DNA of 64,000 nucleotides from Chelatococcus sambhunathii (GTDB taxonomy: Bacteria; Pseudomonadota; Alphaproteobacteria; Rhizobiales; Methylopilaceae). Below the pieces are notes generated by a model. That model ran no database searches. It saw nothing but the letters and a program-made list of their open reading frames with translations, and was not told the origin of the DNA. Shown here piece by piece: positions 1 to 64,000 of this stretch. How positions within the stretch are numbered: the first letter of the stretch is position 1; each line of letters starts with the position of its first letter. A program made the translations under genes and the position numbers. The stretch is taken from the NCBI GenBank assembly GCA_031316315.1, contig JADBEO010000010.1, forward strand, positions 1 to 64,000, written 5' to 3'.

Positions 1-13
1 CCCCCACCCCTCA

Positions 14-36
14 CCCCTCCCCGCGAGGGCGAGGGG
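14..36. repeat. GC-rich palindromic intergenic repeat
   Basis: CCCCTC/GAGGGG arms with an inner CCC/GGG step enclose a GCGA loop, with one unpaired C. It resembles the C-rich palindromes at 25643-25666 and 57909-57934, so it is probably a copy of a dispersed intergenic repeat rather than a site belonging to the next gene. Confidence 0.5.
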
Positions 37-48
37 AACTGGAGGCCT

Positions 49-2655
49 TTGCGTTTGACCTCCTCCGACATATCCCAGGCCGGCTCCGCGGTCTCGAAGC
101 ACGCAGGACGTTTCTCCAAACTACCCGTCACCCTGCGCCTCGCGGGCCGGGAGCTGCGCGGCGGCGTGCAGGGTTTCGTGGTGTTCCTGCTGTGCCTCGC
201 GCTCGGCGTCGCGGCGATCGCCGGCGTCGGGTCGCTGGCGCGCGGACTGACGGAAGGGCTGGCGCGCGAAGGACGCTCGATCCTCGACGGCGACGCCTCC
301 TTCTCGGTCCATCATCAGGAAGCGACGGCCGAGCAACGCGCGGTTCTCGAACGCAAGGGCCGCGTCTCGGAGGTCGCGACGCTGCGCGCGATGGCCCGCG
401 TCGCCTCGGGCGACGCCACGCTCGTCGAGCTCAAGGCCGTGGACGGCGCGTGGCCGATGGTCGGCAAGGCCGATCTGGAGCCGCCGCTTCCCATCCCGGA
501 CATCCTCGCGCGGAAGGACGGGCGCTTCGGCGCGGCGGTCGACCCGGCGGTGCTGGCGCGCTTCGGCCTCAAGGTCGGCGACCGGCTGGCGGTCGGCAAT
601 CTCGAGCTCGACGTCCGCGCGGCGCTGACGCGCGAGCCGGACCGGCTCTCCGAGGGCGTCGGCTTCGGCCCGCGCATGCTGGTCTCGCTCGACGCGCTCA
701 GGGCTTCCGGCCTGCTGCAGCCCGGCAGCCTCGTACGCTACTCCTACCGCGTCGCCCTGCCCGACGGCGCGCGCGACGACGAGGCGGTGAAGCGCCTTCT
801 CGTCGACGTCGAGAAACAGGCGCTGGAAGCCGGCTTCAACGCCCGCTCGCGCTTCAACGCCGCCCCGCAGCTCGAACGCAATGTCGGCCGCTTCACCCAG
901 TTCCTGACGATCGTCGGCCTCGCCGCGCTGATCGTCGGCGGCGTCGGCGTCGCGAACGCGGTCGCGGCATTCGTCGAGCGCAAGCGCGAGACCATCGCGA
1001 CGCTGAAGGGCATCGGCGCCTCCGGGCGCACCGTCTTCCTGATCCACCTCGTCGAGGTCGCGGCGCTCGGCGCGCTCGGCGTCGGGCTCGGCCTGATCGT
1101 CGGCGCGGTGCTCCCCTTCGCGGCGGTCGCGGCGCTGAAGAACGTGCTGCCGATCCCGATCGAGCCGTCGATCTATCCGCGCGAGCTGCTGCTGGCGCTG
1201 GCCTATGGCGCGCTGACGACGCTCGCCTTCGCGGTCTGGCCGCTCGGCAGGGCGCATGACGTGCCGGTCGCGGCGCTGTTCCGCGAGCAGGTCGCGCCCG
1301 AGGCGCGCCGTCCGCGCCTTGTCTACATCGCTGCGACCTTCACGCTCGCCGCTTCGCTCTGCGGGCTCGCGGTCTACGCCGCCTACGACACGCGGATCGC
1401 GGGCATCTTCGTCGTCGCGACCGTCGCGACCTTCCTCGCGCTGCGCCTCGTCGCGTCCGCCATCATGTGGCTCGCCGCGCGCGCGCCGCGCCCGCGCTCG
1501 GTCGAGCTCAAGCTCGCCCTCGCCAACATGCACCGGCCCGGCGCGCTCACCCCCTCGGTCGTGCTGTCGCTGGGCCTTGGCCTCGCGCTGCTGGTGACGC
1601 TGACGCTGATCGACGCCTCGATCCGCAAGCAGCTTTCCAACGAGCTGCCGGCCAAGGCGCCGTCCTTCTTCTTCCTCGACCTCACCGCGGCCGACCGCGA
1701 CGCCTTCACGAGCCTCATCAAGGACAAGGCTCCGGACGCGACGCTCGAAAGCGTGCCGATGCTGCGCGGCTCCTTTGCGACGCTGAAGGGCAAGCCGCTC
1801 GACGAGAACTCGGTCGATCCGGAGTATCGCGGGCTGCTGAAGGGCGACCGCGGCGTCACCTTCGCGGCGGAGCCTCCGAAGGGCTCGACCGTCGTCGAGG
1901 GCGAATGGTGGGCGCCGGACTATGCCGGGCCGCCGCTGATCTCCTTCGACCAGCGTCTCGCCAAGGCGCTTGGCCTGTCCGTCGGCGACGAGGTCGGCAT
2001 CAACGTGCTCGGCCGCGTCATCACGGCGAAAGTCGCGAACCTGCGCGAGATCCACTGGGAGACGCTCGGCATCAACTTCTTCATGGTGTTCTCGCCGAAC
2101 GCCTTCAAAGGCGCGCCCTACATGAACCTCGCCACGGTGACCTTTCCGAACGGCGGGTCCGACGCGCAGGAGTTCGCGCTGATGCGCGACGTCACCCGCG
2201 CCTTCCCGGCGGTGACCGCGATCCGCGTGAAGGACGCGCTGACCTCGGTGTCCAAGGTCGTCGAGAATCTTGCGGTGGCGATCCGCGTCGCGAGCGGCGT
2301 GACGCTGGTCTCCAGCATGCTGGTGCTCGCCGGCGCGCTCGCGGCGGGACATCGCCGGCGCGTCTACGAGGCGGTGGTGCTGAAGACGCTCGGCGCGACG
2401 CGCGGCCGCCTGATCGCGGCCTTCGCGGCGGAATACGCTTTGCTCGGGCTGGTCACTGCGGTCTTCGGCCTGATCGTCGGCTCGCTCGGAGCATGGGGCG
2501 TCACGACCGACATCATGAAGATCGACTTCGCCTTCGACTGGCCGGGAGCCGGTCTCGCCGCGCTTGGCGCGCTCGCGGTCACCATCCTGCTCGGCCTCGC
2601 CGGCAGCTGGCGCGCGCTCGGGGAGAAGCCGGCGCGGCACCTCAGGAGCCTGTAG
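49..2655 (+). CDS. FtsX/YbbP-like ABC transporter permease
   Basis: The product is an 868-residue inner-membrane permease of the large MacB/FtsX type (YbbP-like), with two permease repeats separated by long periplasmic segments. Hydrophobic helices appear near residues 45-70, 285-310, 330-365, 380-400, 425-475 and 505-530, and a second FtsX-type block lies near the C-terminus (about 745-860). The start chosen is TTG at 49, preceded by GGAGG four bases upstream; no ATG start near it fits as well. Permeases of this kind normally work with an ATPase such as YbbA, which would lie to the left, outside the window. Proposed family roles include lipoprotein, lipid or small-molecule export; no substrate can be read here. 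Confidence 0.85.
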   Translation: MRLTSSDISQAGSAVSKHAGRFSKLPVTLRLAGRELRGGVQGFVVFLLCLALGVAAIAGVGSLARGLTEGLAREGRSILDGDASFSVHHQEATAEQRAVLERKGRVSEVATLRAMARVASGDATLVELKAVDGAWPMVGKADLEPPLPIPDILARKDGRFGAAVDPAVLARFGLKVGDRLAVGNLELDVRAALTREPDRLSEGVGFGPRMLVSLDALRASGLLQPGSLVRYSYRVALPDGARDDEAVKRLLVDVEKQALEAGFNARSRFNAAPQLERNVGRFTQFLTIVGLAALIVGGVGVANAVAAFVERKRETIATLKGIGASGRTVFLIHLVEVAALGALGVGLGLIVGAVLPFAAVAALKNVLPIPIEPSIYPRELLLALAYGALTTLAFAVWPLGRAHDVPVAALFREQVAPEARRPRLVYIAATFTLAASLCGLAVYAAYDTRIAGIFVVATVATFLALRLVASAIMWLAARAPRPRSVELKLALANMHRPGALTPSVVLSLGLGLALLVTLTLIDASIRKQLSNELPAKAPSFFFLDLTAADRDAFTSLIKDKAPDATLESVPMLRGSFATLKGKPLDENSVDPEYRGLLKGDRGVTFAAEPPKGSTVVEGEWWAPDYAGPPLISFDQRLAKALGLSVGDEVGINVLGRVITAKVANLREIHWETLGINFFMVFSPNAFKGAPYMNLATVTFPNGGSDAQEFALMRDVTRAFPAVTAIRVKDALTSVSKVVENLAVAIRVASGVTLVSSMLVLAGALAAGHRRRVYEAVVLKTLGATRGRLIAAFAAEYALLGLVTAVFGLIVGSLGAWGVTTDIMKIDFAFDWPGAGLAALGALAVTILLGLAGSWRALGEKPARHLRSL

Positions 2656-2808
2656 CCAGGCGGCGCGGCCAAGCCCTGCGTCGCAGCGCCCGTTGCGGCG
2701 CGACCCGAACGGTTGTTTGCTCCGCTCGTGCTATGCCGCATCGGCGACGCCGTGATGTCGCCGCGATTATGAGGCGCCTGTCCAGCGCTCTCTAGCAACG
2801 GGGTTCGC

Positions 2809-3621
2809 ATGAACCTGGCCGGATCCGCCGCGCTGCAAGCGCGCTCAATCTATGCGTTGATCCTGCGGCGCATCCGCACGCAGTACGCAGGATCGCGCGC
2901 GGGCTACGCATGGGCGATCGTTGAGCCGGTGGTCTGGGTCTTCGTCCTCAAGATGGCGATCAAGGGCGGCGGCTCGGGCGTGCCGCCGATCGGTACGAGC
3001 TATGAGGTGTTCTTCGCCACCGGCATCGTCATCGCGCGGACCTGGCGAACCGCGGCAGGGCAGATGGCGGCCGTGCTCACGCGGAACAAGCGCGAGCGCC
3101 TGCCGACCCTCTACCGGATGGATACGCTGTATTCGATCTGGATTCTCGAGATGCTGACGGGCGGCGTCGCGCTGGCCTGTATCCTCTCGATACTAGGCGC
3201 CTTTGGCTACGACGCGATGCCTTACGATCTCATGTTCTGCGTCGTGGCGTTCTTCGTCTGCGGCATCTACACGCTCGCCTTCGCCCTCGTTTTCTCGCTA
3301 ATCTTGGTCATCGCGCCCGGCTTGGGGCACTTCAAGGGGATTGTCCTGCTCGTCGGCTTCGTGACGTCGGGCTTCTCCTTCGTCGTGGACCGGATGCCGG
3401 CGAGCATCCGCGCCGTGGTCACGTGGAACCCCCTCCTGCACGTCATCGAGCTGTTCCGCGAGGGATTTTACCGCGGCTACGAATGCCGGTCGCTCGACCT
3501 CGTCTACCTGTTCGTGGTGACGGTTCTGTTCATGATCGTCGGCCTCGCTGGCGAGCGCGCGCTGAGGCGTCACAATACTAAGGAGACGGTCGTCGGCTCT
3601 GAAGAAGACGCCTTCATCTGA
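2809..3621 (+). CDS. ABC-2 type polysaccharide export permease (KpsM/Wzm-like)
   Basis: A 270-residue integral membrane protein. Its N-terminal LRRIRTQYAGSRAGYAWAI and EPVVW segment is typical of capsule and O-antigen export permeases of the ABC-2 family. About six hydrophobic helices follow, and WNPLLHVIELFREGFY near residue 205 is another signature of the group. Such permeases pair with an ATPase (KpsT/Wzt), but none is adjacent: upstream is an unrelated FtsX-like permease and downstream is a convergent isomerase gene. The substrate is therefore unknown. The ATG at 2809 is the first start in frame and fits the family N-terminus; the ribosome binding site is weak. Confidence 0.8.
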   Translation: MNLAGSAALQARSIYALILRRIRTQYAGSRAGYAWAIVEPVVWVFVLKMAIKGGGSGVPPIGTSYEVFFATGIVIARTWRTAAGQMAAVLTRNKRERLPTLYRMDTLYSIWILEMLTGGVALACILSILGAFGYDAMPYDLMFCVVAFFVCGIYTLAFALVFSLILVIAPGLGHFKGIVLLVGFVTSGFSFVVDRMPASIRAVVTWNPLLHVIELFREGFYRGYECRSLDLVYLFVVTVLFMIVGLAGERALRRHNTKETVVGSEEDAFI

Positions 3622-3633
3622 GGCGTCTCCCGG

Positions 3634-4416
3634 TCACCCGGCCCGCGCGTGCGCAAGCCAGCCGAGTCCGTCCTCGGTCCGGCCGCGCGGCAGGTATTCC
3701 GCCCCCACCCACCCCGCATAGCCGACGGCGTCGAGATGGGCGAACAGGAACGGGTAGTTGATCTCGCCCGTTCCCGGCTCACCGCGGCCCGGATTGTCCG
3801 CGATCTGGATATGACCGATGCGGTCGAGGGCCGCCTCGATCGTTCGCGCCAGATCCCCCTCCATCACCTGCATGTGGTAGGCGTCGTACTGCAGGAAGAG
3901 ATTGTCGGCGCCGATCTCCGCGATCAGTTCGAGCGCCTGCGCGGATCGGTTGAGGTAGAAGCCTGGCGCATCACGAAGGTTGAGGGGCTCGATCAGCAGG
4001 CGCATGTCCGCGCGTCGCAGCTCTGCGGCTGCGTAGGTCAGGTTCTCGACGACGAGCGCGCGCAGCCTGGCCGGGTCGACGCCCTCTGGAGCGATCCCCG
4101 TCAGGCAGTTCAGCTGTCGGCAGCCGAGCGCGCGCGCATAGTCGATCGCGCGCCTGACCCCGTCCTGGAACTCGGCTTCGCGGTCGGCCAGGACGGCGAT
4201 GCCGCGCTCGCCCGCCGGCCAGTCGCCGGGCGGCAGATTGTGCAGCACAAGCTCAAGCCCGTTGTCTGCGAGCCGCGCGGCGATCTCGCAGGCCTCAAAT
4301 GTGTAAGGAAACTGCAGCTCGACGGCCTCGAACCCCGCTTTTCGCGCAGCCGCGAAACGGTCGAGGAACGGCAGCTCCGTGAAGAGCATAGTGACGTTGG
4401 CGGCAAACTTCGGCAT
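3634..4416 (-). CDS. hyi: Hydroxypyruvate isomerase family protein
   Basis: A 260-residue TIM-barrel protein of the xylose isomerase-like superfamily, the usual length for hydroxypyruvate isomerase (hydroxypyruvate to tartronate semialdehyde). The start MPKFAANVTMLF matches the family; the open frame extends 26 codons further, but GGAG lies just upstream of the ATG at 4416. Family segments include FEAVELQFPY, LIEPLNLRDAPGFYL, YDAYHMQVMEGDL, GHIQIADNPGRGEPGTGEI and GWVGAEY, which carry the metal-binding Glu, Asp, His and Glu. It faces the ABC-2 permease gene with a 12-base gap. No glyoxylate carboligase or tartronate semialdehyde reductase is adjacent, so the pathway role is inferred only from family. 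Confidence 0.85.
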   Translation of the reverse strand: MPKFAANVTMLFTELPFLDRFAAARKAGFEAVELQFPYTFEACEIAARLADNGLELVLHNLPPGDWPAGERGIAVLADREAEFQDGVRRAIDYARALGCRQLNCLTGIAPEGVDPARLRALVVENLTYAAAELRRADMRLLIEPLNLRDAPGFYLNRSAQALELIAEIGADNLFLQYDAYHMQVMEGDLARTIEAALDRIGHIQIADNPGRGEPGTGEINYPFLFAHLDAVGYAGWVGAEYLPRGRTEDGLGWLAHARAG

Positions 4417-4542
4417 CGGCTCCGTGAGGGGATCTGGTCCAGTTTGGAGAAATGAGGCGTATGGCGTCGCAAGAACGTGACGCGAGCCGACCAAAAGCCC
4501 GACGGCGCGCTAAAACGTCAACCACGAGACGAGGTCGACCGC

Positions 4543-4935
4543 ATGACGTTTCCCGCCCTCACCGCCTTCTATGGAGCGCTGCTCGCGCTCATTTACCTCG
4601 CCTTGTCCGGCTGGGTCGTGGCGGGACGCCTGACAACCGACATCCTCCACGGCGACAGCGGCGACCGGCGTCTGCTGAAGCGCATCCGCATCCACGGCAA
4701 CTTCGCCGAATACGTGCCCTTCGCGTTGCTCCTTGTCGGTCTCTACGAGGCCGGAGGAGGCGGCCCGGCGACCGTGCGCGCGCTGCTGATCGTGCTGATC
4801 GTCGCACGCATCCTCCATCCGATCGGCATGCTCGCGCCGAAGAACTCGCCGCAGCAGTTCGCCTGCCGTGGCGGCGGCATCATCGCAACCTTCGGGGTTC
4901 TCGGTCTCGCCGCGATCCTGCTGCTCCTGCGCTGA
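4543..4935 (+). CDS. MAPEG family membrane protein
   Basis: A 130-residue protein with about four hydrophobic helices, as in the MAPEG family (glutathione- and eicosanoid-related membrane proteins), whose bacterial members mostly have unknown roles. Supporting segments are LTTDILHGDSGDRRLLKRIRIHGNFAEY, read here as two pieces around HGD and HGNFAEYVP, and ARILHPIGML. The ATG at 4543 follows GAGG at 4531-4534, and starting there removes a charged extension that does not fit the family. The stop is 13 bases before the lipid kinase start, so the two are probably co-transcribed. Confidence 0.8.
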   Translation: MTFPALTAFYGALLALIYLALSGWVVAGRLTTDILHGDSGDRRLLKRIRIHGNFAEYVPFALLLVGLYEAGGGGPATVRALLIVLIVARILHPIGMLAPKNSPQQFACRGGGIIATFGVLGLAAILLLLR

Positions 4936-4948
4936 GGGACCATCGCCC

Positions 4949-5830
4949 TTGGCCCGAAGCGCCCTGCTGATCGTCAACGCGAAGAGCCGCAGCGGCGCCG
5001 ACGCCGCTGAACGGATCGAGGCAAGCCTCAGATCGCATGGCGTGGAGCCCGAAAGGGCGTCCAGCGACAGCCGCGAAGCCGTCGCGGAGGCGATCGTGGA
5101 ACGCGCCGCGGCGCACGACCTGGTGGTCGTCGCAGGCGGCGACGGCACCATGAACGCCGCCGCCCCCGGGCTGCTGACGGTCAGGAAGCCTCTCGGACTG
5201 ATCCCCGTCGGCACCGCGAACGACCTTGCGCGCACGCTCGGCGTGCCGCCGGACGTCGAGAAGTCGGCCCGGATCGTGGCGGAGGGCCGGCCGCGGCCGA
5301 TCGATGTCGGCCTCGTCAACGACGTGCCGTTCTTCAACGTGGCGAGCCTGGGTCTCAGCGTCGAGCTCGCGCATGAGCTGACGAGCGAGCTGAAGAGCCG
5401 GTTCGGCCGGTTCGGCTACGCCGTAGCCGCGATGCGCGCGCTGTCGCGGATGAAGCCGTTCCGAGCCCATGTCCGGACGGAGGGGCGCACGGTCAGGCTG
5501 CTGACGCTGCAGATCGCCGTCGGCAACGGCGTGTTCTATGGCGGCGGCAACATGATCGAGGAGAACGCCGCGATCGACGACGGCCGGCTCGATCTGTACA
5601 GCCTCGGATTCGTGCGCGCCTGGCGGCTCGCCTTGATGCTCAAGGCGCTGCGATTCGGCCAGCACGGCTCCTGGAAGGAAATCCGATCGATGCGCGGGGA
5701 GGCTTTCGAGGTCCGGACCCGCCGCCCGCGACGGATCAACGCGGACGGCGAAATCCTCACGCAGACGCCCGCGACCTTCAGAATTCTTCCGAGAGCGATC
5801 GAAGTGATCGCTCCGAATACCGATCATTAG
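4949..5830 (+). CDS. YegS/DagK-like lipid kinase
   Basis: A 293-residue protein with a diacylglycerol-kinase catalytic domain. The nucleotide-binding motif VVVAGGDGTMNAAAPGLL is followed by LIPVGTANDLARTLG, both hallmarks of the DagK/YegS family that phosphorylates lipid head groups such as diacylglycerol, phosphatidylglycerol or sphingoid bases. The C-terminal half (YGGGNMIEENAAIDDGRLDLY) is the typical beta-sandwich. The start is TTG at 4949 with GAGGG upstream; the open frame extends further but overlaps the MAPEG gene. The substrate cannot be told from sequence. The genome also encodes a possible sphingoid-base pathway (57.9-64 kb), so sphingoid-base kinase activity is conceivable but unproven. 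Confidence 0.85.
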   Translation: MARSALLIVNAKSRSGADAAERIEASLRSHGVEPERASSDSREAVAEAIVERAAAHDLVVVAGGDGTMNAAAPGLLTVRKPLGLIPVGTANDLARTLGVPPDVEKSARIVAEGRPRPIDVGLVNDVPFFNVASLGLSVELAHELTSELKSRFGRFGYAVAAMRALSRMKPFRAHVRTEGRTVRLLTLQIAVGNGVFYGGGNMIEENAAIDDGRLDLYSLGFVRAWRLALMLKALRFGQHGSWKEIRSMRGEAFEVRTRRPRRINADGEILTQTPATFRILPRAIEVIAPNTDH

Positions 5831-6167
5831 ACGTCAGTCTAACGCGCTGGTGTTCACGCCCCTGTGAAGCCCCGCCGTCGAGGAAATAAGAAGTTCCTCA
5901 ACGGCGAGACGGTATTGAACGAACGTCAATCGGCGAATCACGTTTTGGTGGGCGTCGCAACTGTTTAACCGGCTCACGATATTCCAACCATCTCCTGATC
6001 TCTTCATGGAGATTTCATCTACTTCACACCTGGAAAGGACTGTGTCGTAAACGCATCATAGCCGTATCTGCATGTGATTTCGGGTCGCCGCAAAGTTTTC
6101 ATGCCTCGCCCGTGTGTCATTCTCGGATCCTGCCATCGGGGTAGATTGGGCAGCAGGGGACGAAGAC
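5831..6167 (+). promoter_or_regulatory. Non-coding leader upstream of the porin gene
   Basis: This 337-base gap has no convincing gene and is richer in A+T than its surroundings. It holds the strong hairpin at 5873-5906 and a weaker one near 5990-6017 (ATCTCC/GGAGAT). The remainder probably carries the porin promoter, but no -35/-10 pair stands out. Confidence 0.4.
5873..5906. repeat. Strong hairpin downstream of the lipid kinase gene
   Basis: CGCCGT-C-GAGGAA (5873-5885) pairs with TTCCTC-A-ACGGCG (5894-5906) around an 8-base loop: 12 base pairs with one C/A mismatch. It ends 43-76 bases after the lipid kinase stop. No T-tract follows on either strand, so it is not a standard intrinsic terminator. 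Confidence 0.6.
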
Positions 6168-7016
6168 ATGAACAGGTGCGCAATTGCGGCAGTCGCGCTA
6201 GCCGCAGGGTTCGGGTGCGCGACGACGGGCGTCGCGCAGGCCGCCGATCTGGCAGAGCCGGCGCCGGCGGTCGAGGCCGCGGTTCCGTCGCTGTTCGACG
6301 TCGCCTTCGGCGTCGCCGGCGTAACAGACTACCGCTTCCGCGGCGTGACGAACTCCAAGAAAGACCCGGCGATCCAGGGCTATGTCGAGCTGCAGACCGA
6401 CTGGCTGTACGCCGGCGTCTGGTCCTCCAGCGTCAACTTCCCGCGGCCGCTCAGCGACCCGTCGGCTGAGATCGACCTCTACGGCGGCCTCCGCCACACC
6501 TGGGGTGCGTTCACCCTCGACGTCGGCTACCTGTACTACTGGTATCCGGGCGAGGCGAAGGCCTTCAACGGCGTCAAGATCCGCGAGACCGACTACTGGG
6601 AGATCAAGGCCCTTCCAAGCATCGCCATCGGCGACCTGGGCTCGATCACCGCCAACATCTGGTGGAGCAGCGATTACGCAAATACTGGCGCGAACGAGCT
6701 CTACCTCTCGATCGTCCCGAAGGTGAACATCCCGGTGGCCGCCTTCCCGAACCTCGGCTTCTACGTGTCGGGCGAGTTCGGCAAGCAGTGGATCAAGCGC
6801 ACCACCGACCTGAACGCCAACTACAATCCGCACGACTTCCTGACCTGGAACGTCGGCGGCGGCGTGACCTACAAGGCGATGACGCTCGACGTCCGCTACG
6901 TCGACACCGACCTGAACAAGAAGGAATGCGCGCTCAACACCGGCGTCCGTGGCTGGTGCGGCTCGACGGTGGTCGGCAAGATCGCCTTCGACACCTCGCT
7001 CAACAAGCTGAAGTGA
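6168..7016 (+). CDS. TorF family putative outer-membrane porin
   Basis: A 282-residue secreted beta-barrel protein. A signal peptide spans about residues 1-26 (ending GVAQAADL), followed by an acidic and proline-rich stretch and then FDVAFGVAGVTDYRFRGVTNSK, the N-terminal hallmark of the TorF/Gcw_chp putative porin family. The rest alternates aromatic and polar residues like outer-membrane strands (YLYYWYPGE, WSSDYANTG, FYVSGEFGKQW). The ATG at 6168 is preceded by AGGGGA with 7-base spacing; an in-frame ATG 54 bases upstream would bury the signal peptide. It is monocistronic, closed by the terminator at 7044-7077. No substrate is known. Confidence 0.85.
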   Translation: MNRCAIAAVALAAGFGCATTGVAQAADLAEPAPAVEAAVPSLFDVAFGVAGVTDYRFRGVTNSKKDPAIQGYVELQTDWLYAGVWSSSVNFPRPLSDPSAEIDLYGGLRHTWGAFTLDVGYLYYWYPGEAKAFNGVKIRETDYWEIKALPSIAIGDLGSITANIWWSSDYANTGANELYLSIVPKVNIPVAAFPNLGFYVSGEFGKQWIKRTTDLNANYNPHDFLTWNVGGGVTYKAMTLDVRYVDTDLNKKECALNTGVRGWCGSTVVGKIAFDTSLNKLK

Positions 7017-7043
7017 GCGGGCGGGCCTGACTCTCGATTAATC

Positions 7044-7077
7044 TCCGGGCGGGTCCCGAGCCCGCCCGGACATTTTT
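7044..7077 (+). terminator. Intrinsic terminator of the porin gene
   Basis: TCCGGGCGGG (7044-7053) pairs perfectly with CCCGCCCGGA (7061-7070) around a 7-base loop and is followed by CATTTTT. It begins 28 bases after the porin stop. Confidence 0.9.
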
Positions 7078-7078
7078 C

Positions 7079-7330
7079 ATGCCCCTCGGATCGGCCTATC
7101 TGCTGCTCGGCCTTGTGACCGTAGCGGAAGTCGTCGCCACCTCCGCGCTCAAGACGTCCGAGGGTTTTGCGCGCCTCGGACCGGGTCTCGTCACCACGGC
7201 CAGCTGAGGCGTCGGCCTCTATCGGCTGTCCCGCGCTGGACCTGCCGGACGATCGATCGTCGGGATCGTGCTGATCGTCGCCGGCGTGGCCGTCGTTTCG
7301 CTGCTGTCCGGATCGGTGGCGCACCGACTG
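7079..7330 (+). pseudogene. Relic of a small multidrug resistance (EmrE/SMR) transporter
   Basis: From ATG 7079 the frame reads a recognisable SMR first helix and loop: LLGLVTVAEVVATSALK, with the essential Glu (EmrE E14 equivalent), then TSEGFARLGPGLVTT. It meets TGA at 7205-7207. The same frame continues with GVGLYRLSRA and then jumps directly to the fourth-helix end of the family, IVGIVLIVAGVAVVSLLS. About 40 residues covering helices 2 and 3 are missing. An in-frame stop plus an internal deletion makes it a dead gene. It begins right after the porin terminator and runs into the 3' end of the convergent regulator gene. The 3' limit is approximate. Confidence 0.75.
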
Positions 7331-7336
7331 CGGCGC

Positions 7337-9181
7337 TCAGGCCTCCGAAACGATCGCTCGTCGGACCGTTTCGAAACCGTCCACGTCCCGCGCCCCCCAG
7401 TCCGTGTGGGCGGCTCCGCCGTTGATCCAGCTGACGGACGCGCCGGCGTCCGCAGCGAAGCGGAGCGCGCGGCCGGCCTCCATCGCGAACACGCCGAGCG
7501 AAAGCTTCGGCCCGAAGGCGCGCAGCCGCGCCGCCGCCTGCGTCTCGTCGGCGACCTCGCAGACGCTTACGATCGGCGCGAACAGCGGCGCTTGCGCGAC
7601 CGCCATCGTCTCGTCCACGGCGTCGAGCAGCGTCGGCCTGAGGTGGCAGGCGCGACCGCGCCCGAACTCGTGGGTCCGCCCTCCGGCTTTCAGGGCGGCG
7701 CCCACCCTGCCCGCTTCCGCGATCGCCGACAGCGCCCGATCGAGAGCCTCCCTGTCGGGCAGCGGGCCAACGTCGCAGGCGGGATCGGTGGGGTCGCCGA
7801 GCTCCAGCGAGCGGATCTCGATCCGGAGCCTCTCGACCAGCGCGCGGCGCGCCGGCGAGGCTACGAAGACGATGGTCTCGCTGAGCGCGCGCCCGCGCGC
7901 CCAGGCCCGCGGCCCGCGCAGGAGCGCGACGGCGGCGGCGGGGACATCCGCGTCCTCGGCGACGAAGACCGCCGATTTCGGCGGTGGGCGCTCCCAGCCG
8001 GCGAGTTCCGGCGCGTGGATGCGCATGGCGCGCTCCGCGTCCTCGCCGGCGGCCGCCGCGAAGGCGTCGGCCGCGACGCCCGCCTCGACGAGAATCTCGC
8101 CGAGCCGATCGATCGCGCGGGCCTTGCGCGCCGCTGAGCAGATCAGGATCGAGCTCCCGGCGGCCAGCGCCGGGGCTGCGACGCGGCTCGCGGACAGCAG
8201 CGCCGCGCTCCAGTGGACGCCGGCGGCGACGGCGACGGCCGTGTCACGCAGTTCGACGCCATAGCAGCGCGAACCAAGGCGGACGCGTTCAGGCTGCGGC
8301 TCGCCGGCGCGTTCCGCCGCCCGCTCCAGGGCCCGGACGACCAGCGGGAGGTCGTGAGCCTCGATATCCGCGAGGGGGCGCAGCGTGTCGCGCGCCTCGA
8401 ACCTCGCGAGCGCGCGGCGCTCTCGGCGCACCAGTTCCGCTGCGCGGCGCAGCGCCTCGGCGCGCTCGAGCCGCTCGGCCGCGCGCCAGATCGGCGACCC
8501 GCGCCCGTTCGTGGCCGCCCATGCGCGCCGCGCCGTCGGCGCCGAAGGGGACGCTTGAGCGCCGCCGCCCGGCCCGATCAGCCACATGACGAGTTCGCGC
8601 ACCGCTGCGCGCGCCTCGGCGCCGTCGCCGCGCGTCTCCAGACTGGCGTGGGACTGAAGCCAAAGGCCGTCGATGGTCGCGGCGATCGTCGACACGGTGA
8701 GCTCGAGCCGATGCGGAGGAACCAGCTCGCGAAGCGCATGACGGAGATTCGAGCGCATCCTGCGCAAGTAGATCGCCTGCACGCGCCGGTACGGTTCGGA
8801 GTGCATGATCTGGCCCCAGAAGGCGAGCCAGACCGCGCTGGTGCGACGATCGAACTCCTCCGGGGCGAGCGTCGACTCCGGGACCGCAAGCACCCGCTCG
8901 ATCGGCGATCTCGCCGCCCGCATCCGTGTCGCGGTAGCGCGGGCGAGGCGGGTCGCCATGAAGCGCAGCGTCGCCTCCAGCAAGCCGTCCTTGTCGCCGA
9001 AGTAATGCGCGAACAGTCCGGGCGACACGCCGGCCCGCCGCGCGATCTCGCCGAGCGAGGCGGCTTTGAAGCCGACGTCCCCGACCGTCTCGATCGTCGC
9101 CTCTATCAGATGCCGACGGCGCTCCGCCTCGAAGCTCCGCATCGGATCGATATCGGGGAACGCAGGGTCGCTCGCGGCCAT
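7337..9181 (-). CDS. BetI-like TetR regulator fused to a degenerate aldehyde dehydrogenase domain
   Basis: One uninterrupted 614-residue frame. Residues 1-203 form a TetR repressor of the BetI type: helix-turn-helix LGEIARRAGVSPGLFAHYFG at about 43-62, then KDGLLEATLRFM and AVWLAFWGQ. After a linker (204-226), residues 227-614 follow the BetB encoded 3.4 kb away (IWRAAERLERAEALRRAAEL; APALAAGSSILI; KSAVFVAEDAD; SVSWINGG). By alignment, catalytic Cys300 of BetB is Ala432, Asn167 is Ser325, NAD-contact Lys190 is Cys348 and Glu401 is Pro532. About 30 residues containing the NAD-loop glycines and the catalytic Glu region are deleted or altered. Enzyme activity is therefore unlikely; a sensor role is inferred. 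ATG 9181 sits 18 bases from an operator. It is divergent from choX. Confidence 0.85.
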   Translation of the reverse strand: MAASDPAFPDIDPMRSFEAERRRHLIEATIETVGDVGFKAASLGEIARRAGVSPGLFAHYFGDKDGLLEATLRFMATRLARATATRMRAARSPIERVLAVPESTLAPEEFDRRTSAVWLAFWGQIMHSEPYRRVQAIYLRRMRSNLRHALRELVPPHRLELTVSTIAATIDGLWLQSHASLETRGDGAEARAAVRELVMWLIGPGGGAQASPSAPTARRAWAATNGRGSPIWRAAERLERAEALRRAAELVRRERRALARFEARDTLRPLADIEAHDLPLVVRALERAAERAGEPQPERVRLGSRCYGVELRDTAVAVAAGVHWSAALLSASRVAAPALAAGSSILICSAARKARAIDRLGEILVEAGVAADAFAAAAGEDAERAMRIHAPELAGWERPPPKSAVFVAEDADVPAAAVALLRGPRAWARGRALSETIVFVASPARRALVERLRIEIRSLELGDPTDPACDVGPLPDREALDRALSAIAEAGRVGAALKAGGRTHEFGRGRACHLRPTLLDAVDETMAVAQAPLFAPIVSVCEVADETQAAARLRAFGPKLSLGVFAMEAGRALRFAADAGASVSWINGGAAHTDWGARDVDGFETVRRAIVSEA

Positions 9182-9199
9182 AGCGCAGGATAGGCATGC

Positions 9200-9217
9200 A
9201 TTGAATGACCGTTCAAT
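9200..9217. promoter_or_regulatory. BetI-type operator O1
   Basis: ATTGAATGACCGTTCAAT has 6-bp inverted arms ATTGAA/TTCAAT. Its reverse complement differs from O2 (9353-9370) at one base. The site lies 18 bases upstream of the regulator start codon, where binding would block its own expression. The arms resemble the BetI site known in enterobacteria. Confidence 0.8.
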
Positions 9218-9352
9218 ATCTATCGCTGTCCGGCGGCTAGCAACGTCGGAAAAAGGCCGACAGCCATACCGGTTTGCACAAAAAAACGGCCGATTGACGC
9301 GAATGAAATCAACAAGATGACAGATTTTGCGCTGCATCATTTGCATTTTGCT

Positions 9353-9370
9353 ATTGAACGATCATTCAAT
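9353..9370. promoter_or_regulatory. BetI-type operator O2
   Basis: ATTGAACGATCATTCAAT, an inverted repeat with the same arms as O1, ends 55 bases upstream of the choX start codon. It is placed to control the choXWV-betBA operon. The centres of O1 and O2 are 153 bp apart. Confidence 0.8.
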
Positions 9371-9425
9371 GCGATCTACGACTCGCGCAGCGCCAGTTGA
9401 GGCCCCGGCTTTTGGAGGTTTCCCC

Positions 9426-10373
9426 GTGAAGCGTCGTACCCTCGGATTTTCGGTTCTGTTCGCCGCGCTGCTCGGCGGCGGCGCGGTCCAGGCGGCCGAC
9501 CCCGCCTCGTGCAAGGCTGTGCGGTTCGCCGACGTCGGCTGGACCGACATCACCTCGACCACTGCGATCGCCTCCCGCCTCCTGAAGCCCCTCGGCTACG
9601 AGCCGAAGACCCAGGTGCTCTCGGTCCCGGTCACCTACGCCTCGCTGAAGTCGAAGGACATCGACGTCTTCCTCGGCAACTGGATGCCGACCATGGAGGC
9701 GGATCGGAAGCCCTATGTCGACGCCGGCCAGATCGATGTGATCGGCCCGAACCTCAAGGGCGCGAAGTACACGCTGGCGGTGCCGGCCTATCTCTACGAC
9801 GCGGGTCTGAAGAGCTTCGCGGACATCGCCAAGTTCAGGGACAAGCTGAAAGACAAAATCTACGGCATCGAGCCGGGCAACGACGGCAACCGCCTGATCC
9901 TCGGCATGATCAAGGACGGCAAGTTCGACCTCAAGGGCTTTGATCTGGTCGAGTCGAGCGAGCAGGGCATGCTCGCCCAGGTCGACCGCGCCCAGCGCCG
10001 CAAGGAGCCGATCGTGTTCCTCGGTTGGGAGCCGCATCCAATGAACACCAAGTTCGCCATGAAGTATCTCGAGGGCGGCGACGAGGTGTTCGGCCCGAAC
10101 TACGGCGGGGCGGAGATCTTCACCAACCTGCGCGCCGGCTACGCCAAGGAATGCCCGAACCTCGGCGCCTTCTTCAACAAGCTGACCTTCACGCTCGACA
10201 CCGAGAACAAGGTGATGGGCTCGATCCTCGACGACGGGATGGAGGGCGAGAAGGCCGCCGAGAAGTGGCTGAAGTCCGAGCCCGAGACGTGGAAACCCTG
10301 GCTCGATGGCGTGACCACGCTCGACGGCCAGCCCGCCCTGCCCGTCGTGCAGAAGAGCCTCGGCCTGAACTGA
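9426..10373 (+). CDS. choX: Choline ABC transporter substrate-binding protein
   Basis: A 315-residue periplasmic binding protein with a signal peptide (residues 1-24, ending AVQAAD). It carries the aromatic-box segments of ChoX: VRFADVGWTDITSTT, FLGNWMPTM, YTLAVPAYLYD, IEPGNDGNRL and FLGWEPHPMN, which supply the Trp, Asp, Tyr and Asn contacts known from the Sinorhizobium meliloti protein. The start is GTG at 9426 with GGAGG at 9414-9418; the frame is open further upstream but that region holds operator O2. It heads choXWV-betBA and delivers choline to the ChoW/ChoV permease. Confidence 0.92.
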   Translation: MKRRTLGFSVLFAALLGGGAVQAADPASCKAVRFADVGWTDITSTTAIASRLLKPLGYEPKTQVLSVPVTYASLKSKDIDVFLGNWMPTMEADRKPYVDAGQIDVIGPNLKGAKYTLAVPAYLYDAGLKSFADIAKFRDKLKDKIYGIEPGNDGNRLILGMIKDGKFDLKGFDLVESSEQGMLAQVDRAQRRKEPIVFLGWEPHPMNTKFAMKYLEGGDEVFGPNYGGAEIFTNLRAGYAKECPNLGAFFNKLTFTLDTENKVMGSILDDGMEGEKAAEKWLKSEPETWKPWLDGVTTLDGQPALPVVQKSLGLN

Positions 10374-10536
10374 GCGTTCAGGCCTCGCCCGGGCCGGATC
10401 ACGGGCGCCAGGATCGCTACGGACGGCGGACAGACCGCCCGTCGCGTCCGCATTCGGATCGCCCTGCCGCCTCGCCGGCCGCCGGTCCTCCGCCGCCCGT
10501 TTGCGACCCATCCGCCAGACCCCGGGGCCCGCGCGC

Positions 10537-11394
10537 ATGTATGAATGGTTGACGTCCCACAAGATCCCGGTCGGCTCTGTGCTGACCACGGCGATCAACT
10601 TCCTGACCGATCACGGGCAAGCCTTCTTCGACTTCGTCTCGATCGCGCTGTCGTCGATGGTCGACGGCCTCACCGCGGTGCTGCTGGCTGCGCCCGCGCT
10701 GCTGCTGATCGGGCTGTTCGCGGCCGGCGCCTGGTTCCTGCACCGCTCGTTCGGGCTCGTCGCCTTCATCGTCCTGTCGCTGCTGCTGGTGATCAACCTC
10801 GGCTACTGGGAAGCGACGATGCAGACGCTGTCGCTGGTCATCTGGTCGACGCTCACCTGCATCGTGATCGGCGTGCCGGTCGGCATCATGGCGGCGCACC
10901 GGCCGTGGCTCTACGCGGCGATCCGGCCGGTGCTCGACCTGATGCAGACGATTCCGACCTTCGTGTACCTGATCCCCACGCTGGTGCTGTTCGGGCTCGG
11001 CACGGTGCCGGGCGTGATCTCGACCGTGATCTTCGCCCTGCCGGCGCCGATCCGCCTTACGCAGCTCGGCATCTCCTCGGTGCCTGAGTCGCTGCGCGAA
11101 GCCGCGCTCGCCTATGGCGCCACCAAGCGCCAGCTTCTCTTCAAGGTGGAACTGCCCGCCGCCATGCCGACGATCCTCGCCGGCGTCACCCAGTGCATCA
11201 TGCTGAGCCTGTCCATGGTGGTCATCGCCGCGCTGGTCGGCGCCGACGGCCTCGGCAAGCCGGTCGTGCGGGCGCTGAACTCGGTCAACATCTCCATGGG
11301 CTTCGAGGCCGGCATCGCGATCGTCGTGCTCGCGATCATCCTCGACCGCGTCTGCAAGCGGCCTGAGCGGCAGGCCCGCAGGAGGCCGGCATGA
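10537..11394 (+). CDS. choW: Choline ABC transporter permease
   Basis: A 285-residue inner-membrane permease of the OpuAB/ProW family. Several hydrophobic helices surround the EAA loop (SLREAALAYGATKRQLLFKVELPAAMPTILAG), which docks on the ATPase. Segments TIPTFVYLIPTLVLFGLG and LVGADGLGKPV are typical of choline/betaine permeases. The start is ATG 10537, 163 bases after choX. Its last four bases (ATGA) overlap the choV start, so translation is coupled. Confidence 0.92.
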   Translation: MYEWLTSHKIPVGSVLTTAINFLTDHGQAFFDFVSIALSSMVDGLTAVLLAAPALLLIGLFAAGAWFLHRSFGLVAFIVLSLLLVINLGYWEATMQTLSLVIWSTLTCIVIGVPVGIMAAHRPWLYAAIRPVLDLMQTIPTFVYLIPTLVLFGLGTVPGVISTVIFALPAPIRLTQLGISSVPESLREAALAYGATKRQLLFKVELPAAMPTILAGVTQCIMLSLSMVVIAALVGADGLGKPVVRALNSVNISMGFEAGIAIVVLAIILDRVCKRPERQARRRPA

Positions 11395-12605
11395 GCGCCG
11401 GCGCGAAGGGGGACGCGACGATGAACGCCCAGACGAACGCGGTCGAGCTCGAAGACCTCGCCATCATCTTCGGTAACGCCAAGCGCGCGCTGGCGCTCGC
11501 CGACGCCGGCGCCGACCGCGACAAGATCCGCGACGACAGCGGCGCGACGCTCGGCGCCTACAAGGTCAATCTCGACATCCGCGAGGGCGAGATCTGCGTG
11601 CTGATGGGCCTGTCGGGCTCGGGCAAGTCGACCGTGCTGCGCGCCATCAACGGGCTCAACAAGACGGCCCGTGGCAAGGTGCTGGTCCGCCACGAAGGCA
11701 AGCAGGTCGATGTGGCGACCTGCAACGCCGCGACGCTGCGCGAGATCCGGCTGAAGACGGTCTCGATGGTGTTCCAGCAGTTCGGCCTGCTGCCCTGGCG
11801 CTCGGTGCGCGACAATGTCGGCTTCGGCCTCGAGATCCGCGGCATGCCCGCCGCCGAGCGCAAGGCGATCGTCGACGAGAAGCTCGAGATGGTCGGCCTC
11901 GGGCGCTGGGCCGACAAGATGGTGCAGGAGCTGTCCGGCGGCATGCAGCAGCGCGTCGGCCTCGCCCGCGCCTTCGCCACCGACGCCGACATCCTGCTGA
12001 TGGACGAGCCGTTCTCGGCGCTCGACCCGCTTATCCGCGACAAGCTTCAGGACGACTTGCTCAGCCTGCAGGAGCGGCTGAAGAAGACCATCGTCTTCGT
12101 CAGCCACGACCTCTCCGAGGCGCTCAAGATCGGCAACCGCATCGCCATCATGGAGGGCGGGCGCGTCGTCCAGTTCGGCGCCGCCGCCGACATCATGCTG
12201 CGGCCGGCCGACGATTATGTCGCCGAGTTCGTGAAGCGCATGAACCCGCTGGAGGTGCTGTGCGCGGACGCGGTGATGACGCCGGCGGACAAGCTCAAGC
12301 GCGAGGCGGGCGGCTGCGTGCTGCTGAACGGCGACGGCTCCGCCAAACTTACCCTCGACGGCGCCGGCAAGCCGGTGTCGCTCAGCGTCGACGGCAGGTC
12401 GTGCAGGATCGGCGAGATCGGCCTCGACGGCGCCCGCAAGTCGGAGGGCGAGATCCTAGTCGCGCCGGCGGAACTGCCGCTCAAGACCGCGATCGAGATC
12501 CGCCGCAACACCGACTACCCGATCGCACTGGTCGACCAGCTCGGCCGGCTCGCCGGGCTTTGCGACCATCAGGAAATCTACAAGGGGCTGTTGCAGAAGC
12601 CATGA
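11391..12605 (+). CDS. choV: Choline ABC transporter ATP-binding protein
   Basis: A 404-residue ATPase of the ProV/OpuAA type. Walker A GLSGSGKS is at residues 73-80, the Q-loop Gln near 129, the signature LSGGM at 181-185 and Walker B ILLMDE at 201-206, followed by the switch His in [11 protein letters not shown]. The C-terminal region after about residue 275 is a regulatory extension that here resembles a degenerate CBS region. It overlaps choW and betB by four bases on each side (ATGA), so uptake and oxidation are translated as one coupled unit. Confidence 0.92.
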
Positions 12606-14116
12606 GCGCCGCCGCATCCGCCATGCCGCTTCCGGCCGCGTCGCAGCCGGAGTTCGGCCTCCTCAAGCTTCACATCGGCGGCGACTATGTCGACGCGGCC
12701 GGGCCGGAAACCTTCGAGACCGTTAATCCGGCGACGGGCGAGGTCCTCGCGGTCGTCCAGCAGGCGAGCGCGGCGGACGTCGACCGCGCGGTCGCCGCGG
12801 CGGCGGCCGGTCAGAAGATCTGGGGCGCGACGAGCGCGGTGGAGCGCTCCCGCGTCCTGCGCCGCGCCGTCGAGATCCTGCGCGCGCGGAACGACGAGTT
12901 GGCGCGGATCGAGACGCTCGACACCGGCAAGCCATACTCCGAGACGAAGGCGGTCGACGTCGTCACCGGCGCCGACGTGCTCGAATATTATGCCGGCCTC
13001 GCCCCCTCGCTCGAAGGCCGCCAGATCCCGCTGCGGGAGACCTCCTTCGTCTATACGCGGCGCGAGCCGCTCGGGGTCGTCGCCGGCATCGGCGCATGGA
13101 ACTACCCGATCCAGATCGCGCTCTGGAAGTCGGCGCCTGCGCTCGCGGCCGGCAACGCCATGATCTTCAAGCCGAGCGAGGTGACGCCGATCACCGCGCT
13201 CAAGCTCGCTGAAATCTACGCCGAGGCCGGGCTGCCGGCCGGCGTCTTCAACGTGCTGAACGGCGTCGGCGCCGCGGTCGGCGCGGCCATCACCGAACAT
13301 CCCGGCATCGCCAAGGTGTCGTTCACCGGCGGTACGGTGACCGGCAAGAAGGTGATGGCCAGCGCCTCCGCCTCGACGCTGAAGGAGGTGACGATGGAGC
13401 TCGGCGGCAAGTCGCCGCTGATCGTCTTCGAGGACGCTGACCTCGACCGCGCCGCCGACATCGCCGTCATGGCGAACTACTTCTCCTGCGGCCAAGTCTG
13501 CACCAACGGAACGCGCGTGTTCGTGCCGGCGTCGCTGAAGTCCGACTTCGAGGACAAGGTGCTGTCGCGCGTCCGCCGCATCCGCGTTGGCGATCCGCTC
13601 GACGAGAGCGTCAATTTCGGCCCGCTCTCCAGCTTAGCGCATATGCAGAAGGTGCTCTCCTACATCGAGCGCGGGAAGGCGGCGGGCGCGAAACTGCTGA
13701 TCGGCGGCGAGCGCCTCGCGGACGGCGCGTTCGGCGCCGGCGCTTTCGTCGCGCCGACGGTCTTCACCGACTGCACGGACGAGATGGACATCGTCCGCGA
13801 CGAGATTTTCGGACCGGTCATGAGCATCCTCTCCTATGACAGCGAGGACGAGGCCGTGACCCGCGCCAACGCGACGGCTTACGGCCTCGCTGCGGGTCTC
13901 GTCACCCGCGACGTCGCGCGCGCCCACCGCGTCATCCACCGGCTCCAGGCGGGCATCTGCTGGATCAACACCTGGGGCGAGTCCCCGGCCGAGATGCCGG
14001 TCGGCGGCTACAAGCAGTCGGGCGTCGGGCGAGAGAACGGCGTCGAGACGCTGGAGCGCTACACGCAGACGAAGTCGATCCAGGTCGAGCTCGGCGAGTT
14101 CGCCTCGGTGTTCTGA
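12602..14116 (+). CDS. betB: Betaine aldehyde dehydrogenase
   Basis: A 504-residue NAD(P)-dependent aldehyde dehydrogenase that oxidises betaine aldehyde to glycine betaine. Landmarks are Asn167 (GAWNYP), Lys190 (IFKPSE), the FTGGTVTG loop (241-248), Glu266 (MELGGKS) and catalytic Cys300 (CGQVCTNG), followed by EIFGP and [21 protein letters not shown]. All are intact, unlike the related domain of the regulator at 7337-9181. The ATG at 12602 overlaps the choV stop. betA follows after 29 bases. Confidence 0.95.
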
Positions 14117-14145
14117 GCGCCAATCCGCATACGGGACCGGCATCC

Positions 14146-15837
14146 ATGGCCCTGAAGGAATATGACTACATCGTCATCGGTGCCGGCTCGGCGGGCAACG
14201 TGCTCGCCGCGCGGCTGACCGAGGACGCGGACGTGACCGTCCTGCTGCTGGAGGCGGGCGGGCCGGACTACCGGCTCGACTTCCGCACGCAGATGCCGGC
14301 CGCGCTCGCTTATCCCTTGCAGGGCCGCCGCTACAACTGGGCCTATCTCACCGATCCCGAGCCGCACATGAACGGCCGCCGCATGGAGTGCGGACGCGGA
14401 AAAGGGCTCGGCGGCTCCTCGCTGATCAACGGCATGTGCTACATCCGCGGAAACGCGATGGACTTCGACGGCTGGGCGCAGGCGCCGGGGCTCGGCGACT
14501 GGACCTACGCCGACTGCCTGCCCTATTTCCGCAAGGCGGAAACCCGCGACGTCGGCCCGAACGACTATCATGGCGGCGACGGCCCGGTCAGCGTCACGAC
14601 CTCCAAGCCGGGCGTCAACGAGCTGTTCGAGGCGATGATCGAGGCCGGGGTCCAGGCTGGATATCCGCGCACCGAGGACCTCAACGGCTACCAGCAGGAA
14701 GGCTTCGGTCCGATGGACCGGACGGTGACGAAGAAGGGCCGGCGGTCGAGCACCGCGCGCGGCTATCTCGACGTCGCGAAGGAGCGGGCGAACCTCACCA
14801 TCGCGACCCACGCCACGACCGACCGCATCATCTTCTCCGGCAAGCGCGCCATCGGCGTGTCCTATCTCGAGGGATCGGGCGACGAGACGGTGATCGCGCA
14901 TGCGCGGCGCGAGGTGCTGTTGTCGGCCGGCGCGATCGCCTCGCCGCAGATCCTGCAACGCTCCGGCGTCGGCCCGGGCGCCCTGCTGCGCGAGGTCGGC
15001 GCGCCGATCGTGCTGGACCTGCCGGGCGTCGGCCAGAACCTGCAGGACCATCTCGAGATGTACCTGCAGTACGAGTGCAGGAAGCCCGTCTCGCTTGCGC
15101 CCGCGCTCAAGTGGTGGAACCAGCCGAGGATCGGCGCGGAATGGCTGTTCCTCGGCACCGGCGTCGGGGCAAGCAACCAGTTCGAGGCCGGCGGCTTCAT
15201 CCGGTCGAGCTCGGAGTTCGCCTGGCCGAACCTGCAGTACCACTTCCTGCCGGTCGCGATCAGCTACAACGGAACCAACGCCTTCGAGGGCCACGGTTTT
15301 CAGGCCCATGTCGGCTCGATGCGCTCGCCGAGCCGGGGCCGGATCGCGCTGACGTCGATGGACCCGCGCGAGCATCCGAGCATCCTGTTCAACTACATGA
15401 GCCATGAGCAGGACTGGCGCGAGTTCCGCGACGGCATCCGCCTCACCCGCGAGATCATGAGCCAGCCGGCGCTCGACCCCTATCGCGGGCGAGAGATCAG
15501 CCCGGGCGACCAGCGCCAGTCCGACGCAGATCTCGACGCCTTCGTGCGCGAGCACGCCGAGACCGCCTATCACCCCTCCTGCTCCTGCAAGATGGGCGAG
15601 GACGACATGGCGGTGGTCGACGGTCAGGGCCGCGTGCACGGGATCGAGGGCCTGCGGGTGATCGACGCCTCGATCATGCCCCTGATCATCACCGGCAACC
15701 TCAATGCGACGACGATCATGATGGCGGAGAAGATCGCCGACCGGATCCGCGGCCGCGCCCCGCTGCCGCGCAGCGACGCGCCCTATTTCGTCGCGGGCGA
15801 ACGTCCCGTCCGGCAGGCGCCGCTGCGCGCGGCGTGA
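14146..15837 (+). CDS. betA: Choline dehydrogenase (GMC oxidoreductase)
   Basis: A 563-residue FAD enzyme of the glucose-methanol-choline family that oxidises choline to betaine aldehyde. The FAD Rossmann motif GAGSAG is at residues 12-17, GMC signature 1 is around [20 protein letters not shown], signature 2 is [13 protein letters not shown], and the catalytic His476 lies in [25 protein letters not shown] closes the FAD domain. It is the last gene of the choline operon and ends 21 bases from the convergent LuxR-type gene. A short GTGAGC/GCTCAC hairpin spans the junction. Confidence 0.95.
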
Positions 15838-15858
15838 GCCGATGAGCTCACCCTGCGC

Positions 15859-16902
15859 TTACGTCGCGGGACGGCCGAACTTCTGCACGAGGGCCCGCTC
15901 AGAGCTGACCTCGGCCTTGCGATAGATCCGCAGTCGGACGTTCTTCACCGCGCCCTTGCTGATCCCGAGAGCCTGCGCGATCGCGCCGGTGGTCTTGCCG
16001 GCCATCACGAGGTCGAACACGTCGCGCTCGCGCGCGGTGAGGCCGCTCTCGATCGCGGAGGACGGGCGCTCCGCCGCGCCTTCCGCGCCGGCCTCGGGCT
16101 TCGGCGCCAGCACAAACATCGTTCCGGAGGGCGCCAGCGGAAAATAGCGGTCGAACCGCTCGATCTTCAGCAGGAAGTCCGGGAGCGTGATCTGCCGCTC
16201 CTCCCCCGCGGAAGCGACGGCGTCGAGGATCGCAGGATCGTGCGCGGCCGCCTCGCGCCAGCCAGCGTTCGCGAAGATCTCGAGGCCGTGGCGATCGAGC
16301 ACAAGCGTCGGCCGCCCGGCGAGCTGGGTCTCGTTGACCTCGCCGGCGAAGCGCAGGCGGTCGAATATGCGGCCGATATGGGTCTTGTGGAAGCCGTCCA
16401 GCACTGGGAAGACCAGCTTGGTGCGCTCGATCTCGGCCGCGGTGAACCGGCCCTTCTCGCGCTCGAGGAACAGGCCGAGCGATGAGTTGCCGACGGTCGA
16501 GAAGAACACGCCGAGCTCGTCGGAAATCTTTGCTGCCGCCTTGAACAGCCGGTTGTAAGGCTTCGGGTCGACCGCCGCGCCGTCGCCGCGATCGAAGCCC
16601 GCGAGGGTGCGCACGCCCGGCTCCTCGAACCGCTTCCAGTGCGCCGAGAACGGATCGAGCGGGGCGCAGCGGGCCGAGTAGAACTCGACGACGTCCTGCG
16701 GGACGTTCCACGTGTAGATCACGTCCGGCGGCGCGACGCGCGAGTAGCGGATGATCCAGCTCGCGCTGTGCGGGATCGTCGATCCGAACAGCTCCACGAG
16801 CTGCTGATGGAAACGGTCCGTCCCCACCGAAGAGGCGACCTCGCCGACCCGCCGGAACCAATCGGCCTGCGCAAGCCTGATCGGCGCGGCTTCCGCGCTC
16901 AT
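15859..16902 (-). CDS. LuxR-type transcriptional regulator, downstream paralogue
   Basis: A 347-residue protein. Its C-terminal LuxR/GerE helix-turn-helix (about 275-335: LTARERDVFDLVMAGKTT, then IAQALGISKGAVKNVRLRIY) is preceded by a large N-terminal domain shared with the neighbour gene: DWFRRVGEV, WIIRYS, PPDVIYTWNVP, CAPLDPFSAHW. That domain is not recognised as an autoinducer-binding, PAS or receiver domain. The start ATG 16902 overlaps the upstream paralogue's stop (ATGA). The position between betA and the methylated-amine genes suggests control of one or both, which is inference. Confidence 0.8.
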   Translation of the reverse strand: MSAEAAPIRLAQADWFRRVGEVASSVGTDRFHQQLVELFGSTIPHSASWIIRYSRVAPPDVIYTWNVPQDVVEFYSARCAPLDPFSAHWKRFEEPGVRTLAGFDRGDGAAVDPKPYNRLFKAAAKISDELGVFFSTVGNSSLGLFLEREKGRFTAAEIERTKLVFPVLDGFHKTHIGRIFDRLRFAGEVNETQLAGRPTLVLDRHGLEIFANAGWREAAAHDPAILDAVASAGEERQITLPDFLLKIERFDRYFPLAPSGTMFVLAPKPEAGAEGAAERPSSAIESGLTARERDVFDLVMAGKTTGAIAQALGISKGAVKNVRLRIYRKAEVSSERALVQKFGRPAT

Positions 16903-18038
16903 CTGCCGGCCGATTCCGGAGCGAGATCGACGGGCACGATTTGCGCGACTGCCCAATTTTTCGGCACGGCGCTTCCCCGGCCTGGGGCTTGGGGCTCGTA
17001 CAACGGCATGAACTTGGCGACGAGCGCGCGCTCCGTCTCGACCTCCGCCTTTCGGTAGATGCGCATCTTGCAGTTTTTGACGGTGCCGACGCCGATGCCG
17101 AGACGATCGGAGATCTCAGCGCTGTTTCGTCCCTGCATGACGAGGTCGAGAATGTCGCGCTCGCGCGGCGTGAAGATGCGGAAGACGTGGGAGAGGCTCT
17201 CGAACCGTTCTTCGCCGTAGGCCGAAGCGTGGCGCTCGATAACGTACATCCGCCCGCCTGGCGCCAGCGGGAAATCGGCGCCGAGAAGTTCCGCCTTCAG
17301 CACGAAATCCTCGTAATCGGCTTGCCCCGCGGCGCCGGACGAAAGCGCTTCGACATCCGCGGCGATCTCGGGATGACGCGCGATCACCTCGTTCCAGCCG
17401 TCGTTGGCGTAGACCTGCTGACGCGTGCGATCGCGGATCAGGGTCGGACGGTTGATGAGTCCGGTGACCTCCGGCGTGTTGGTGTGGCGCAGTTCGTTGA
17501 ACAGCCAGCCGAGGTGGGCCCGATGGAAGCTCTCCAGCGCCGGGAACATCAGCCGTGCGCGCTCGACTTCGGCCTTCGTGAAGTGGCCCTTTTCGCGCTC
17601 CAGGAAAAACGCGAAACAGTTGTGCGCCGTGACGGGGAAAAAGACGCCGAGTTCGTCCTCCATGCCGGCGGCCTGAAGGAATATCTTTTTGTAGACGAGG
17701 TACTCGACGCTGTCGTCAGGCAGGGTCTGGAGCGTGAAGACGCCCGAATCCCTTGTCCTGCGCCATCGCATCGAAAACGGATCGACGCCGGCGCACTGCT
17801 CAACATAGACTTTCTCGGCCTCGGCCGGCACATTGTAGGTGTAGACGACGTCCGGCAGCGCCTCGCCGGAATAGCGGATGATCCAGACGGCGTCGCTGCG
17901 AATGCTCGCCTCGAGCAGCTTGATGAGTTCGCGGTGGAAGAACTGCGTCCCGATCGACTGAATGACTTCGCCGGCGCGCTCGAACCAGTCGGGCGTGTCA
18001 ATGCGGGGCAGGCCTGAACGCAGGCTCGTCGAACTCAT
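16899..18038 (-). CDS. LuxR-type transcriptional regulator, upstream paralogue
   Basis: A 379-residue paralogue of the next gene with the same order: N-terminal unknown domain (DWFERAGEV, WIIRYSGEALPDVVYTYNVP, CAGVDPFSMRW, DELGVFFPV) and a C-terminal LuxR/GerE helix-turn-helix (FTPRERDILDLVMQGRN, ISDRLGIGVGTVKNCKMRIY). ATG 18038 was chosen because it matches the paralogue's N-terminal length; TTG 18071 with GAGG upstream is an alternative adding 11 residues. The C-terminus carries an extra tail of about 35 residues. The two genes are translationally coupled through ATGA. Confidence 0.8.
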   Translation of the reverse strand: MSSTSLRSGLPRIDTPDWFERAGEVIQSIGTQFFHRELIKLLEASIRSDAVWIIRYSGEALPDVVYTYNVPAEAEKVYVEQCAGVDPFSMRWRRTRDSGVFTLQTLPDDSVEYLVYKKIFLQAAGMEDELGVFFPVTAHNCFAFFLEREKGHFTKAEVERARLMFPALESFHRAHLGWLFNELRHTNTPEVTGLINRPTLIRDRTRQQVYANDGWNEVIARHPEIAADVEALSSGAAGQADYEDFVLKAELLGADFPLAPGGRMYVIERHASAYGEERFESLSHVFRIFTPRERDILDLVMQGRNSAEISDRLGIGVGTVKNCKMRIYRKAEVETERALVAKFMPLYEPQAPGRGSAVPKNWAVAQIVPVDLAPESAGR

Positions 18039-18659
18039 GCCCGGATCGTAGGGATATTCCAGGCCGGACAAAAGCGCGGAGCCTCAATTGCGCGCCCTCC
18101 AATGGTGCCACTCGTCACCATTGCGCCTCGCCCACGGCGCGCGGATGATATCCTCAAAAGAATAAGACTGAGGAAACGCGCAGACTTGCGCAGGAAGCTT
18201 TCGATCCGGGCGAGACCGCGCGGATTCCGGGGCTATTGCGCCCAAGTCGAACGCATCGCGCTACCACTGGAATTGCACGTCACGCGGCGTCTTCTCCGCG
18301 AGATTGACTGCGCGTGTGCGCTGTTAACGGGATCGTATCTTTTGCCGCAATCGTTGGCGTTGACGCCTACTTTTTATTCAGAAGAAAAAATTTTGACAGA
18401 CACGATCTTTTCTGCATCATCCGATCCTAGGTCGCCGATCGAAAGATAGACTGGGGCGGCAAGTGAGCGATTGTTCGATGCTGGAAAAATCGAAAGCCGT
18501 CACAACGCCTTCAATCATCCGGTCGGTCCGCCGCGGCGTCGGCGCGACCGGCGCTGATGCTTCGAGGCGTCGCGCGAATGCTCGGCCGACAGCCGTCGCC
18601 ATGCTTCCGGAACGGGCCTCACAGCGTCAAGCGCGCGAATACTGTAACGGGGATCGGTA
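18039..18659. other. Intergenic region between LuxR pair and permease
   Basis: About 620 bases without a credible gene. The right half becomes A+T-rich (18350-18420) and carries the promoter at 18393-18420. The left half must hold the promoter of the divergent LuxR pair; no clear box was found. Confidence 0.5.
18393..18420 (+). promoter_or_regulatory. Candidate sigma-70 promoter for the permease gene
   Basis: TTGACA (18393-18398), a consensus -35, is followed after 16 bases by CATCAT (18415-18420), a four-of-six match to TATAAT. It points at the permease start 239 bases downstream, which implies a long leader. Confidence 0.5.
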
Positions 18660-20282
18660 ATGACTATGGCAGCCACGGACGTCAGCGCAGCGGGACATGA
18701 GTCCCGCACGCTTCAGCGAAATATCTCCTGGACGGGCGCCTTCTGGGTGGCGAGCGGCGTGCCGCCGCTGGTCCTGTTCTCGATCGGCGGCATCGCCGGC
18801 ACGACGGGCACGGTGGCCTTCGCCATCTGGGCCGCTTCGATGTTCATGGGCTTCCTGCAGTCCTTCGTTTACGCCGAGATCGCGGGACTGTTCCCGAACA
18901 AGTCGGGCGGCGCCTCGATCTACGGCGCGGCCGCGTGGGTGCGCTACGCAAAACCGGTCGCGCCGCTCTCCGTGTGGTGCAACTGGTTCGCTTGGTCGCC
19001 GGTGCTCTCGCTCGGCTCGTCGATCGCGGCCGGCTACATCCTGACCGCCGTCGCGCCCGACACGGATTCGGCGCTGAGGACCTGGACGCTCTTCACCGGT
19101 ACGCTCGGGCCGGTGTCGTTCTCGTTCAACGCGGCGTTCTTCATCGGCGCCGCGCTGATGCTGATGACCTTCTTCATCCAGCATCGCGGCATTCTCGACA
19201 CCGCCAACGTGCAGAAGTACGTCGGCCTGCTCGTCATCATCCCGCTCGCCATCGTCGGCATCGCGCCGCTGCTTCAGAACGGAATCAACTGGGCAAACTT
19301 CTCGCCCTTCGTGCCGCTCGCCGAGGCCTACAAGCCCGAGCCCGGCGCCTGGAACATCGCCGGCTGGACGCTCGTGCTCGGCGGCATGTTCATCGCGGCG
19401 TGGTCGACCTACGGCTTCGAGACCGCGGTCTGCTACACCAGCGAGTTCAAGAACCCGCGGACCGACACCTTCAAGGCGATCTTCTTCTCGGGCCTACTCT
19501 GCATCGCCTTCTTCGTCATCGTGCCCTTCACCTTCCAGAGCCAGCTCGGCCTCACCGGCATGCTGGAGACGCCGATCGTCGACGGCTCCGGCGTCGCAGC
19601 CGCGCTCGCCCACATGGTCGGCGGCGGCCCGATCATCGAGAACGCGCTGGTCATGCTGATGATCCTCGCGCTGATCCTCTGCATCATGACGGCGATGGCC
19701 GGCTCCTCGCGCACGCTCTATCAGGGCTCGGTCGACGGTTGGCTGCCGCGCTACCTCTCCTTCGTGAACCACCATGGCGCGCCGACCAACGCCATGTGGA
19801 CGGATCTTGTCTTCAACATGATCCTGCTCGCGATCGCCTGCGCCGACGCCACCTCGTTCTTCTTCATCCTGGCGGTGTCGAACTGCGGCTACATCATCTT
19901 CAACTTCCTGAACCTGAACTCGGGCTGGATCCACCGCATCGACAACGGCCACGTCGACCGGCCCTACAGGGCGCCGACGATCATCATCGCGCTCGGCGCC
20001 GTCTTCGCCTTCGTCAACGCGGTCTTCATGGGCGCCGGCGCGAAGGTCTGGAACCCGATGGCGCTGTGGGCGGGGCTGATCACCGCCGCGCTGATCGTGC
20101 CGGTGTTCTTCTTCCGCCATTACATCCAGGACAAGGGCAAGTTCCCGCCGCAGATGCTCGAGGACCTCGGCGTCGGTGAGGATCACGTGATCTCCACGCG
20201 CAAGGCCGGCGTGCTGCCCTATCTGACCCTGGCCGGCGGCGTCGCCACCGTCCTGATCGCGAACTGGATCTTCCAGCTCTGA
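18660..20282 (+). CDS. APC superfamily amino acid/amine permease
   Basis: A 540-residue inner-membrane transporter with about 12 hydrophobic helices. The N-terminal ISWTGAFWVASGVPPLVLFS and FPNKSGGASIYGAAAW segments are typical of APC amino acid permeases. It precedes genes for degradation of trimethylamine, TMAO and dimethylamine and follows a choline operon, so uptake of a methylated or related amine is a reasonable inference, but sequence does not fix the substrate. ATG 18660 is preceded by a modest GGGGATCGG site. An intrinsic terminator follows directly. Confidence 0.75.
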   Translation: MTMAATDVSAAGHESRTLQRNISWTGAFWVASGVPPLVLFSIGGIAGTTGTVAFAIWAASMFMGFLQSFVYAEIAGLFPNKSGGASIYGAAAWVRYAKPVAPLSVWCNWFAWSPVLSLGSSIAAGYILTAVAPDTDSALRTWTLFTGTLGPVSFSFNAAFFIGAALMLMTFFIQHRGILDTANVQKYVGLLVIIPLAIVGIAPLLQNGINWANFSPFVPLAEAYKPEPGAWNIAGWTLVLGGMFIAAWSTYGFETAVCYTSEFKNPRTDTFKAIFFSGLLCIAFFVIVPFTFQSQLGLTGMLETPIVDGSGVAAALAHMVGGGPIIENALVMLMILALILCIMTAMAGSSRTLYQGSVDGWLPRYLSFVNHHGAPTNAMWTDLVFNMILLAIACADATSFFFILAVSNCGYIIFNFLNLNSGWIHRIDNGHVDRPYRAPTIIIALGAVFAFVNAVFMGAGAKVWNPMALWAGLITAALIVPVFFFRHYIQDKGKFPPQMLEDLGVGEDHVISTRKAGVLPYLTLAGGVATVLIANWIFQL

Positions 20283-20293
20283 CCTCCTGAACA

Positions 20294-20335
20294 GGCTCGG
20301 CGCGCTTCTTGAATGGCGCGCCGGGCCTTCTTTTT
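20294..20335 (+). terminator. Intrinsic terminator between permease and dimethylamine monooxygenase genes
   Basis: GGCTCGGCGCGC (20294-20305) pairs with GCGCGCCGGGCC (20316-20327), 12 pairs including one G-U, around a 10-base loop and followed by TTCTTTTT. It ends 19 bases before the dmmA start, leaving no room for an ordinary promoter between them. Confidence 0.85.
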
Positions 20336-20354
20336 CGATCCCGGTGAGCCGAGA

Positions 20355-20957
20355 ATGCTTGTTTCCGACATCAAGAGCCGCCCGGTCTACAAGGGCCTGA
20401 CCGTCGACGACGCGGCCCGCCGCCATCTCGTCGCGGCCGAAGGGGAAGGCGCGCTGGCCGTGCTCGAAGCCTTCGGCGACGCGCCCGAGGCCTGGTCGCG
20501 CATGACGCTGCTCTACACCCCCGGAGGCTCCGCGCCGGCGAACCACGCCGAGGCGCTGCAGGCGCGCGCCCCGGACGCTTTCCATCTTCACCCGACCCGC
20601 CAGACGCTGATGACGCGGCTCCGTGCGCTGCTCGACACGGCGACGATGGGGACGCGGCTTTACGCAACCGGCGTCGAGGGCTTCATCGGACAGGTCGTCG
20701 CGGCCGGGATCGAGCACGGCGTCGACCATTTCTCCATCCGCACCGAGCACCGCGGCTCGCTCGCGCGTCGCGTCCAGTGCGTCCACTGCAAGGGTTTCAT
20801 GGACGACGTGACTGTCTCTCCCGTCACCTGCGCGCATTGCGGCGTGCCGCTGCTCGTGCGCGACCACTATTCCCGCCGGCTCGCCGCGTTCCAGGGCGTC
20901 TCAATCGACGCCGAATGCCCCGGCGACGTGCCTGCCGCCGAGGAGATTTTCAAATGA
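20355..20957 (+). CDS. dmmA: Dimethylamine monooxygenase subunit, DmmA-like
   Basis: A 200-residue protein resembling the small subunit family annotated DmmA of the bacterial dimethylamine monooxygenase (dimethylamine to methylamine plus formaldehyde). A C-terminal zinc-ribbon-like pair is visible: Cys142, Cys145, Cys159 and Cys162. YATGVEGFIGQVVAAGIEHGV and HFSIRTEHRGSLARRVQCVHC are conserved-looking blocks. ATG 20355 lies just past a strong terminator; the frame opens earlier, inside the hairpin. The stop overlaps the reductase start (ATGA). The subunit letter is from memory of the family. Confidence 0.7.
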   Translation: MLVSDIKSRPVYKGLTVDDAARRHLVAAEGEGALAVLEAFGDAPEAWSRMTLLYTPGGSAPANHAEALQARAPDAFHLHPTRQTLMTRLRALLDTATMGTRLYATGVEGFIGQVVAAGIEHGVDHFSIRTEHRGSLARRVQCVHCKGFMDDVTVSPVTCAHCGVPLLVRDHYSRRLAAFQGVSIDAECPGDVPAAEEIFK

Positions 20958-21916
20958 GCGGCGGCGTCGAGATTCCCGTGCGCGTCGTCGACGTCGAGCA
21001 GGCGACCGAGACCGTGAAGCGCTTCCGCCTGGCGCCGCTGTCTGGCGAGGCTCTGCCGCCCTTTTCCGCCGGCGCGCATGTCGTCGTCACAATGGACGAC
21101 CACGGCCGCCGCATCCGCAACCCGTACTCTCTGATCGACCGCGCCGAGGACGGCTCGAGCTACCGCATCGGCGTGCTGCGCGTCCCGAACTCCCGCGGCG
21201 GCTCGAAGTTCATGCATGAGAACGTGAAGGCGGGGGACCGGCTCGTCATCACCATGCCGGTGAACCTGTTCCCGATCGTCCGTACGGGCCGCAAGCATCT
21301 GCTGGTCGCGGGCGGCATCGGCGTCACGCCGATCTACGCCATGGCGAACGAGCTGAAGCGCCGGAGCGCCCCATACGAGATCCACTACGCCATGCGGAAC
21401 GAGGCCAGCGGCGCCTTCATCGACGAGCTCCGCGCCGCCCATGGCGACAAGCTCAAGCTCTACCGCGACGACATGCAGGAGTTCGTCTCCGTCTCGGAGA
21501 TCCTGCCCAACCAGCCGCTCGGCACGCATCTCTATGTCTGCGGGCCGGAGGGCATGATCGAGGCGATCCTGAAGGGCGGCCGCGAGGCCGGGTGGCCGGA
21601 GGAGAACCTGCACTGCGAGCGCTTCCTCGCGCCGACCGGCGGCGAGCCGTTCTCGGTCGTGCTCCAGCGCGCGGGGATCACGGCCGAGGTGCGGAGCGAC
21701 CAGAGCCTGCTTGAGGCCATCGAGGAGGCCGGCGTCGACGCTCCCTTCCTGTGCCGAGGCGGCGCCTGCGGTCAGTGCGAGACGACGGTTGTCTCCTGCG
21801 ACGGCGAGCTCGACCACAAGGACCACTACCTGACCGAGGAGGAACACGCCTCGGGCAAGAAGATCATGATCTGCGTCTCGCGGCTCAAGGGCCGCGAACT
21901 GGTGCTGGACCTGTAA
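20954..21916 (+). CDS. PDR/VanB-type ferredoxin reductase, dimethylamine monooxygenase electron-transfer subunit
   Basis: A 320-residue phthalate-dioxygenase-reductase type protein. The flavin-binding barrel carries RNPYSLI near residue 55, the NAD-binding domain carries HLLVAGGIGVTPIYAM, and YVCGPEGMIEA follows. A C-terminal plant-type 2Fe-2S domain has Cys267, Cys272 and Cys275 in FLCRGGACGQCE and a later Cys in MICVSR. It passes electrons from NAD(P)H to the haem-type oxygenase encoded next. It is coupled to dmmA by ATGA, preceded by GAGGAG, and separated from the next gene by 14 bases. Confidence 0.8.
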   Translation: MSGGVEIPVRVVDVEQATETVKRFRLAPLSGEALPPFSAGAHVVVTMDDHGRRIRNPYSLIDRAEDGSSYRIGVLRVPNSRGGSKFMHENVKAGDRLVITMPVNLFPIVRTGRKHLLVAGGIGVTPIYAMANELKRRSAPYEIHYAMRNEASGAFIDELRAAHGDKLKLYRDDMQEFVSVSEILPNQPLGTHLYVCGPEGMIEAILKGGREAGWPEENLHCERFLAPTGGEPFSVVLQRAGITAEVRSDQSLLEAIEEAGVDAPFLCRGGACGQCETTVVSCDGELDHKDHYLTEEEHASGKKIMICVSRLKGRELVLDL

Positions 21917-21930
21917 GGAGCCGCCTGACC

Positions 21931-22971
21931 ATGACCATCCAGTTCAAGTCCGAGACGTTCCGCGACGACTTCACCTTCTCGAACTCGCCGGAAGCGATCC
22001 GCCGCTTTCCGTTCCCGTTCGACAAGGACGAGTACATGTATGCGGTCAACATCGAGCAGCACATGCCGGGGCCGATCAAGAGCCCTTACGAGTTCCCGAT
22101 CGACATCGACGAGCACTACGTCGCCGAGATGCGCGACCGGGCGCTGGTTCTGAAAGAGGACCCGCTGCGCTGCCAATCGCTGCCGCACATGCTCACGGCC
22201 GAATGGGACCTCGTCGAGCTCCTGATGGAGTCGATGGCGAAGAACTATCCCGAGCATTTTGAGCTAACGCGGGAGGGCGACGCCTGGCATTGGATCAACA
22301 GGCCGCTCGGCATCGACCAGAAGTTCACCTTCGGCGACACGTCCACGCTGCCCTATCCGCCGATGGAGTACATCACCCGGCAGTGCCAGGGCGACTTCTG
22401 CCTGTGCGACCAGCGCAACGACGACCTCTGGATGGACGCCGGCATCGTCACGACGCAGGCGGACTGGTCGCTCGATTTTGACGTCGGCATGAGCTTCAAG
22501 GAGTGGCACGGCCCGGTGCCGCTCGCCCATGACATCGGCGTCTTCGACCGCGCGCTGAAGTTCCTGCTGAACCTGCAGCAGGGTCGCCCCGTCCGCCGGT
22601 TGAACTGGACGATGACCATCAATCCGCGGCTCGATACGAGCCCGGAGAACTATCACAAGTGGGGCATCGACCGGACGACGGTCACGCCGGAGAACGTCGG
22701 GAACAAGGTGCATCTGCGCGTCGAGCTGCAGGCGCTGTGGCGGCTGCCGCGCTCCAACGCCATCGTGTTCTCGATCCGGGCCTATCTCATCAAGATGGAG
22801 GAGCTGGTGACGATCCCGAAATGGGGCCGTCGCTTCCACCGTGTGCTGCGCGACTTGAGGCCCGAACTCGCCGACTACAAGGGTCTTACTCGGTTCCGCC
22901 AGATGACGGTGGACTACCTCGCCAAGCACGACGACGGCGCGCCGACCTCGCCCGGCTTCTTCCCGGACTGA
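21931..22971 (+). CDS. Haem-dependent oxidative N-demethylase (DUF3445), dimethylamine monooxygenase catalytic subunit
   Basis: A 346-residue cytoplasmic protein of the DUF3445 family, the haem-dependent N-demethylase component of dimethylamine monooxygenase. The family-type core includes MEYITRQCQGDFCLC, GIVTTQADWSLDFDVGMSF, WHGPVP and NWTMTINPRLDTSPENYHKW, then VHLRVELQALWRLPRSNAIVFSIR. It follows the reductase gene by 14 bases with a GGAG site, completing a three-gene set in the order small subunit, reductase, haem subunit. This subunit should bind the amine and oxygen. Letter assignment within the Dmm scheme is left open. Confidence 0.8.
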   Translation: MTIQFKSETFRDDFTFSNSPEAIRRFPFPFDKDEYMYAVNIEQHMPGPIKSPYEFPIDIDEHYVAEMRDRALVLKEDPLRCQSLPHMLTAEWDLVELLMESMAKNYPEHFELTREGDAWHWINRPLGIDQKFTFGDTSTLPYPPMEYITRQCQGDFCLCDQRNDDLWMDAGIVTTQADWSLDFDVGMSFKEWHGPVPLAHDIGVFDRALKFLLNLQQGRPVRRLNWTMTINPRLDTSPENYHKWGIDRTTVTPENVGNKVHLRVELQALWRLPRSNAIVFSIRAYLIKMEELVTIPKWGRRFHRVLRDLRPELADYKGLTRFRQMTVDYLAKHDDGAPTSPGFFPD

Positions 22972-23022
22972 GGCGCGCCAGACGCTCCGCTCAACAAACC
23001 AGATCGACAACAGGGGACGTCC

Positions 23023-24153
23023 ATGGGACCCGAAGATTTTCCGCGCAAGAATGCGCTGCAGTCCATCCACCAGGCGCTCGGCTCCAAGCTCGACAGCGAC
23101 TGGAACGGCATGCCGATCCCGCAGCACTACTCGACCGACCCGTACGAGGAGGTCGCGACGGTCCGCTCGAAGGCCGGGCTGTTCGACGTGTCCGGCCTCA
23201 GGATGATCAACGTCTCGGGCGCCGACGTCGTCGCCGTGCTCAACAGGATGCTGACCTCGGACGTCGACAAGCTGAAGCCGGGCCAGTCCGCGATCTCCAA
23301 CATTGTCGACGAGAACGGCTCGCTGATCGACGACGTGCTGGTCTATCGCGACGGGCCGACCGAGTACCGGCTCAGCCACGGCGGCGGCGGGCTTGAGGAT
23401 GTGATCGACGGCTTCTTCGCCGGCTCGCAATCCACCTGGGCGAAGGACGACGACGTCCACATCCTGTCGCTGCAGGGCCCGCTCGCGCTCGACATTCTGA
23501 AGCCGCACGCCGAGAAGGACATCTCGACGCTGAAGTATTTCGAGCACGCGCCGAACGTACTGTTCGGCAAGTCCGTCTCGATCGCCCGCGGCGGCTACTC
23601 CGCCGAGCGTGGTTACGAGGTGTTCTGCTCGGCCGCCGATGCTCCCTTCCTCTGGGAAAAGATCATGGAGGCCGGAAAGCCGTTCGGGATCTGCGCGGCG
23701 TCCTGGGACTGCCTCGACATCGTCCGCGTCGAGGGCGCGCTGCTGTTCTTCCCCTTCGACATGCCGAAGGGCGACGAGACCCCGTGGGAGGTCGGCGCCG
23801 ACTGGACGGTCGATCTGTCGAAGCCCGACTTCAACGGCAAGGCGGCGCTCGAGAAGCGCAAGTCCGAGATACGCTCCGCCAATGTCGGACTGGAGATCGA
23901 CGCCCATGAGGCGATCGAGCCGGGCGCCAAGCTCGTCAAGGATGGCAAGGAGGTCGGAACCGTGAACTCGACCACCTATTCCAAGCATCTGATGAAGTCT
24001 CTGGCGCTCGGAAGCGTGCCGCCGGAGCTCAAGGCGATCGGCACGACCTTCGAAGTGAAGTCTTCGGCCGGCGATTTCACTGCGCATATCGTGCGGACGC
24101 CGTTTTACGATCCGCACCGGCTGCGCACCCATCCGCTCGAAGAGCGCGCCTGA
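23023..24153 (+). CDS. GcvT-like aminomethyltransferase family protein
   Basis: A 376-residue single-domain homologue of the glycine cleavage T protein, which binds tetrahydrofolate and accepts one-carbon units. Recognisable segments are [52 protein letters not shown] and [20 protein letters not shown], then the C-terminal barrel ([16 protein letters not shown]). It sits between the dimethylamine monooxygenase and tmm genes, so capture of formaldehyde released by N-demethylation as methylene-tetrahydrofolate is a sensible inference. No glycine-cleavage H or P genes are nearby. The start has a good AGGGGA site. Confidence 0.75.
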
Positions 24154-24184
24154 CGCGTCCGCAAAAACTGGGAAGGGGAACATC

Positions 24185-25546
24185 ATGACACGCATCGCCG
24201 TCATCGGCGCCGGCCCAAGCGGGCTCGCCGTCCTGCGCGCCTTCGAATCCGCCAAGGCTAAGGGCGCTGAGGTTCCCGAGGTCGTCTGCTACGAGAAGCA
24301 GTCGAACTGGGGCGGGTTGTGGAACTACACCTGGCGCACCGGCCTCGACGAGTTCGGCGAGCCGGTCCACGGCTCGATGTACCGCTACCTCTGGTCGAAC
24401 GGCCCGAAGGAGTGCCTCGAATTCGCGGACTACGGCTTCGAGGAGCACTTCGGCCGGCCGATCCCGTCCTATCCTCCGCGCGCCGTGCTGCATGACTACA
24501 TCGCCGGCCGCGTTGAGAAGTCGGGCGTGCGCAAATACTGCAAGTTCAACCACGCCGTGCGCGACGTGGAATGGGCCGAAGCGGCCCAGAAATTCACCGT
24601 CACGGTCAAGGACCTTGTCGGCAAGAAGCGCATCTCGGAAGAGTTCGACTACGTGTTCGTGGCCAACGGCCACTTCTCGACGCCGAACGTGCCGAGCTTC
24701 GAGGGCGTCGAGAAGTTCCTCGGCCGCGTTCTGCACGCCCATGACTTCCGCTGCGCCGACGAGTTCGCCGGCAAGCACGTGCTGCTGATCGGCTCGAGCT
24801 ATTCGGCCGAAGACATCGCGACCCAGTGCCATAAGTACGGCGCCCGGCAGATTACCTTCAGCTACCGTACGAGGCCGATGGGCTTCGAGTGGCCGGAAAG
24901 CTTCTCCGAGCGGCCGCTGCTGACCAAGGTCGTCGGCAAGACCTGCCACTTCAAGGACGGCTCGACCGCCGAAGACGTCGACGCGATCATCTTTTGCACA
25001 GGCTATCTCAACCACTACCCGTTCCTGCCGGACGACCTGCGTCTCGAAACGCGCAACCGGCTTTTCCCGCCGAACCTCTACAAGGGGATCTTCTGGGAGA
25101 AGAACCCGAAGCTGATGTATATCGGCGCCCAGGACCAGTTCTACACCTTCAACATGTTCGACGCGCAGGCCTGGTACGCCCGCGACGTCATCCTCGGCCG
25201 CATCGCGCTGCCGGACTACGACGCGATGCACGCCGACAGCGAAAGCTGGGTCGCGAAGGAAGAAGCGCTCGAGAACGCCGAGCAGATGATCGACTTCCAG
25301 ACGGACTATGTCCGGGAACTGATCGAGGCGACCGACTATCCGCGGCTCGACGTCGACATGTGCGCGCGGCTGTTCAAGGAGTGGGAGCACCACAAGGCCG
25401 AGGGCATCCTCACCTATCGCAACCGCTCCTACCCCTCGACGCTCACCGGCACGATGGCGCCCGTCCACCACACGCCGTGGATGGAGGCGCTCGACGATTC
25501 GCTCGAGGCCTTCCTCAACCAGCCGGCGCAGCAGGCGGCGGAGTAA
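24185..25546 (+). CDS. tmm: Trimethylamine monooxygenase (flavin-containing)
   Basis: A 453-residue class B flavin monooxygenase that closely tracks the Methylophaga Tmm I recall, oxidising trimethylamine to TMAO. The FAD motif GAGPSG is at 8-13, the family motif F178-L-G...H184-A-H in [12 protein letters not shown], the NADPH motif [10 protein letters not shown] at 201-210, and [13 protein letters not shown] in the C-terminal half. [30 protein letters not shown] and [22 protein letters not shown] are strongly Tmm-like. The start has a GGAAGGGGAA site. A palindromic repeat separates it from tdm. Confidence 0.92.
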
Positions 25547-25551
25547 TCTGA

Positions 25552-25666
25552 CCTTTTCCCGCTTGCGGGAGAAGGTGGCCGAGCGAAGCGAGGTCGGATG
25601 AGGGAGCGCGGCGCCGCCCTCTCCGACGGGCCCTCACCCTTACCCTCTCCCGCACGCGGGAGAGGG
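25552..25666. repeat. Two-hairpin palindromic intergenic repeat
   Basis: The left hairpin is CCTTTTCCCGC/GCGGGAGAAGG (25552-25577, one T-G pair) and the right hairpin CCCTCTCCCGC/GCGGGAGAGGG (25643-25666, perfect). They flank a GC-rich core containing GCCGAGCGAAGCGAGG. Elements of this type are scattered through many Rhizobiales genomes. Here it fills the tmm-tdm gap and may stabilise or attenuate the transcript. Confidence 0.75.
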
Positions 25667-25708
25667 GATCAGCCGGCGCCGCGCATGAACAAGAAGCGGA
25701 GACCCCCG

Positions 25709-27985
25709 ATGGACGCCCGCAATCCCCAGACCGAACCGCTCCGCGTCACGCGCCTCGTCGCCCGCGGCGGCGAGCCGCTCGTCTTCGACCTCGCGGCCGG
25801 CGACCGGTGCCGCATCGTCGACCCGGAAGGCCGGCAGGCGGGCCTGCTGCTCGTATCAAGCCAAGACGCCCTAGGCGCCGCCCTCCCCGCTCTGGCGGAG
25901 GACGCCGACGGCCGCGCCGCAGCGAGCGCCGCGCTCGCTGCGCGAGGCGCCGACCCGTCGCTTTTCCGGGGCTTCCGCGTGCTGTCCGAAGACGGCGCGC
26001 CGGGCGCGGCCGTCGATTTCGAGGTTGCGGGCGACGTCGCCTGCGCGTTGCTGCCCGACGGCTCCGACATGGCGCCGGACGAGCAGACGCCGCCGACCGA
26101 GCTCACCGTCGAGATCGAGAGCTCCGGACCCGCGCGCGGCGTTGCCCCGGCGCCGCTCGCCGCGCCCAAGCTCGACCTCAGGGTCAAGGCCGCAACGGCG
26201 GAGGCGTACCGGGTCAAGGCCGGCGACTACATACAGATCATCGACGTCGACGGCCGCCAGTGCTCCGACTTCCTGGCCTTCGACGCTGCGGCGCTCGAAA
26301 AGGGCGAGGAGTTCGGGCTGGACCCGACGGTCACCCGCACGCTGATGGCGACCGCGAACCCCGGCCCAGGCCTGCATTCGAAGTATTTCGACGCACGGCT
26401 GAAGCCGCTGGTCGAGATCGTCCGCGACACCGTTGGCCGGCACGACGCCTTCCTGCTCGCCTGCAACTCGAAGTATTACGAGGACCTCGGCTATCCCGGC
26501 CACGACAACTGCACGGACAACTTCAACCGCACGCTCGCGCCCTACGGGGTGAAGCCGAAGGCGGGCTGGCCGGCGATCAATTTCTTCTACAACACCACTG
26601 TCGGAGCGGACGACAGCATCACCATGGACGAGCCGTGGTCGCGGCCGGGGGACTACGTGCTGCTGCGTGCGCTCACCGACCTCGTCTGCGCCTCCTCCTC
26701 CTGCGCCGACGACGTCGACCCGGCGAACGGCTGGTCGCCGACCGACATCCATGTCCGCGTCTATGACGCCTCGGAAAGCTTCTCGCGTGGGATCGCGCAC
26801 CGCATGACGCCCGACTCTGAGCCTCGCCTGACCCGCGAGAGCGGCTTCCATCCGCGCACCTCCGCGCTCACCCGCAAGTTCGTCGAGTATCGCGGCTTCT
26901 GGCTCGCCGACTGCTACTCGGACGAGGGCCCGATCGCCGAATACTGGGCCTGCCGCGAGAAGGCGGCGATCATGGACCTGTCAGCGCTGCGCAAGTTCGA
27001 GGTGATCGGCCCCGACGCGGAGGCGCTGATGCAGCTCGCGACGACGCGCGACATGAAGAAGCTCGCCGTCGGCCAGGTGGTCTACACCGCAATGTGCTAC
27101 CCGCATGGCGGCATGATCGACGACGGCACGGTGTTCCGGCTCGCGCCGCAGAACTTCCGCTGGGTCTGCGGCGAGGACTATTGCGGCGTCCACCTGCGCG
27201 ACCTCGCCGCCGAGCACGGTCTCAAGGCCTGGGTGAAGACCTCCACCGACCAGCTCCACAACGTCGCTGTCCAGGGGCCGAAGTCGCGCGAGATCCTGGC
27301 CTCGATCGTTGAGACGCCGCCGCACCAACCGGCAATGAACGAGCTGAAGTGGTTCCGCTTCACGGTCGGCAAGATTTCCGGCGTCCCCGTCGTGATCTCC
27401 CGCACCGGCTACACCGGCGAGCTCGGCTTTGAGGTCTGGTGCCATCCATCGAAAGCGACCGAGGTGTGGGACGCGATCTGGCAGGCCGGTAAGCCGCATG
27501 GCCTCAAGCCGCTCGGCCTCAAGGCGCTCGACATGGTGCGCATCGAGGCGGGCCTTGCGTTCGCCGGCTACGAGTTCTGCGACCAGACCGACCCGTTCGA
27601 GGCCGGCATTGGCTTCGCCGTCCCGAAGGCGAAGACCGATCCCTACATCGGGGCAGAGGCGCTGGCGCGCCGGCGCGAACACCCTTCGAAGAAGCTGGTC
27701 GGGCTCGACGTCTCCGGCGCCGAGGACATCGGCCATAGCGACTGCGTCCATGTCGGCCGCGCGCAGATCGGCGTAGTGACGAGCGCGACGCGGTCGCCGA
27801 TCCTCGGCAAGACCATCGCGCTCGCCCGGCTCGACGTCGCCTACGGGGAACTCGGAACGCGGGTAGAGATCGGCAAGCTGGACGGCCAGCAGAAGCGCAT
27901 TTCCGCGACAGTCGTCGCCTTCCCGCATTACGATCCGACCAAGTCGCGCGTGCGGACGGAGGTCGAGCCGGCGCCGGCCGGCTGA
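25709..27985 (+). CDS. tdm: Trimethylamine N-oxide demethylase (DUF1989 + GcvT)
   Basis: A 758-residue two-domain enzyme that splits TMAO to dimethylamine and formaldehyde. The N-terminal half is a DUF1989-type metal-binding domain (VKAGDYIQIIDVDGRQCSDFL, HDNCTDNFNRTLAPYG, CASSSCADD), whose cysteines match the zinc site described for Methylocella Tdm. The C-terminal half, from about residue 390, is a GcvT-like tetrahydrofolate domain (AAIMDLSALRKFEVIGPDA, ISRTGYTGELGFEVW, LAFAGYEFCDQTDPFEAG). ATG 25709 follows CGGAG; an ATG at 25685 is possible. Residues 1-150 form an extra degenerate DUF1989-like segment. Products feed the dimethylamine monooxygenase upstream. Confidence 0.88.
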   Translation: MDARNPQTEPLRVTRLVARGGEPLVFDLAAGDRCRIVDPEGRQAGLLLVSSQDALGAALPALAEDADGRAAASAALAARGADPSLFRGFRVLSEDGAPGAAVDFEVAGDVACALLPDGSDMAPDEQTPPTELTVEIESSGPARGVAPAPLAAPKLDLRVKAATAEAYRVKAGDYIQIIDVDGRQCSDFLAFDAAALEKGEEFGLDPTVTRTLMATANPGPGLHSKYFDARLKPLVEIVRDTVGRHDAFLLACNSKYYEDLGYPGHDNCTDNFNRTLAPYGVKPKAGWPAINFFYNTTVGADDSITMDEPWSRPGDYVLLRALTDLVCASSSCADDVDPANGWSPTDIHVRVYDASESFSRGIAHRMTPDSEPRLTRESGFHPRTSALTRKFVEYRGFWLADCYSDEGPIAEYWACREKAAIMDLSALRKFEVIGPDAEALMQLATTRDMKKLAVGQVVYTAMCYPHGGMIDDGTVFRLAPQNFRWVCGEDYCGVHLRDLAAEHGLKAWVKTSTDQLHNVAVQGPKSREILASIVETPPHQPAMNELKWFRFTVGKISGVPVVISRTGYTGELGFEVWCHPSKATEVWDAIWQAGKPHGLKPLGLKALDMVRIEAGLAFAGYEFCDQTDPFEAGIGFAVPKAKTDPYIGAEALARRREHPSKKLVGLDVSGAEDIGHSDCVHVGRAQIGVVTSATRSPILGKTIALARLDVAYGELGTRVEIGKLDGQQKRISATVVAFPHYDPTKSRVRTEVEPAPAG

Positions 27986-28639
27986 TCGGGCTCTGGTTCC
28001 GAGGCGCCGATTCCATTCGCGCCGTTTGGCCTGCGTCTTCCGACGAACGATGCCGCAGGAAGAGAGCCGGCCATGAGGACTGCGGGCGTCTGTCTCGTAT
28101 GCCTGCTCTTCCGGCGAGCGCCGCTTCCGCCCTCGCCGCGGGCGCGCGCGAGGTCGTCCCTCTGCACGAGGGATGGCGCTTCCAGTTTGGAGCGGCGGAC
28201 GATCGTCCGGCCCGGCCGGAATTCGACGACGCATTGGGAGACGCGAGGGCGGTCGTTTCGCCCATGCGACCCTCGTCCCGAACGGCTGCCGGATCCTGAC
28301 GGCGCACCTCTTTGCCATCGACGTCCGAGACGTTCTGATGACCGTCAAGGCCGACCGCGTCGCGTCGTCGCTCTGCCGCTTCTCGACGTCGCGCCTTGCG
28401 GGGCTGCTCAAGGGCCTCGAAAGATGTTTGGCGGACCCTCGAGCCGATACCAGGCGTACAGAAGGCAAGAAAAGAGGACTGCCTATCGCAGCGGTCCAAC
28501 GGATCGGCGCGCCGGCCTGGACGGTCGGTCGTCAGCCGCATGCGCAGATGCTCGGGCGGAACGCCGGGGCCTCGCGCCAAGGCAGGACGCCGCGGGGCGA
28601 GACCCTCGCAGAAAAACTCTATGATTTCAAAGGGTTTGA
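27986..28639. other. Decayed region between tdm and tRNA-Thr
   Basis: About 650 bases with no intact gene. Several open frames exist but none gives a recognisable protein except the glycosidase-like fragment at 28073-28299. The remainder (28300-28639) shows nothing identifiable. Confidence 0.5.
28073..28299 (+). pseudogene. Fragment resembling the N-terminus of a secreted GH2 glycosidase
   Basis: The frame from 28099 reads [11 protein letters not shown], a signal-peptide end, followed by EVVPLHEGWRFQFGAADD and RPARPEFDD, which resembles the start of family 2 beta-galactosidases (LDDGWRF...FDD). The hydrophobic signal-peptide start (MRTAGVCLVCLL at 28073) lies in a different frame, so a frameshift near 28095-28100 separates the two. 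The frame ends at TGA 28297-28299 with no catalytic domain. A relic is the best reading, but the match is short. Confidence 0.4.
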
Positions 28640-28714
<75 letters not shown>

Positions 28715-29059
28715 AGGCGCAGGAAATGGCCGCGGCGGGCGCGGGTCCTGAAAGCGCGCGGAACCTGCCATAGCGCCTCCCGCCGCGCAAGCCGCGCTCA
28801 GAAGGAATTTGTCAGGCTTTCCACGACGGACCAACGCCGGGAGACCGCGAACGGACGTCGCCCTCGAACCCATTGAAGCGCTGAGCTTTAGCTCTGCCCG
28901 CGGGGGCGTCATCGCAAGGCAGCCGTGCGGTTCAAGCCGTCGGGGGCACCGCGCGCAGAGGTCGAAAAGGTCGCCGGCCCGAATCTCCTTGCGCCGATCA
29001 CGGCGTTCGCGCACAATAACGCGAACGAACGTTCGCTCTCACTATTGTCGAGTTCCTTC
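28715..29059. other. Intergenic region upstream of TetR-RND operon
   Basis: About 345 bases without a gene. It should contain the tRNA promoter (reverse) and the operon promoter (forward). The only clear element is the operator at 29021-29036. Confidence 0.5.
29021..29036. promoter_or_regulatory. Candidate TetR operator
   Basis: GCGAACGAACGTTCGC has perfect 7-bp arms GCGAACG/CGTTCGC around AA and ends 23 bases before the TetR start codon. Its position suits autorepression of the efflux operon. A second CGTTCGC/GCGAACG pairing with the upstream half (29004-29027) could give an overlapping site. Confidence 0.65.
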
Positions 29060-29692
29060 ATGGACGCCCTGCCCGACGACCGCGGCCCGCGAGAGAAGCG
29101 TCAGGAGGATCAGCGCCGGCGCATCCTCGACGCCGCGATCCGCGCCTTCGCGCACGGCGGCTTCCACGCCACCGGGATGCAGGCGGTCTGCGCCGAGGCA
29201 GGCATGAGCCCCGGCGCGCTCTATCGCTACTTCCCGTCCAAGGAAGCGATCATCGAGGCGATCGTCGAGCGCGACCGCGCCGACATCCCGGCTCAGCTCG
29301 CGCCGCTGCTCGAGGCGGAGAACGTGGTCGACGCGCTGATCGAGAGCGCGCACCAGTTCCTCGTGGGCAACCTGAAGCCGGAGAGCCTTCCGCTGTTTCC
29401 GGAGCTGTTCGCCGAGGCGATCCGCAATCCGGCCGTGCGCAGGATCATGACGGGCTGCGACGAGGAGGTGGGCGAGATCATCGTGCGCGTCGTCGAGCGC
29501 GGCATGGCGAAGGGGCAGATCGATCCCTCGCTGGACGCTCGCGAGGCGGTGCGTTTTCTGATGGCCGCGACCGACGGGGTGCTGATGCGCCTTCTGATGG
29601 AGCCCGGCGCCGAACTCGAGGGTCTGATGCCGATGTATGAGCGCTCGGTGCGCCGCTTCCTTGCGCCCGTCGCCGCGGAGGCCGGCCGATGA
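29060..29692 (+). CDS. TetR/AcrR family repressor of the adjacent RND pump
   Basis: A 210-residue repressor with an N-terminal helix-turn-helix (about 19-65: RRRILDAAIRAFAHGGFHAT, then VCAEAGMSPGALYRYFPSKE) and an all-helical ligand domain (ALIESAHQFLVGNL, FPELFAEAIRNPAVRRIM). ATG 29060 was chosen because it gives a normal TetR N-terminus and lies just after the operator; the open frame runs 45 codons further upstream. The stop overlaps the adaptor start (ATGA), so it most likely autoregulates the whole operon. The ligand is unknown. Confidence 0.88.
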   Translation: MDALPDDRGPREKRQEDQRRRILDAAIRAFAHGGFHATGMQAVCAEAGMSPGALYRYFPSKEAIIEAIVERDRADIPAQLAPLLEAENVVDALIESAHQFLVGNLKPESLPLFPELFAEAIRNPAVRRIMTGCDEEVGEIIVRVVERGMAKGQIDPSLDAREAVRFLMAATDGVLMRLLMEPGAELEGLMPMYERSVRRFLAPVAAEAGR

Positions 29693-31017
29693 GCCCGCGC
29701 GGCCAGACGCCGGCGGCGGTGGCCAAGTCGATGAAGAAGCGGCGGCGCTGGCCCTATGTCGCCGTCGTGCTGCTCGCGCTCGGCGTCGCGGCCTATGCGT
29801 TCCGCGCTGAGATCGGGCTGAAGCTCGCCGCCCTGCAGGCCGGCCACGCCGAAGCCGCCGCGCCCGCCGCCTCCATGGCCGCGGCGGAGCCCAGGCTACC
29901 GACGATCACCGTGGCGCAGGCGATCCGCCGCGAGATCGCCGAGACGCTCGTCACCACCGGCACGCTCGTCGCGCGCGACGAGATCCTGGTCGGCGCGCAG
30001 ATCGACGGCCTGAGGCTCGAGGGCTACCTCGTCGAGGTCGGCGACCATGTCGAGAAGGGCCAGACGCTGGCGCGCCTCGACCGCGACATGCTGGAGACCC
30101 AGGCGCTTCAGAACGCCTCCCAGATCGCCCGCGCCGACGCCGCTGTCGCGCAGGTGAAGGCCGCGATCGCCGAGGCCGAGGCGAACGTCGTCGAGGCGGA
30201 CGCGGCGCTCGCGCGCGCGGTCGCGCTCAAGAAGACCGGCAACGCGACCGAGGAGACGCTAATCTCCCGCCAGTCGGCCTCGCGCATCGCCGCGGCGCGG
30301 GTCGAGGCCCAGAAGCAGAACCTGAAGGTCGCGGAGTCCGAGCAGCGCCTCGCCGAGGCGCAGCGCCGCGAGATCGAGCTTCGTCTGGCGCGCACCGAGG
30401 TGAAGGCGCCGGCGGCGGGCGTCGTCGCCCGGCGCACCGCGCAGGTCGGCCAGATCGTCGGCATGGCCGGCGAGCCGCTGTTCAAGATCGTGCGCGACGG
30501 CGCGATCGAGCTCGAGGCGGAAGCGACCGAGACGCGGCTGCACGCCGTCTCGATCGGCCAGAAGGCGCAGGTGGAGGTAGCCGGTTTCGAGGAGCCCGTA
30601 GAAGGCGTGGTGCGGCTTGTCGAACCGACTGTCGACCGCGACAGCCGGCTCGGCCGGGTGAAGATCGCGCTGCCGGCCGGCAAGGGCCTGAGGCCGGGCC
30701 TGTTCGCGCGCGGACGTATCGAGACCGCGCGCCGCGACGGTGTCGTCGTCCCGCAATCGGCGCTGCTCTATGGCGCCGCCGGCACGCGCGTGCAGGTCGT
30801 CGAGGACGGTCGCGTGATCGACCGGCCAGTGAAGACCGGCCTCGCCGACGATGTCGGCGTCGAGATCCTCGACGGGCTGAACGGCGGTGAGGAGGTGGTG
30901 GCGCGCGCCGGCGGCTTCCTGCGCGACGGCGACCGCATCAGCGCTGTCAAGATCCCGACGGCGCAGGCGGAGGCCGAGAGCGCCCGGGCCGTCTCGGGCG
31001 GAGCGGGAGCGAACTGA
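29689..31017 (+). CDS. RND efflux periplasmic adaptor subunit (membrane fusion protein)
   Basis: A 442-residue HlyD/AcrA-type adaptor. A basic start and one hydrophobic anchor (WPYVAVVLLALGVAAYAF, about 20-37) are followed by a biotinyl-lipoyl-like segment (GYLVEVGDHVEKGQTLARLD), a long alanine- and glutamate-rich coiled coil (about 145-235), VKAPAAGVVARRTAQVGQ and the C-terminal beta-barrel. It links the inner-membrane pump encoded next to an outer-membrane channel, which is not encoded here. It overlaps the TetR gene by four bases and the pump gene by one. Confidence 0.9.
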   Translation: MSPRGQTPAAVAKSMKKRRRWPYVAVVLLALGVAAYAFRAEIGLKLAALQAGHAEAAAPAASMAAAEPRLPTITVAQAIRREIAETLVTTGTLVARDEILVGAQIDGLRLEGYLVEVGDHVEKGQTLARLDRDMLETQALQNASQIARADAAVAQVKAAIAEAEANVVEADAALARAVALKKTGNATEETLISRQSASRIAAARVEAQKQNLKVAESEQRLAEAQRREIELRLARTEVKAPAAGVVARRTAQVGQIVGMAGEPLFKIVRDGAIELEAEATETRLHAVSIGQKAQVEVAGFEEPVEGVVRLVEPTVDRDSRLGRVKIALPAGKGLRPGLFARGRIETARRDGVVVPQSALLYGAAGTRVQVVEDGRVIDRPVKTGLADDVGVEILDGLNGGEEVVARAGGFLRDGDRISAVKIPTAQAEAESARAVSGGAGAN

Positions 31018-34000
31018 TGGCGCTCAACGTCTCCGCCTGGGCGATCCGAAAGCCGATCCCCTCGCTCGTCCTGTTCGTGGTGCTGACCGCGATCGGCCTC
31101 GCGTCCTTCATGACGCTGCCGGTGACGCGCATGCCGAACATCGACCTGCCGCTGGTCTCGGTCACGATCAAGCAGGCGGGCGCCGCCCCGTCCGAACTCG
31201 AAATGCAGGTGACGAAGCGGATCGAGACGTCGGTGGCCGGCCTCTCCGGGGTCAAGCACATCACATCGAACGTCGGCGACGGGGTCTCGGTGACGACGAT
31301 CGAATTCCAGCTCGAGACCTCGGTCGACCGCGCCGTCAACGACGTACGCGACGCGGTGACCAAGATCCGCAGCCAGCTGCCCCAGTCGATCGAGGAGCCG
31401 CTGATCCAGCGCATCGACATCGAGGGCATGGCGATCTCGACATACGCCGCTTCGGCGCCCTCGATGACGCCGGAGGAGCTGTCCTGGTTCATCGACGACC
31501 GCGTCATCCGGCAGCTGCAGGCGGTGCGCGGCGTCGCGCAGGTGAAACGCGAAGGCGGCGTCGATCGGGAGATCCGCGTGTCGCTCGATCCAGCGCGCCT
31601 GCAGGCGCTTGGGATCACTGCGGCGGAAGTGAATCGCCAGCTGCGGGCGACCAATGTCGATCTCGCGGGCGGCCGCGGCGAGGTCGGGACGCAGGAGCAG
31701 TCGATCCGCACCCTCGCCGGCGCGCTCAGCGTGGAGAAGCTCGCGCAATCGCGCATCGTGCTGCCGGGCGGCCGACAGGCGCCGCTCTCCGAGCTGGGCT
31801 CGGTGCGCGACGGCTCGGCCGAACCGCGCATCGCCGCCAAGCTCGACGGCAAGCCGATCGTCGCCTTCGGCGTCTATCGCGCCAAGGGATATTCGGACGT
31901 CGTCGTCTCCAAGGCGGTCGACGAGAAGCTGAAGGAGCTCGAGGCGGCGCGGCCGGACGTCGCGATCACCAAGATCGACACCACGGTGAAGTTCACCGAG
32001 GGCGACTACAAGTCGGCGATGCACACGCTGCTCGAGGGCGCGGCCCTCGCCGTCCTCGTCGTGTTCCTGTTCCTGCGCGACTTTCGCGCGACGCTGATCA
32101 CCGCTCTCGCGATCCCGCTGTCCATCCTGCCGACCTTCTGGGCGATGAGCGCGCTCGGCTTCTCGCTGAACGCGGTCAGCCTGCTCGCGATCACGCTGGT
32201 GACCGGCATCCTGGTCGACGACGCGATCGTCGAGATCGAGAACATCGTCCGGCACATGCGGATGGGGAAGTCGCCCTACCGCGCCGCGATCGAGGCGGCG
32301 GACGAGATCGGGCTCGCGGTAGTCGCGACTACCGCGACGATCATCGCCGTCTTCATGCCGGTCTCCTTCATGGGCGGCATCGCGGGCCAGTACTTCAAGC
32401 AGTTCGGCATCACGGTCGCGATCGCCGTCGCCTTCTCGTTGCTGGTGGCGCGGCTGATCACGCCGCTCTTCGCCGCCTACTTCCTGCGCGACCACGGCGA
32501 GCACGAGGAACGCGACGGGTTCGTCATGCGAACCTACACGCGCGCGCTGGCCTGGTGCGTGAGATGGCGCTTCGTCACCGTGTTCGCGGGCTTCGCGCTG
32601 TTCGCCGGGTCGATCGTGCTGTCAGGCTACCTGCCCTCGGGCTTCCTGCCCGAGAGCGACACCTCGCGCTCGATCCTCAAGATCGAGCTGCCGCCGGGCT
32701 CCCGCCTCGAGCAGGGCGACGCGGTCGCGCAGCGCATCACGCGCATCCTGAAGGACCGCCCGGAGGTCCAGTCGGTCTACGCCACCATCGGCTCGGACAT
32801 GCAGGGCGGCTTTCAGGTCGCGGCGTCGGAGGTGCGCAAGGGCGTGCTCATCATCAACCTGAAGCCGAAGAGCGAGCGCAGCCTCAGCCAGAAGCAGTTC
32901 GAGGCGGCGATGCGCCAAGAACTGGCGAAGATCCCGGACCTGCGCACCAATTTCGGCAACGAGGGCGGTCAGCGCGAATTCGCGATGATCGTCTCCGGGG
33001 CGGACGGCGCGGCGGTCGAGCAGACGGCGGTGAAGCTCGAGAAGGCGGTGCGCGAGAAGATCCCCGGCCTGCTCAACGTCATCTCGACGGCCGCAATCGA
33101 CCGCCCGGAGATCAGGATCGTCCCGAAGCTCGACGAGTCGGCGGAGCTCGGCGTCTCGGTCGCCGACATCGCCGAGACTGTCCGCATCGCGACCATCGGC
33201 GACGTCGCCCAGAACCTCGCCAAGTTCTCCGCGGGCGATCGGCAGGTCGACATCCGCGTCCAGCTCGATCTCGCGGCCCGCGCGGACATGTCGACCTTCG
33301 AGAACCTGCGCGTGCGCCGGGCTGCCGGCGGCAGCGTGCCGCTGACGGCGGTCGCGAACGTCGATCTCGGACAAGGCCCGACCGCGCTCGAACGCTACGA
33401 CCGCGACCGGCGCGTCGCGATCGAGGGCGATCTTGCGCCCGGCTACCCGCTCGGCTCGGCGCTCGAGGCGGTCAAGTCGCTGCCCGAAGCCAAGAACCTT
33501 CCCTCGGGCGTCACTCTGAAGGAGTTCGGCGACGTCGAGATCATGAACGAGGTGTTCCAGGGCTTCGCGATGGCGATGGCGGCCGGCGTGCTGCTGGTCT
33601 TCGCGGTTCTGGTGCTGCTGTTCGCCGACGTCGCCCAGCCGGTCACCATCCTGCTGTCGCTGCCGCTGTCCATCGGCGGCGCGCTTGTTGCGCTGCTGCT
33701 CACGAACGAATCCATCTCGATGCCGGTGGTCATCGGGTTCCTGATGCTGATGGGCATCGTCACCAAGAACGCCATCCTGCTGGTCGATTTCGCGATCGAG
33801 GAGATTGCGCGCGGCGTCGACCGGACGACGGCGCTGATCGAGGCGGGCCGCAAACGCGCCCAGCCGATCGTCATGACGACCGTCGCCATGACCGCCGGCA
33901 TGGTGCCGTCCGCCATGGCGTTCGGCGAGGGCGGATCGTTCCGTGCGCCGATGGCGATCGCGGTGATCGGCGGGCTGATCGCCTCGACCGTGCTCAGCCT

Positions 34001-34151
34001 CGTCTTCGTGCCGGCCGCCTTCACCATCCTCGACGACCTGCGCCGCCTGTTCGTCTGGCTGTTCGGGCGGTTCGTGGGCGAGCGGGACGAGCCGGAGGAC
34101 GAGCAAGAAGCGGCGCCGGCGCGGATCGAGCATCTGCGGGCGGCGGAGTAG
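31017..34151 (+). CDS. RND efflux transporter permease (HAE1-like)
   Basis: A 1044-residue AcrB-type proton antiporter. The N-terminal helix (IPSLVLFVVLTAIGLASF) and MPNIDLPLV, the first large periplasmic loop (about 40-335), the helix 4 proton-relay pair Asp-Asp in TGILVDDAIVEIENI, and the second half with GFLMLMGIVTKNAILLVDF are all present. Full length with no breaks. TGATG couples it to the adaptor. The outer-membrane factor is absent, so a shared TolC-like channel is presumed. Substrates cannot be read; the TetR gene upstream suggests inducible export. Confidence 0.92.
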   Translation: MALNVSAWAIRKPIPSLVLFVVLTAIGLASFMTLPVTRMPNIDLPLVSVTIKQAGAAPSELEMQVTKRIETSVAGLSGVKHITSNVGDGVSVTTIEFQLETSVDRAVNDVRDAVTKIRSQLPQSIEEPLIQRIDIEGMAISTYAASAPSMTPEELSWFIDDRVIRQLQAVRGVAQVKREGGVDREIRVSLDPARLQALGITAAEVNRQLRATNVDLAGGRGEVGTQEQSIRTLAGALSVEKLAQSRIVLPGGRQAPLSELGSVRDGSAEPRIAAKLDGKPIVAFGVYRAKGYSDVVVSKAVDEKLKELEAARPDVAITKIDTTVKFTEGDYKSAMHTLLEGAALAVLVVFLFLRDFRATLITALAIPLSILPTFWAMSALGFSLNAVSLLAITLVTGILVDDAIVEIENIVRHMRMGKSPYRAAIEAADEIGLAVVATTATIIAVFMPVSFMGGIAGQYFKQFGITVAIAVAFSLLVARLITPLFAAYFLRDHGEHEERDGFVMRTYTRALAWCVRWRFVTVFAGFALFAGSIVLSGYLPSGFLPESDTSRSILKIELPPGSRLEQGDAVAQRITRILKDRPEVQSVYATIGSDMQGGFQVAASEVRKGVLIINLKPKSERSLSQKQFEAAMRQELAKIPDLRTNFGNEGGQREFAMIVSGADGAAVEQTAVKLEKAVREKIPGLLNVISTAAIDRPEIRIVPKLDESAELGVSVADIAETVRIATIGDVAQNLAKFSAGDRQVDIRVQLDLAARADMSTFENLRVRRAAGGSVPLTAVANVDLGQGPTALERYDRDRRVAIEGDLAPGYPLGSALEAVKSLPEAKNLPSGVTLKEFGDVEIMNEVFQGFAMAMAAGVLLVFAVLVLLFADVAQPVTILLSLPLSIGGALVALLLTNESISMPVVIGFLMLMGIVTKNAILLVDFAIEEIARGVDRTTALIEAGRKRAQPIVMTTVAMTAGMVPSAMAFGEGGSFRAPMAIAVIGGLIASTVLSLVFVPAAFTILDDLRRLFVWLFGRFVGERDEPEDEQEAAPARIEHLRAAE

Positions 34152-34173
34152 ACGCCCGAGCCGGAGAAACTGA

Positions 34174-34578
34174 TCACGCGGCTTCGATGTCGGTCTCTGG
34201 AAAGTCGCCGCCCTTGTAGAGCAATGGCTGGCGATGAAGGCGCGCGCAGGCGTAGGCGAAGCAGTCGCCGAAATTCAACGCGGCGGGATGGCGGCCTTTG
34301 CCAAACCGGTCAAAAGCCTCGACAGCAAGGTCCCCGGCCTCCGGCGGAACGGCGACGATCCCGACATTGGCGAGCGCCAGATAGTCGTGGACGACCGCCA
34401 GCGCTTCTCGCAGGGGCACGTTCATGATCCGCGCGACCGCAACAGCCGTTTCCCAGATCACCATCGGCGACGTCATGCGGCGTTCGGCGCGCTCGATTCG
34501 GGCGGCGAACACCGGGCCGTCCTCCTCATCGGCGAGTATCGCCGTCAGCGCCGATGCGTCGAGGAACACAAGCGTCAC
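34174..34578 (-). CDS. vapC: VapC-type PIN domain toxin
   Basis: A 134-residue PIN ribonuclease. The four acidic positions are visible: Asp in VFLDASAL, Glu in MVIWETAVA, Asp in NFGDCFAYA and Asp in KGGDFPETD. The start is GTG at 34578, overlapping the antitoxin stop as GTGA, so translation is coupled. Toxins of this family cleave specific RNAs when the antitoxin is degraded. The pair lies convergent to the RND pump gene. Confidence 0.88.
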   Translation of the reverse strand: MTLVFLDASALTAILADEEDGPVFAARIERAERRMTSPMVIWETAVAVARIMNVPLREALAVVHDYLALANVGIVAVPPEAGDLAVEAFDRFGKGRHPAALNFGDCFAYACARLHRQPLLYKGGDFPETDIEAA

Positions 34579-34814
34579 TCGTAAAGGCTGTCGATGAACT
34601 CTTTGTCCGCAGGCGAACCGCCTTGCGGATTTGCCCGCGCCTTGAACTGGCGGACGAATTCGGCCGTCCGCTCGACCAGGTCGGGCTTGTCCCGCTCGCG
34701 TGCGATTTCGTTTTCCAGCGCGATGCGGACGGCTTCCGTCTTGTTCACCTTTTTCAAGCGCATCAGGCGTTCGGCGAGCACGTCGACCGACGGATCTTTG
34801 ACGAACAAGGCCAT
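34575..34814 (-). CDS. vapB: VapB-type antitoxin (Rv0623-like)
   Basis: A 79-residue antitoxin. The N-terminus MALFVKDPSVDVLAERLM, followed by KVNKTEAVRIALENE, is the ribbon-helix-helix type DNA-binding half of Rv0623-like antitoxins; the C-terminal half is the charged toxin-binding tail. ATG 34814 was chosen over a start 12 codons upstream because it gives the standard N-terminus and follows a GGA-rich site. It precedes vapC with a 4-base overlap and probably represses its own promoter. Confidence 0.85.
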   Translation of the reverse strand: MALFVKDPSVDVLAERLMRLKKVNKTEAVRIALENEIARERDKPDLVERTAEFVRQFKARANPQGGSPADKEFIDSLYE

Positions 34815-34865
34815 CGAGATTTCCTCCGAGGATATCCCAATATAGATCATCAGAGCCGAATTGTC

Positions 34866-35783
34866 TCACCCCGCCTCGCGCCTGGCCTCCTGCGCCTGCA
34901 TATGGGCGAACGCGACGGTCAATAGCGGCGCCGCGATCCCCGCGCCGCGCGCGCGCTCAAGCATGTCGCCGAGCAGGTGATCGTGCTCGGTGCGGCCGCC
35001 GCCCTCGAGGTCGCGCAGCATCGAGGCGGTCGCCGACGACCCTTTGGTGGTCATCAGCGCCCGCGCCTCGCCGAGCGCCTTGTCGGTCGGGCGCCGGCCG
35101 GTCGCCTCGGCGACCGCGGCGCATTCGGCGAGAAAGCCTTCGGCGATCGCCTCGCCGTCGCGGGCCTGCATGATCGCGCCGACCGGCGCGCGCATCAGGC
35201 AGGTGAGCCCGGCGAAGGCCGCCAGCATCACGTATTTGTCCCACATCGCCTGCTCAATCGTCTGGCTGAGGATCGGCCGGAAGCCGCCCGGCTCGAGCGC
35301 CGCGTGCAGCGCTTCGCAGCGGACCCGCTGACCCTTCGAGCGCAGCCCGACGATCAGCCGCTGCAGCGGGCCCATATGCACGATCGACCCGTCGGGCTTC
35401 AGCGTCACGGGAATGTGCGCGAGCCCGCCCGCCACGCGCTCCGCGCCGAAGCGGGCGTCGAGCGCCCCATAGTGCCTCAGGCCGTTCAGCAGAGGGACGA
35501 CGAGAGTGTCCGGCCCGACGGCCGGCGTGATCGCCTGTATCGCGCTGTCGAGGTCGTAGGCCTTGCATGACAGAAGCACGGCGTCGAATGGGTCGCGCGC
35601 CTCGGTGATCGTCTGCGGCTTCAGCACCACGTCGCCGTGAGGACTGAAGATTTTCAGGCCTTCCGCTGCGATGCGTTCGGCGCGGGCCGGCCGCACCAGA
35701 AAGGTCACGTCCCCGCCGCCGGCCGCGACGCGGCCGCCGAAATAGCCGCCGATTCCGCCGGCGCCGAGCATGAGCAGTCGCAT
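34866..35783 (-). CDS. panE: 2-dehydropantoate 2-reductase family protein
   Basis: A 305-residue NADP-dependent reductase of the ApbA/PanE family. The N-terminal Rossmann motif is LGAGGIGGYFGGRVA, the hinge VLLSCKAYDLD carries the catalytic Lys, LLNGLRHYGAL follows, and a C-terminal helical domain includes WDKYVMLAAFAGLTCLMRA and LEGGGRTEHDHLLGDML. In panthothenate synthesis PanE reduces ketopantoate, but genomes often carry several paralogues acting on other 2-keto acids, so the exact role is uncertain. It begins 51 bases beyond the vapB start region, on the same strand, and is divergent from the molybdenum hydroxylase genes. Confidence 0.82.
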   Translation of the reverse strand: MRLLMLGAGGIGGYFGGRVAAGGGDVTFLVRPARAERIAAEGLKIFSPHGDVVLKPQTITEARDPFDAVLLSCKAYDLDSAIQAITPAVGPDTLVVPLLNGLRHYGALDARFGAERVAGGLAHIPVTLKPDGSIVHMGPLQRLIVGLRSKGQRVRCEALHAALEPGGFRPILSQTIEQAMWDKYVMLAAFAGLTCLMRAPVGAIMQARDGEAIAEGFLAECAAVAEATGRRPTDKALGEARALMTTKGSSATASMLRDLEGGGRTEHDHLLGDMLERARGAGIAAPLLTVAFAHMQAQEARREAG

Positions 35784-36012
35784 CGAGAACCCTCCGATCA
35801 GGCGCGCTTTCTAGGGCGCGCCGGGACCTGACGCCGAGACATGCTTTCGACGAAGCGCATGCAAGTCCCTCCCCGCGCCTCCTCAACCTTGCGCGAGCGC
35901 ACGGCTCTGGAACTGGAACAGGTCCAGCCTGCTCGTTAGCATCTGCAACATCCAGAGCCGACCCTGGCGAGGGCCGGCCGAGACGCGGGCCGACGGGCCC
36001 CCGGGAGACATC

Positions 36013-36483
36013 ATGATCAAGCTCAAGATCAACGGCGAAGAGCGCGAGCTCGACGTCGATCCGGACACGCCATTGCTGTGGGTGATCCGTGACGAACTCA
36101 AACTGACCGGCACGAAATTTGGCTGCGGCGTCGCCCAGTGCGGCGCGTGCACGGTTCATCTCGACGGCTCGCCGGTGCGCGCCTGCCAGACGCCGATCAG
36201 CGACGTCGAGGACAGCGAGATCCGCACCATCGAGTATGTGGTCGGATCCAGCGCCTCGAAGGAAGGCAAGGCCGTGCAGGCCGCCTGGCGCGCGCTCGAC
36301 GTCGTGCAGTGCGGCTACTGCCAGTCCGGCCAGATGATGTCGGCGGTGGCGCTCCTGACCACCAACAAGAAGCCGTCCGACAAGGACATCGACACGGCGA
36401 TGAACGGCAATGTCTGCCGCTGCGCCACCTATCAGCGCATCCGCGCCGCGATCCACGACGCGGCCAAGCGGCTGGAGGCCTGA
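36013..36483 (+). CDS. iorA: Molybdenum hydroxylase small subunit, two 2Fe-2S clusters
   Basis: A 156-residue iron-sulphur subunit of the xanthine oxidase family. The plant-type cluster cysteines are in [17 protein letters not shown] (about 38-54), and the second cluster is held by [10 protein letters not shown] and [11 protein letters not shown]. Length and the partner gene fit isoquinoline 1-oxidoreductase (IorA) type aldehyde or N-heterocycle oxidoreductases. It carries electrons from the molybdenum subunit encoded three bases downstream. It has no signal peptide of its own, so it may be exported with its Tat-bearing partner. The natural substrate is unknown. Confidence 0.85.
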
Positions 36484-36486
36484 CCG

Positions 36487-38700
36487 ATGACCTATCAGCA
36501 GAAGATCAAGGACGGCGAGACTCTCGACCTCAGCCGGCGCTCGTTCCTCGCCATCGCCGGCGGCGCCGGCGTCGGGCTCATGATCGGCCTGAAGGTCGAT
36601 CCTGCCGCGGCGGCGAACACGGCGCAGGGAGCGATCGAGTTCAACCCCTTCGTCAAGGTCTCGCCCGACGGCGCGGTCACCGTGATCGTCAAGCATCTCG
36701 ACAAGGGCCAGGGCGTCGCGACCGGCCTCGCGACCATCGTCGCCGAGGAGATGGACGCCGATTGGGCGACCATCCGCACCGAGTTCGCGCCCGCGAACCC
36801 GAACCTCTACGCCAACCTCGCCTTCAAGGCTCAGGGCACCGGCGGCTCGACCTCGATCGCCAACTCCTGGGACCAGTACCGCACCGCGGCCGTCACCGCC
36901 CGCGCGGCTCTCGTCAACGCCGCGGCGGAAGCCTGGAAGGTGCCGGCCGGCGAGATCACCGTCGTGAAGGGCGTGATCTCCCATCCGTCCGGCAAGAAGG
37001 GCTCGTTCGGCGAGTTCGCCGAGAAGGCCGGCGCGAGCAAGACGCCGCCTGCGGTCTCGCCACAGACGCCGCCTTTCAAGAACCCGACCAAATACGTCCT
37101 GATCGGCAAGGAAGGCCTCCATCGCGTCGACAACGACTCCAAGACCGACGGCACGGCCATCTACACCCAGGACCTGCATGTCCCGGGCATGCTGGTCGCG
37201 GTGGTCGCGCATCCGCCGAAATTCGGGGCTAAGCCCAAGTCGTTCGACGACGCCGAGGCGAAGAAGGTCAAGGGCGTCGAGCAGGTCGTCCAGATCCCGA
37301 CGGGCGTCGCGGTGCTCGCCAAGAACACCTGGGCCGCGATCAAGGGCCGGAACGCGCTCAAGGTCGAATGGGACGACGGCGCGGCCGAGGGCCGCGGTTC
37401 GGACGCGCTGATGGCCGCCTGCAAGGACGCCGTCTCGAAGCCCGGCGTCGCGACCGCGACCAACACCGGCGACGCCGAGGGCGCGCTCAGGGGCGCGGCC
37501 AAGGTGATCGAGGCCGACTACGCCTTCCCCTATCTCGCGCACGCGGCCATGGAGCCGATGAACGCGATCGCCGAGGTTAAGGACGGCGCGGTCAAGATCA
37601 CCACCGGCGCCCAGTTCCAGTCGATCGACCTGTTCGTGGCCTCCAAGGTCGCGGGCGTGCCGATGGACAAGGTGACCATCGACACCGTGTGGGCCGGCGG
37701 CTCCTTCGGCCGCCGCGCCGTGCCGACCTCGGACTACATCGCCGAGGCCCTTACAATCGCCAAGGGGATCGACGGCAAGGCCCCGGTCAAGCTGGTCTGG
37801 ACCCGCGAGGACGACATGAAGGGCGGCTACTACCGCCCGATGTACGCCCACAAGGTGAAGGCGGCGATCGGTGCGGACGGCATGCCGGTGGCCTGGCATC
37901 ACCGCATCGCCGGCCAGTCCATCATGACGGGCACGGCCATGGAGCCGCTGCTGGTGAAGGACGGCGTCGACGACACCTCGGTCGAGGGCGCCTCGAACCT
38001 CGCCTATTCGGTGCCGAACCTGAAGGTCGAGCTCACCACCATCAAGGCCGGCGTGCCGGTTCTCTGGTGGCGCTCAGTCGGCCATACGCACACCGCGCAT
38101 GCGGTGGAGACCATGATCGACGAACTCGCCTTCGCGGCGGGCAAGGATCCGGTCGAGTACCGCCTCGCTCTGCTCAAGGACAAGCCACGCCATGCGGGCG
38201 TCCTGAAGCTCGCGGCCGAAAAGGCCGGCTGGAAGGCCGGCGAGAAGCTCGAGAAGGGGCGCGGCCGCGGCGTCGCGGTCCACGAGAGCTTCAACTCCTT
38301 CGTGGCGCAGGTGGTCGACGTCACCATCAAGGACGACGGCCAGGTCAAGGTCGACCGCGTGGTGGCGGCTGTCGATTGCGGCCTCGTGGTGAACCCGGAC
38401 GTGGTTCGGGCGCAGGTCGAGGGCGGCGTCGGCTTCGGCCTCGGCGCGGCCCTGCGCAACGCGGTGACGCTCAAGGACGGCGTGGTGCAGGAAGGCAACT
38501 TCGACAAGTACAAGCCGCTGCGCATCTCCGACATGCCTCATGTCGAGGTGCACATCGTGCCGAGCCAGGAGAAGCCGACCGGCATCGGCGAGCCGGGCGT
38601 TCCGCCGATCGCCCCGGCGCTCGCCAACGCCATCTTCGCCGCCACCGGCAAACGCGTCCGCGACCTGCCGATCGGCGACCAGAAATTCACGAGCGTCTGA
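36487..38700 (+). CDS. iorB: Molybdopterin-binding oxidoreductase large subunit (IorB-like)
   Basis: A 737-residue molybdenum-cofactor subunit of the isoquinoline oxidoreductase type. The N-terminus has a twin-arginine signal ([16 protein letters not shown], residues about 16-31), indicating folded export to the periplasm. MoCo-binding segments include [51 protein letters not shown] and the terminal [20 protein letters not shown], containing the base-catalyst Glu. It is tightly linked to the 2Fe-2S gene. No cytochrome subunit follows, only a terminator. Confidence 0.87.
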
Positions 38701-38730
38701 CGTCCCCCCACACAAGGACGTTCGTGATCA

Positions 38731-38766
38731 GCGCCGGCGCGGCCCCCCTCGCGCCGGCGCCTTTTT
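38731..38766 (+). terminator. Intrinsic terminator of the molybdenum hydroxylase genes
   Basis: GCGCCGGCGCG (38731-38741) pairs perfectly with CGCGCCGGCGC (38750-38760) around GCCCCCCT and is followed by CTTTTT. Confidence 0.93.
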
Positions 38767-38786
38767 GTCTGGCGGCCGCCGCAAAC

Positions 38787-38815
38787 GAAAAACGCCCGGG
38801 CCAGGGCCCGGGCGT
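38787..38815 (-). terminator. Intrinsic terminator of the atp operon
   Basis: ACGCCCGGGCC and GGCCCGGGCGT form a perfect 11-bp stem with a minimal loop. On the minus strand it is followed by TTTTTCG (38787-38792). It lies 33 bases beyond the atpC stop. Confidence 0.92.
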
Positions 38816-38847
38816 CGCATCGATCGGGAAGAGGTCAGATCTCGCCG

Positions 38848-39249
38848 TTACGAAACCGCGAGACGAAATTGCCGAAGCTGGTCGAGCTTCTCCTGCGCCC
38901 GCAGCTTCGCCTTGTCGCCTTCCGCGTCGGAGAGATCATCCTCCGCGTCCTTGATCGCCTGATCGAGGCTGGCGACGTCGAACTCCGACATCGGGACCGC
39001 CGCATCGGCGAGGATCGTCAGGCCCTTCGGGTTGACGTCCGCGAAGCCGCCTTGGACGAACAGCCGCTCCGGCTCGCCGCCTTCGGTCTTGTAGACCTTC
39101 ACGACGCCCGGCTTCAGGGTCGACAGCAGCGGCGCGTGATGGGCCAGCACGCCGAACTCGCCCTCGACGCCCGGCACGACGACGTGCTGGACCTCTTCCG
39201 AGATCAGCAGCTTTTCGGGCGACACCAGTTCGAACTGGAACGTGTCCAT
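38848..39249 (-). CDS. atpC: F1 ATP synthase epsilon subunit
   Basis: A 133-residue epsilon subunit, the rotor foot and inhibitor. The N-terminal beta-sandwich ([41 protein letters not shown]) is followed by the C-terminal helical hairpin (about 90-133) ending [15 protein letters not shown]. It is the last gene of atpHAGDC, 81 bases after atpD, and is closed by the minus-strand terminator. Confidence 0.95.
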
Positions 39250-39330
39250 GGTCGGCTTGTCCGGTTCCTACGAGTCACATGCGACGGCCGGCCCTGAAGG
39301 CCGGCCGAGCGATTGAAGCGCGTTCGGGTC

Positions 39331-40773
<1,443 letters not shown>

Positions 40774-41658
40774 TCAGAGCGCCTCGGCGCCGGAGATGAT
40801 CTCGATCAACTCCTTGGTGATCTGCGCCTGGCGTGTGCGGTTGTAGTCGAGAGACAGCTTCTTGATCATCTCGCCGGCGTTGCGGGTCGCGTTGTCCATC
40901 GCGGACATGCGCGCGCCCTGCTCGGAGGCGGCGTTCTCGAGAAGCGCCTTGAGGATCTGGATCGCGACGTTCCGCGGCAGCAGATCCTCGAGGATATCCT
41001 CCTCGGACGGTTCGTATTCGTAGACGGCGCCCTTCAGAAGATCCTCGGTCTCGTCGCCTTCCGGAATGTCCGCCGGGACGATCTGCTGAGCCGTCGGAAT
41101 CTGGCTCACGACTGACTTGAACTTCGAATAGAACATCGTCGCGACGTCGAACTTGTCCTCGGCGAACAGGTCGAAGACGCGCTCGGCGATGTCCTGGGCG
41201 GTCGAGAAGCCGAGGCGCTTCACCTCCCTGAGGGAGATGACGTCGTCGATCTTGCCCGGAAACTGACGCTTGAGGATGTCCGCGCCCTTGCGTCCGACGC
41301 AGAGGAACTGGACTTCCTTACCGTCGGCCAGCAGGCGACGGGCGTGCTCGCGCGCGAGGCGCGCGATCGAGGAGTTGAAGCCGCCGGCGAGGCCGCGATC
41401 GGCGGTGATCACCACGAGCAGGTGGCGCTTGTCGGAGCCCGTGCCGGCGAGCAAACGCGGCGCGAGCGGCGAGCCCTTCATGCCGGCGGCGAGGTTCGAC
41501 AGCACGCGCTCCATGCGCTCGGCATAGGGGCGCGCGGCCGCGGCCGCCTGCTCGGCGCGACGCAGCTTCGCCGCGGCCACCATCTGCATGGCCTTGGTGA
41601 TCTTCTGCGTCGCCTTGACCGAGGCGATGCGGTTTCTGAGGTCCTTTAGGCTCGCCAT
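40774..41658 (-). CDS. atpG: F1 ATP synthase gamma subunit
   Basis: A 294-residue central-stalk subunit. The long N-terminal helix ([20 protein letters not shown]) and the C-terminal helix ([18 protein letters not shown], then [22 protein letters not shown]) are the conserved coiled coil that rotates inside the alpha3beta3 ring. It lies between atpA and atpD with short gaps. Confidence 0.96.
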
Positions 41659-41689
41659 TTGGGCGCTCGAACTCCGCTATCCGTCCGGC

Positions 41690-43227
<1,538 letters not shown>

Positions 43228-43228
<1 letters not shown>

Positions 43229-43788
43229 CAGCCGACCTCTTTCATCGCGAGTTTAATGGAGTTGAGCTTGGTCTTCAGCGAGGCGTCGACCATGCGGCTG
43301 CCGAGCCGCACGATGAGCCCGCCCAGAATCTTCGGATCGACCTTGACGTCGAAGTCGACGGTCTTGCCGGTGATGTCCTTGAGCGCCTGGGCCAGCTCGT
43401 CGCGCCGGCCGGCGGTGAGCTCCTCGGCGACGGTCACCTCGGCGGTCGTCACGCCGCGGTCGGCGGCGACCAGAGCGCGGAAACCCTTGATCATCGCATC
43501 GAGGGCGAACAGGCGGCGGTTCGCGGCGACGAGGCGCACGAACTTCGCGGTCAGGCCGCCGACGCCGAGCTTGTCGAGCACGGCGCCCATGGCTTTGGCC
43601 TGCTCCTCGGACGAGAAGACAGGGCTCTTGGTCAGCCGCCGCAGGTCTTCGCTTGTCGAGAGCGCCTTGGAGATCGTGTCGAGGTCATTCGAGACCGCGT
43701 CGACCGCGTTTTCTTCCTTGGCGAGATCGAACAGGGCGGTCGCATAGCGACCCGCCATTCCGGACACGATGGTGTCTTTACCTGCCAC
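43228..43788 (-). CDS. atpH: F1 ATP synthase delta subunit
   Basis: A 186-residue stator subunit. [15 protein letters not shown] opens the N-terminal helical domain, and the end ([36 protein letters not shown], read in two blocks) is the family signature. GTG 43788 was preferred over ATG 43758 because alphaproteobacterial AtpH proteins carry the short SGMAGRYA-preceding extension. First gene of the operon. F0 genes are elsewhere, as usual in this class. Confidence 0.95.
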
Positions 43789-44369
43789 CCGAGCGTCTCT
43801 CGCTGGTTGGAGCCTAGGGCTGAAACCGGAGCGGGCGCTCCGAACCTCCCGGAACCGGTGAATTCAGGGGTCTGTCCCCGGCCTCGGAAGCCCTGCTCCC
43901 GAAGCGCAGCGGTCACTATCACGGCGAACCCACGCGCGCAACATCATGGCGAGGGCGTGGCGCCTTGCCTAAAAATGACGATGTCACAGTTAGTTACCTC
44001 TATGCCTGACGAACATGTGAGCGACTTTCGACGAACGGACCGCGATGCGGAAACGTCGCAGGTCGTTTTCGGCCCCTGCCCGCGATCCAACCTCGCCGAC
44101 CTCGGCTGATCGCCGGGCCTTCGGCGCAGGTCGACGGCGGCGTCGATCCGGTCGCCGGTCGCCGAAGCGGGTGGTATGCTGCTGGGAGCTGCGGCCGTTG
44201 CGCCGCAGCGGGGGAAAGCCGTGCCAGACTCTTGGAATGTCTTTCGCGGGCTCCAGCGTCGGCCCCGCCGGCGCGGAATGTCGCGGTAAGGAATCGGACA
44301 TCCTCCAAACGTGATCGCGGCGCCCGGTCGAGAAGGCGCTGACCGGGCGAAACGCCCCTAGGAGAGACG
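43789..44369. other. Divergent intergenic region between atpH and metalloprotease gene
   Basis: About 580 bases without a credible gene on either strand. It must contain the atp operon promoter (reverse) and the metalloprotease promoter (forward). An A+T-richer stretch near 43970-44035 is the likeliest atp promoter site, but no -35/-10 pair is clear. Confidence 0.5.
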
Positions 44370-45644
44370 ATGATGCATTCGCTGATGCTGTCGCTGTTGA
44401 AACGCGTCGCCGTCGGCGCCGCCTGTCTCGCGGCCGTCGCGGCGTCCGCCGGGCACGCTGCGGCGGAGACGCCGAGCCTGTTCAAGTCGGCGACGCCCGC
44501 CGACGTTTCGGCCGCGGCCGCCTCGGACGCGCGGCCGAAAGGGCTGGCGCAGGTGCGCGAGCAGCTGCTCGCCCTCGACGCCGATGTGGCGAACGCGCTC
44601 GACAGGACCGGCGAGGTCAAGATCGCACTGTTCCCGAACGCCGCCGCGACGTTCAAGCGGACCGACGTCGACGAGGCCTATGGCGGCGGCTTCATCTGGG
44701 TCGGCGAGGCCGGTTCGACCGGCGCCGCGACGCTGGTCGTCCAGAACGGCAAGATCACCGGCTATGTGCGGCTACGCGGACGCTCTTACGAGATCGCCGG
44801 CGTCGGCGGCCGCGCCCATCGCGTCGTCGAGATCGCGGCGGACAAGCTTCCGCCAGAGGGCCCGATCACAGTCCCGAAGGAGCTTCAGGGGGGAAAGGAC
44901 GACGGGATCGCCACCCCTGACGAACTGGCGGCCGCCAAGGACGACAAGACCACGACGATCAAGGTGAACATCCACTTCACGGCGACGGCCACCTCGGACC
45001 CGATCGGAGACGGAAACCTCGCTATTGCCTTGGCCAACCAGGCGTACAAGGCCAGCGGCGTAAAGATAAAGGCCAAGTTCGTCGCGTACTCCGTCATCAG
45101 CTATCCGGAGAATTCGTACACTTGGGACCAGACGCTCTCGAATATGACTTACACGGACCAGCCAGGATCAGCTTATTTCAATGATATGCGAGCAGGGCGC
45201 GAACAATTCAAAGCCGATCTGGTCGTGTTGATCCACAGCAGGAACGAATACTGCGGGCTCGGCTGGTACGTGACGAAGCCCTCCGCCGCGACCTCCGGCC
45301 TCGGCTACAGCCTGGTTTCGCGCGACTGCATCACCAACAAGTCGGTGGCGCATGAGATGGGCCACAATATGGGCCTCGACCACGATCGCTACGTCGCCGG
45401 GAAGGCGCCGAAAAGCGCCTATAACTTCGGCTTCGTGGTCCTGAACAAGCGCATCCGCAGCATCATGGCCTACGACAACAAGTGCAACGACAAGGGCTTC
45501 ACCTGCGAGCGGCTGAACCGCTTCTCCAGCCCCGACGATAAGGTGCAGGGCGAGAAGTTCGGCGTCCCGAAGGGCAAGAGCGGCGCCGCCGACGCGGCGC
45601 GCCGCCTCAACGAGACCCGAGAGGCCATCTCCAAGTACCGCTGA
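44370..45644 (+). CDS. Secreted M12-like (reprolysin-type) zinc metalloprotease
   Basis: A 424-residue exported protein. The signal peptide spans about residues 1-32 (LLKRVAVGAACLAAVAASA, ending AAAE). A pro-region of roughly 150 residues follows, then the metzincin site HEMGHNMGLDH with zinc ligands His328, His332 and His338, and the Met-turn at Met366 (RSIMAYDN). Cysteines flank the site (EYCGLGWYV, SRDCITNK, NKCNDKGFTC) and probably form disulphides. It is a single gene inserted between the atp operon and priA, where close relatives usually have no gene. RBS GGAGAG precedes ATG 44370. The substrate is unknown. Confidence 0.85.
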   Translation: MMHSLMLSLLKRVAVGAACLAAVAASAGHAAAETPSLFKSATPADVSAAAASDARPKGLAQVREQLLALDADVANALDRTGEVKIALFPNAAATFKRTDVDEAYGGGFIWVGEAGSTGAATLVVQNGKITGYVRLRGRSYEIAGVGGRAHRVVEIAADKLPPEGPITVPKELQGGKDDGIATPDELAAAKDDKTTTIKVNIHFTATATSDPIGDGNLAIALANQAYKASGVKIKAKFVAYSVISYPENSYTWDQTLSNMTYTDQPGSAYFNDMRAGREQFKADLVVLIHSRNEYCGLGWYVTKPSAATSGLGYSLVSRDCITNKSVAHEMGHNMGLDHDRYVAGKAPKSAYNFGFVVLNKRIRSIMAYDNKCNDKGFTCERLNRFSSPDDKVQGEKFGVPKGKSGAADAARRLNETREAISKYR

Positions 45645-45656
45645 GGTTTTCGATGG

Positions 45657-45679
45657 ATGCCCGGATCAAGTCCGGGCAT
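45657..45679. repeat. Short dispersed palindrome between metalloprotease and priA
   Basis: ATGCCCGGA-TCAAG-TCCGGGCAT is a perfect 9-bp-arm palindrome of a type very common between genes in Rhizobiales. It lies between two convergent genes and may act as a bidirectional terminator-like hairpin, although it lacks a T-tract. Confidence 0.75.
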
Positions 45680-45690
45680 GACGATCGGCG

Positions 45691-47862
45691 TTACAGAAAG
45701 CTCTGCGGGTCGATGTCGACCGCGACCCGCAGCGCTCCGCGCGCCGGCGGCGCGGCGGCGAGCCAGTCGCGCATGTAGCCCGGCAGGTCGACCGCGCGGG
45801 GGGATTGCGCGAGCAGACGCATCCGGTGGCGGCCGCGAACCATCGCGAGCGGGGCCTCGGCGGGGCCGAGCACCCGCACCTGCTCGACCTTGGGAGCGGC
45901 GCGCGCCAGCGCCCGTCCATGGGCCTCGACCGCGGCGCGGTCCGGGCCGGAGACGATGACGGCGGCGAGCCGGCCGAAGGGCGGCATCAGCGCCGCCTCC
46001 CGCGCCTTCGCCTCGACGGCGTAAAACCCCTCGCGGTCGCCGGCGACCAGCGCGCGGATCGCCGGATGGTCCGGATCGAAGGTCTGGAGCAGCGCGCGGC
46101 CCGGCCGGTCGCCCCGCCCGGCGCGGCCCGTCACCTGCTGCAGCGTCTGGAAGGTGCGCTCGCCGGCACGTGGGTCGGCGGCGCCGAGGGCGAAGTCGGC
46201 GTCCACCGCCCCGACGAAGGTGAGCTTCGGGAAATGGTGGCCTTTGGTGACCATCTGGGTGCCGACGACGATGTCGACCTCGCCGCGCTCAATGGCGTCG
46301 AGCTCGGCGGCGAGCCTCTCCCCGCCCCCGATCAGGTCGCTCGACAGGATCGACACGCGCGCCTCCGGGAAGCGCTCGGCCGCCTCGTCGCGGATGCGCT
46401 CGACTCCGGGGCCGAGCGCCACCATTGAATCCTCAGCCGCGCATGACGGGCAGGCGCGCGGGCTCGGGCCGGAATGGCCGCAGTGGTGGCAGACGAGGCT
46501 CGCCCGGAACCGGTGCTCGACCAGCCAGGCCGAGCAGTTCGGGCATTTCATGCGATGGCCGCAGCGCCGGCACAGCGTCAGCGGCGCATATCCCCGGCGA
46601 TTCAGGAACAGCAGCGCCTGCTCGCCGGCCGCGAGCGTCTCGGTCACGGCCGAGACGAGGCGAGGCGCAAGCCACTGCCCGCGCGGCGGTCCCTCGCGGC
46701 GCATGTCGACGGCCGCGATCTCAGGCATCGCGCGCTCGCCGAAGCGGGACGGCAGGACGAGCCGCGCGTAGCGGCCGCGATCGGCGTTGATCCGCGTCTC
46801 GAGCGAGGGCGTCGCGGAGGCGAGCACCACCGGCGCGCCCTCGAGCCTGCCGCGCACCACGGCCATGTCGCGGGCGTTGTAGGCGACTCCGTCCTCCTGC
46901 TTGTAGGCGCCGTCATGCTCCTCGTCGACGACGATGAGCGCAAGGTCCCTGAACGGCAGGAAGAGGCCCGACCGCGCCGCGACGACGGCCTTGATCGACC
47001 CATCCGCCACGCCGCGCCTGACCGCGGCGCGACCGCTCTCGCCGACGCTCGCGTGCCAGACGGCGGGCCGCGCGCCGAAGCGCCTGGCGAAGCGGTCGAG
47101 GAACGGGACGGTGAGCGCGATCTCCGGCGCCATGACGAGCGCCTGCCGGCCCTGCCTCAGCGCCTCCGCCGCCGCCTCGCAGTAAACCTCGGTCTTGCCC
47201 GAGCCGGTGACGCCGTCGAGCAGCACCACGCGGAAGGCGCGGTCAGCGACCGTGCGCCGGAGCGCTTCGGCCGCATGCTGCTGATGCGGGGTGAGCGTCG
47301 GTCCAGGCCGCGACGGATCCGGCCCCGGCGGCGGCGCGGGCGGTTCAAGCTCGACGATCTCCAGCGCGCCTTCCGCGACGAGGCCGTCGAGCACGGACGG
47401 CGAGACCCCGGCCGCCTCCGCGAGCCGCGGCTTCGCGCGGGCCGTCCCGTCGGCGGCTACAGCCAGCGCCCTCTCGCGCGCGGGCGTCATGCGCGCAGGC
47501 CGCGCTCCGGTCGCGCGCAGGCCGAACTTCGGCTTAGCCTCGCCCTCTTCCGCGAGCCCGCGCAGCGCCATGCGCAGCACCTGGCCCTTCGGAGACAGCG
47601 TGTAGTCGGCGATCCAGTCCACGAACCGGCGCATGGCGTCGGGAAAGGGCGCAGCCGCGACGACCGCCTCGATCGCCTTCAGCCTAGCCCCTTCGACCGC
47701 CTCCGGCGCGCCGTCCCAGACGACGCCGATGCTCGACCGACTGCCGAGCGGCGCGACGACGACGTCGCCGGGCTCCACGACCATGCCCTCGGGAACCGCA
47801 TAGGTCAGCGCGCGGTCGAGAGCGACCGGCAGCAGGACCTGGACAGCGCGGGCGGCGGGCAT
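45691..47862 (-). CDS. priA: Primosomal protein N' (PriA helicase)
   Basis: A 723-residue superfamily 2 replication-restart helicase. The N-terminal DNA-binding domain ([21 protein letters not shown], cut here for length) is followed by Walker A GVTGSGKT (about 215-222), the DEEH box in [14 protein letters not shown], eight zinc-binding cysteines ([33 protein letters not shown]), and motif [15 protein letters not shown] 47862 with GGAG upstream gives the normal N-terminus; the frame is open 57 codons further. Divergent from the transaldolase gene. Confidence 0.94.
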
Positions 47863-48050
47863 CGCGACTCCGGACGGCGGAAGAGGCCAGTCTCTTCGGC
47901 CTTCGGCAGGCGGAGCGTCAAGACGCGGCGCTTTCCTGCAGCGGAGGCATGCAAACGCCCGATTCCGCCTTGCCTCGGCGCCGTCTGGGCGCCACTTGGA
48001 GGGCGAGCCGGACAACGCCCGAAAAGCCAGCACGCAAGGACAATCGCGCG

Positions 48051-48704
48051 ATGAAATTCTTCGTCGACACCGCCGACGTCTCCGTCATCAAGGAGCTCGC
48101 CGCCATGGGCGTGCTCGACGGCGTCACCACCAACCCGTCGCTGGTGCTGAAGGCCAACCGGCCGTTCAGGGACATCATCAGGGAAATCTGCGAGGTAGTG
48201 CCGGGGCCGGTCTCCGCCGAGGTGTCGTCCATCGACTACGACGGCATGATGCGCGAGGCCGCCGTCGTCCGGAAGATCGCCGACAACGTCGCGGTCAAGG
48301 TGCCGCTCACTTGGGACGGACTCAAGGCCTGCAAGGCGCTGACCGACGACGGCGCGATGGTGAACGTCACCCTCTGCTTTTCGGCGCCGCAGGCGCTGCT
48401 CGCGGCGAAGGCCGGCGCGACCTTCATCTCGCCCTTCGTCGGCCGCCTCGACGACGCCGGCCTCGACGGCATGCAGCTGATCGCCGACATCCGCCAGATC
48501 TACGACAACTACGCCTTCGAGACCGAGATCCTCGCCGCCTCGATCCGCTCGGTGAACCATGTCCGCGACGCCGCCAAGATCGGCGCCGACGTCTGCACCG
48601 TGCCGCCGGACGTGCTGAAGAGCCTCGTCAAGCACCCGCTGACCGACAAGGGCCTCGACCAGTTCGTCGCCGACTGGAAGAAGACCGGCCAGACCATCGC
48701 GTGA
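48051..48704 (+). CDS. fsa: Transaldolase / fructose-6-phosphate aldolase family protein
   Basis: A 217-residue single-domain class I aldolase of the short TalC/FSA type. [16 protein letters not shown] opens the barrel; GVTTNPSLV and the Schiff-base Lys in [16 protein letters not shown] are present, with INVTLCFS-like [20 protein letters not shown] and [10 protein letters not shown]. The ATG at 48051 follows AAGGA. Short forms act either as transaldolase in the pentose phosphate route or as F6P aldolase; sequence alone does not separate the two. Its location beside priA is conserved in many relatives. Confidence 0.9.
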
Positions 48705-48812
48705 GGGCGACAGCAGGCGACGAACACGGAAGCGCTCGCGACCCTAGAACACCAGTCCACCTAGGAGCCACGTCCGCGACCTGGGGCCGCAGCAGTTGCG
48801 CCACAATCCTTT

Positions 48813-48860
48813 GCGCCTAGGATGCCTAGCTACGATCGTCGCCGCTCCTCCCCTAGGCGC
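48813..48860. repeat. Inverted repeat at the left edge of the AT-rich island
   Basis: GCGCCTAGG (48813-48821) and CCTAGGCGC (48852-48860) are perfect 9-bp arms separated by 30 bases. A third CCTAGG occurs near 48758. They lie where base composition changes from GC-rich to AT-rich. No matching copy was seen at the right edge. Confidence 0.5.
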
Positions 48861-48920
48861 GCCATCGCCAGCGCATCAATAGGCATAACGCCTCAGGCGT
48901 CATCGCAGCCGATCTCTGGC

Positions 48921-50126
48921 CTATGCATCTCCAAAAACGGTGCCGAACCGCTCGCTCGGACCCGCCGCACTTTCGTCTTCGTCTATACTCGGATAACGAG
49001 TATCGTACGTTAACGCACATACTCGGATGTTTCTAATCGAGACGGCTCCGAATGTGATTCTTGAAATCCTAATGTACCGCGCATATAGCAACGTCGATCC
49101 GCCAACAAAAAAGCTTCCTTCAACCTCGCCGCCCTGCATTACCATGCGGTGATTACGATCTACGGAAATTTCACATCGAACATCTTCGGCTTTAAAGTGC
49201 TCATTATTAAGAATGATTTGAATATACTTAATTTGGAATTCGCCTTGCAAGTCGACTTCACACCAGCTGTCATCGGACGGCGCAGACTCGATAGCCACAC
49301 CGCCAAATCGCTTGTCGCCGATTCTGATAGTGCGCACCCCAGCTGGGACACTGCTGACCGTCGCCACCAGCCCAATAGAGACTTCCCGGTATTGTGCCCG
49401 CGCATCGATGCCCCAATTTCGCCGGAAGCAGGGAGAAGGATCCGCAAGGCCGAGGTTCCGACATGATTCGACCAGCGCATCTCGCGCTAACGGAAAGAAC
49501 ACGCTCGATAGATGAAATCCATCGTACAAAATTCCGGGCTTCGTTCCCCCATCCGGAAGAATAAGATCGTCGAAAATCGAGCAAACGCTTATCCAGGACT
49601 TACCGACCGAGAGCTCCTTAATTCTATCTATGAATACACTGGTCGCATAATTTCGTTCGTACATAGAACCAATGCTGGGAAAACGTGGATTTACTACGCG
49701 TGTCGTCTTGGGAGCCGTAGGTGGTGGCGCCCATAAAACAATGGGGGTGCGTGCAAGGTCGTATAGATGGATAGCGGTTTCAAAAAGGCGGTCGGCTATG
49801 TCTTTGGCAATCACGTCGATAGATCTGCACTGAAGATGTGCCTGTTTCAGTGCGTGCGCCCGGCAGTCAATTTCACCAAACGACAAGATTATAGCACTAT
49901 ATGGGTTCTGCATATCTTGTAACGATCTGACATCATCGATGTCCAAAATCTTTGACGAATTATACGCGGTGAGCGCTCCCAGATGCCAAACGTCGACACC
50001 TGCAAAACAGCCGACATCATTTCTCACGCTGTCATGGCCTAACCAAAAACGCGAATGAGAATCCCCGATGACAACTATTCGTGAACCGCTGGACTTATTA
50101 TGTCGTTCGAAAGACGGCTTCGTCAT
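48921..50126 (-). CDS. SGNH-hydrolase-like protein with C-terminal galactose-binding-like region
   Basis: A 401-residue protein of A+T-rich composition. The N-terminal IVVIGDSHSRFWLGHD (about 17-32) gives a GDSH block I, SFGEIDCRAH stands for the central blocks, and YDGFHLSS near 205-212 carries a D-x-x-H pair, all as in SGNH/GDSL-like esterases or acetyltransferase partners. The C-terminal half (EVDLQGEFQIKYIQIILNN, YARYIRISRI) resembles an F5/8-type carbohydrate-binding sandwich. No signal peptide is seen. Possible roles include sugar O-acylation or deacylation. Divergent from the next gene. Confidence 0.55.
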   Translation of the reverse strand: MTKPSFERHNKSSGSRIVVIGDSHSRFWLGHDSVRNDVGCFAGVDVWHLGALTAYNSSKILDIDDVRSLQDMQNPYSAIILSFGEIDCRAHALKQAHLQCRSIDVIAKDIADRLFETAIHLYDLARTPIVLWAPPPTAPKTTRVVNPRFPSIGSMYERNYATSVFIDRIKELSVGKSWISVCSIFDDLILPDGGTKPGILYDGFHLSSVFFPLARDALVESCRNLGLADPSPCFRRNWGIDARAQYREVSIGLVATVSSVPAGVRTIRIGDKRFGGVAIESAPSDDSWCEVDLQGEFQIKYIQIILNNEHFKAEDVRCEISVDRNHRMVMQGGEVEGSFFVGGSTLLYARYIRISRITFGAVSIRNIRVCALTYDTRYPSIDEDESAAGPSERFGTVFGDA

Positions 50127-50240
50127 GTTACGATATCCTTACTATTTCGACGAAGAGAAGCATCCAAACAGTCGAGCGTGATTTTGCTCCGGCATCGGTT
50201 CCCAGAGCATTCTGACATCTCGCTAATCCGTGGGCTCCTA

Positions 50241-51545
50241 ATGCGTCTCGTGCAATTATTAACTATCGCCGCTTGTGGGGCGCTGATCTTTAGTGTCGCA
50301 CCTATAGCCTCCGCCGCCACGGGCATACCGCCCAGCGCGATAGACGGTCAGAATGATGTGCCAGAACTGATCGATTTTTTCGACCGTAATTTTTTCTCTG
50401 ACGAAAATGTTGACGCTGTGGTGGAAACCGCCCGGCATAGGTTTGAAACAGACACTCTCGATCCCTGGCGATTCGCCCAATCATTTGAAGCTTACGCAAT
50501 TATGTTTGAAGTAACGAGTAACAAAAAATACGCGCTGGCTTTGGCGCGCGGCGTAAAGCTCGCCTTGGAGTTTCGAGACGATCGGCAAGGCCGTGTTGAC
50601 GGCTTCACCGGCCTTCGGTTGCCCGCTTGGGGCGTCAACGTCAGAGCTTATCGCAAACGTATCGTCGACATCGGATCGCAGTCTCTCGTCCTCAGCCCTA
50701 TCGCTCGGCTGTATTATTACCTGTCAAAGGATGAGTCTCTTTCTAGATTGACCGGCTTAAGTGCTATCGATTTAGGAACGGCTATCGCCGAGACTAAATC
50801 TATATTTTACGTGGATCTGCGATTAAAAGATCATTACGCCTATTACCTCCAGCCGGCTGGGCTGGCCGCGCTCGACTGTAATGTACATAATACTCCCTTT
50901 AAAGAGGCTAATAATAAACGTGTAAATAGCAAAGGCGACGTGGAGCTCTGCCTCAAATCAAAGAATTTGGCAGGCAGCCCGGCACCTTATAATATTCAGC
51001 TTAAAGTGGCGTTGGTTGACGCGTATGTCGCTGCAGCGACAGGCAGTTCTAGAGCACATCTATCGGTCGTTAATGCCATTAAATATTTCCAGTCGACGGC
51101 AATCGACTATATTGCCTCTAATGAAGGGCATCTCATATTTCGAAACGCTCAAGGACGCCGCATTGAAGATGTAACGCATCTGAATTTGGATGTCGAGTTG
51201 CTATTCTTTATGTGGAACGATTTCAGAGAGGCTCGTCCAGAGTTTGCTCCCGCTGTGGAGGAGGCGCTTCTGCGCCGCATCGCAGCTTCAGTTGTCGATT
51301 TCGCTGCCGTACGAGATGATAAAGGCTTCTACCGTTTAAGCCCACTTATCGACGGAAGCAAGCGCGAGGTTCGAGCCGCGCGGATCGACAGGAGCTGCAT
51401 TCAGATTACGATGCTTGTCGCTTTAGATATGCGTATAAAGGATGTATGTGGCAGTATTTTCGTCGGCCTCAGGCCCAGCCCTCTTGGGCTGGCATCCCTA
51501 ATTAAGGGGCTAGAGGTGCTGCGAAAGCGATCTACTGTGCCATGA
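50241..51545 (+). CDS. Secreted protein of unknown function, possible alpha-helical toroid
   Basis: A 434-residue protein with a clear signal peptide (LVQLLTIAACGALIFSVAPIASA, residues about 3-25). The mature part alternates amphipathic helices and aromatic loops (ELIDFFDRNFF, WRFAQSFEAYAIMFEVT, ARLYYYLSK, DHYAYYLQPAGLAAL), reminiscent of alpha/alpha toroid glycan enzymes such as lyases or epimerases. I do not recognise the family and see no certain catalytic motif. ATG 50241 was chosen to place the signal peptide at the N-terminus; the frame opens earlier. Codon use is much less GC-rich than the backbone. Confidence 0.6.
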   Translation: MRLVQLLTIAACGALIFSVAPIASAATGIPPSAIDGQNDVPELIDFFDRNFFSDENVDAVVETARHRFETDTLDPWRFAQSFEAYAIMFEVTSNKKYALALARGVKLALEFRDDRQGRVDGFTGLRLPAWGVNVRAYRKRIVDIGSQSLVLSPIARLYYYLSKDESLSRLTGLSAIDLGTAIAETKSIFYVDLRLKDHYAYYLQPAGLAALDCNVHNTPFKEANNKRVNSKGDVELCLKSKNLAGSPAPYNIQLKVALVDAYVAAATGSSRAHLSVVNAIKYFQSTAIDYIASNEGHLIFRNAQGRRIEDVTHLNLDVELLFFMWNDFREARPEFAPAVEEALLRRIAASVVDFAAVRDDKGFYRLSPLIDGSKREVRAARIDRSCIQITMLVALDMRIKDVCGSIFVGLRPSPLGLASLIKGLEVLRKRSTVP

Positions 51546-51673
51546 GATACTTCTGTTTGATTTACGTTACAATCTCCCGACCCGCGCTTCTTGGGATTCA
51601 AGGCGCGCATGTCAAGACGCGTTCAGATTCCGGCCTGCGCTTTTTTCCGATGGTTGGCCAGACCTCCCGGCGC

Positions 51674-52351
51674 TTACGCTGGAAACGCTCTGTTACGAAA
51701 TAATACATCTCCGGGATACCGGGAAAGTATCTCAAATTCCGGAAGCATCTTCATGAGCTCTCTCAGAGGCCGCTGCCCCTCATACAACTCGTTGTCACGA
51801 TACTCTGTGTAAAAATACCGCGTTCGAGCTAAAACCTCACGACCCCCCTGGATAAGGTCTACCTCCGCGCCTTGCGTATCAGCCCAGATGAAATCAACAA
51901 TATCTATATTGTTAGCGTTCGCCCAAGAGTCGAGTGTCATGACATCAACGTCAATCGTCCTATTAAATTTAATAGCCGGATGGCGTTCCAAATGCCTCTT
52001 TGGGGGCCTGATGGACCCGGACTTATCCCAGCCCTCTGGATGCTTCTCCTCAAGACCGTCGCTCATATAAAAAGTCGCCCTGCCGTTAACTGAGCCGATC
52101 GCGACTTGTGAGAGCTGGACCGAGTCCGGAAATTTCCTCTTGAGCCATTTTTGAATTGCTCGCGGATCCGGCTCGAAACAGTATATCTTGGCTCCCAGGA
52201 CAGATCTGTAGAGCCCAAGGCTTGCGCTACCATTGTTAGCTCCAATTTCCAATATTACGGATTCTTGTCGAGAAATGAGCCCGCTAATCTTTTCGTATGT
52301 GAGCGGATCAGTACTCACGGAAGGAATTTCTAAATTATCTCCGGAGACCAT
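51674..52351 (-). CDS. FkbM family methyltransferase
   Basis: A 225-residue SAM-dependent methyltransferase. Motif I is VILEIGANNGSASLGLYR, followed by IYCFEPDPRAIQKW, VAIGSVNGRATFY, the FkbM block VDVMTLDSWANANNIDIVDF and WADTQGAEVDLIQGGREVL. Members methylate sugar hydroxyls in polysaccharides and secondary metabolites. It is convergent with the secreted protein gene. A+T-rich like its neighbours; the 170 bases upstream contain A+T-rich promoter-like sequence but no gene. Confidence 0.85.
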   Translation of the reverse strand: MVSGDNLEIPSVSTDPLTYEKISGLISRQESVILEIGANNGSASLGLYRSVLGAKIYCFEPDPRAIQKWLKRKFPDSVQLSQVAIGSVNGRATFYMSDGLEEKHPEGWDKSGSIRPPKRHLERHPAIKFNRTIDVDVMTLDSWANANNIDIVDFIWADTQGAEVDLIQGGREVLARTRYFYTEYRDNELYEGQRPLRELMKMLPEFEILSRYPGDVLFRNRAFPA

Positions 52352-52521
52352 CTTTAGGCCCTATGGACTTGTGACAGGTCTATTCATTCAGCAGAATAAC
52401 CTGTATATCTATCTCTCGCACAGTTAAACGATGGTCTACAATGGGGGATTCACGTTCTGTGTGTCCGTGCAACGGGCGATCGGCAACCGCGGGGTGACGC
52501 ACAGCCGATCCTCAATGGCTT

Positions 52522-53627
52522 TCAGGGATTGCGCCGCTGCGCCCTAACCGGCCGTCGCCTGATGCGCTCCGCGCGATCGGCGATGTCGCGCCAGAACGAC
52601 AGGAACAGCGTCGCCAGCTCCTCGCGCCGCTCCGCCGAGATCGAAACGCGGTCGAGGATCTCGGCCTCGAGATGCGCGAGCCAGGGCGCCGGATCTCCGT
52701 CCGGCCCGATCTCGTGAAGCCGCGCGCGTCCGACATGCGCCGGGAGCCGCGAGAACTGGCTGCCGCAGGCGTAGATCACGCGCGCCTCGCGCATCAGCAG
52801 GATCTCGAGGAAAGCGCGCTGCAGGGGCCCCAGGCGCTCGGCCGCCGGCGCGACGAGCGCGCGCGGCCCGAGCGCCGCCGCGGCTTCGCCGATGGACGCC
52901 GGATCCTCTCCGAAGATCAGCACCCTCGGTCCGGGGTCGCGCTCGTCGATCGCCGAGACCATCAGCCCGACGGGCGCGCAACGCCGCACGAAATGCCGCA
53001 TGTCGGGCTCGAGTTCGGCGACGGGCCGTCCGATCCCGCCATGCCGATGAGGTTGGAGACGACGTCGCCTCTGCGGATATGTAGTGCGATGAAAGGCTCC
53101 GGGCCGAGGATCCTCCTCGCCGCAGCGAACTCCTCGCGGATCGGCGCGCCCGGGACCAGACGATCGAAAACCCGGACCAGCCCGTCCTGAATCTCCGCAT
53201 CCGTCTCGCCGACGAGGCGCAGAAGACGCTGGCCGTTGGAAGCGATCGCAGAGGCTCGTGCGAGAAGCGCCTCCGGATCGAAGCCGAAGCGAAGTTGCTG
53301 GGCCAGATCCGGCTGCTCCTCGAGCACGAGCGTCCCGGGCGGCAAGGGCTCCAGCGGTCCCTCTGTCAGGTCGAGAGCCGGAAAGTCGAACCGCCTGAGG
53401 TCGAACAGCTCCGACGGCGTCCAGTCGGTCGCGCCGTGGTCGCGGAAGGTGTAGGCGAGCGAGGCCCAGCGCATCGTCACCCGCGCGCCGAGCTTCTCGG
53501 CGAAACGGAGCACCCGGACGAGCGCGAGCAGCCGCCCGCCGAGCCCGTCCGTCCGCCGGATCGTTATCGTCGGCGCGCTCGCTCCGGGCGCCTGCCCGAG
53601 GCGCGCGTCGGCGGCCGCCCCGCTCAC
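52522..53627 (-). pseudogene. Frameshifted fucosyltransferase-like (HIRRGD) glycosyltransferase gene
   Basis: Two overlapping frames together make one protein of about 368 residues. The first (GTG 53627 onward) has TIRRTDGLGGRLLALVRVLRFA-type opening (read from ITIRRTDGLGGRL) and FIALHIRRGDVVSNLIGM, the hallmark of O-fucosyltransferase/NodZ-like enzymes. It then ends in unrelated sequence at 52962. The second frame, to 52522, continues sensibly with AELEPDMRHFVRRCAPVGLM, VLIFGEDPAS and IYACGSQFSRLPAHVG. The shift lies near 53035-53045, where adding one G to the ATGGCGGG run restores the frame. It is either a real null mutation or a base error in this sequence. Confidence 0.7.
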
Positions 53628-53649
53628 GGTCTCGACCGCCTGCGCCGCG

Positions 53650-54498
53650 TCAGCCTGCGCCGCCGACGTCGGCCCACAGAGTCTCCATGGTCGGCCGGCC
53701 GAAATCGGCGTTCATATGCGTGACGTCCTCTGTCGTGTTCGGAACCTGCAGGCTGCGATCATAGGTCGTCCTGAGCTTCATCTGGTACTCGTCGCGCGTG
53801 AAGAACCCCGAACGGGTCGACGGCGGCTGCTCCATGAAGGCGGCCGGAATCTCTCCGAAAGCGCCGCGCGCGGCGTCCAGAAACGCGCTGTACAACTCTT
53901 CGGCGACGGCCTCGTCGAAGAACAACCCCCACCTGTCGAAGTTCTCCCGCAGACGGTCGGTTGTAGGCTCGACCGTCTTGATCCGCGCGATCGGGTTCGG
54001 CTGGGGCACGATCACGATCGGCTTGTCGGTGTGCGCTCGGATCTGTGCGGCGATCCGGTATGAGATGGTCTGCCGCAGCAGCCCTCCCAGCGCGGCCCGC
54101 AGCACGGCGCGCGAAATCGGTGAGTGCCGCTCGTCCGCATGGGCGGCAAGGCGCCAGGAACGGTAGACGCGGCTGCACTGGCTGCCGCCAACGCCCAGGC
54201 CGGCGAGCACGAAGATGTCGTAATCGTCGAGCGGCATGTCGCCGTCAGAAAGGCCGCGCGCCATGAACGTCATCGCGCGCTCGGAGGTCGGCACGATGCG
54301 GCCGTCGGCGACGGTGATGGCCAACTCCGAGCCTGGCGCACACAGGAAGGAGAAATCCTCCCTGCATGGCAGATCGCTGTCCTCAAGCCCGTCCTTCAGC
54401 GCGATCGCATATGAATTGCCGATGATCAGGCCGCGCCGCACGCCGGCGGCGGCCTTGTCTCCGGCGGGCTCCAGTTCCGCGGCGGCGCTTTCCGACAT
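53650..54498 (-). CDS. SGNH-like protein of a GSCFA operon
   Basis: A 282-residue protein. GLIIGNSYAIALKDGLE is an SGNH-like block I with Asn replacing Asp before Ser, DDYDIFVLAGLGVGGSQC is the mid block, and EDVTHMNADFG near the end holds a D-x-x-H pair. IVIVPQPNPIARIKT resembles the third block. ATG 54498 overlaps the GSCFA stop as TAATG. The upstream partner is a GSCFA protein and the downstream one a fucosyltransferase-like gene, so a role in modifying a surface glycan is inferred. Confidence 0.6.
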   Translation of the reverse strand: MSESAAAELEPAGDKAAAGVRRGLIIGNSYAIALKDGLEDSDLPCREDFSFLCAPGSELAITVADGRIVPTSERAMTFMARGLSDGDMPLDDYDIFVLAGLGVGGSQCSRVYRSWRLAAHADERHSPISRAVLRAALGGLLRQTISYRIAAQIRAHTDKPIVIVPQPNPIARIKTVEPTTDRLRENFDRWGLFFDEAVAEELYSAFLDAARGAFGEIPAAFMEQPPSTRSGFFTRDEYQMKLRTTYDRSLQVPNTTEDVTHMNADFGRPTMETLWADVGGAG

Positions 54499-55598
54499 TA
54501 GCATCCCCCCTTCGCAAAGGCGTCGAGGAGCATTTCCTCGCAGATCACGTCATCCTCGTCGCGCGGCTTCGGCGCCCTTTTCGGCTCGCTCTCGGCGGAC
54601 AGAGGAGGAGCGGCGATCGTGGACGCCTCTTCCGGCACATGGGCGGACGAGAACGTCCGCATGACTGTGTCGACGCCTTGCGGCGCGATGGACCGGAGAT
54701 TTCCGGCGAAGAAATCCGAGCGGGCGGCAGGATTGGTGATGATCTCGTACGAGGGGAAATAGTCCACGTCCTCGTGCAGATCGGCCATCTCGCCGGCGGC
54801 GGACCTCAACGTTGCCTTGGAGTATTGTGTCGCCGGCAAAACATGGCGACCGGAAGCCGTCGCCGTCAGCGGCACGGGCGAGACCGTCAGAATGATCTTG
54901 AGCTCGGGCCGACTGCGCTTGAGCAGGCGGTACACCTGCTGCAGATCGCCAAGGATCTCCGAATGCGTGAAATTCTTGAACGTGAACTCGTCGGGATCGA
55001 ACCGTCCGGCGATCACGCCCGGCGCGGTCGGGTACACGACGCCTGTCCGTCGATGGACCCAGGCTTCGGTCAATCCGAGCGTGAAGATGAACAGATCCAT
55101 CGTGCGCACCATGCGGGCGACAGCCTTCAGATGAGCCTGGCGATGAACCATCACCTCGTCGGGGCTTTCGAGGCCGTCCGGTTCGACGCCGGGACGGAGA
55201 GCGTCGAAATAACGGCCGTCGCGCTCCCAGACGACCTGTTCAGTCTCCTTCGCCGACTTGGTTTCCTGGAGCAGCTGAAGCAGTTGCCGTACCGTGTAGA
55301 CGTTGCCGTAGCGCGCTGAATAAAGGCCGTACCCGAAGGCCTCCGCGGCTTTGCCTGAAAAACCGCCCGGCGCGCGCTCCATGTCGATCACCGGGAAACC
55401 CTGCGCTCTCAGATGGCGGGCGATGTGCTGCGCGAAGCAGCTTCCGGCCGTGGCGATCTTGGCGTCGCGAGCAATCTCGAACTTGCGGCTGTAGATGCCT
55501 TCGGGGCTCCGCGGATCGCCGTTCTGGACCGCATTCCGCCAAAAGGCGATTTCAGGCAGATCGCTGTACGGATTGGTCTCGGAATCGATCGCAGGCAT
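54498..55598 (-). CDS. GSCFA family protein
   Basis: A 366-residue protein of the GSCFA family, named for the motif seen here as IATAGSCFAQHIARHLRAQGF. Further family blocks are YSARYGNVYTVRQLLQLLQE, DLFIFTLGLTEAW, FTHSEILGDLQQVYRLLK and KIILTVSPVPLTATA, an SGNH-related fold. Members are linked to polysaccharide modification in bacteria, but chemistry is not established. ATG 55598 follows GAGGAG; the frame is open 100 codons upstream. First gene of a minus-strand operon with the SGNH-like and fucosyltransferase-like genes. Confidence 0.85.
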   Translation of the reverse strand: MPAIDSETNPYSDLPEIAFWRNAVQNGDPRSPEGIYSRKFEIARDAKIATAGSCFAQHIARHLRAQGFPVIDMERAPGGFSGKAAEAFGYGLYSARYGNVYTVRQLLQLLQETKSAKETEQVVWERDGRYFDALRPGVEPDGLESPDEVMVHRQAHLKAVARMVRTMDLFIFTLGLTEAWVHRRTGVVYPTAPGVIAGRFDPDEFTFKNFTHSEILGDLQQVYRLLKRSRPELKIILTVSPVPLTATASGRHVLPATQYSKATLRSAAGEMADLHEDVDYFPSYEIITNPAARSDFFAGNLRSIAPQGVDTVMRTFSSAHVPEEASTIAAPPLSAESEPKRAPKPRDEDDVICEEMLLDAFAKGGC

Positions 55599-55863
55599 CA
55601 CGAATACTCCTCGCAAAGGCCGACCTCTTCCTTTCCACACGGCTGCAGCGCACGGAATGGAACCAATACAGTGCCGGTTCCGCTCCGAGCTTTCAAGGGC
55701 GCCGGACGGCTGGCGCGATGCGCTAAGCGCCTCATATCCGAGCGTAAAAGTCGGACCAGGTCGCGAGGCGCGGTTTGGTCGCACAGGCCTGGCCCCTTCG
55801 ACCGATCCACCCTGCGACGGTGGGTCAGGCGGCGTTAAGCGCCGGCGCGCTAGGCTCGCCCCG

Positions 55864-56820
55864 ATGACCGCCGCCCTCCTTCCCGCCGCGCCCGACCTCA
55901 TGGAAGCCTACGCCGACTGGCTCCAGCGGCTGTCGGCGGAGCGGCGCATGTCGCCGAAGACAGTCGAGGCCTATGGCCGCGACGTGCGCATCTTTCTCAC
56001 CTTCCTGCAGGGTCATCTCGGCGCGCCTGCGAGCCTCGCTGACTTCGCCGGCCTCGCGCCGCGTGATGTGCGCTCCTTCATGGCTGCGCGCCGCACCGAG
56101 GGGCTGTCGAGCCGCTCGCTGATGCGCGCGCTCGCCTCGGCGCGCTCCTTCGCTCGGCATTTGGCCCGTACAGGACGCGGCGAGGCGACCGCCTTCTCGG
56201 CCGTGCGCAGCCCCAAGATCGCGCGGAGCCTGCCGAAGCCGATCCCGCCCGGCCCGGCGAAAGAGATGATCCACGCCGACACCCGCGCCGGCGAAGACCG
56301 CGAGCAGTGGGTTCTGGCGCGCGACGCGGCGGTGCTCGCTCTGCTCTACGGCTGCGGTCTGCGCGTTTCTGAAGCGCTGTCGCTGACGCGGCGCGAGGCC
56401 CCGGTCCAGGGCGTCGATCGGATCGAGGTCACCGGCAAGGGCGGCAAGCGCCGCCAGCTTCCGGTGATCGAAGCCGTGCGAAAGGCGGTCGAGGATTATC
56501 TTGGGCTTTGCCCGCTGCATCTGCCGCCGGACGGACCGCTCTTCGTGGGCGTCAAGGGCGGGCCGCTCAGCCCTCGCATCGTGCAGGCGGCGGTGGCGCG
56601 GATGCGCGGCAGCCTCGGCCTGCCGGAGACCGCGACCCCGCACGCCCTTCGCCACTCCTTCGCGACGCATCTGCTCGGGCGCGGCGGCGATCTCCGCACC
56701 ATCCAGGAACTGCTCGGCCATGCGAGCCTCTCGACCACGCAGATCTATACCGAGGTCGACGGGGCGCGGCTGATGGCGATCCATTCGGCGTTCCATCCGC
56801 GGGCTCGCGCGGCCGGCTGA
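55864..56820 (+). CDS. xerC: Tyrosine recombinase XerC
   Basis: A 318-residue site-specific recombinase. The N-terminal SAM-like domain (about 1-110) is followed by the catalytic domain with Arg in LLYGCGLRVSEALSL, Lys in GKGGKRRQLPV, HALRHSFATHLL (His, Arg), His in LGHASLSTTQIY and the nucleophile Tyr in IYTEV. Length and order fit chromosomal XerC, which resolves chromosome dimers with XerD at dif. In relatives it is usually adjacent to priA; here accessory genes separate them. Confidence 0.88.
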   Translation: MTAALLPAAPDLMEAYADWLQRLSAERRMSPKTVEAYGRDVRIFLTFLQGHLGAPASLADFAGLAPRDVRSFMAARRTEGLSSRSLMRALASARSFARHLARTGRGEATAFSAVRSPKIARSLPKPIPPGPAKEMIHADTRAGEDREQWVLARDAAVLALLYGCGLRVSEALSLTRREAPVQGVDRIEVTGKGGKRRQLPVIEAVRKAVEDYLGLCPLHLPPDGPLFVGVKGGPLSPRIVQAAVARMRGSLGLPETATPHALRHSFATHLLGRGGDLRTIQELLGHASLSTTQIYTEVDGARLMAIHSAFHPRARAAG

Positions 56821-56909
56821 GCCGGCGCGCAGGCTTGCCTGCCTTCTCCCCGCAATGGAGGCTTGCCGGCACGCTGCTGGTCGCTGCCTGAGGCGCGTGC
56901 TAGGCGCGG

Positions 56910-57872
56910 ATGGTCATGCCTACGACCACCTCCGCAGATCCGGAAGTCGTCACGACGCCGGAGCCGGCCCGCGCGTCTGCGCCCTGGGCGGGCTACGCTC
57001 TCGCGGCGGCTGGAGCGATCCTGTTCTCCGCCAAGGGCGTCATCATCAAGTTCGCCTACGCCGAGAAGGTCGACACCGAGACCCTGCTCGCCCTGCGCAT
57101 GGGACTGTCGGTCCCGATCTATGTCGCGATCGGCCTGATCGCTCTGTCACGGCAGGCCCGCCCGGCCGCGATGAACGGACGGATGCTCGCCGCCTCGCTC
57201 GCGATCGGCGTGCTCGGCTACTGGTTCGCCTCCTATACCGACTTCCTCGGACTGGTTTACATCTCGGCGCCCTTCGAGCGGCTGATCCTGTTCACCTATC
57301 CGCTCTTCACGGTGCTGCTCGGCGCGGCCTTTTTCGGCCAGCCGTTCCGCATGCGCGCGCTGCTCGCCTTCGCGCTGAGCTATGCGGGCCTTGCGCTCGT
57401 CTTCGCCAAGGACGCCGAGGCGGCTGGGTTCGATGCGGTCCGGACAGGCGCGGCGCTGGTGCTGTGCTCGGCGGTCGCCTTCGCGCTCTACCAGTTGCTG
57501 GCCAAGCCCCGCATCGGCGCAATCGGCCCGAAGCTGTTCACCTGCATCGCGATGTCCGGCGCGGCCGTCGCCTCGCTGATCCAGTTCCTGCTGCTGCGCG
57601 ACCTGTCGGTGCTCGCCGAGCTTTCGATGCGGGCCTGGTTCATAGCCATCGTGCTCGCCACCGTCGGCACGGTGGCCCCGAGCTTCCTGCTGTCGGCGGC
57701 GCTCCATCGCATCTCGGCGCAGGCCAACGCGGTGATCGGCACGATCAGCCCCGTCGCGACGCTCGCGCTGGCGGCGCTGCTGCTCGGCGAGCGCGTGACG
57801 GCGACCGACCTCGCCGGCGCGGGGCTGGTGCTGGCGGGTGTCGGCTGGTTCACGGTGGCCGAGCGGAAGTAG
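56910..57872 (+). CDS. DMT superfamily (EamA) transporter
   Basis: A 320-residue inner-membrane protein with ten hydrophobic helices in two EamA repeats (about 28-160 and 175-315). PFERLILFTYPLFTVLLGA and ANAVIGTISPVATLALAALLLGE are the characteristic repeat ends. Members export or import amino acids, nucleosides and similar metabolites; no substrate can be assigned. The ATG at 56910 is followed by a second ATG at 56916. Confidence 0.85.
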   Translation: MVMPTTTSADPEVVTTPEPARASAPWAGYALAAAGAILFSAKGVIIKFAYAEKVDTETLLALRMGLSVPIYVAIGLIALSRQARPAAMNGRMLAASLAIGVLGYWFASYTDFLGLVYISAPFERLILFTYPLFTVLLGAAFFGQPFRMRALLAFALSYAGLALVFAKDAEAAGFDAVRTGAALVLCSAVAFALYQLLAKPRIGAIGPKLFTCIAMSGAAVASLIQFLLLRDLSVLAELSMRAWFIAIVLATVGTVAPSFLLSAALHRISAQANAVIGTISPVATLALAALLLGERVTATDLAGAGLVLAGVGWFTVAERK

Positions 57873-57908
57873 CTGCGGCCCTGGCCGGAGAAGCGCGAGG
57901 CATGCCGC

Positions 57909-57934
57909 ATCCCTCCCCTTGCGAGGGGAGGGAT
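57909..57934. repeat. Palindromic repeat between convergent DMT and GNAT genes
   Basis: ATCCCTCCCC/GGGGAGGGAT form a perfect 10-bp stem around TTGCGA. It is related to the repeats at 14-36 and 25643-25666 and probably separates the two convergent transcripts. Confidence 0.7.
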
Positions 57935-57961
57935 CCGGAGAGCGTCGAGCCGGAAAAGCCT

Positions 57962-59128
57962 TCACAGCGGCTTCGAATAGATCCGCCAGGTCTTGGTGTG
58001 CTCGGCCGGCATGCCGCGCACGAGATTGATGATCGGGCGGTTCTCCTCGAGCATCCAGCTGACCTCGAGCCGCTCGACGCCCGCGGCCTTCGCCTTGGCG
58101 ACGGCGTCGGCGAGCAGCATGGCGGCCGCCATAGCGCCGACCCTGGTTCCCCGGAAGGCGCGGCGGACGCCGATAACCGGCACCCGCGCTCGCTTCACGC
58201 CTGAGACCTTGAGCCGCCAGATCAGCTTCGCCCAACCGAAGGGCGCCAGCCGGCCGCCGAGGTCGCGCACAGCCTCGTTGACGTCCGGCGCCATGACCAG
58301 CACGCCGATCGGCTCGCCGAGCCAGAAGGCGAGCGTCGTCCAGTCCCGCGGCAGGATGGAGGCCGCAAGTTCGGCCAGAAACTTCGACTCCTCCATCGTC
58401 GTCGGCACCGAGCCCCAGTTGTCCGACCAGGCGTCGTTGTAGACCGAGACGATATGGCCGAGCGCGTCGGGCCCAACGGCCGGCCGCAGCTCGAGATTCT
58501 TGCCGTCGGCCCATTTGGCGCGGGCCGCCGCGACGCGCTGCGGCAGGCGGCTCGTCGTCACCCAGCCCTCGTAGCCGACGATGTCCTTGACGCCGCGGAA
58601 GCCGAGGCGTTCGAGCTGCGCAGCGTAATAGGGCGGCGCATAGTTGGTGTGGGTGGTCGAGCGCGCGCCGTAGCCGAACACCTGCAGGCCGCACTCGTGG
58701 TTGACCGAGGCGCTGAACGGACCGGCGATCTGCGTCAGGCCCCGCGCGCGCAGGAAGTCGGAGGCGGTCGCGAACAGCGCGTCCCAGACGGCGTCGTCGT
58801 CGATCGCCTCGAGAAAGCCGAAATGGCCTGCGCCGTCCCTGTGCTTCTTAAGATGGTCGTGGTGCTGCACGGCGTAGATGCGGCCGACCGGCTTGCCGTC
58901 GCGGAAGGCGACCCAAGCCATGCCGTCATTGGCCTTGGCGAAGGGCGTCGCCTTCGGCGTCAGGACGTCCTTCAGCTCCTTGTGGAGCCGCGGGGTGAAG
59001 GCGGGATCGGCGCCCTGCGCCGCGAGTTCGGCCCGCCAGAACGGCTCGATATCCCGCGCGGTCTCGACCGGGCGAACCTCGACGCCGCCTTCAGCGGCCT
59101 TGCTCTCGGTTCGCGGGGCGGTCGACAA
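57962..59128 (-). CDS. GNAT-like acyltransferase linked to the oxoamine synthase
   Basis: A 388-residue protein of the large GNAT-like type. EVRPVETARDIEPFWRAELA opens the fold, WVAFRDGKPVGRIYAV is the first sheet, GPFSASVNHECGLQVFGY lies mid-protein, and VIGVRRAFRGTRVGAMAAAML is the CoA-binding style loop in the second half. A TTG at 59128 is the likeliest start, 8 bases after the oxoamine synthase stop, so the two are co-transcribed. Known bacterial ceramide synthases (Caulobacter type) are GNAT-related and encoded near serine palmitoyltransferase. N-acylation of an amino-polyketide or sphingoid base is therefore a reasonable but unproven role. Confidence 0.65.
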   Translation of the reverse strand: MSTAPRTESKAAEGGVEVRPVETARDIEPFWRAELAAQGADPAFTPRLHKELKDVLTPKATPFAKANDGMAWVAFRDGKPVGRIYAVQHHDHLKKHRDGAGHFGFLEAIDDDAVWDALFATASDFLRARGLTQIAGPFSASVNHECGLQVFGYGARSTTHTNYAPPYYAAQLERLGFRGVKDIVGYEGWVTTSRLPQRVAAARAKWADGKNLELRPAVGPDALGHIVSVYNDAWSDNWGSVPTTMEESKFLAELAASILPRDWTTLAFWLGEPIGVLVMAPDVNEAVRDLGGRLAPFGWAKLIWRLKVSGVKRARVPVIGVRRAFRGTRVGAMAAAMLLADAVAKAKAAGVERLEVSWMLEENRPIINLVRGMPAEHTKTWRIYSKPL

Positions 59129-59136
59129 GTTCGGCT

Positions 59137-60528
59137 CTACCGCGTCGCCTTGGCCAGAGCGGCCGCCATCTTGATGCCGAAGCCGGCTTTGGCCAGCTTG
59201 TCATGCTCGTCCGCCGTCACCGCGACCGCCTCGTCGATCTGCTCGAAGGAGTGGTCGGCGGTCAGGAAAAAGCGCAGCCGCGCCGAGCGCTCCGGCACCG
59301 CCGGATGGACGATCGGCAGCGCGTTGACGCCGCGCTCGCGCAGGCGGTTGGCGAGATGCACGGCGCGGAGCGAGTCGCCGATCATCACCGGCACGATCGC
59401 GGTGCCGCTCGCGGTTCCGACGTCGAGCCCGCGGGCCTTGGCCTGCTCCACGAAGCGCAGCCCGTTGGCGCGCAGCTTGGCGACGCGCTCGGGCTCGCGC
59501 TTCAGGATGTCGAAGCAGGCGATGGCGGAGGCTGCGACCGCCGGGGGCATGCCGACCGAATAGACGAAGCCGGGCGCGGAGAATTTCAGATACTCCACAA
59601 GGCTCTGCGAGCCCGCGATGTAGCCGCCGCAGCCCGAGAGCGTCTTGGACAGCGTCCCCATCCAGATGTCGACGTCCTTGTGGTCGACGCCGCATTCCTC
59701 GGCGACGCCGCCGCCGGTCGCGCCCAGCACGCCGAGCGAATGCGCCTCGTCGACCATCAGCCAGAAACCGTAACGGTCCCGCATCTTCACGAGCCGCGCG
59801 AGGTCGGGGAAGTCGCCGTCCATCGAGTAGAGGCCCTCGACCGCGACCAGCACCCGCTCGAAGGCGTGGCCCTGCTGGATGAGGATCTCCTCCAGCGCGT
59901 CGAGGTCGTTGTGCGCGAACATGCGGCGTGTCGCGCCGGACAGGGTGGCGCCGACGACGATCGAGTTGTGCGCGAGCGCGTCGTAGACGATCAGGTCGTT
60001 CTTCCGCATCAGGTGGCCGATGGCGGAGACGTTGGTCGCGTGGCCGGACACGAAGGCGACGGCGTCGTCGACGCCGTAATAATCGGCGATGCGGCGCTCG
60101 AGCTCGCGGTGGATCGGCCGCTCGCCCGCGACCACCCGGCTCGCCGAGGCCGAGACGCCGTAATGGTCGATCGCGGCCTTGGCGGCAGCGGCGACCTCGG
60201 GATGACCGTTGAGGCCCAGATAGTTGTAGGACGCGAAGTTGATGAGCTCGCGCCCCTCATAGGCGATGGTCGCCCCCGCGCAGCCGTCATGCATCGCGAA
60301 GAACGGATTCTGGACGCCGATCAGGTCCGCGACAGCCTGCTGGGTGCGGACGTCCTTCAGTTCGGGCAGGTCAGCGAACCGGTCGCCGCGCTTGACCTTG
60401 CGCGTCACCACGGTCGGCGCGGGACCCGAGCGCGCGGCCAGCTCCTGCTTGGGCTGGGTGCGGATCGCGCCCAGGATGCCGTCCTTGGCGGAGCGCGAGA
60501 GCGCTCCGATGCCACGTCTTGCCGTCAT
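59137..60528 (-). CDS. Alpha-oxoamine synthase (serine palmitoyltransferase-like)
   Basis: A 463-residue PLP enzyme that condenses an acyl thioester with an amino acid, releasing CO2. INFASYNYLGLNGHPEV opens the fold; ASRVVAGERPIHRELE, FVSGHATNVSAIGHL, the PLP-contacting VDEAHSLGVLG (Asp260) and the Schiff-base Lys295 in GTLSKTLSGCGGYIAGS are intact. An extra N-terminal stretch of about 65 residues precedes the core. It begins 10 bases after the PKS stop, so its acyl donor is probably the chain on the PKS carrier domain. Alternatives are serine palmitoyltransferase or KBL-type activity. Confidence 0.85.
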   Translation of the reverse strand: MTARRGIGALSRSAKDGILGAIRTQPKQELAARSGPAPTVVTRKVKRGDRFADLPELKDVRTQQAVADLIGVQNPFFAMHDGCAGATIAYEGRELINFASYNYLGLNGHPEVAAAAKAAIDHYGVSASASRVVAGERPIHRELERRIADYYGVDDAVAFVSGHATNVSAIGHLMRKNDLIVYDALAHNSIVVGATLSGATRRMFAHNDLDALEEILIQQGHAFERVLVAVEGLYSMDGDFPDLARLVKMRDRYGFWLMVDEAHSLGVLGATGGGVAEECGVDHKDVDIWMGTLSKTLSGCGGYIAGSQSLVEYLKFSAPGFVYSVGMPPAVAASAIACFDILKREPERVAKLRANGLRFVEQAKARGLDVGTASGTAIVPVMIGDSLRAVHLANRLRERGVNALPIVHPAVPERSARLRFFLTADHSFEQIDEAVAVTADEHDKLAKAGFGIKMAAALAKATR

Positions 60529-60538
60529 GATACCGCCG

Positions 60539-63500
60539 TCACGCGTTCGCGCGTCCCATCGACAACCGGCGCGCCTCAACGGCTTCGCCGAACTCGGCCA
60601 GTTCTTCCTCGCCAAGTTCGTCGCCGATGTGGCGGCTCGCGAGGTCGGCGTTGACCGCCCCGCTCTCCGCCGCAGCGTCCGGCTCGTGGATGCGCGACAC
60701 GATCGACTGGGCGATCGTGAGCAGCGTCGTCGAATCGCCGATCGCGACGAGCGGCAGTTCGATATCGAAGCGCCTTTCGACGCTCATGCGCAACTCGAGG
60801 CCCATCAGCGAATCCATGCCGAGCTCGGCGAGCGGCCGCTGCGGCGAGATCTCCTTCGCCGGCAGCTTGAGGATGCGCGCGACTTCGCCGGTCAGCATCT
60901 CCGCGACGATGTCGCGCGCCTCGCGGGCGTCCTTGCCGCGGATCATCGCGCCGAGGTCGATCTGCTCGCCCGAATCCTGCGGGCCCATTTCGGCGTCGGC
61001 CAGCACCTGCGTGAAGGTCGGCGAGGCGAGATAGGCGAGGTCGCGGCGGGCCCCGCCCCAGTCGATCGGGGCGATCGTCACGACGCCGGTCTCGAGCCGC
61101 ATGTCGCGCTGCGACAGCACGCGGCCGAGCCCTTCGAGCGCCTCCGCGCCGGAGAGCGTGGCGTAGCCGAGCCGCTTCTGGATCTTCTCCTTCACCTCAC
61201 CGGTGCGGGCGAGATAGCCGACGTCGCCGAGCGCGCCCCAGGCGATGGCGAGGCCCGCCTTGCCGGAGGCGCGGCGCTGGCGGACAAGCGCCTCGAGCCA
61301 GGAATTGGCCGCGACGTAGTTCGCCTGGCCGGGATTGCCGATGACGGTCGTGGCGGAGGAATAGACCACGAAGTCGCCGACCGGATCCTGACGCGTCAGC
61401 TTCTCGAGCGCGGCCGCGCCGTCGATCTTTGGACGCAGCGCCACCTCGAAGGTCGCCTCGTCGAGATTGGCGAGCAGCGCGTCGTGCAGCACCATGGCGA
61501 CGTGCCAGGCGCCGCCGATCGGGCCGAGCTCCTGCCTCGTCTCCTTCAGCGCCTTGTCGAGCGCCTTCTCGTCGGCCGCGTCGCAGGCGAAGACCTTGAC
61601 GGTCGCGCCCGCGGCTTCCAGCCGCTTCACGCCCGCCTTCGCGGCTTCCGACTTCGCGCCCGAGCGGCCGATCAGCGCGAGCTTGGTCGCGCCCTTGGCG
61701 ACCAGCCATTCGGCGGTGGCGAGGCCGAAGCCGCCGAGGCCGCCGACCATGACATGCACGCCCTCGGCCGGCGTCCAGGCCTCCGGTTCGGCGGCCGGCA
61801 GCTTGGCCGGATCGAGCGGACGCACGACGATCTTGCCGATGTGACCGGACTGCTGCATCAGCCGGAACGCGTCGCGGATCTCCTCCGCCTCGAAGGTGCG
61901 GTAGGGCAGCGGCGCGAACACGCCCTTGGCGAACAGCTTCAGCACGTCCGTGAACAGGCGCTTGCCGAGGTCGCGGCGGTGGATGAACAGCTGATCCGCG
62001 TCGATGCCGAAATAGGAGATGTTGCGGCGGAACGGGCGAAGGCCGAGGCGGCTGTTGGCGTAGTAGTCGCGCTTGCCGAGCTCCAGGAACCGGCCGAACG
62101 GCTTCAGCGTCTGGAACGAGCGCTCCATCGCCTCGCCGAACAGCGAGTTCAGCACCACGTCGACGCCCTCGCCTCCCGTCAGGCGGCGGGTCTCGTCGAC
62201 GAAGTCGAGGCTGCGGCTCGACAGCACATGCGTCGCGCCGAGCGCGCGCAGCAGGTCGCGCTTCTCGTCGGAGCCGGCGGTCGCGATGACCTTGCAGCCC
62301 TTCCACAGCGCGATCTGCAGCGCCGCGAGGCCGACGCCGCCAGCGCCGCCATGGATCAGCACCCACTCGCCACGCCGCACGCGCGCGAGCTCGACCAGCG
62401 CGTAATACGAGGTCAGGAAGCAGACCGGAATGGTCGCGCCTTCCTCGAAGCTGATCGAATCCGGCAGCTTGGCGACCGCGAGCTCCGAGGTCACCACGCG
62501 GGAGGCGAAGGAGCCGGAGGCGAAGGCCGAGACGCGGTCGCCGACCTTGAGCTCGGAGACGCCCTCGCCGACCGCCGAGACGACGCCGGCGCATTCGATG
62601 CCGAGGCCCGGACCCGAAAAGCCGTCTTCCAACGCCTCTTCGGGCAGCAGGCCGAGCGCCCACATCACGTCGCGGAAGTTGAGGCCGACAGCCGAGACGT
62701 CGACCGCCACCTCGCCCTTGCCGGGCGCCCGTTCGGGCGCGGCGCGCCAGCCGAGGTCGTCGAGGCCGCCCTCGGTGGACTCGAGCGCGGCGACCCGCGC
62801 TGCCTTCTGGCCCTTGGCTGGCTCGCCCTTCGGCAGCTCCGGCAGGCCGGGGCGCAGGCGCGGGGCGCTGACGCCCTCGGGGCCGATCGCGATCTCGATG
62901 TCGGCGCGCGGGGCGCCGATCTCGGCCGCGACGGCGGCCGCCGCCGTCTTCGCGGGCATCGCCGCGTCGATGTCGACGAAGCGGATGTCGACGCCGCGGA
63001 ACTCGTTGCGGACGACCCGCAGGTAGCCGCCGATGGCGGCGTTGTCGAGCCGGTCGCGCGCCTGGCCGAGCGCGCCCGCGAGACCGCCCGGAGCGACGAC
63101 CCAGAGCCGCGCGCCGGCGGCTTGCGCCGCGCGCGTCAGCCCGAGCAGACGACCCGCCCGCTCGGTCACGGCGACCGAACCCGGCGTTTCGTCAGCGTCC
63201 AGCGCGACGACGATGTCGGCCGTCGCTTCGCTCGCGTTCTTCGGCGCGGGCGCGAGGCCGAGATCGATCACGGCGCCCCAGTCGCCGGCGGCATGGCCGG
63301 CGCCGTTGGCGTGACCATTCGTCTTGCCCTTGGGCTTCGCCTGCGCCGCGAAGGCGTCGGCCCGGACGGCGACCTTGCGGCCGGCGCCTTCGAGCGCGGC
63401 GGCGAGCGCCTTGGCGAGCGGGCTTTCGGCCGTCTCGCCGACGATCACGACAGGCGTCTCGACCGGAGCCAGGATCGCCTCGGAAGCGGCGGAACGGCGC

Positions 63501-64000
63501 TTGGAGGCGATGACGAGGTTGGTCGGGGATTCCGCGCCGGCGAGCGGCGCGACGAGCGGCTCGATCAGGCGCGCGTCCGCGAGGTCGGCGATCCAGTCCT
63601 CGGCGGACCGGGCGTCGCCGATCGGGAACTCGGCCGAGGCCGAGCGCGAGAACCAGCCGTCCTGCAGGCCGAACACGACGTCGAGGAACGGCGTCGGCGC
63701 GAGCGCCGCGACCGCGAGCCTGCCGCCGTCGGCAAGACGGGTCGCCAGGCGCCGCACCGCCTCCGGGCTCGCCGTCGAGGCGCCCCAGGCGAGCGAACCG
63801 AGGATGAGATCGACCTCCTCGCCGCTGGCCTCCGAGGCCGGGTCGAACTGCTCGACCTTGACGTTCGGAAGGCTCGCGAAGGCGAAGCGCAGCCGCTCCG
63901 CGGCCGTCGCGTCCGGATCGGTGACGGTCAGCGTGATGCGCGGGTCGTCCGCCAGACGCGAAAGGGCGCGCGTCAGGCCGCCGGAACCTGCCGCGATCTC
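60539..64000 (-). CDS. Reducing type I polyketide synthase, C-terminal part (truncated by window end)
   Basis: 1153 residues are visible; the N-terminal KS/AT/DH part lies outside the window. Order: a methyltransferase-like region opening EIAAGSGGLTRAL (from 64000), a non-catalytic KR-type structural segment, enoyl reductase (about 62770-61820; NADPH motif VLIHGGAGGVGLAALQIAL), ketoreductase (about 61765-61060; GGLGGFGLATAEWL, YSSATTVIGNPGQANYVAAN with Ser, Tyr and Asn) and a carrier domain with phosphopantetheine Ser in LGMDSLMGLEL (codon 60809-60811). ER plus KR imply a fully reduced chain. No thioesterase follows; the oxoamine synthase gene begins 10 bases later. Confidence 0.9.
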   Translation of the reverse strand, partial: EIAAGSGGLTRALSRLADDPRITLTVTDPDATAAERLRFAFASLPNVKVEQFDPASEASGEEVDLILGSLAWGASTASPEAVRRLATRLADGGRLAVAALAPTPFLDVVFGLQDGWFSRSASAEFPIGDARSAEDWIADLADARLIEPLVAPLAGAESPTNLVIASKRRSAASEAILAPVETPVVIVGETAESPLAKALAAALEGAGRKVAVRADAFAAQAKPKGKTNGHANGAGHAAGDWGAVIDLGLAPAPKNASEATADIVVALDADETPGSVAVTERAGRLLGLTRAAQAAGARLWVVAPGGLAGALGQARDRLDNAAIGGYLRVVRNEFRGVDIRFVDIDAAMPAKTAAAAVAAEIGAPRADIEIAIGPEGVSAPRLRPGLPELPKGEPAKGQKAARVAALESTEGGLDDLGWRAAPERAPGKGEVAVDVSAVGLNFRDVMWALGLLPEEALEDGFSGPGLGIECAGVVSAVGEGVSELKVGDRVSAFASGSFASRVVTSELAVAKLPDSISFEEGATIPVCFLTSYYALVELARVRRGEWVLIHGGAGGVGLAALQIALWKGCKVIATAGSDEKRDLLRALGATHVLSSRSLDFVDETRRLTGGEGVDVVLNSLFGEAMERSFQTLKPFGRFLELGKRDYYANSRLGLRPFRRNISYFGIDADQLFIHRRDLGKRLFTDVLKLFAKGVFAPLPYRTFEAEEIRDAFRLMQQSGHIGKIVVRPLDPAKLPAAEPEAWTPAEGVHVMVGGLGGFGLATAEWLVAKGATKLALIGRSGAKSEAAKAGVKRLEAAGATVKVFACDAADEKALDKALKETRQELGPIGGAWHVAMVLHDALLANLDEATFEVALRPKIDGAAALEKLTRQDPVGDFVVYSSATTVIGNPGQANYVAANSWLEALVRQRRASGKAGLAIAWGALGDVGYLARTGEVKEKIQKRLGYATLSGAEALEGLGRVLSQRDMRLETGVVTIAPIDWGGARRDLAYLASPTFTQVLADAEMGPQDSGEQIDLGAMIRGKDAREARDIVAEMLTGEVARILKLPAKEISPQRPLAELGMDSLMGLELRMSVERRFDIELPLVAIGDSTTLLTIAQSIVSRIHEPDAAAESGAVNADLASRHIGDELGEEELAEFGEAVEARRLSMGRANA

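Follow-up and report, generated by a model that had tools for sequence, protein, structure and literature searches.

The window, that is, the whole stretch of 64,000 nucleotides analysed here, harbors on its minus strand a frame at 7337–9181 (stop codon included) that is translated into 614 residues and a final stop, in which a BetI-type TetR repressor part (residues 17–199; 8585–9133, minus strand) is followed by an aldehyde dehydrogenase (ALDH)-like part (residues of about 212–590; 7412–8548, minus strand). The open frame of this fusion gene, at 7340–9361, extends upstream past the likely start, which is why a preliminary description of the locus had placed its end at 9370. In Pfam searches of the 614-residue protein, TetR_N (25–70), the BetI-type TetR_C_6 (93–199), and Aldedh in two stretches (the best at 402–590) all exceed their gathering cut-offs; the single frame with both kinds of domain that had been described is thus confirmed by translation and domain search alike. 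The N-terminal half, which possesses both the TetR_N and the BetI-type C-terminal domain of a BetI repressor, scores 161.2 bits against the NCBIfam BetI model NF001978 (over its cut-off of 118) and 174.2 bits against TIGR03384 (under its cut-off of 201.3). For the C-terminal half, the top ALDH family is betaine-aldehyde dehydrogenase (BADH), at 132.3 bits under a cut-off of 593, and a second BADH model gives the fusion protein 115.1 bits under a cut-off of 668.6; BetB is also the top ALDH family for the C-terminal halves of the homologues L057 and L051, and the BetB matches in a search of the window's own genome cover fusion residues 212–382 and 402–588. With five functional residues replaced and scores under the curated cut-offs, the protein belongs neither to the BADHs nor to the intact BetI–BetB fusions that retain all catalytic residues; likewise, Pfam detects only TetR_N, TetR_C_6, and Aldedh, so that a proline dehydrogenase domain is absent and the protein is not a PutA.

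The fusion gene is divergent from choXWV-betBA, all five genes of which lie on the plus strand. The substrate-binding protein gene choX (9402–10373; OpuAC in Pfam), which adjoins the fusion in relatives, and the permease gene choW (10501–11394; BPD_transp_1) both have uncertain start codons, and they are followed by choV (11391–12605), an open reading frame conserved as a neighbour in relatives and named in the preliminary description as a putative transporter ATPase. An intact betB (12602–14116; 504 residues) scores 719.2 bits, above the BADH cut-off of 668.6, and matches the structure 2WME, and betA (14146–15837), encoding choline dehydrogenase, scores 907.1 bits above a cut-off of 732.1. 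Two neighbouring LuxR-type regulators with GerE domains are located directly after betA on the opposite strand (15859–18071). On the other side, a remnant of an SMR-type multidrug-resistance transporter gene is found at 7079–7327, in which the first 42 residues match PF00893 barely above the cut-off before a stop, and the piece after the stop is without an SMR match. In the window (6114–7016) and likewise in genome G012 (L057, 10290–11285), a Gcw_chp gene is convergent with the fusion gene at its 3' end; G012 has this arrangement even though no cho-bet cluster adjoins its fusion.

The promoter region between the divergent genes contains a palindromic box of the kind expected for bet promoters in two predicted copies, O1 (9201–9216), just upstream of the fusion gene, and O2 (9354–9369), on the choX side and 153 bp from O1. 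Both are exact matches to TTGAAYRNNYRTTCAA and are the only two in the 4.1 Mb assembly of the window, in which the reversed pattern has no match; in a shuffle control, 5 of 100 shuffles gave at least two matches at up to 2 mismatches, and the two real sites have 0 mismatches. All seven genomes of the genus that were scanned and retain the cluster possess the palindrome pair, with nothing else in six of them and one further site in G011. These observations support the divergent arrangement with paired palindromes that had been proposed. A looser pattern, TTGA-N8-TCAA, was used to scan across groups: two sites occur in 11 of 13 dead fusions, i.e., those in which the ALDH part has lost its catalytic residues, with spacings of 152–153 bp in the Methylopila group and 175–187 bp in the Methylobacterium group, and pairs occur in all three half-decayed fusions (109–111 bp) and in both Hansschlegelia species (140–141 bp), which keep both palindromes without the ALDH half. 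As for the intact fusions, at least two sites are found in 5 of 14 (105–165 bp) and a single site in the remaining 9. A fixed helical phase between the operators, as in looping, was considered and was not discernible by eye in spacings of 105–187 bp, and the unfused Hansschlegelia loci have the pair as well.

An artefact of sequencing or assembly is ruled out as the origin of the joined frame, since full-length homologues occur in independent records, namely in Methylopila capsulata DSM 6130, Hyphomicrobium facile DSM 1565, and several Methylobacterium and Methylorubrum; consequently, two genes have not been merged by a sequencing error, an objection that had been raised beforehand. The same conclusion follows from the ALDH part, because 15 of 15 distinct rows (the window, L038–L045, L048–L051, L054, and L057) are equally dead by sequence. 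The reference for this assessment was the BetB of the window, which aligns without gaps to the Pseudomonas aeruginosa BADH 2WME at an offset of 14, its N167, K190, E266, C300, and E401 corresponding to 153, 176, 252, 286, and 387; these positions are taken here to be the oxyanion Asn, the catalytic Cys, the general-base Glu, and the NAD-contact Lys and Glu. In the aligned fusion, N167 is replaced by Ser325, K190 by Cys348, C300 by Ala432, E401 by Pro532, and E266 by Arg398. The losses of Cys, Asn, Lys, and Glu read earlier (Ala432, Ser325, Cys348, and Pro532) are all reproduced, and the catalytic residues do not reappear as intact on this alignment. None of the 15 dead rows retains the Cys, the Lys, or either Glu, and 14 of them have also lost the Asn. 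Moreover, the NAD region of the window fusion lacks 24 residues (BetB 234–257) and 2 nearby, and further losses of 10, 5, and 6 residues follow towards the C-terminus, so that the earlier figure of about 30 residues around the NAD loop was close.

Fusions of a TetR_N and an Aldedh domain near bet genes were indeed found in relatives, and the architecture is retained in 15 distinct dead rows and 14 intact fusions. In an order-wide search, both halves were spanned in one open frame in 24 of 397 genomes, a count that is not a frequency estimate, as the draw includes the window's own genus; for the window genome and G010, the TGA listed is the terminal stop or lies beyond the open frame. These 24 fusions were read as 7 dead, 3 half-decayed, and 14 intact. 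All eight checked sites are unchanged in each of the 14 intact fusions, each adjoins choXWV, and betA is adjacent in 13 (the exception being L108). In all 14 genomes the fusion is the single match above the curated BADH cut-off, which makes the fused BetB the foremost candidate for oxidising betaine aldehyde there, in the presence of ALDHs below the cut-off. A class-wide search of 385 genomes added, among the matches fetched, G765 and G764, two genomes from beyond the order with both halves in one frame, and in G765 a D replaces the E after FKPA. Komagataeibacter saccharivorans also carries a BetI–BetB fusion (L144, 4965–7043) on plasmid p221732, whose BetI half is 37% identical to that of the window and which may, given this low identity, represent a separate fusion event. 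Its record (WP_243705386.1) is annotated solely as betB/betaine-aldehyde dehydrogenase; at least one such fusion is filed as an enzyme with its repressor half hidden, which serves as a warning for annotation.

The half-decayed fusions (L110, L112, and L113) are 42, 41, and 34% identical to the BetB of the window, and their genomes (G308, G371, and G352) contain no BADH and no betA above the cut-off; in their genus, 6 of 14 genomes have the fusion, of which three are half-decayed and three intact. In the Methylopila relatives and in six Methylobacterium and Methylorubrum (L042–L045, L050, and L051), the dead fusion faces the cho genes, which are followed by a separate betB and betA. The active form of the ALDH fold is oligomeric, and this common fold, in conjunction with a separate betB at the same locus, would fit an ALDH half that docks on the active BetB oligomer and lets the level or state of the enzyme feed back on repression. 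Such docking is nevertheless judged highly improbable: the dead fusion persists in G012, which has no BADH above the cut-off, half-decayed fusions persist in three such genomes, and the C-terminal tail is shortened. Two dead fusions are orphans, at L057 (8282–10162; G012) and at L114 (7412–9418; Hyphomicrobium facile), with cho and bet genes absent from the stretches read. In G012, the gene preceding the fusion encodes a short-chain dehydrogenase, genes for a copper amine oxidase and an ALDH lie close by, and a betA above the cut-off is also missing from the genome; in H. facile, a different contig carries a betA above the cut-off, and a BADH-like match falls barely under the cut-off. Their position away from choline genes, together with the absence of the exact palindrome from both genomes, suggests that these orphan fusions may have acquired new targets. 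In Hansschlegelia quercus and H. plantiphila, the frames comprise only 237 and 246 residues and the ALDH half is missing, with no ALDH-like remnant found downstream of these short frames; the half is also missing in a Roseiarcus MAG. These three cases indicate that the ALDH half is dispensable for the basic layout.

Sequence conservation differs considerably between the two halves, as 90.6% of 49 invariant columns are kept in the BetI half and a mean of 34.9% of 123 in the ALDH half. The dN/dS of the dead ALDH part is 0.22–0.48 against 0.02–0.22 for the BetI half over nine pairs, which are non-independent and fall into two groups, and pair by pair the value of the ALDH half is 2 to 11 times that of the BetI half. 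For BetB, the pair of the window and L038 gives 0.12, and other pairs were left out because several frames were untrimmed. Neutral simulation of the window segment alone (600 runs, 300 substitutions, six settings) gave a minimum omega of 0.59, with 1.6–4.2 stops on average per 300 substitutions and 0 to 19 of 100 runs per setting free of stops. The observed omega lies below this neutral minimum, and the dead ALDH half is thus under purifying selection that is weaker than that on the BetI half; the differences between the window and its nearest relative in the dead part are distributed as 62/49/151 over the three codon positions. An alternative reading is that the half is a slowly decaying passenger with no selection on what is left of it, whose catalysis ended once its task passed to another BetB or the pathway disappeared, so that only BetI matters. 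The low share of invariant columns kept, the missing half in two Hansschlegelia and the Roseiarcus MAG inside the dead clade, and the three half-decayed fusions, whose genomes have neither BADH nor betA above the cut-off, are in accordance with it. The passenger reading is still considered unlikely in view of the omega values, of the frame, which in all 15 dead rows runs open as far as the C-terminal region with none of the expected stops seen, and of 29 of the 123 invariant columns that are kept in at least 12 of 15 rows.

If the dead half is selected, a ligand-related role has to be weighed, and the preliminary description had in fact proposed that the former enzyme became the sensor. The domain derives from an enzyme that bound such ligands as choline, betaine aldehyde, betaine, or NAD(H), and it is under selection, which would be in line with such a function. 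However, in addition to the Cys, the Lys, and both Glu, all 15 dead rows have lost two aromatics near the Asn (Y168 and W175 in BetB numbering) that presumably belong to the trimethylammonium cage, and the NAD region is deleted in the window as described above; the loss of the two cage residues makes a sensor in the old aldehyde pocket unlikely. At the same time, the better conserved BetI half is covered by an NCBIfam model named as a choline-binding repressor. A sensory ALDH half, which might still act through a newly formed pocket, is consequently regarded as distinctly improbable; the conserved fusion and the dead ALDH of the original proposal are borne out, and the sensor is a part that is weakened.

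The origin of the fusion can be approached through unfused loci. Five of these were selected for having betI and betB in a common frame, and in each of the five the stop of betI precedes an in-frame ATG by 0–24 bases, so that one stop-codon loss would suffice to join the genes there; at other unfused loci, betI and betB are in different frames. At L121 (G287; 7124–7963), betI and betA adjoin choXWV, and a betB-like frame was not found in the 15 kb read. BetI and ALDH trees were computed after six duplicate loci had been dropped (L055, L056, L070, L071, L072, and L114). In the BetI tree, the 15 dead rows and three unfused rows (the two Hansschlegelia and the Roseiarcus MAG) are set apart from the other rows by a branch with 100/100 support, beside an intact fusion (86/81), and the half-decayed rows sit with the intact fusions of their own genus; this separate placement indicates that decay probably happened twice, with the half-decayed forms as a probable second and independent case, and the BetI data do not reject at 0.05 a tree that holds the half-decayed rows with the dead clade (AU p 0.077). 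All fusions as one clade are supported with just 46/83.

In the full ALDH tree, a branch of its own with 13 rows (100/100) contains the BetB of the window's cluster; the fused BetBs lie elsewhere, and the dead domain groups with them (a 32-row group, 94/90). The same tree joined half-decayed to dead rows along long branches, a kind of join of which the program warned, and the placement of the dead ALDH in it is weak evidence. A second ALDH tree and AU tests were made without the long dead rows L041 and L049, the three half-decayed rows, and six outgroup ALDHs; with the half-decayed rows left out, the test rejected neither placement of the dead domain, be it beside the cluster BetB type (AU p 0.63) or beside the fused type (0.68). 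The dead half has diverged so far that trees of the ALDH part cannot by themselves single out its donor. The signature columns lean mildly to the fused type, with 11 fused-type against 7 cluster-type columns in the dead rows and 63 against 39 cells (333 being neither), and the half-decayed rows have 34 fused-like, 5 cluster-like, and 48 other cells. Conversely, at BetB position 341, where A is typical of fused and near-unfused BetBs, the dead rows have P (14) or S (1) and never A, which speaks against a fused-type donor in all 15 rows, and at position 285 all 15 have the A that is common to the cluster BetB type.

These data bear on two accounts of how the dead half was acquired. Capture from the BetB of the same cluster, as originally suggested, is disfavoured, because the architecture and the BetI half speak against capture and that BetB belongs to the separate 13-row branch; the signature columns likewise do not favour it, whereas the AU test allows it and columns 285 and 341 point away from a fused donor. 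More broadly, a cluster-type or other BetB may have been joined to BetI in a separate event in the dead lineage, an account compatible with any role of the half. The unrejected grouping with the cluster BetB type and the two columns are in its favour, as is the possibility that fusions arise repeatedly, exemplified by K. saccharivorans. It is nonetheless rated as rather unlikely, since the domain order and the place divergent from choXWV are the same as in intact fusions, the BetI half of the dead lineage lies beside intact fusions, and the half-decayed intermediates reveal that fused-type ALDHs decay likewise. Descent of the dead fusion from an intact BetI–BetB fusion is considered likely.

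Taken together, the explanation that is on balance considered the best is that of a choline-responsive repressor which descended from a bifunctional BetI–BetB and in which the dead ALDH has been kept as a structural or oligomerising domain. Stepwise, the loss of a stop codon between adjacent betI and betB would have produced a bifunctional protein that is apparently intact in many relatives; in the lineage of the window, a different betBA pair would have taken over the chemistry, after which the fused ALDH may have lost its catalytic and NAD-contact residues. The regulatory part of this explanation, in which the BetI repressor would bind O1 and O2 to repress both the divergent choXWV-betBA and its own gene with choline as the inducer, is held with high confidence, because it follows from established BetI biology, as outlined in PMC12442346, and from the conserved BetI half. 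The ALDH fold would mainly be kept as a non-catalytic module, whose task would most likely be to support oligomerisation or to position BetI dimers, and this structural role is advanced more tentatively, as a possibility short of probable that nevertheless ranks ahead of the passenger, sensor, and docking readings.

Living genomes thus present a series from separate betI and betB through intact fusion, half-decayed fusion, and dead but selected fusion to loss of the dead half; because of this series, the question of what preserves a dead enzyme within a transcription factor becomes testable by swaps between close relatives. In plain terms, a Methylopila-like bacterium has its predicted choline switch joined to a dead-looking copy of an enzyme of the same pathway, its relatives have the switch joined to an intact-looking copy, and the path between them is traceable. 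The preliminary description knew of no account of such a regulator, and among the matches listed, in titles and the beginnings of abstracts, no description of a BetI–ALDH or TetR–ALDH fusion was found, with subscription journals mostly outside the coverage.

Among known systems, BetI (TIGR03384, NF001978; TetR_C_6) shares with the fusion the N-terminal half, the place beside cho and bet genes, and the palindromic operator-like sites; its NCBIfam models are 189 and 197 positions long, whereas the fusion has about 400 further ALDH-like residues. BetB (TIGR01804, NF009725; PDB 2WME) is the best-scoring ALDH family of the C-terminal half, which differs from it in being without the catalytic residues. 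Fusions of a repressor with an enzyme from the pathway that it controls are uncommon, PutA being the best-known case, and some PutAs also carry a C-terminal domain of the ALDH superfamily. In Ruegeria pomeroyi, where two BetIs act as regulators (PMC12442346), the bet promoters likewise contain BetI boxes and a divergon has two palindromes, and the BetIs there are separate proteins, unlike the fusion; in the main text of that paper, the word "fused" does not occur and "fusion" occurs twice, both times for PCR constructs. The nearest working analogue is trifunctional PutA, in which one polypeptide combines a repressor that binds DNA with the aldehyde dehydrogenase belonging to the pathway under its control (PMC9132996). 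On this model, it may be speculated, with appreciable reserve, that BetI–BetB fusions are a TetR-based counterpart of PutA in which the oligomeric or ligand state of the enzyme tunes DNA binding, and that the pseudo-ALDH was exapted in the lineage of the window to assemble BetI dimers over two operators. Common ancestry with PutA is not claimed; the fusion has a TetR DNA-binding domain, no proline dehydrogenase domain, and a place in a different pathway.
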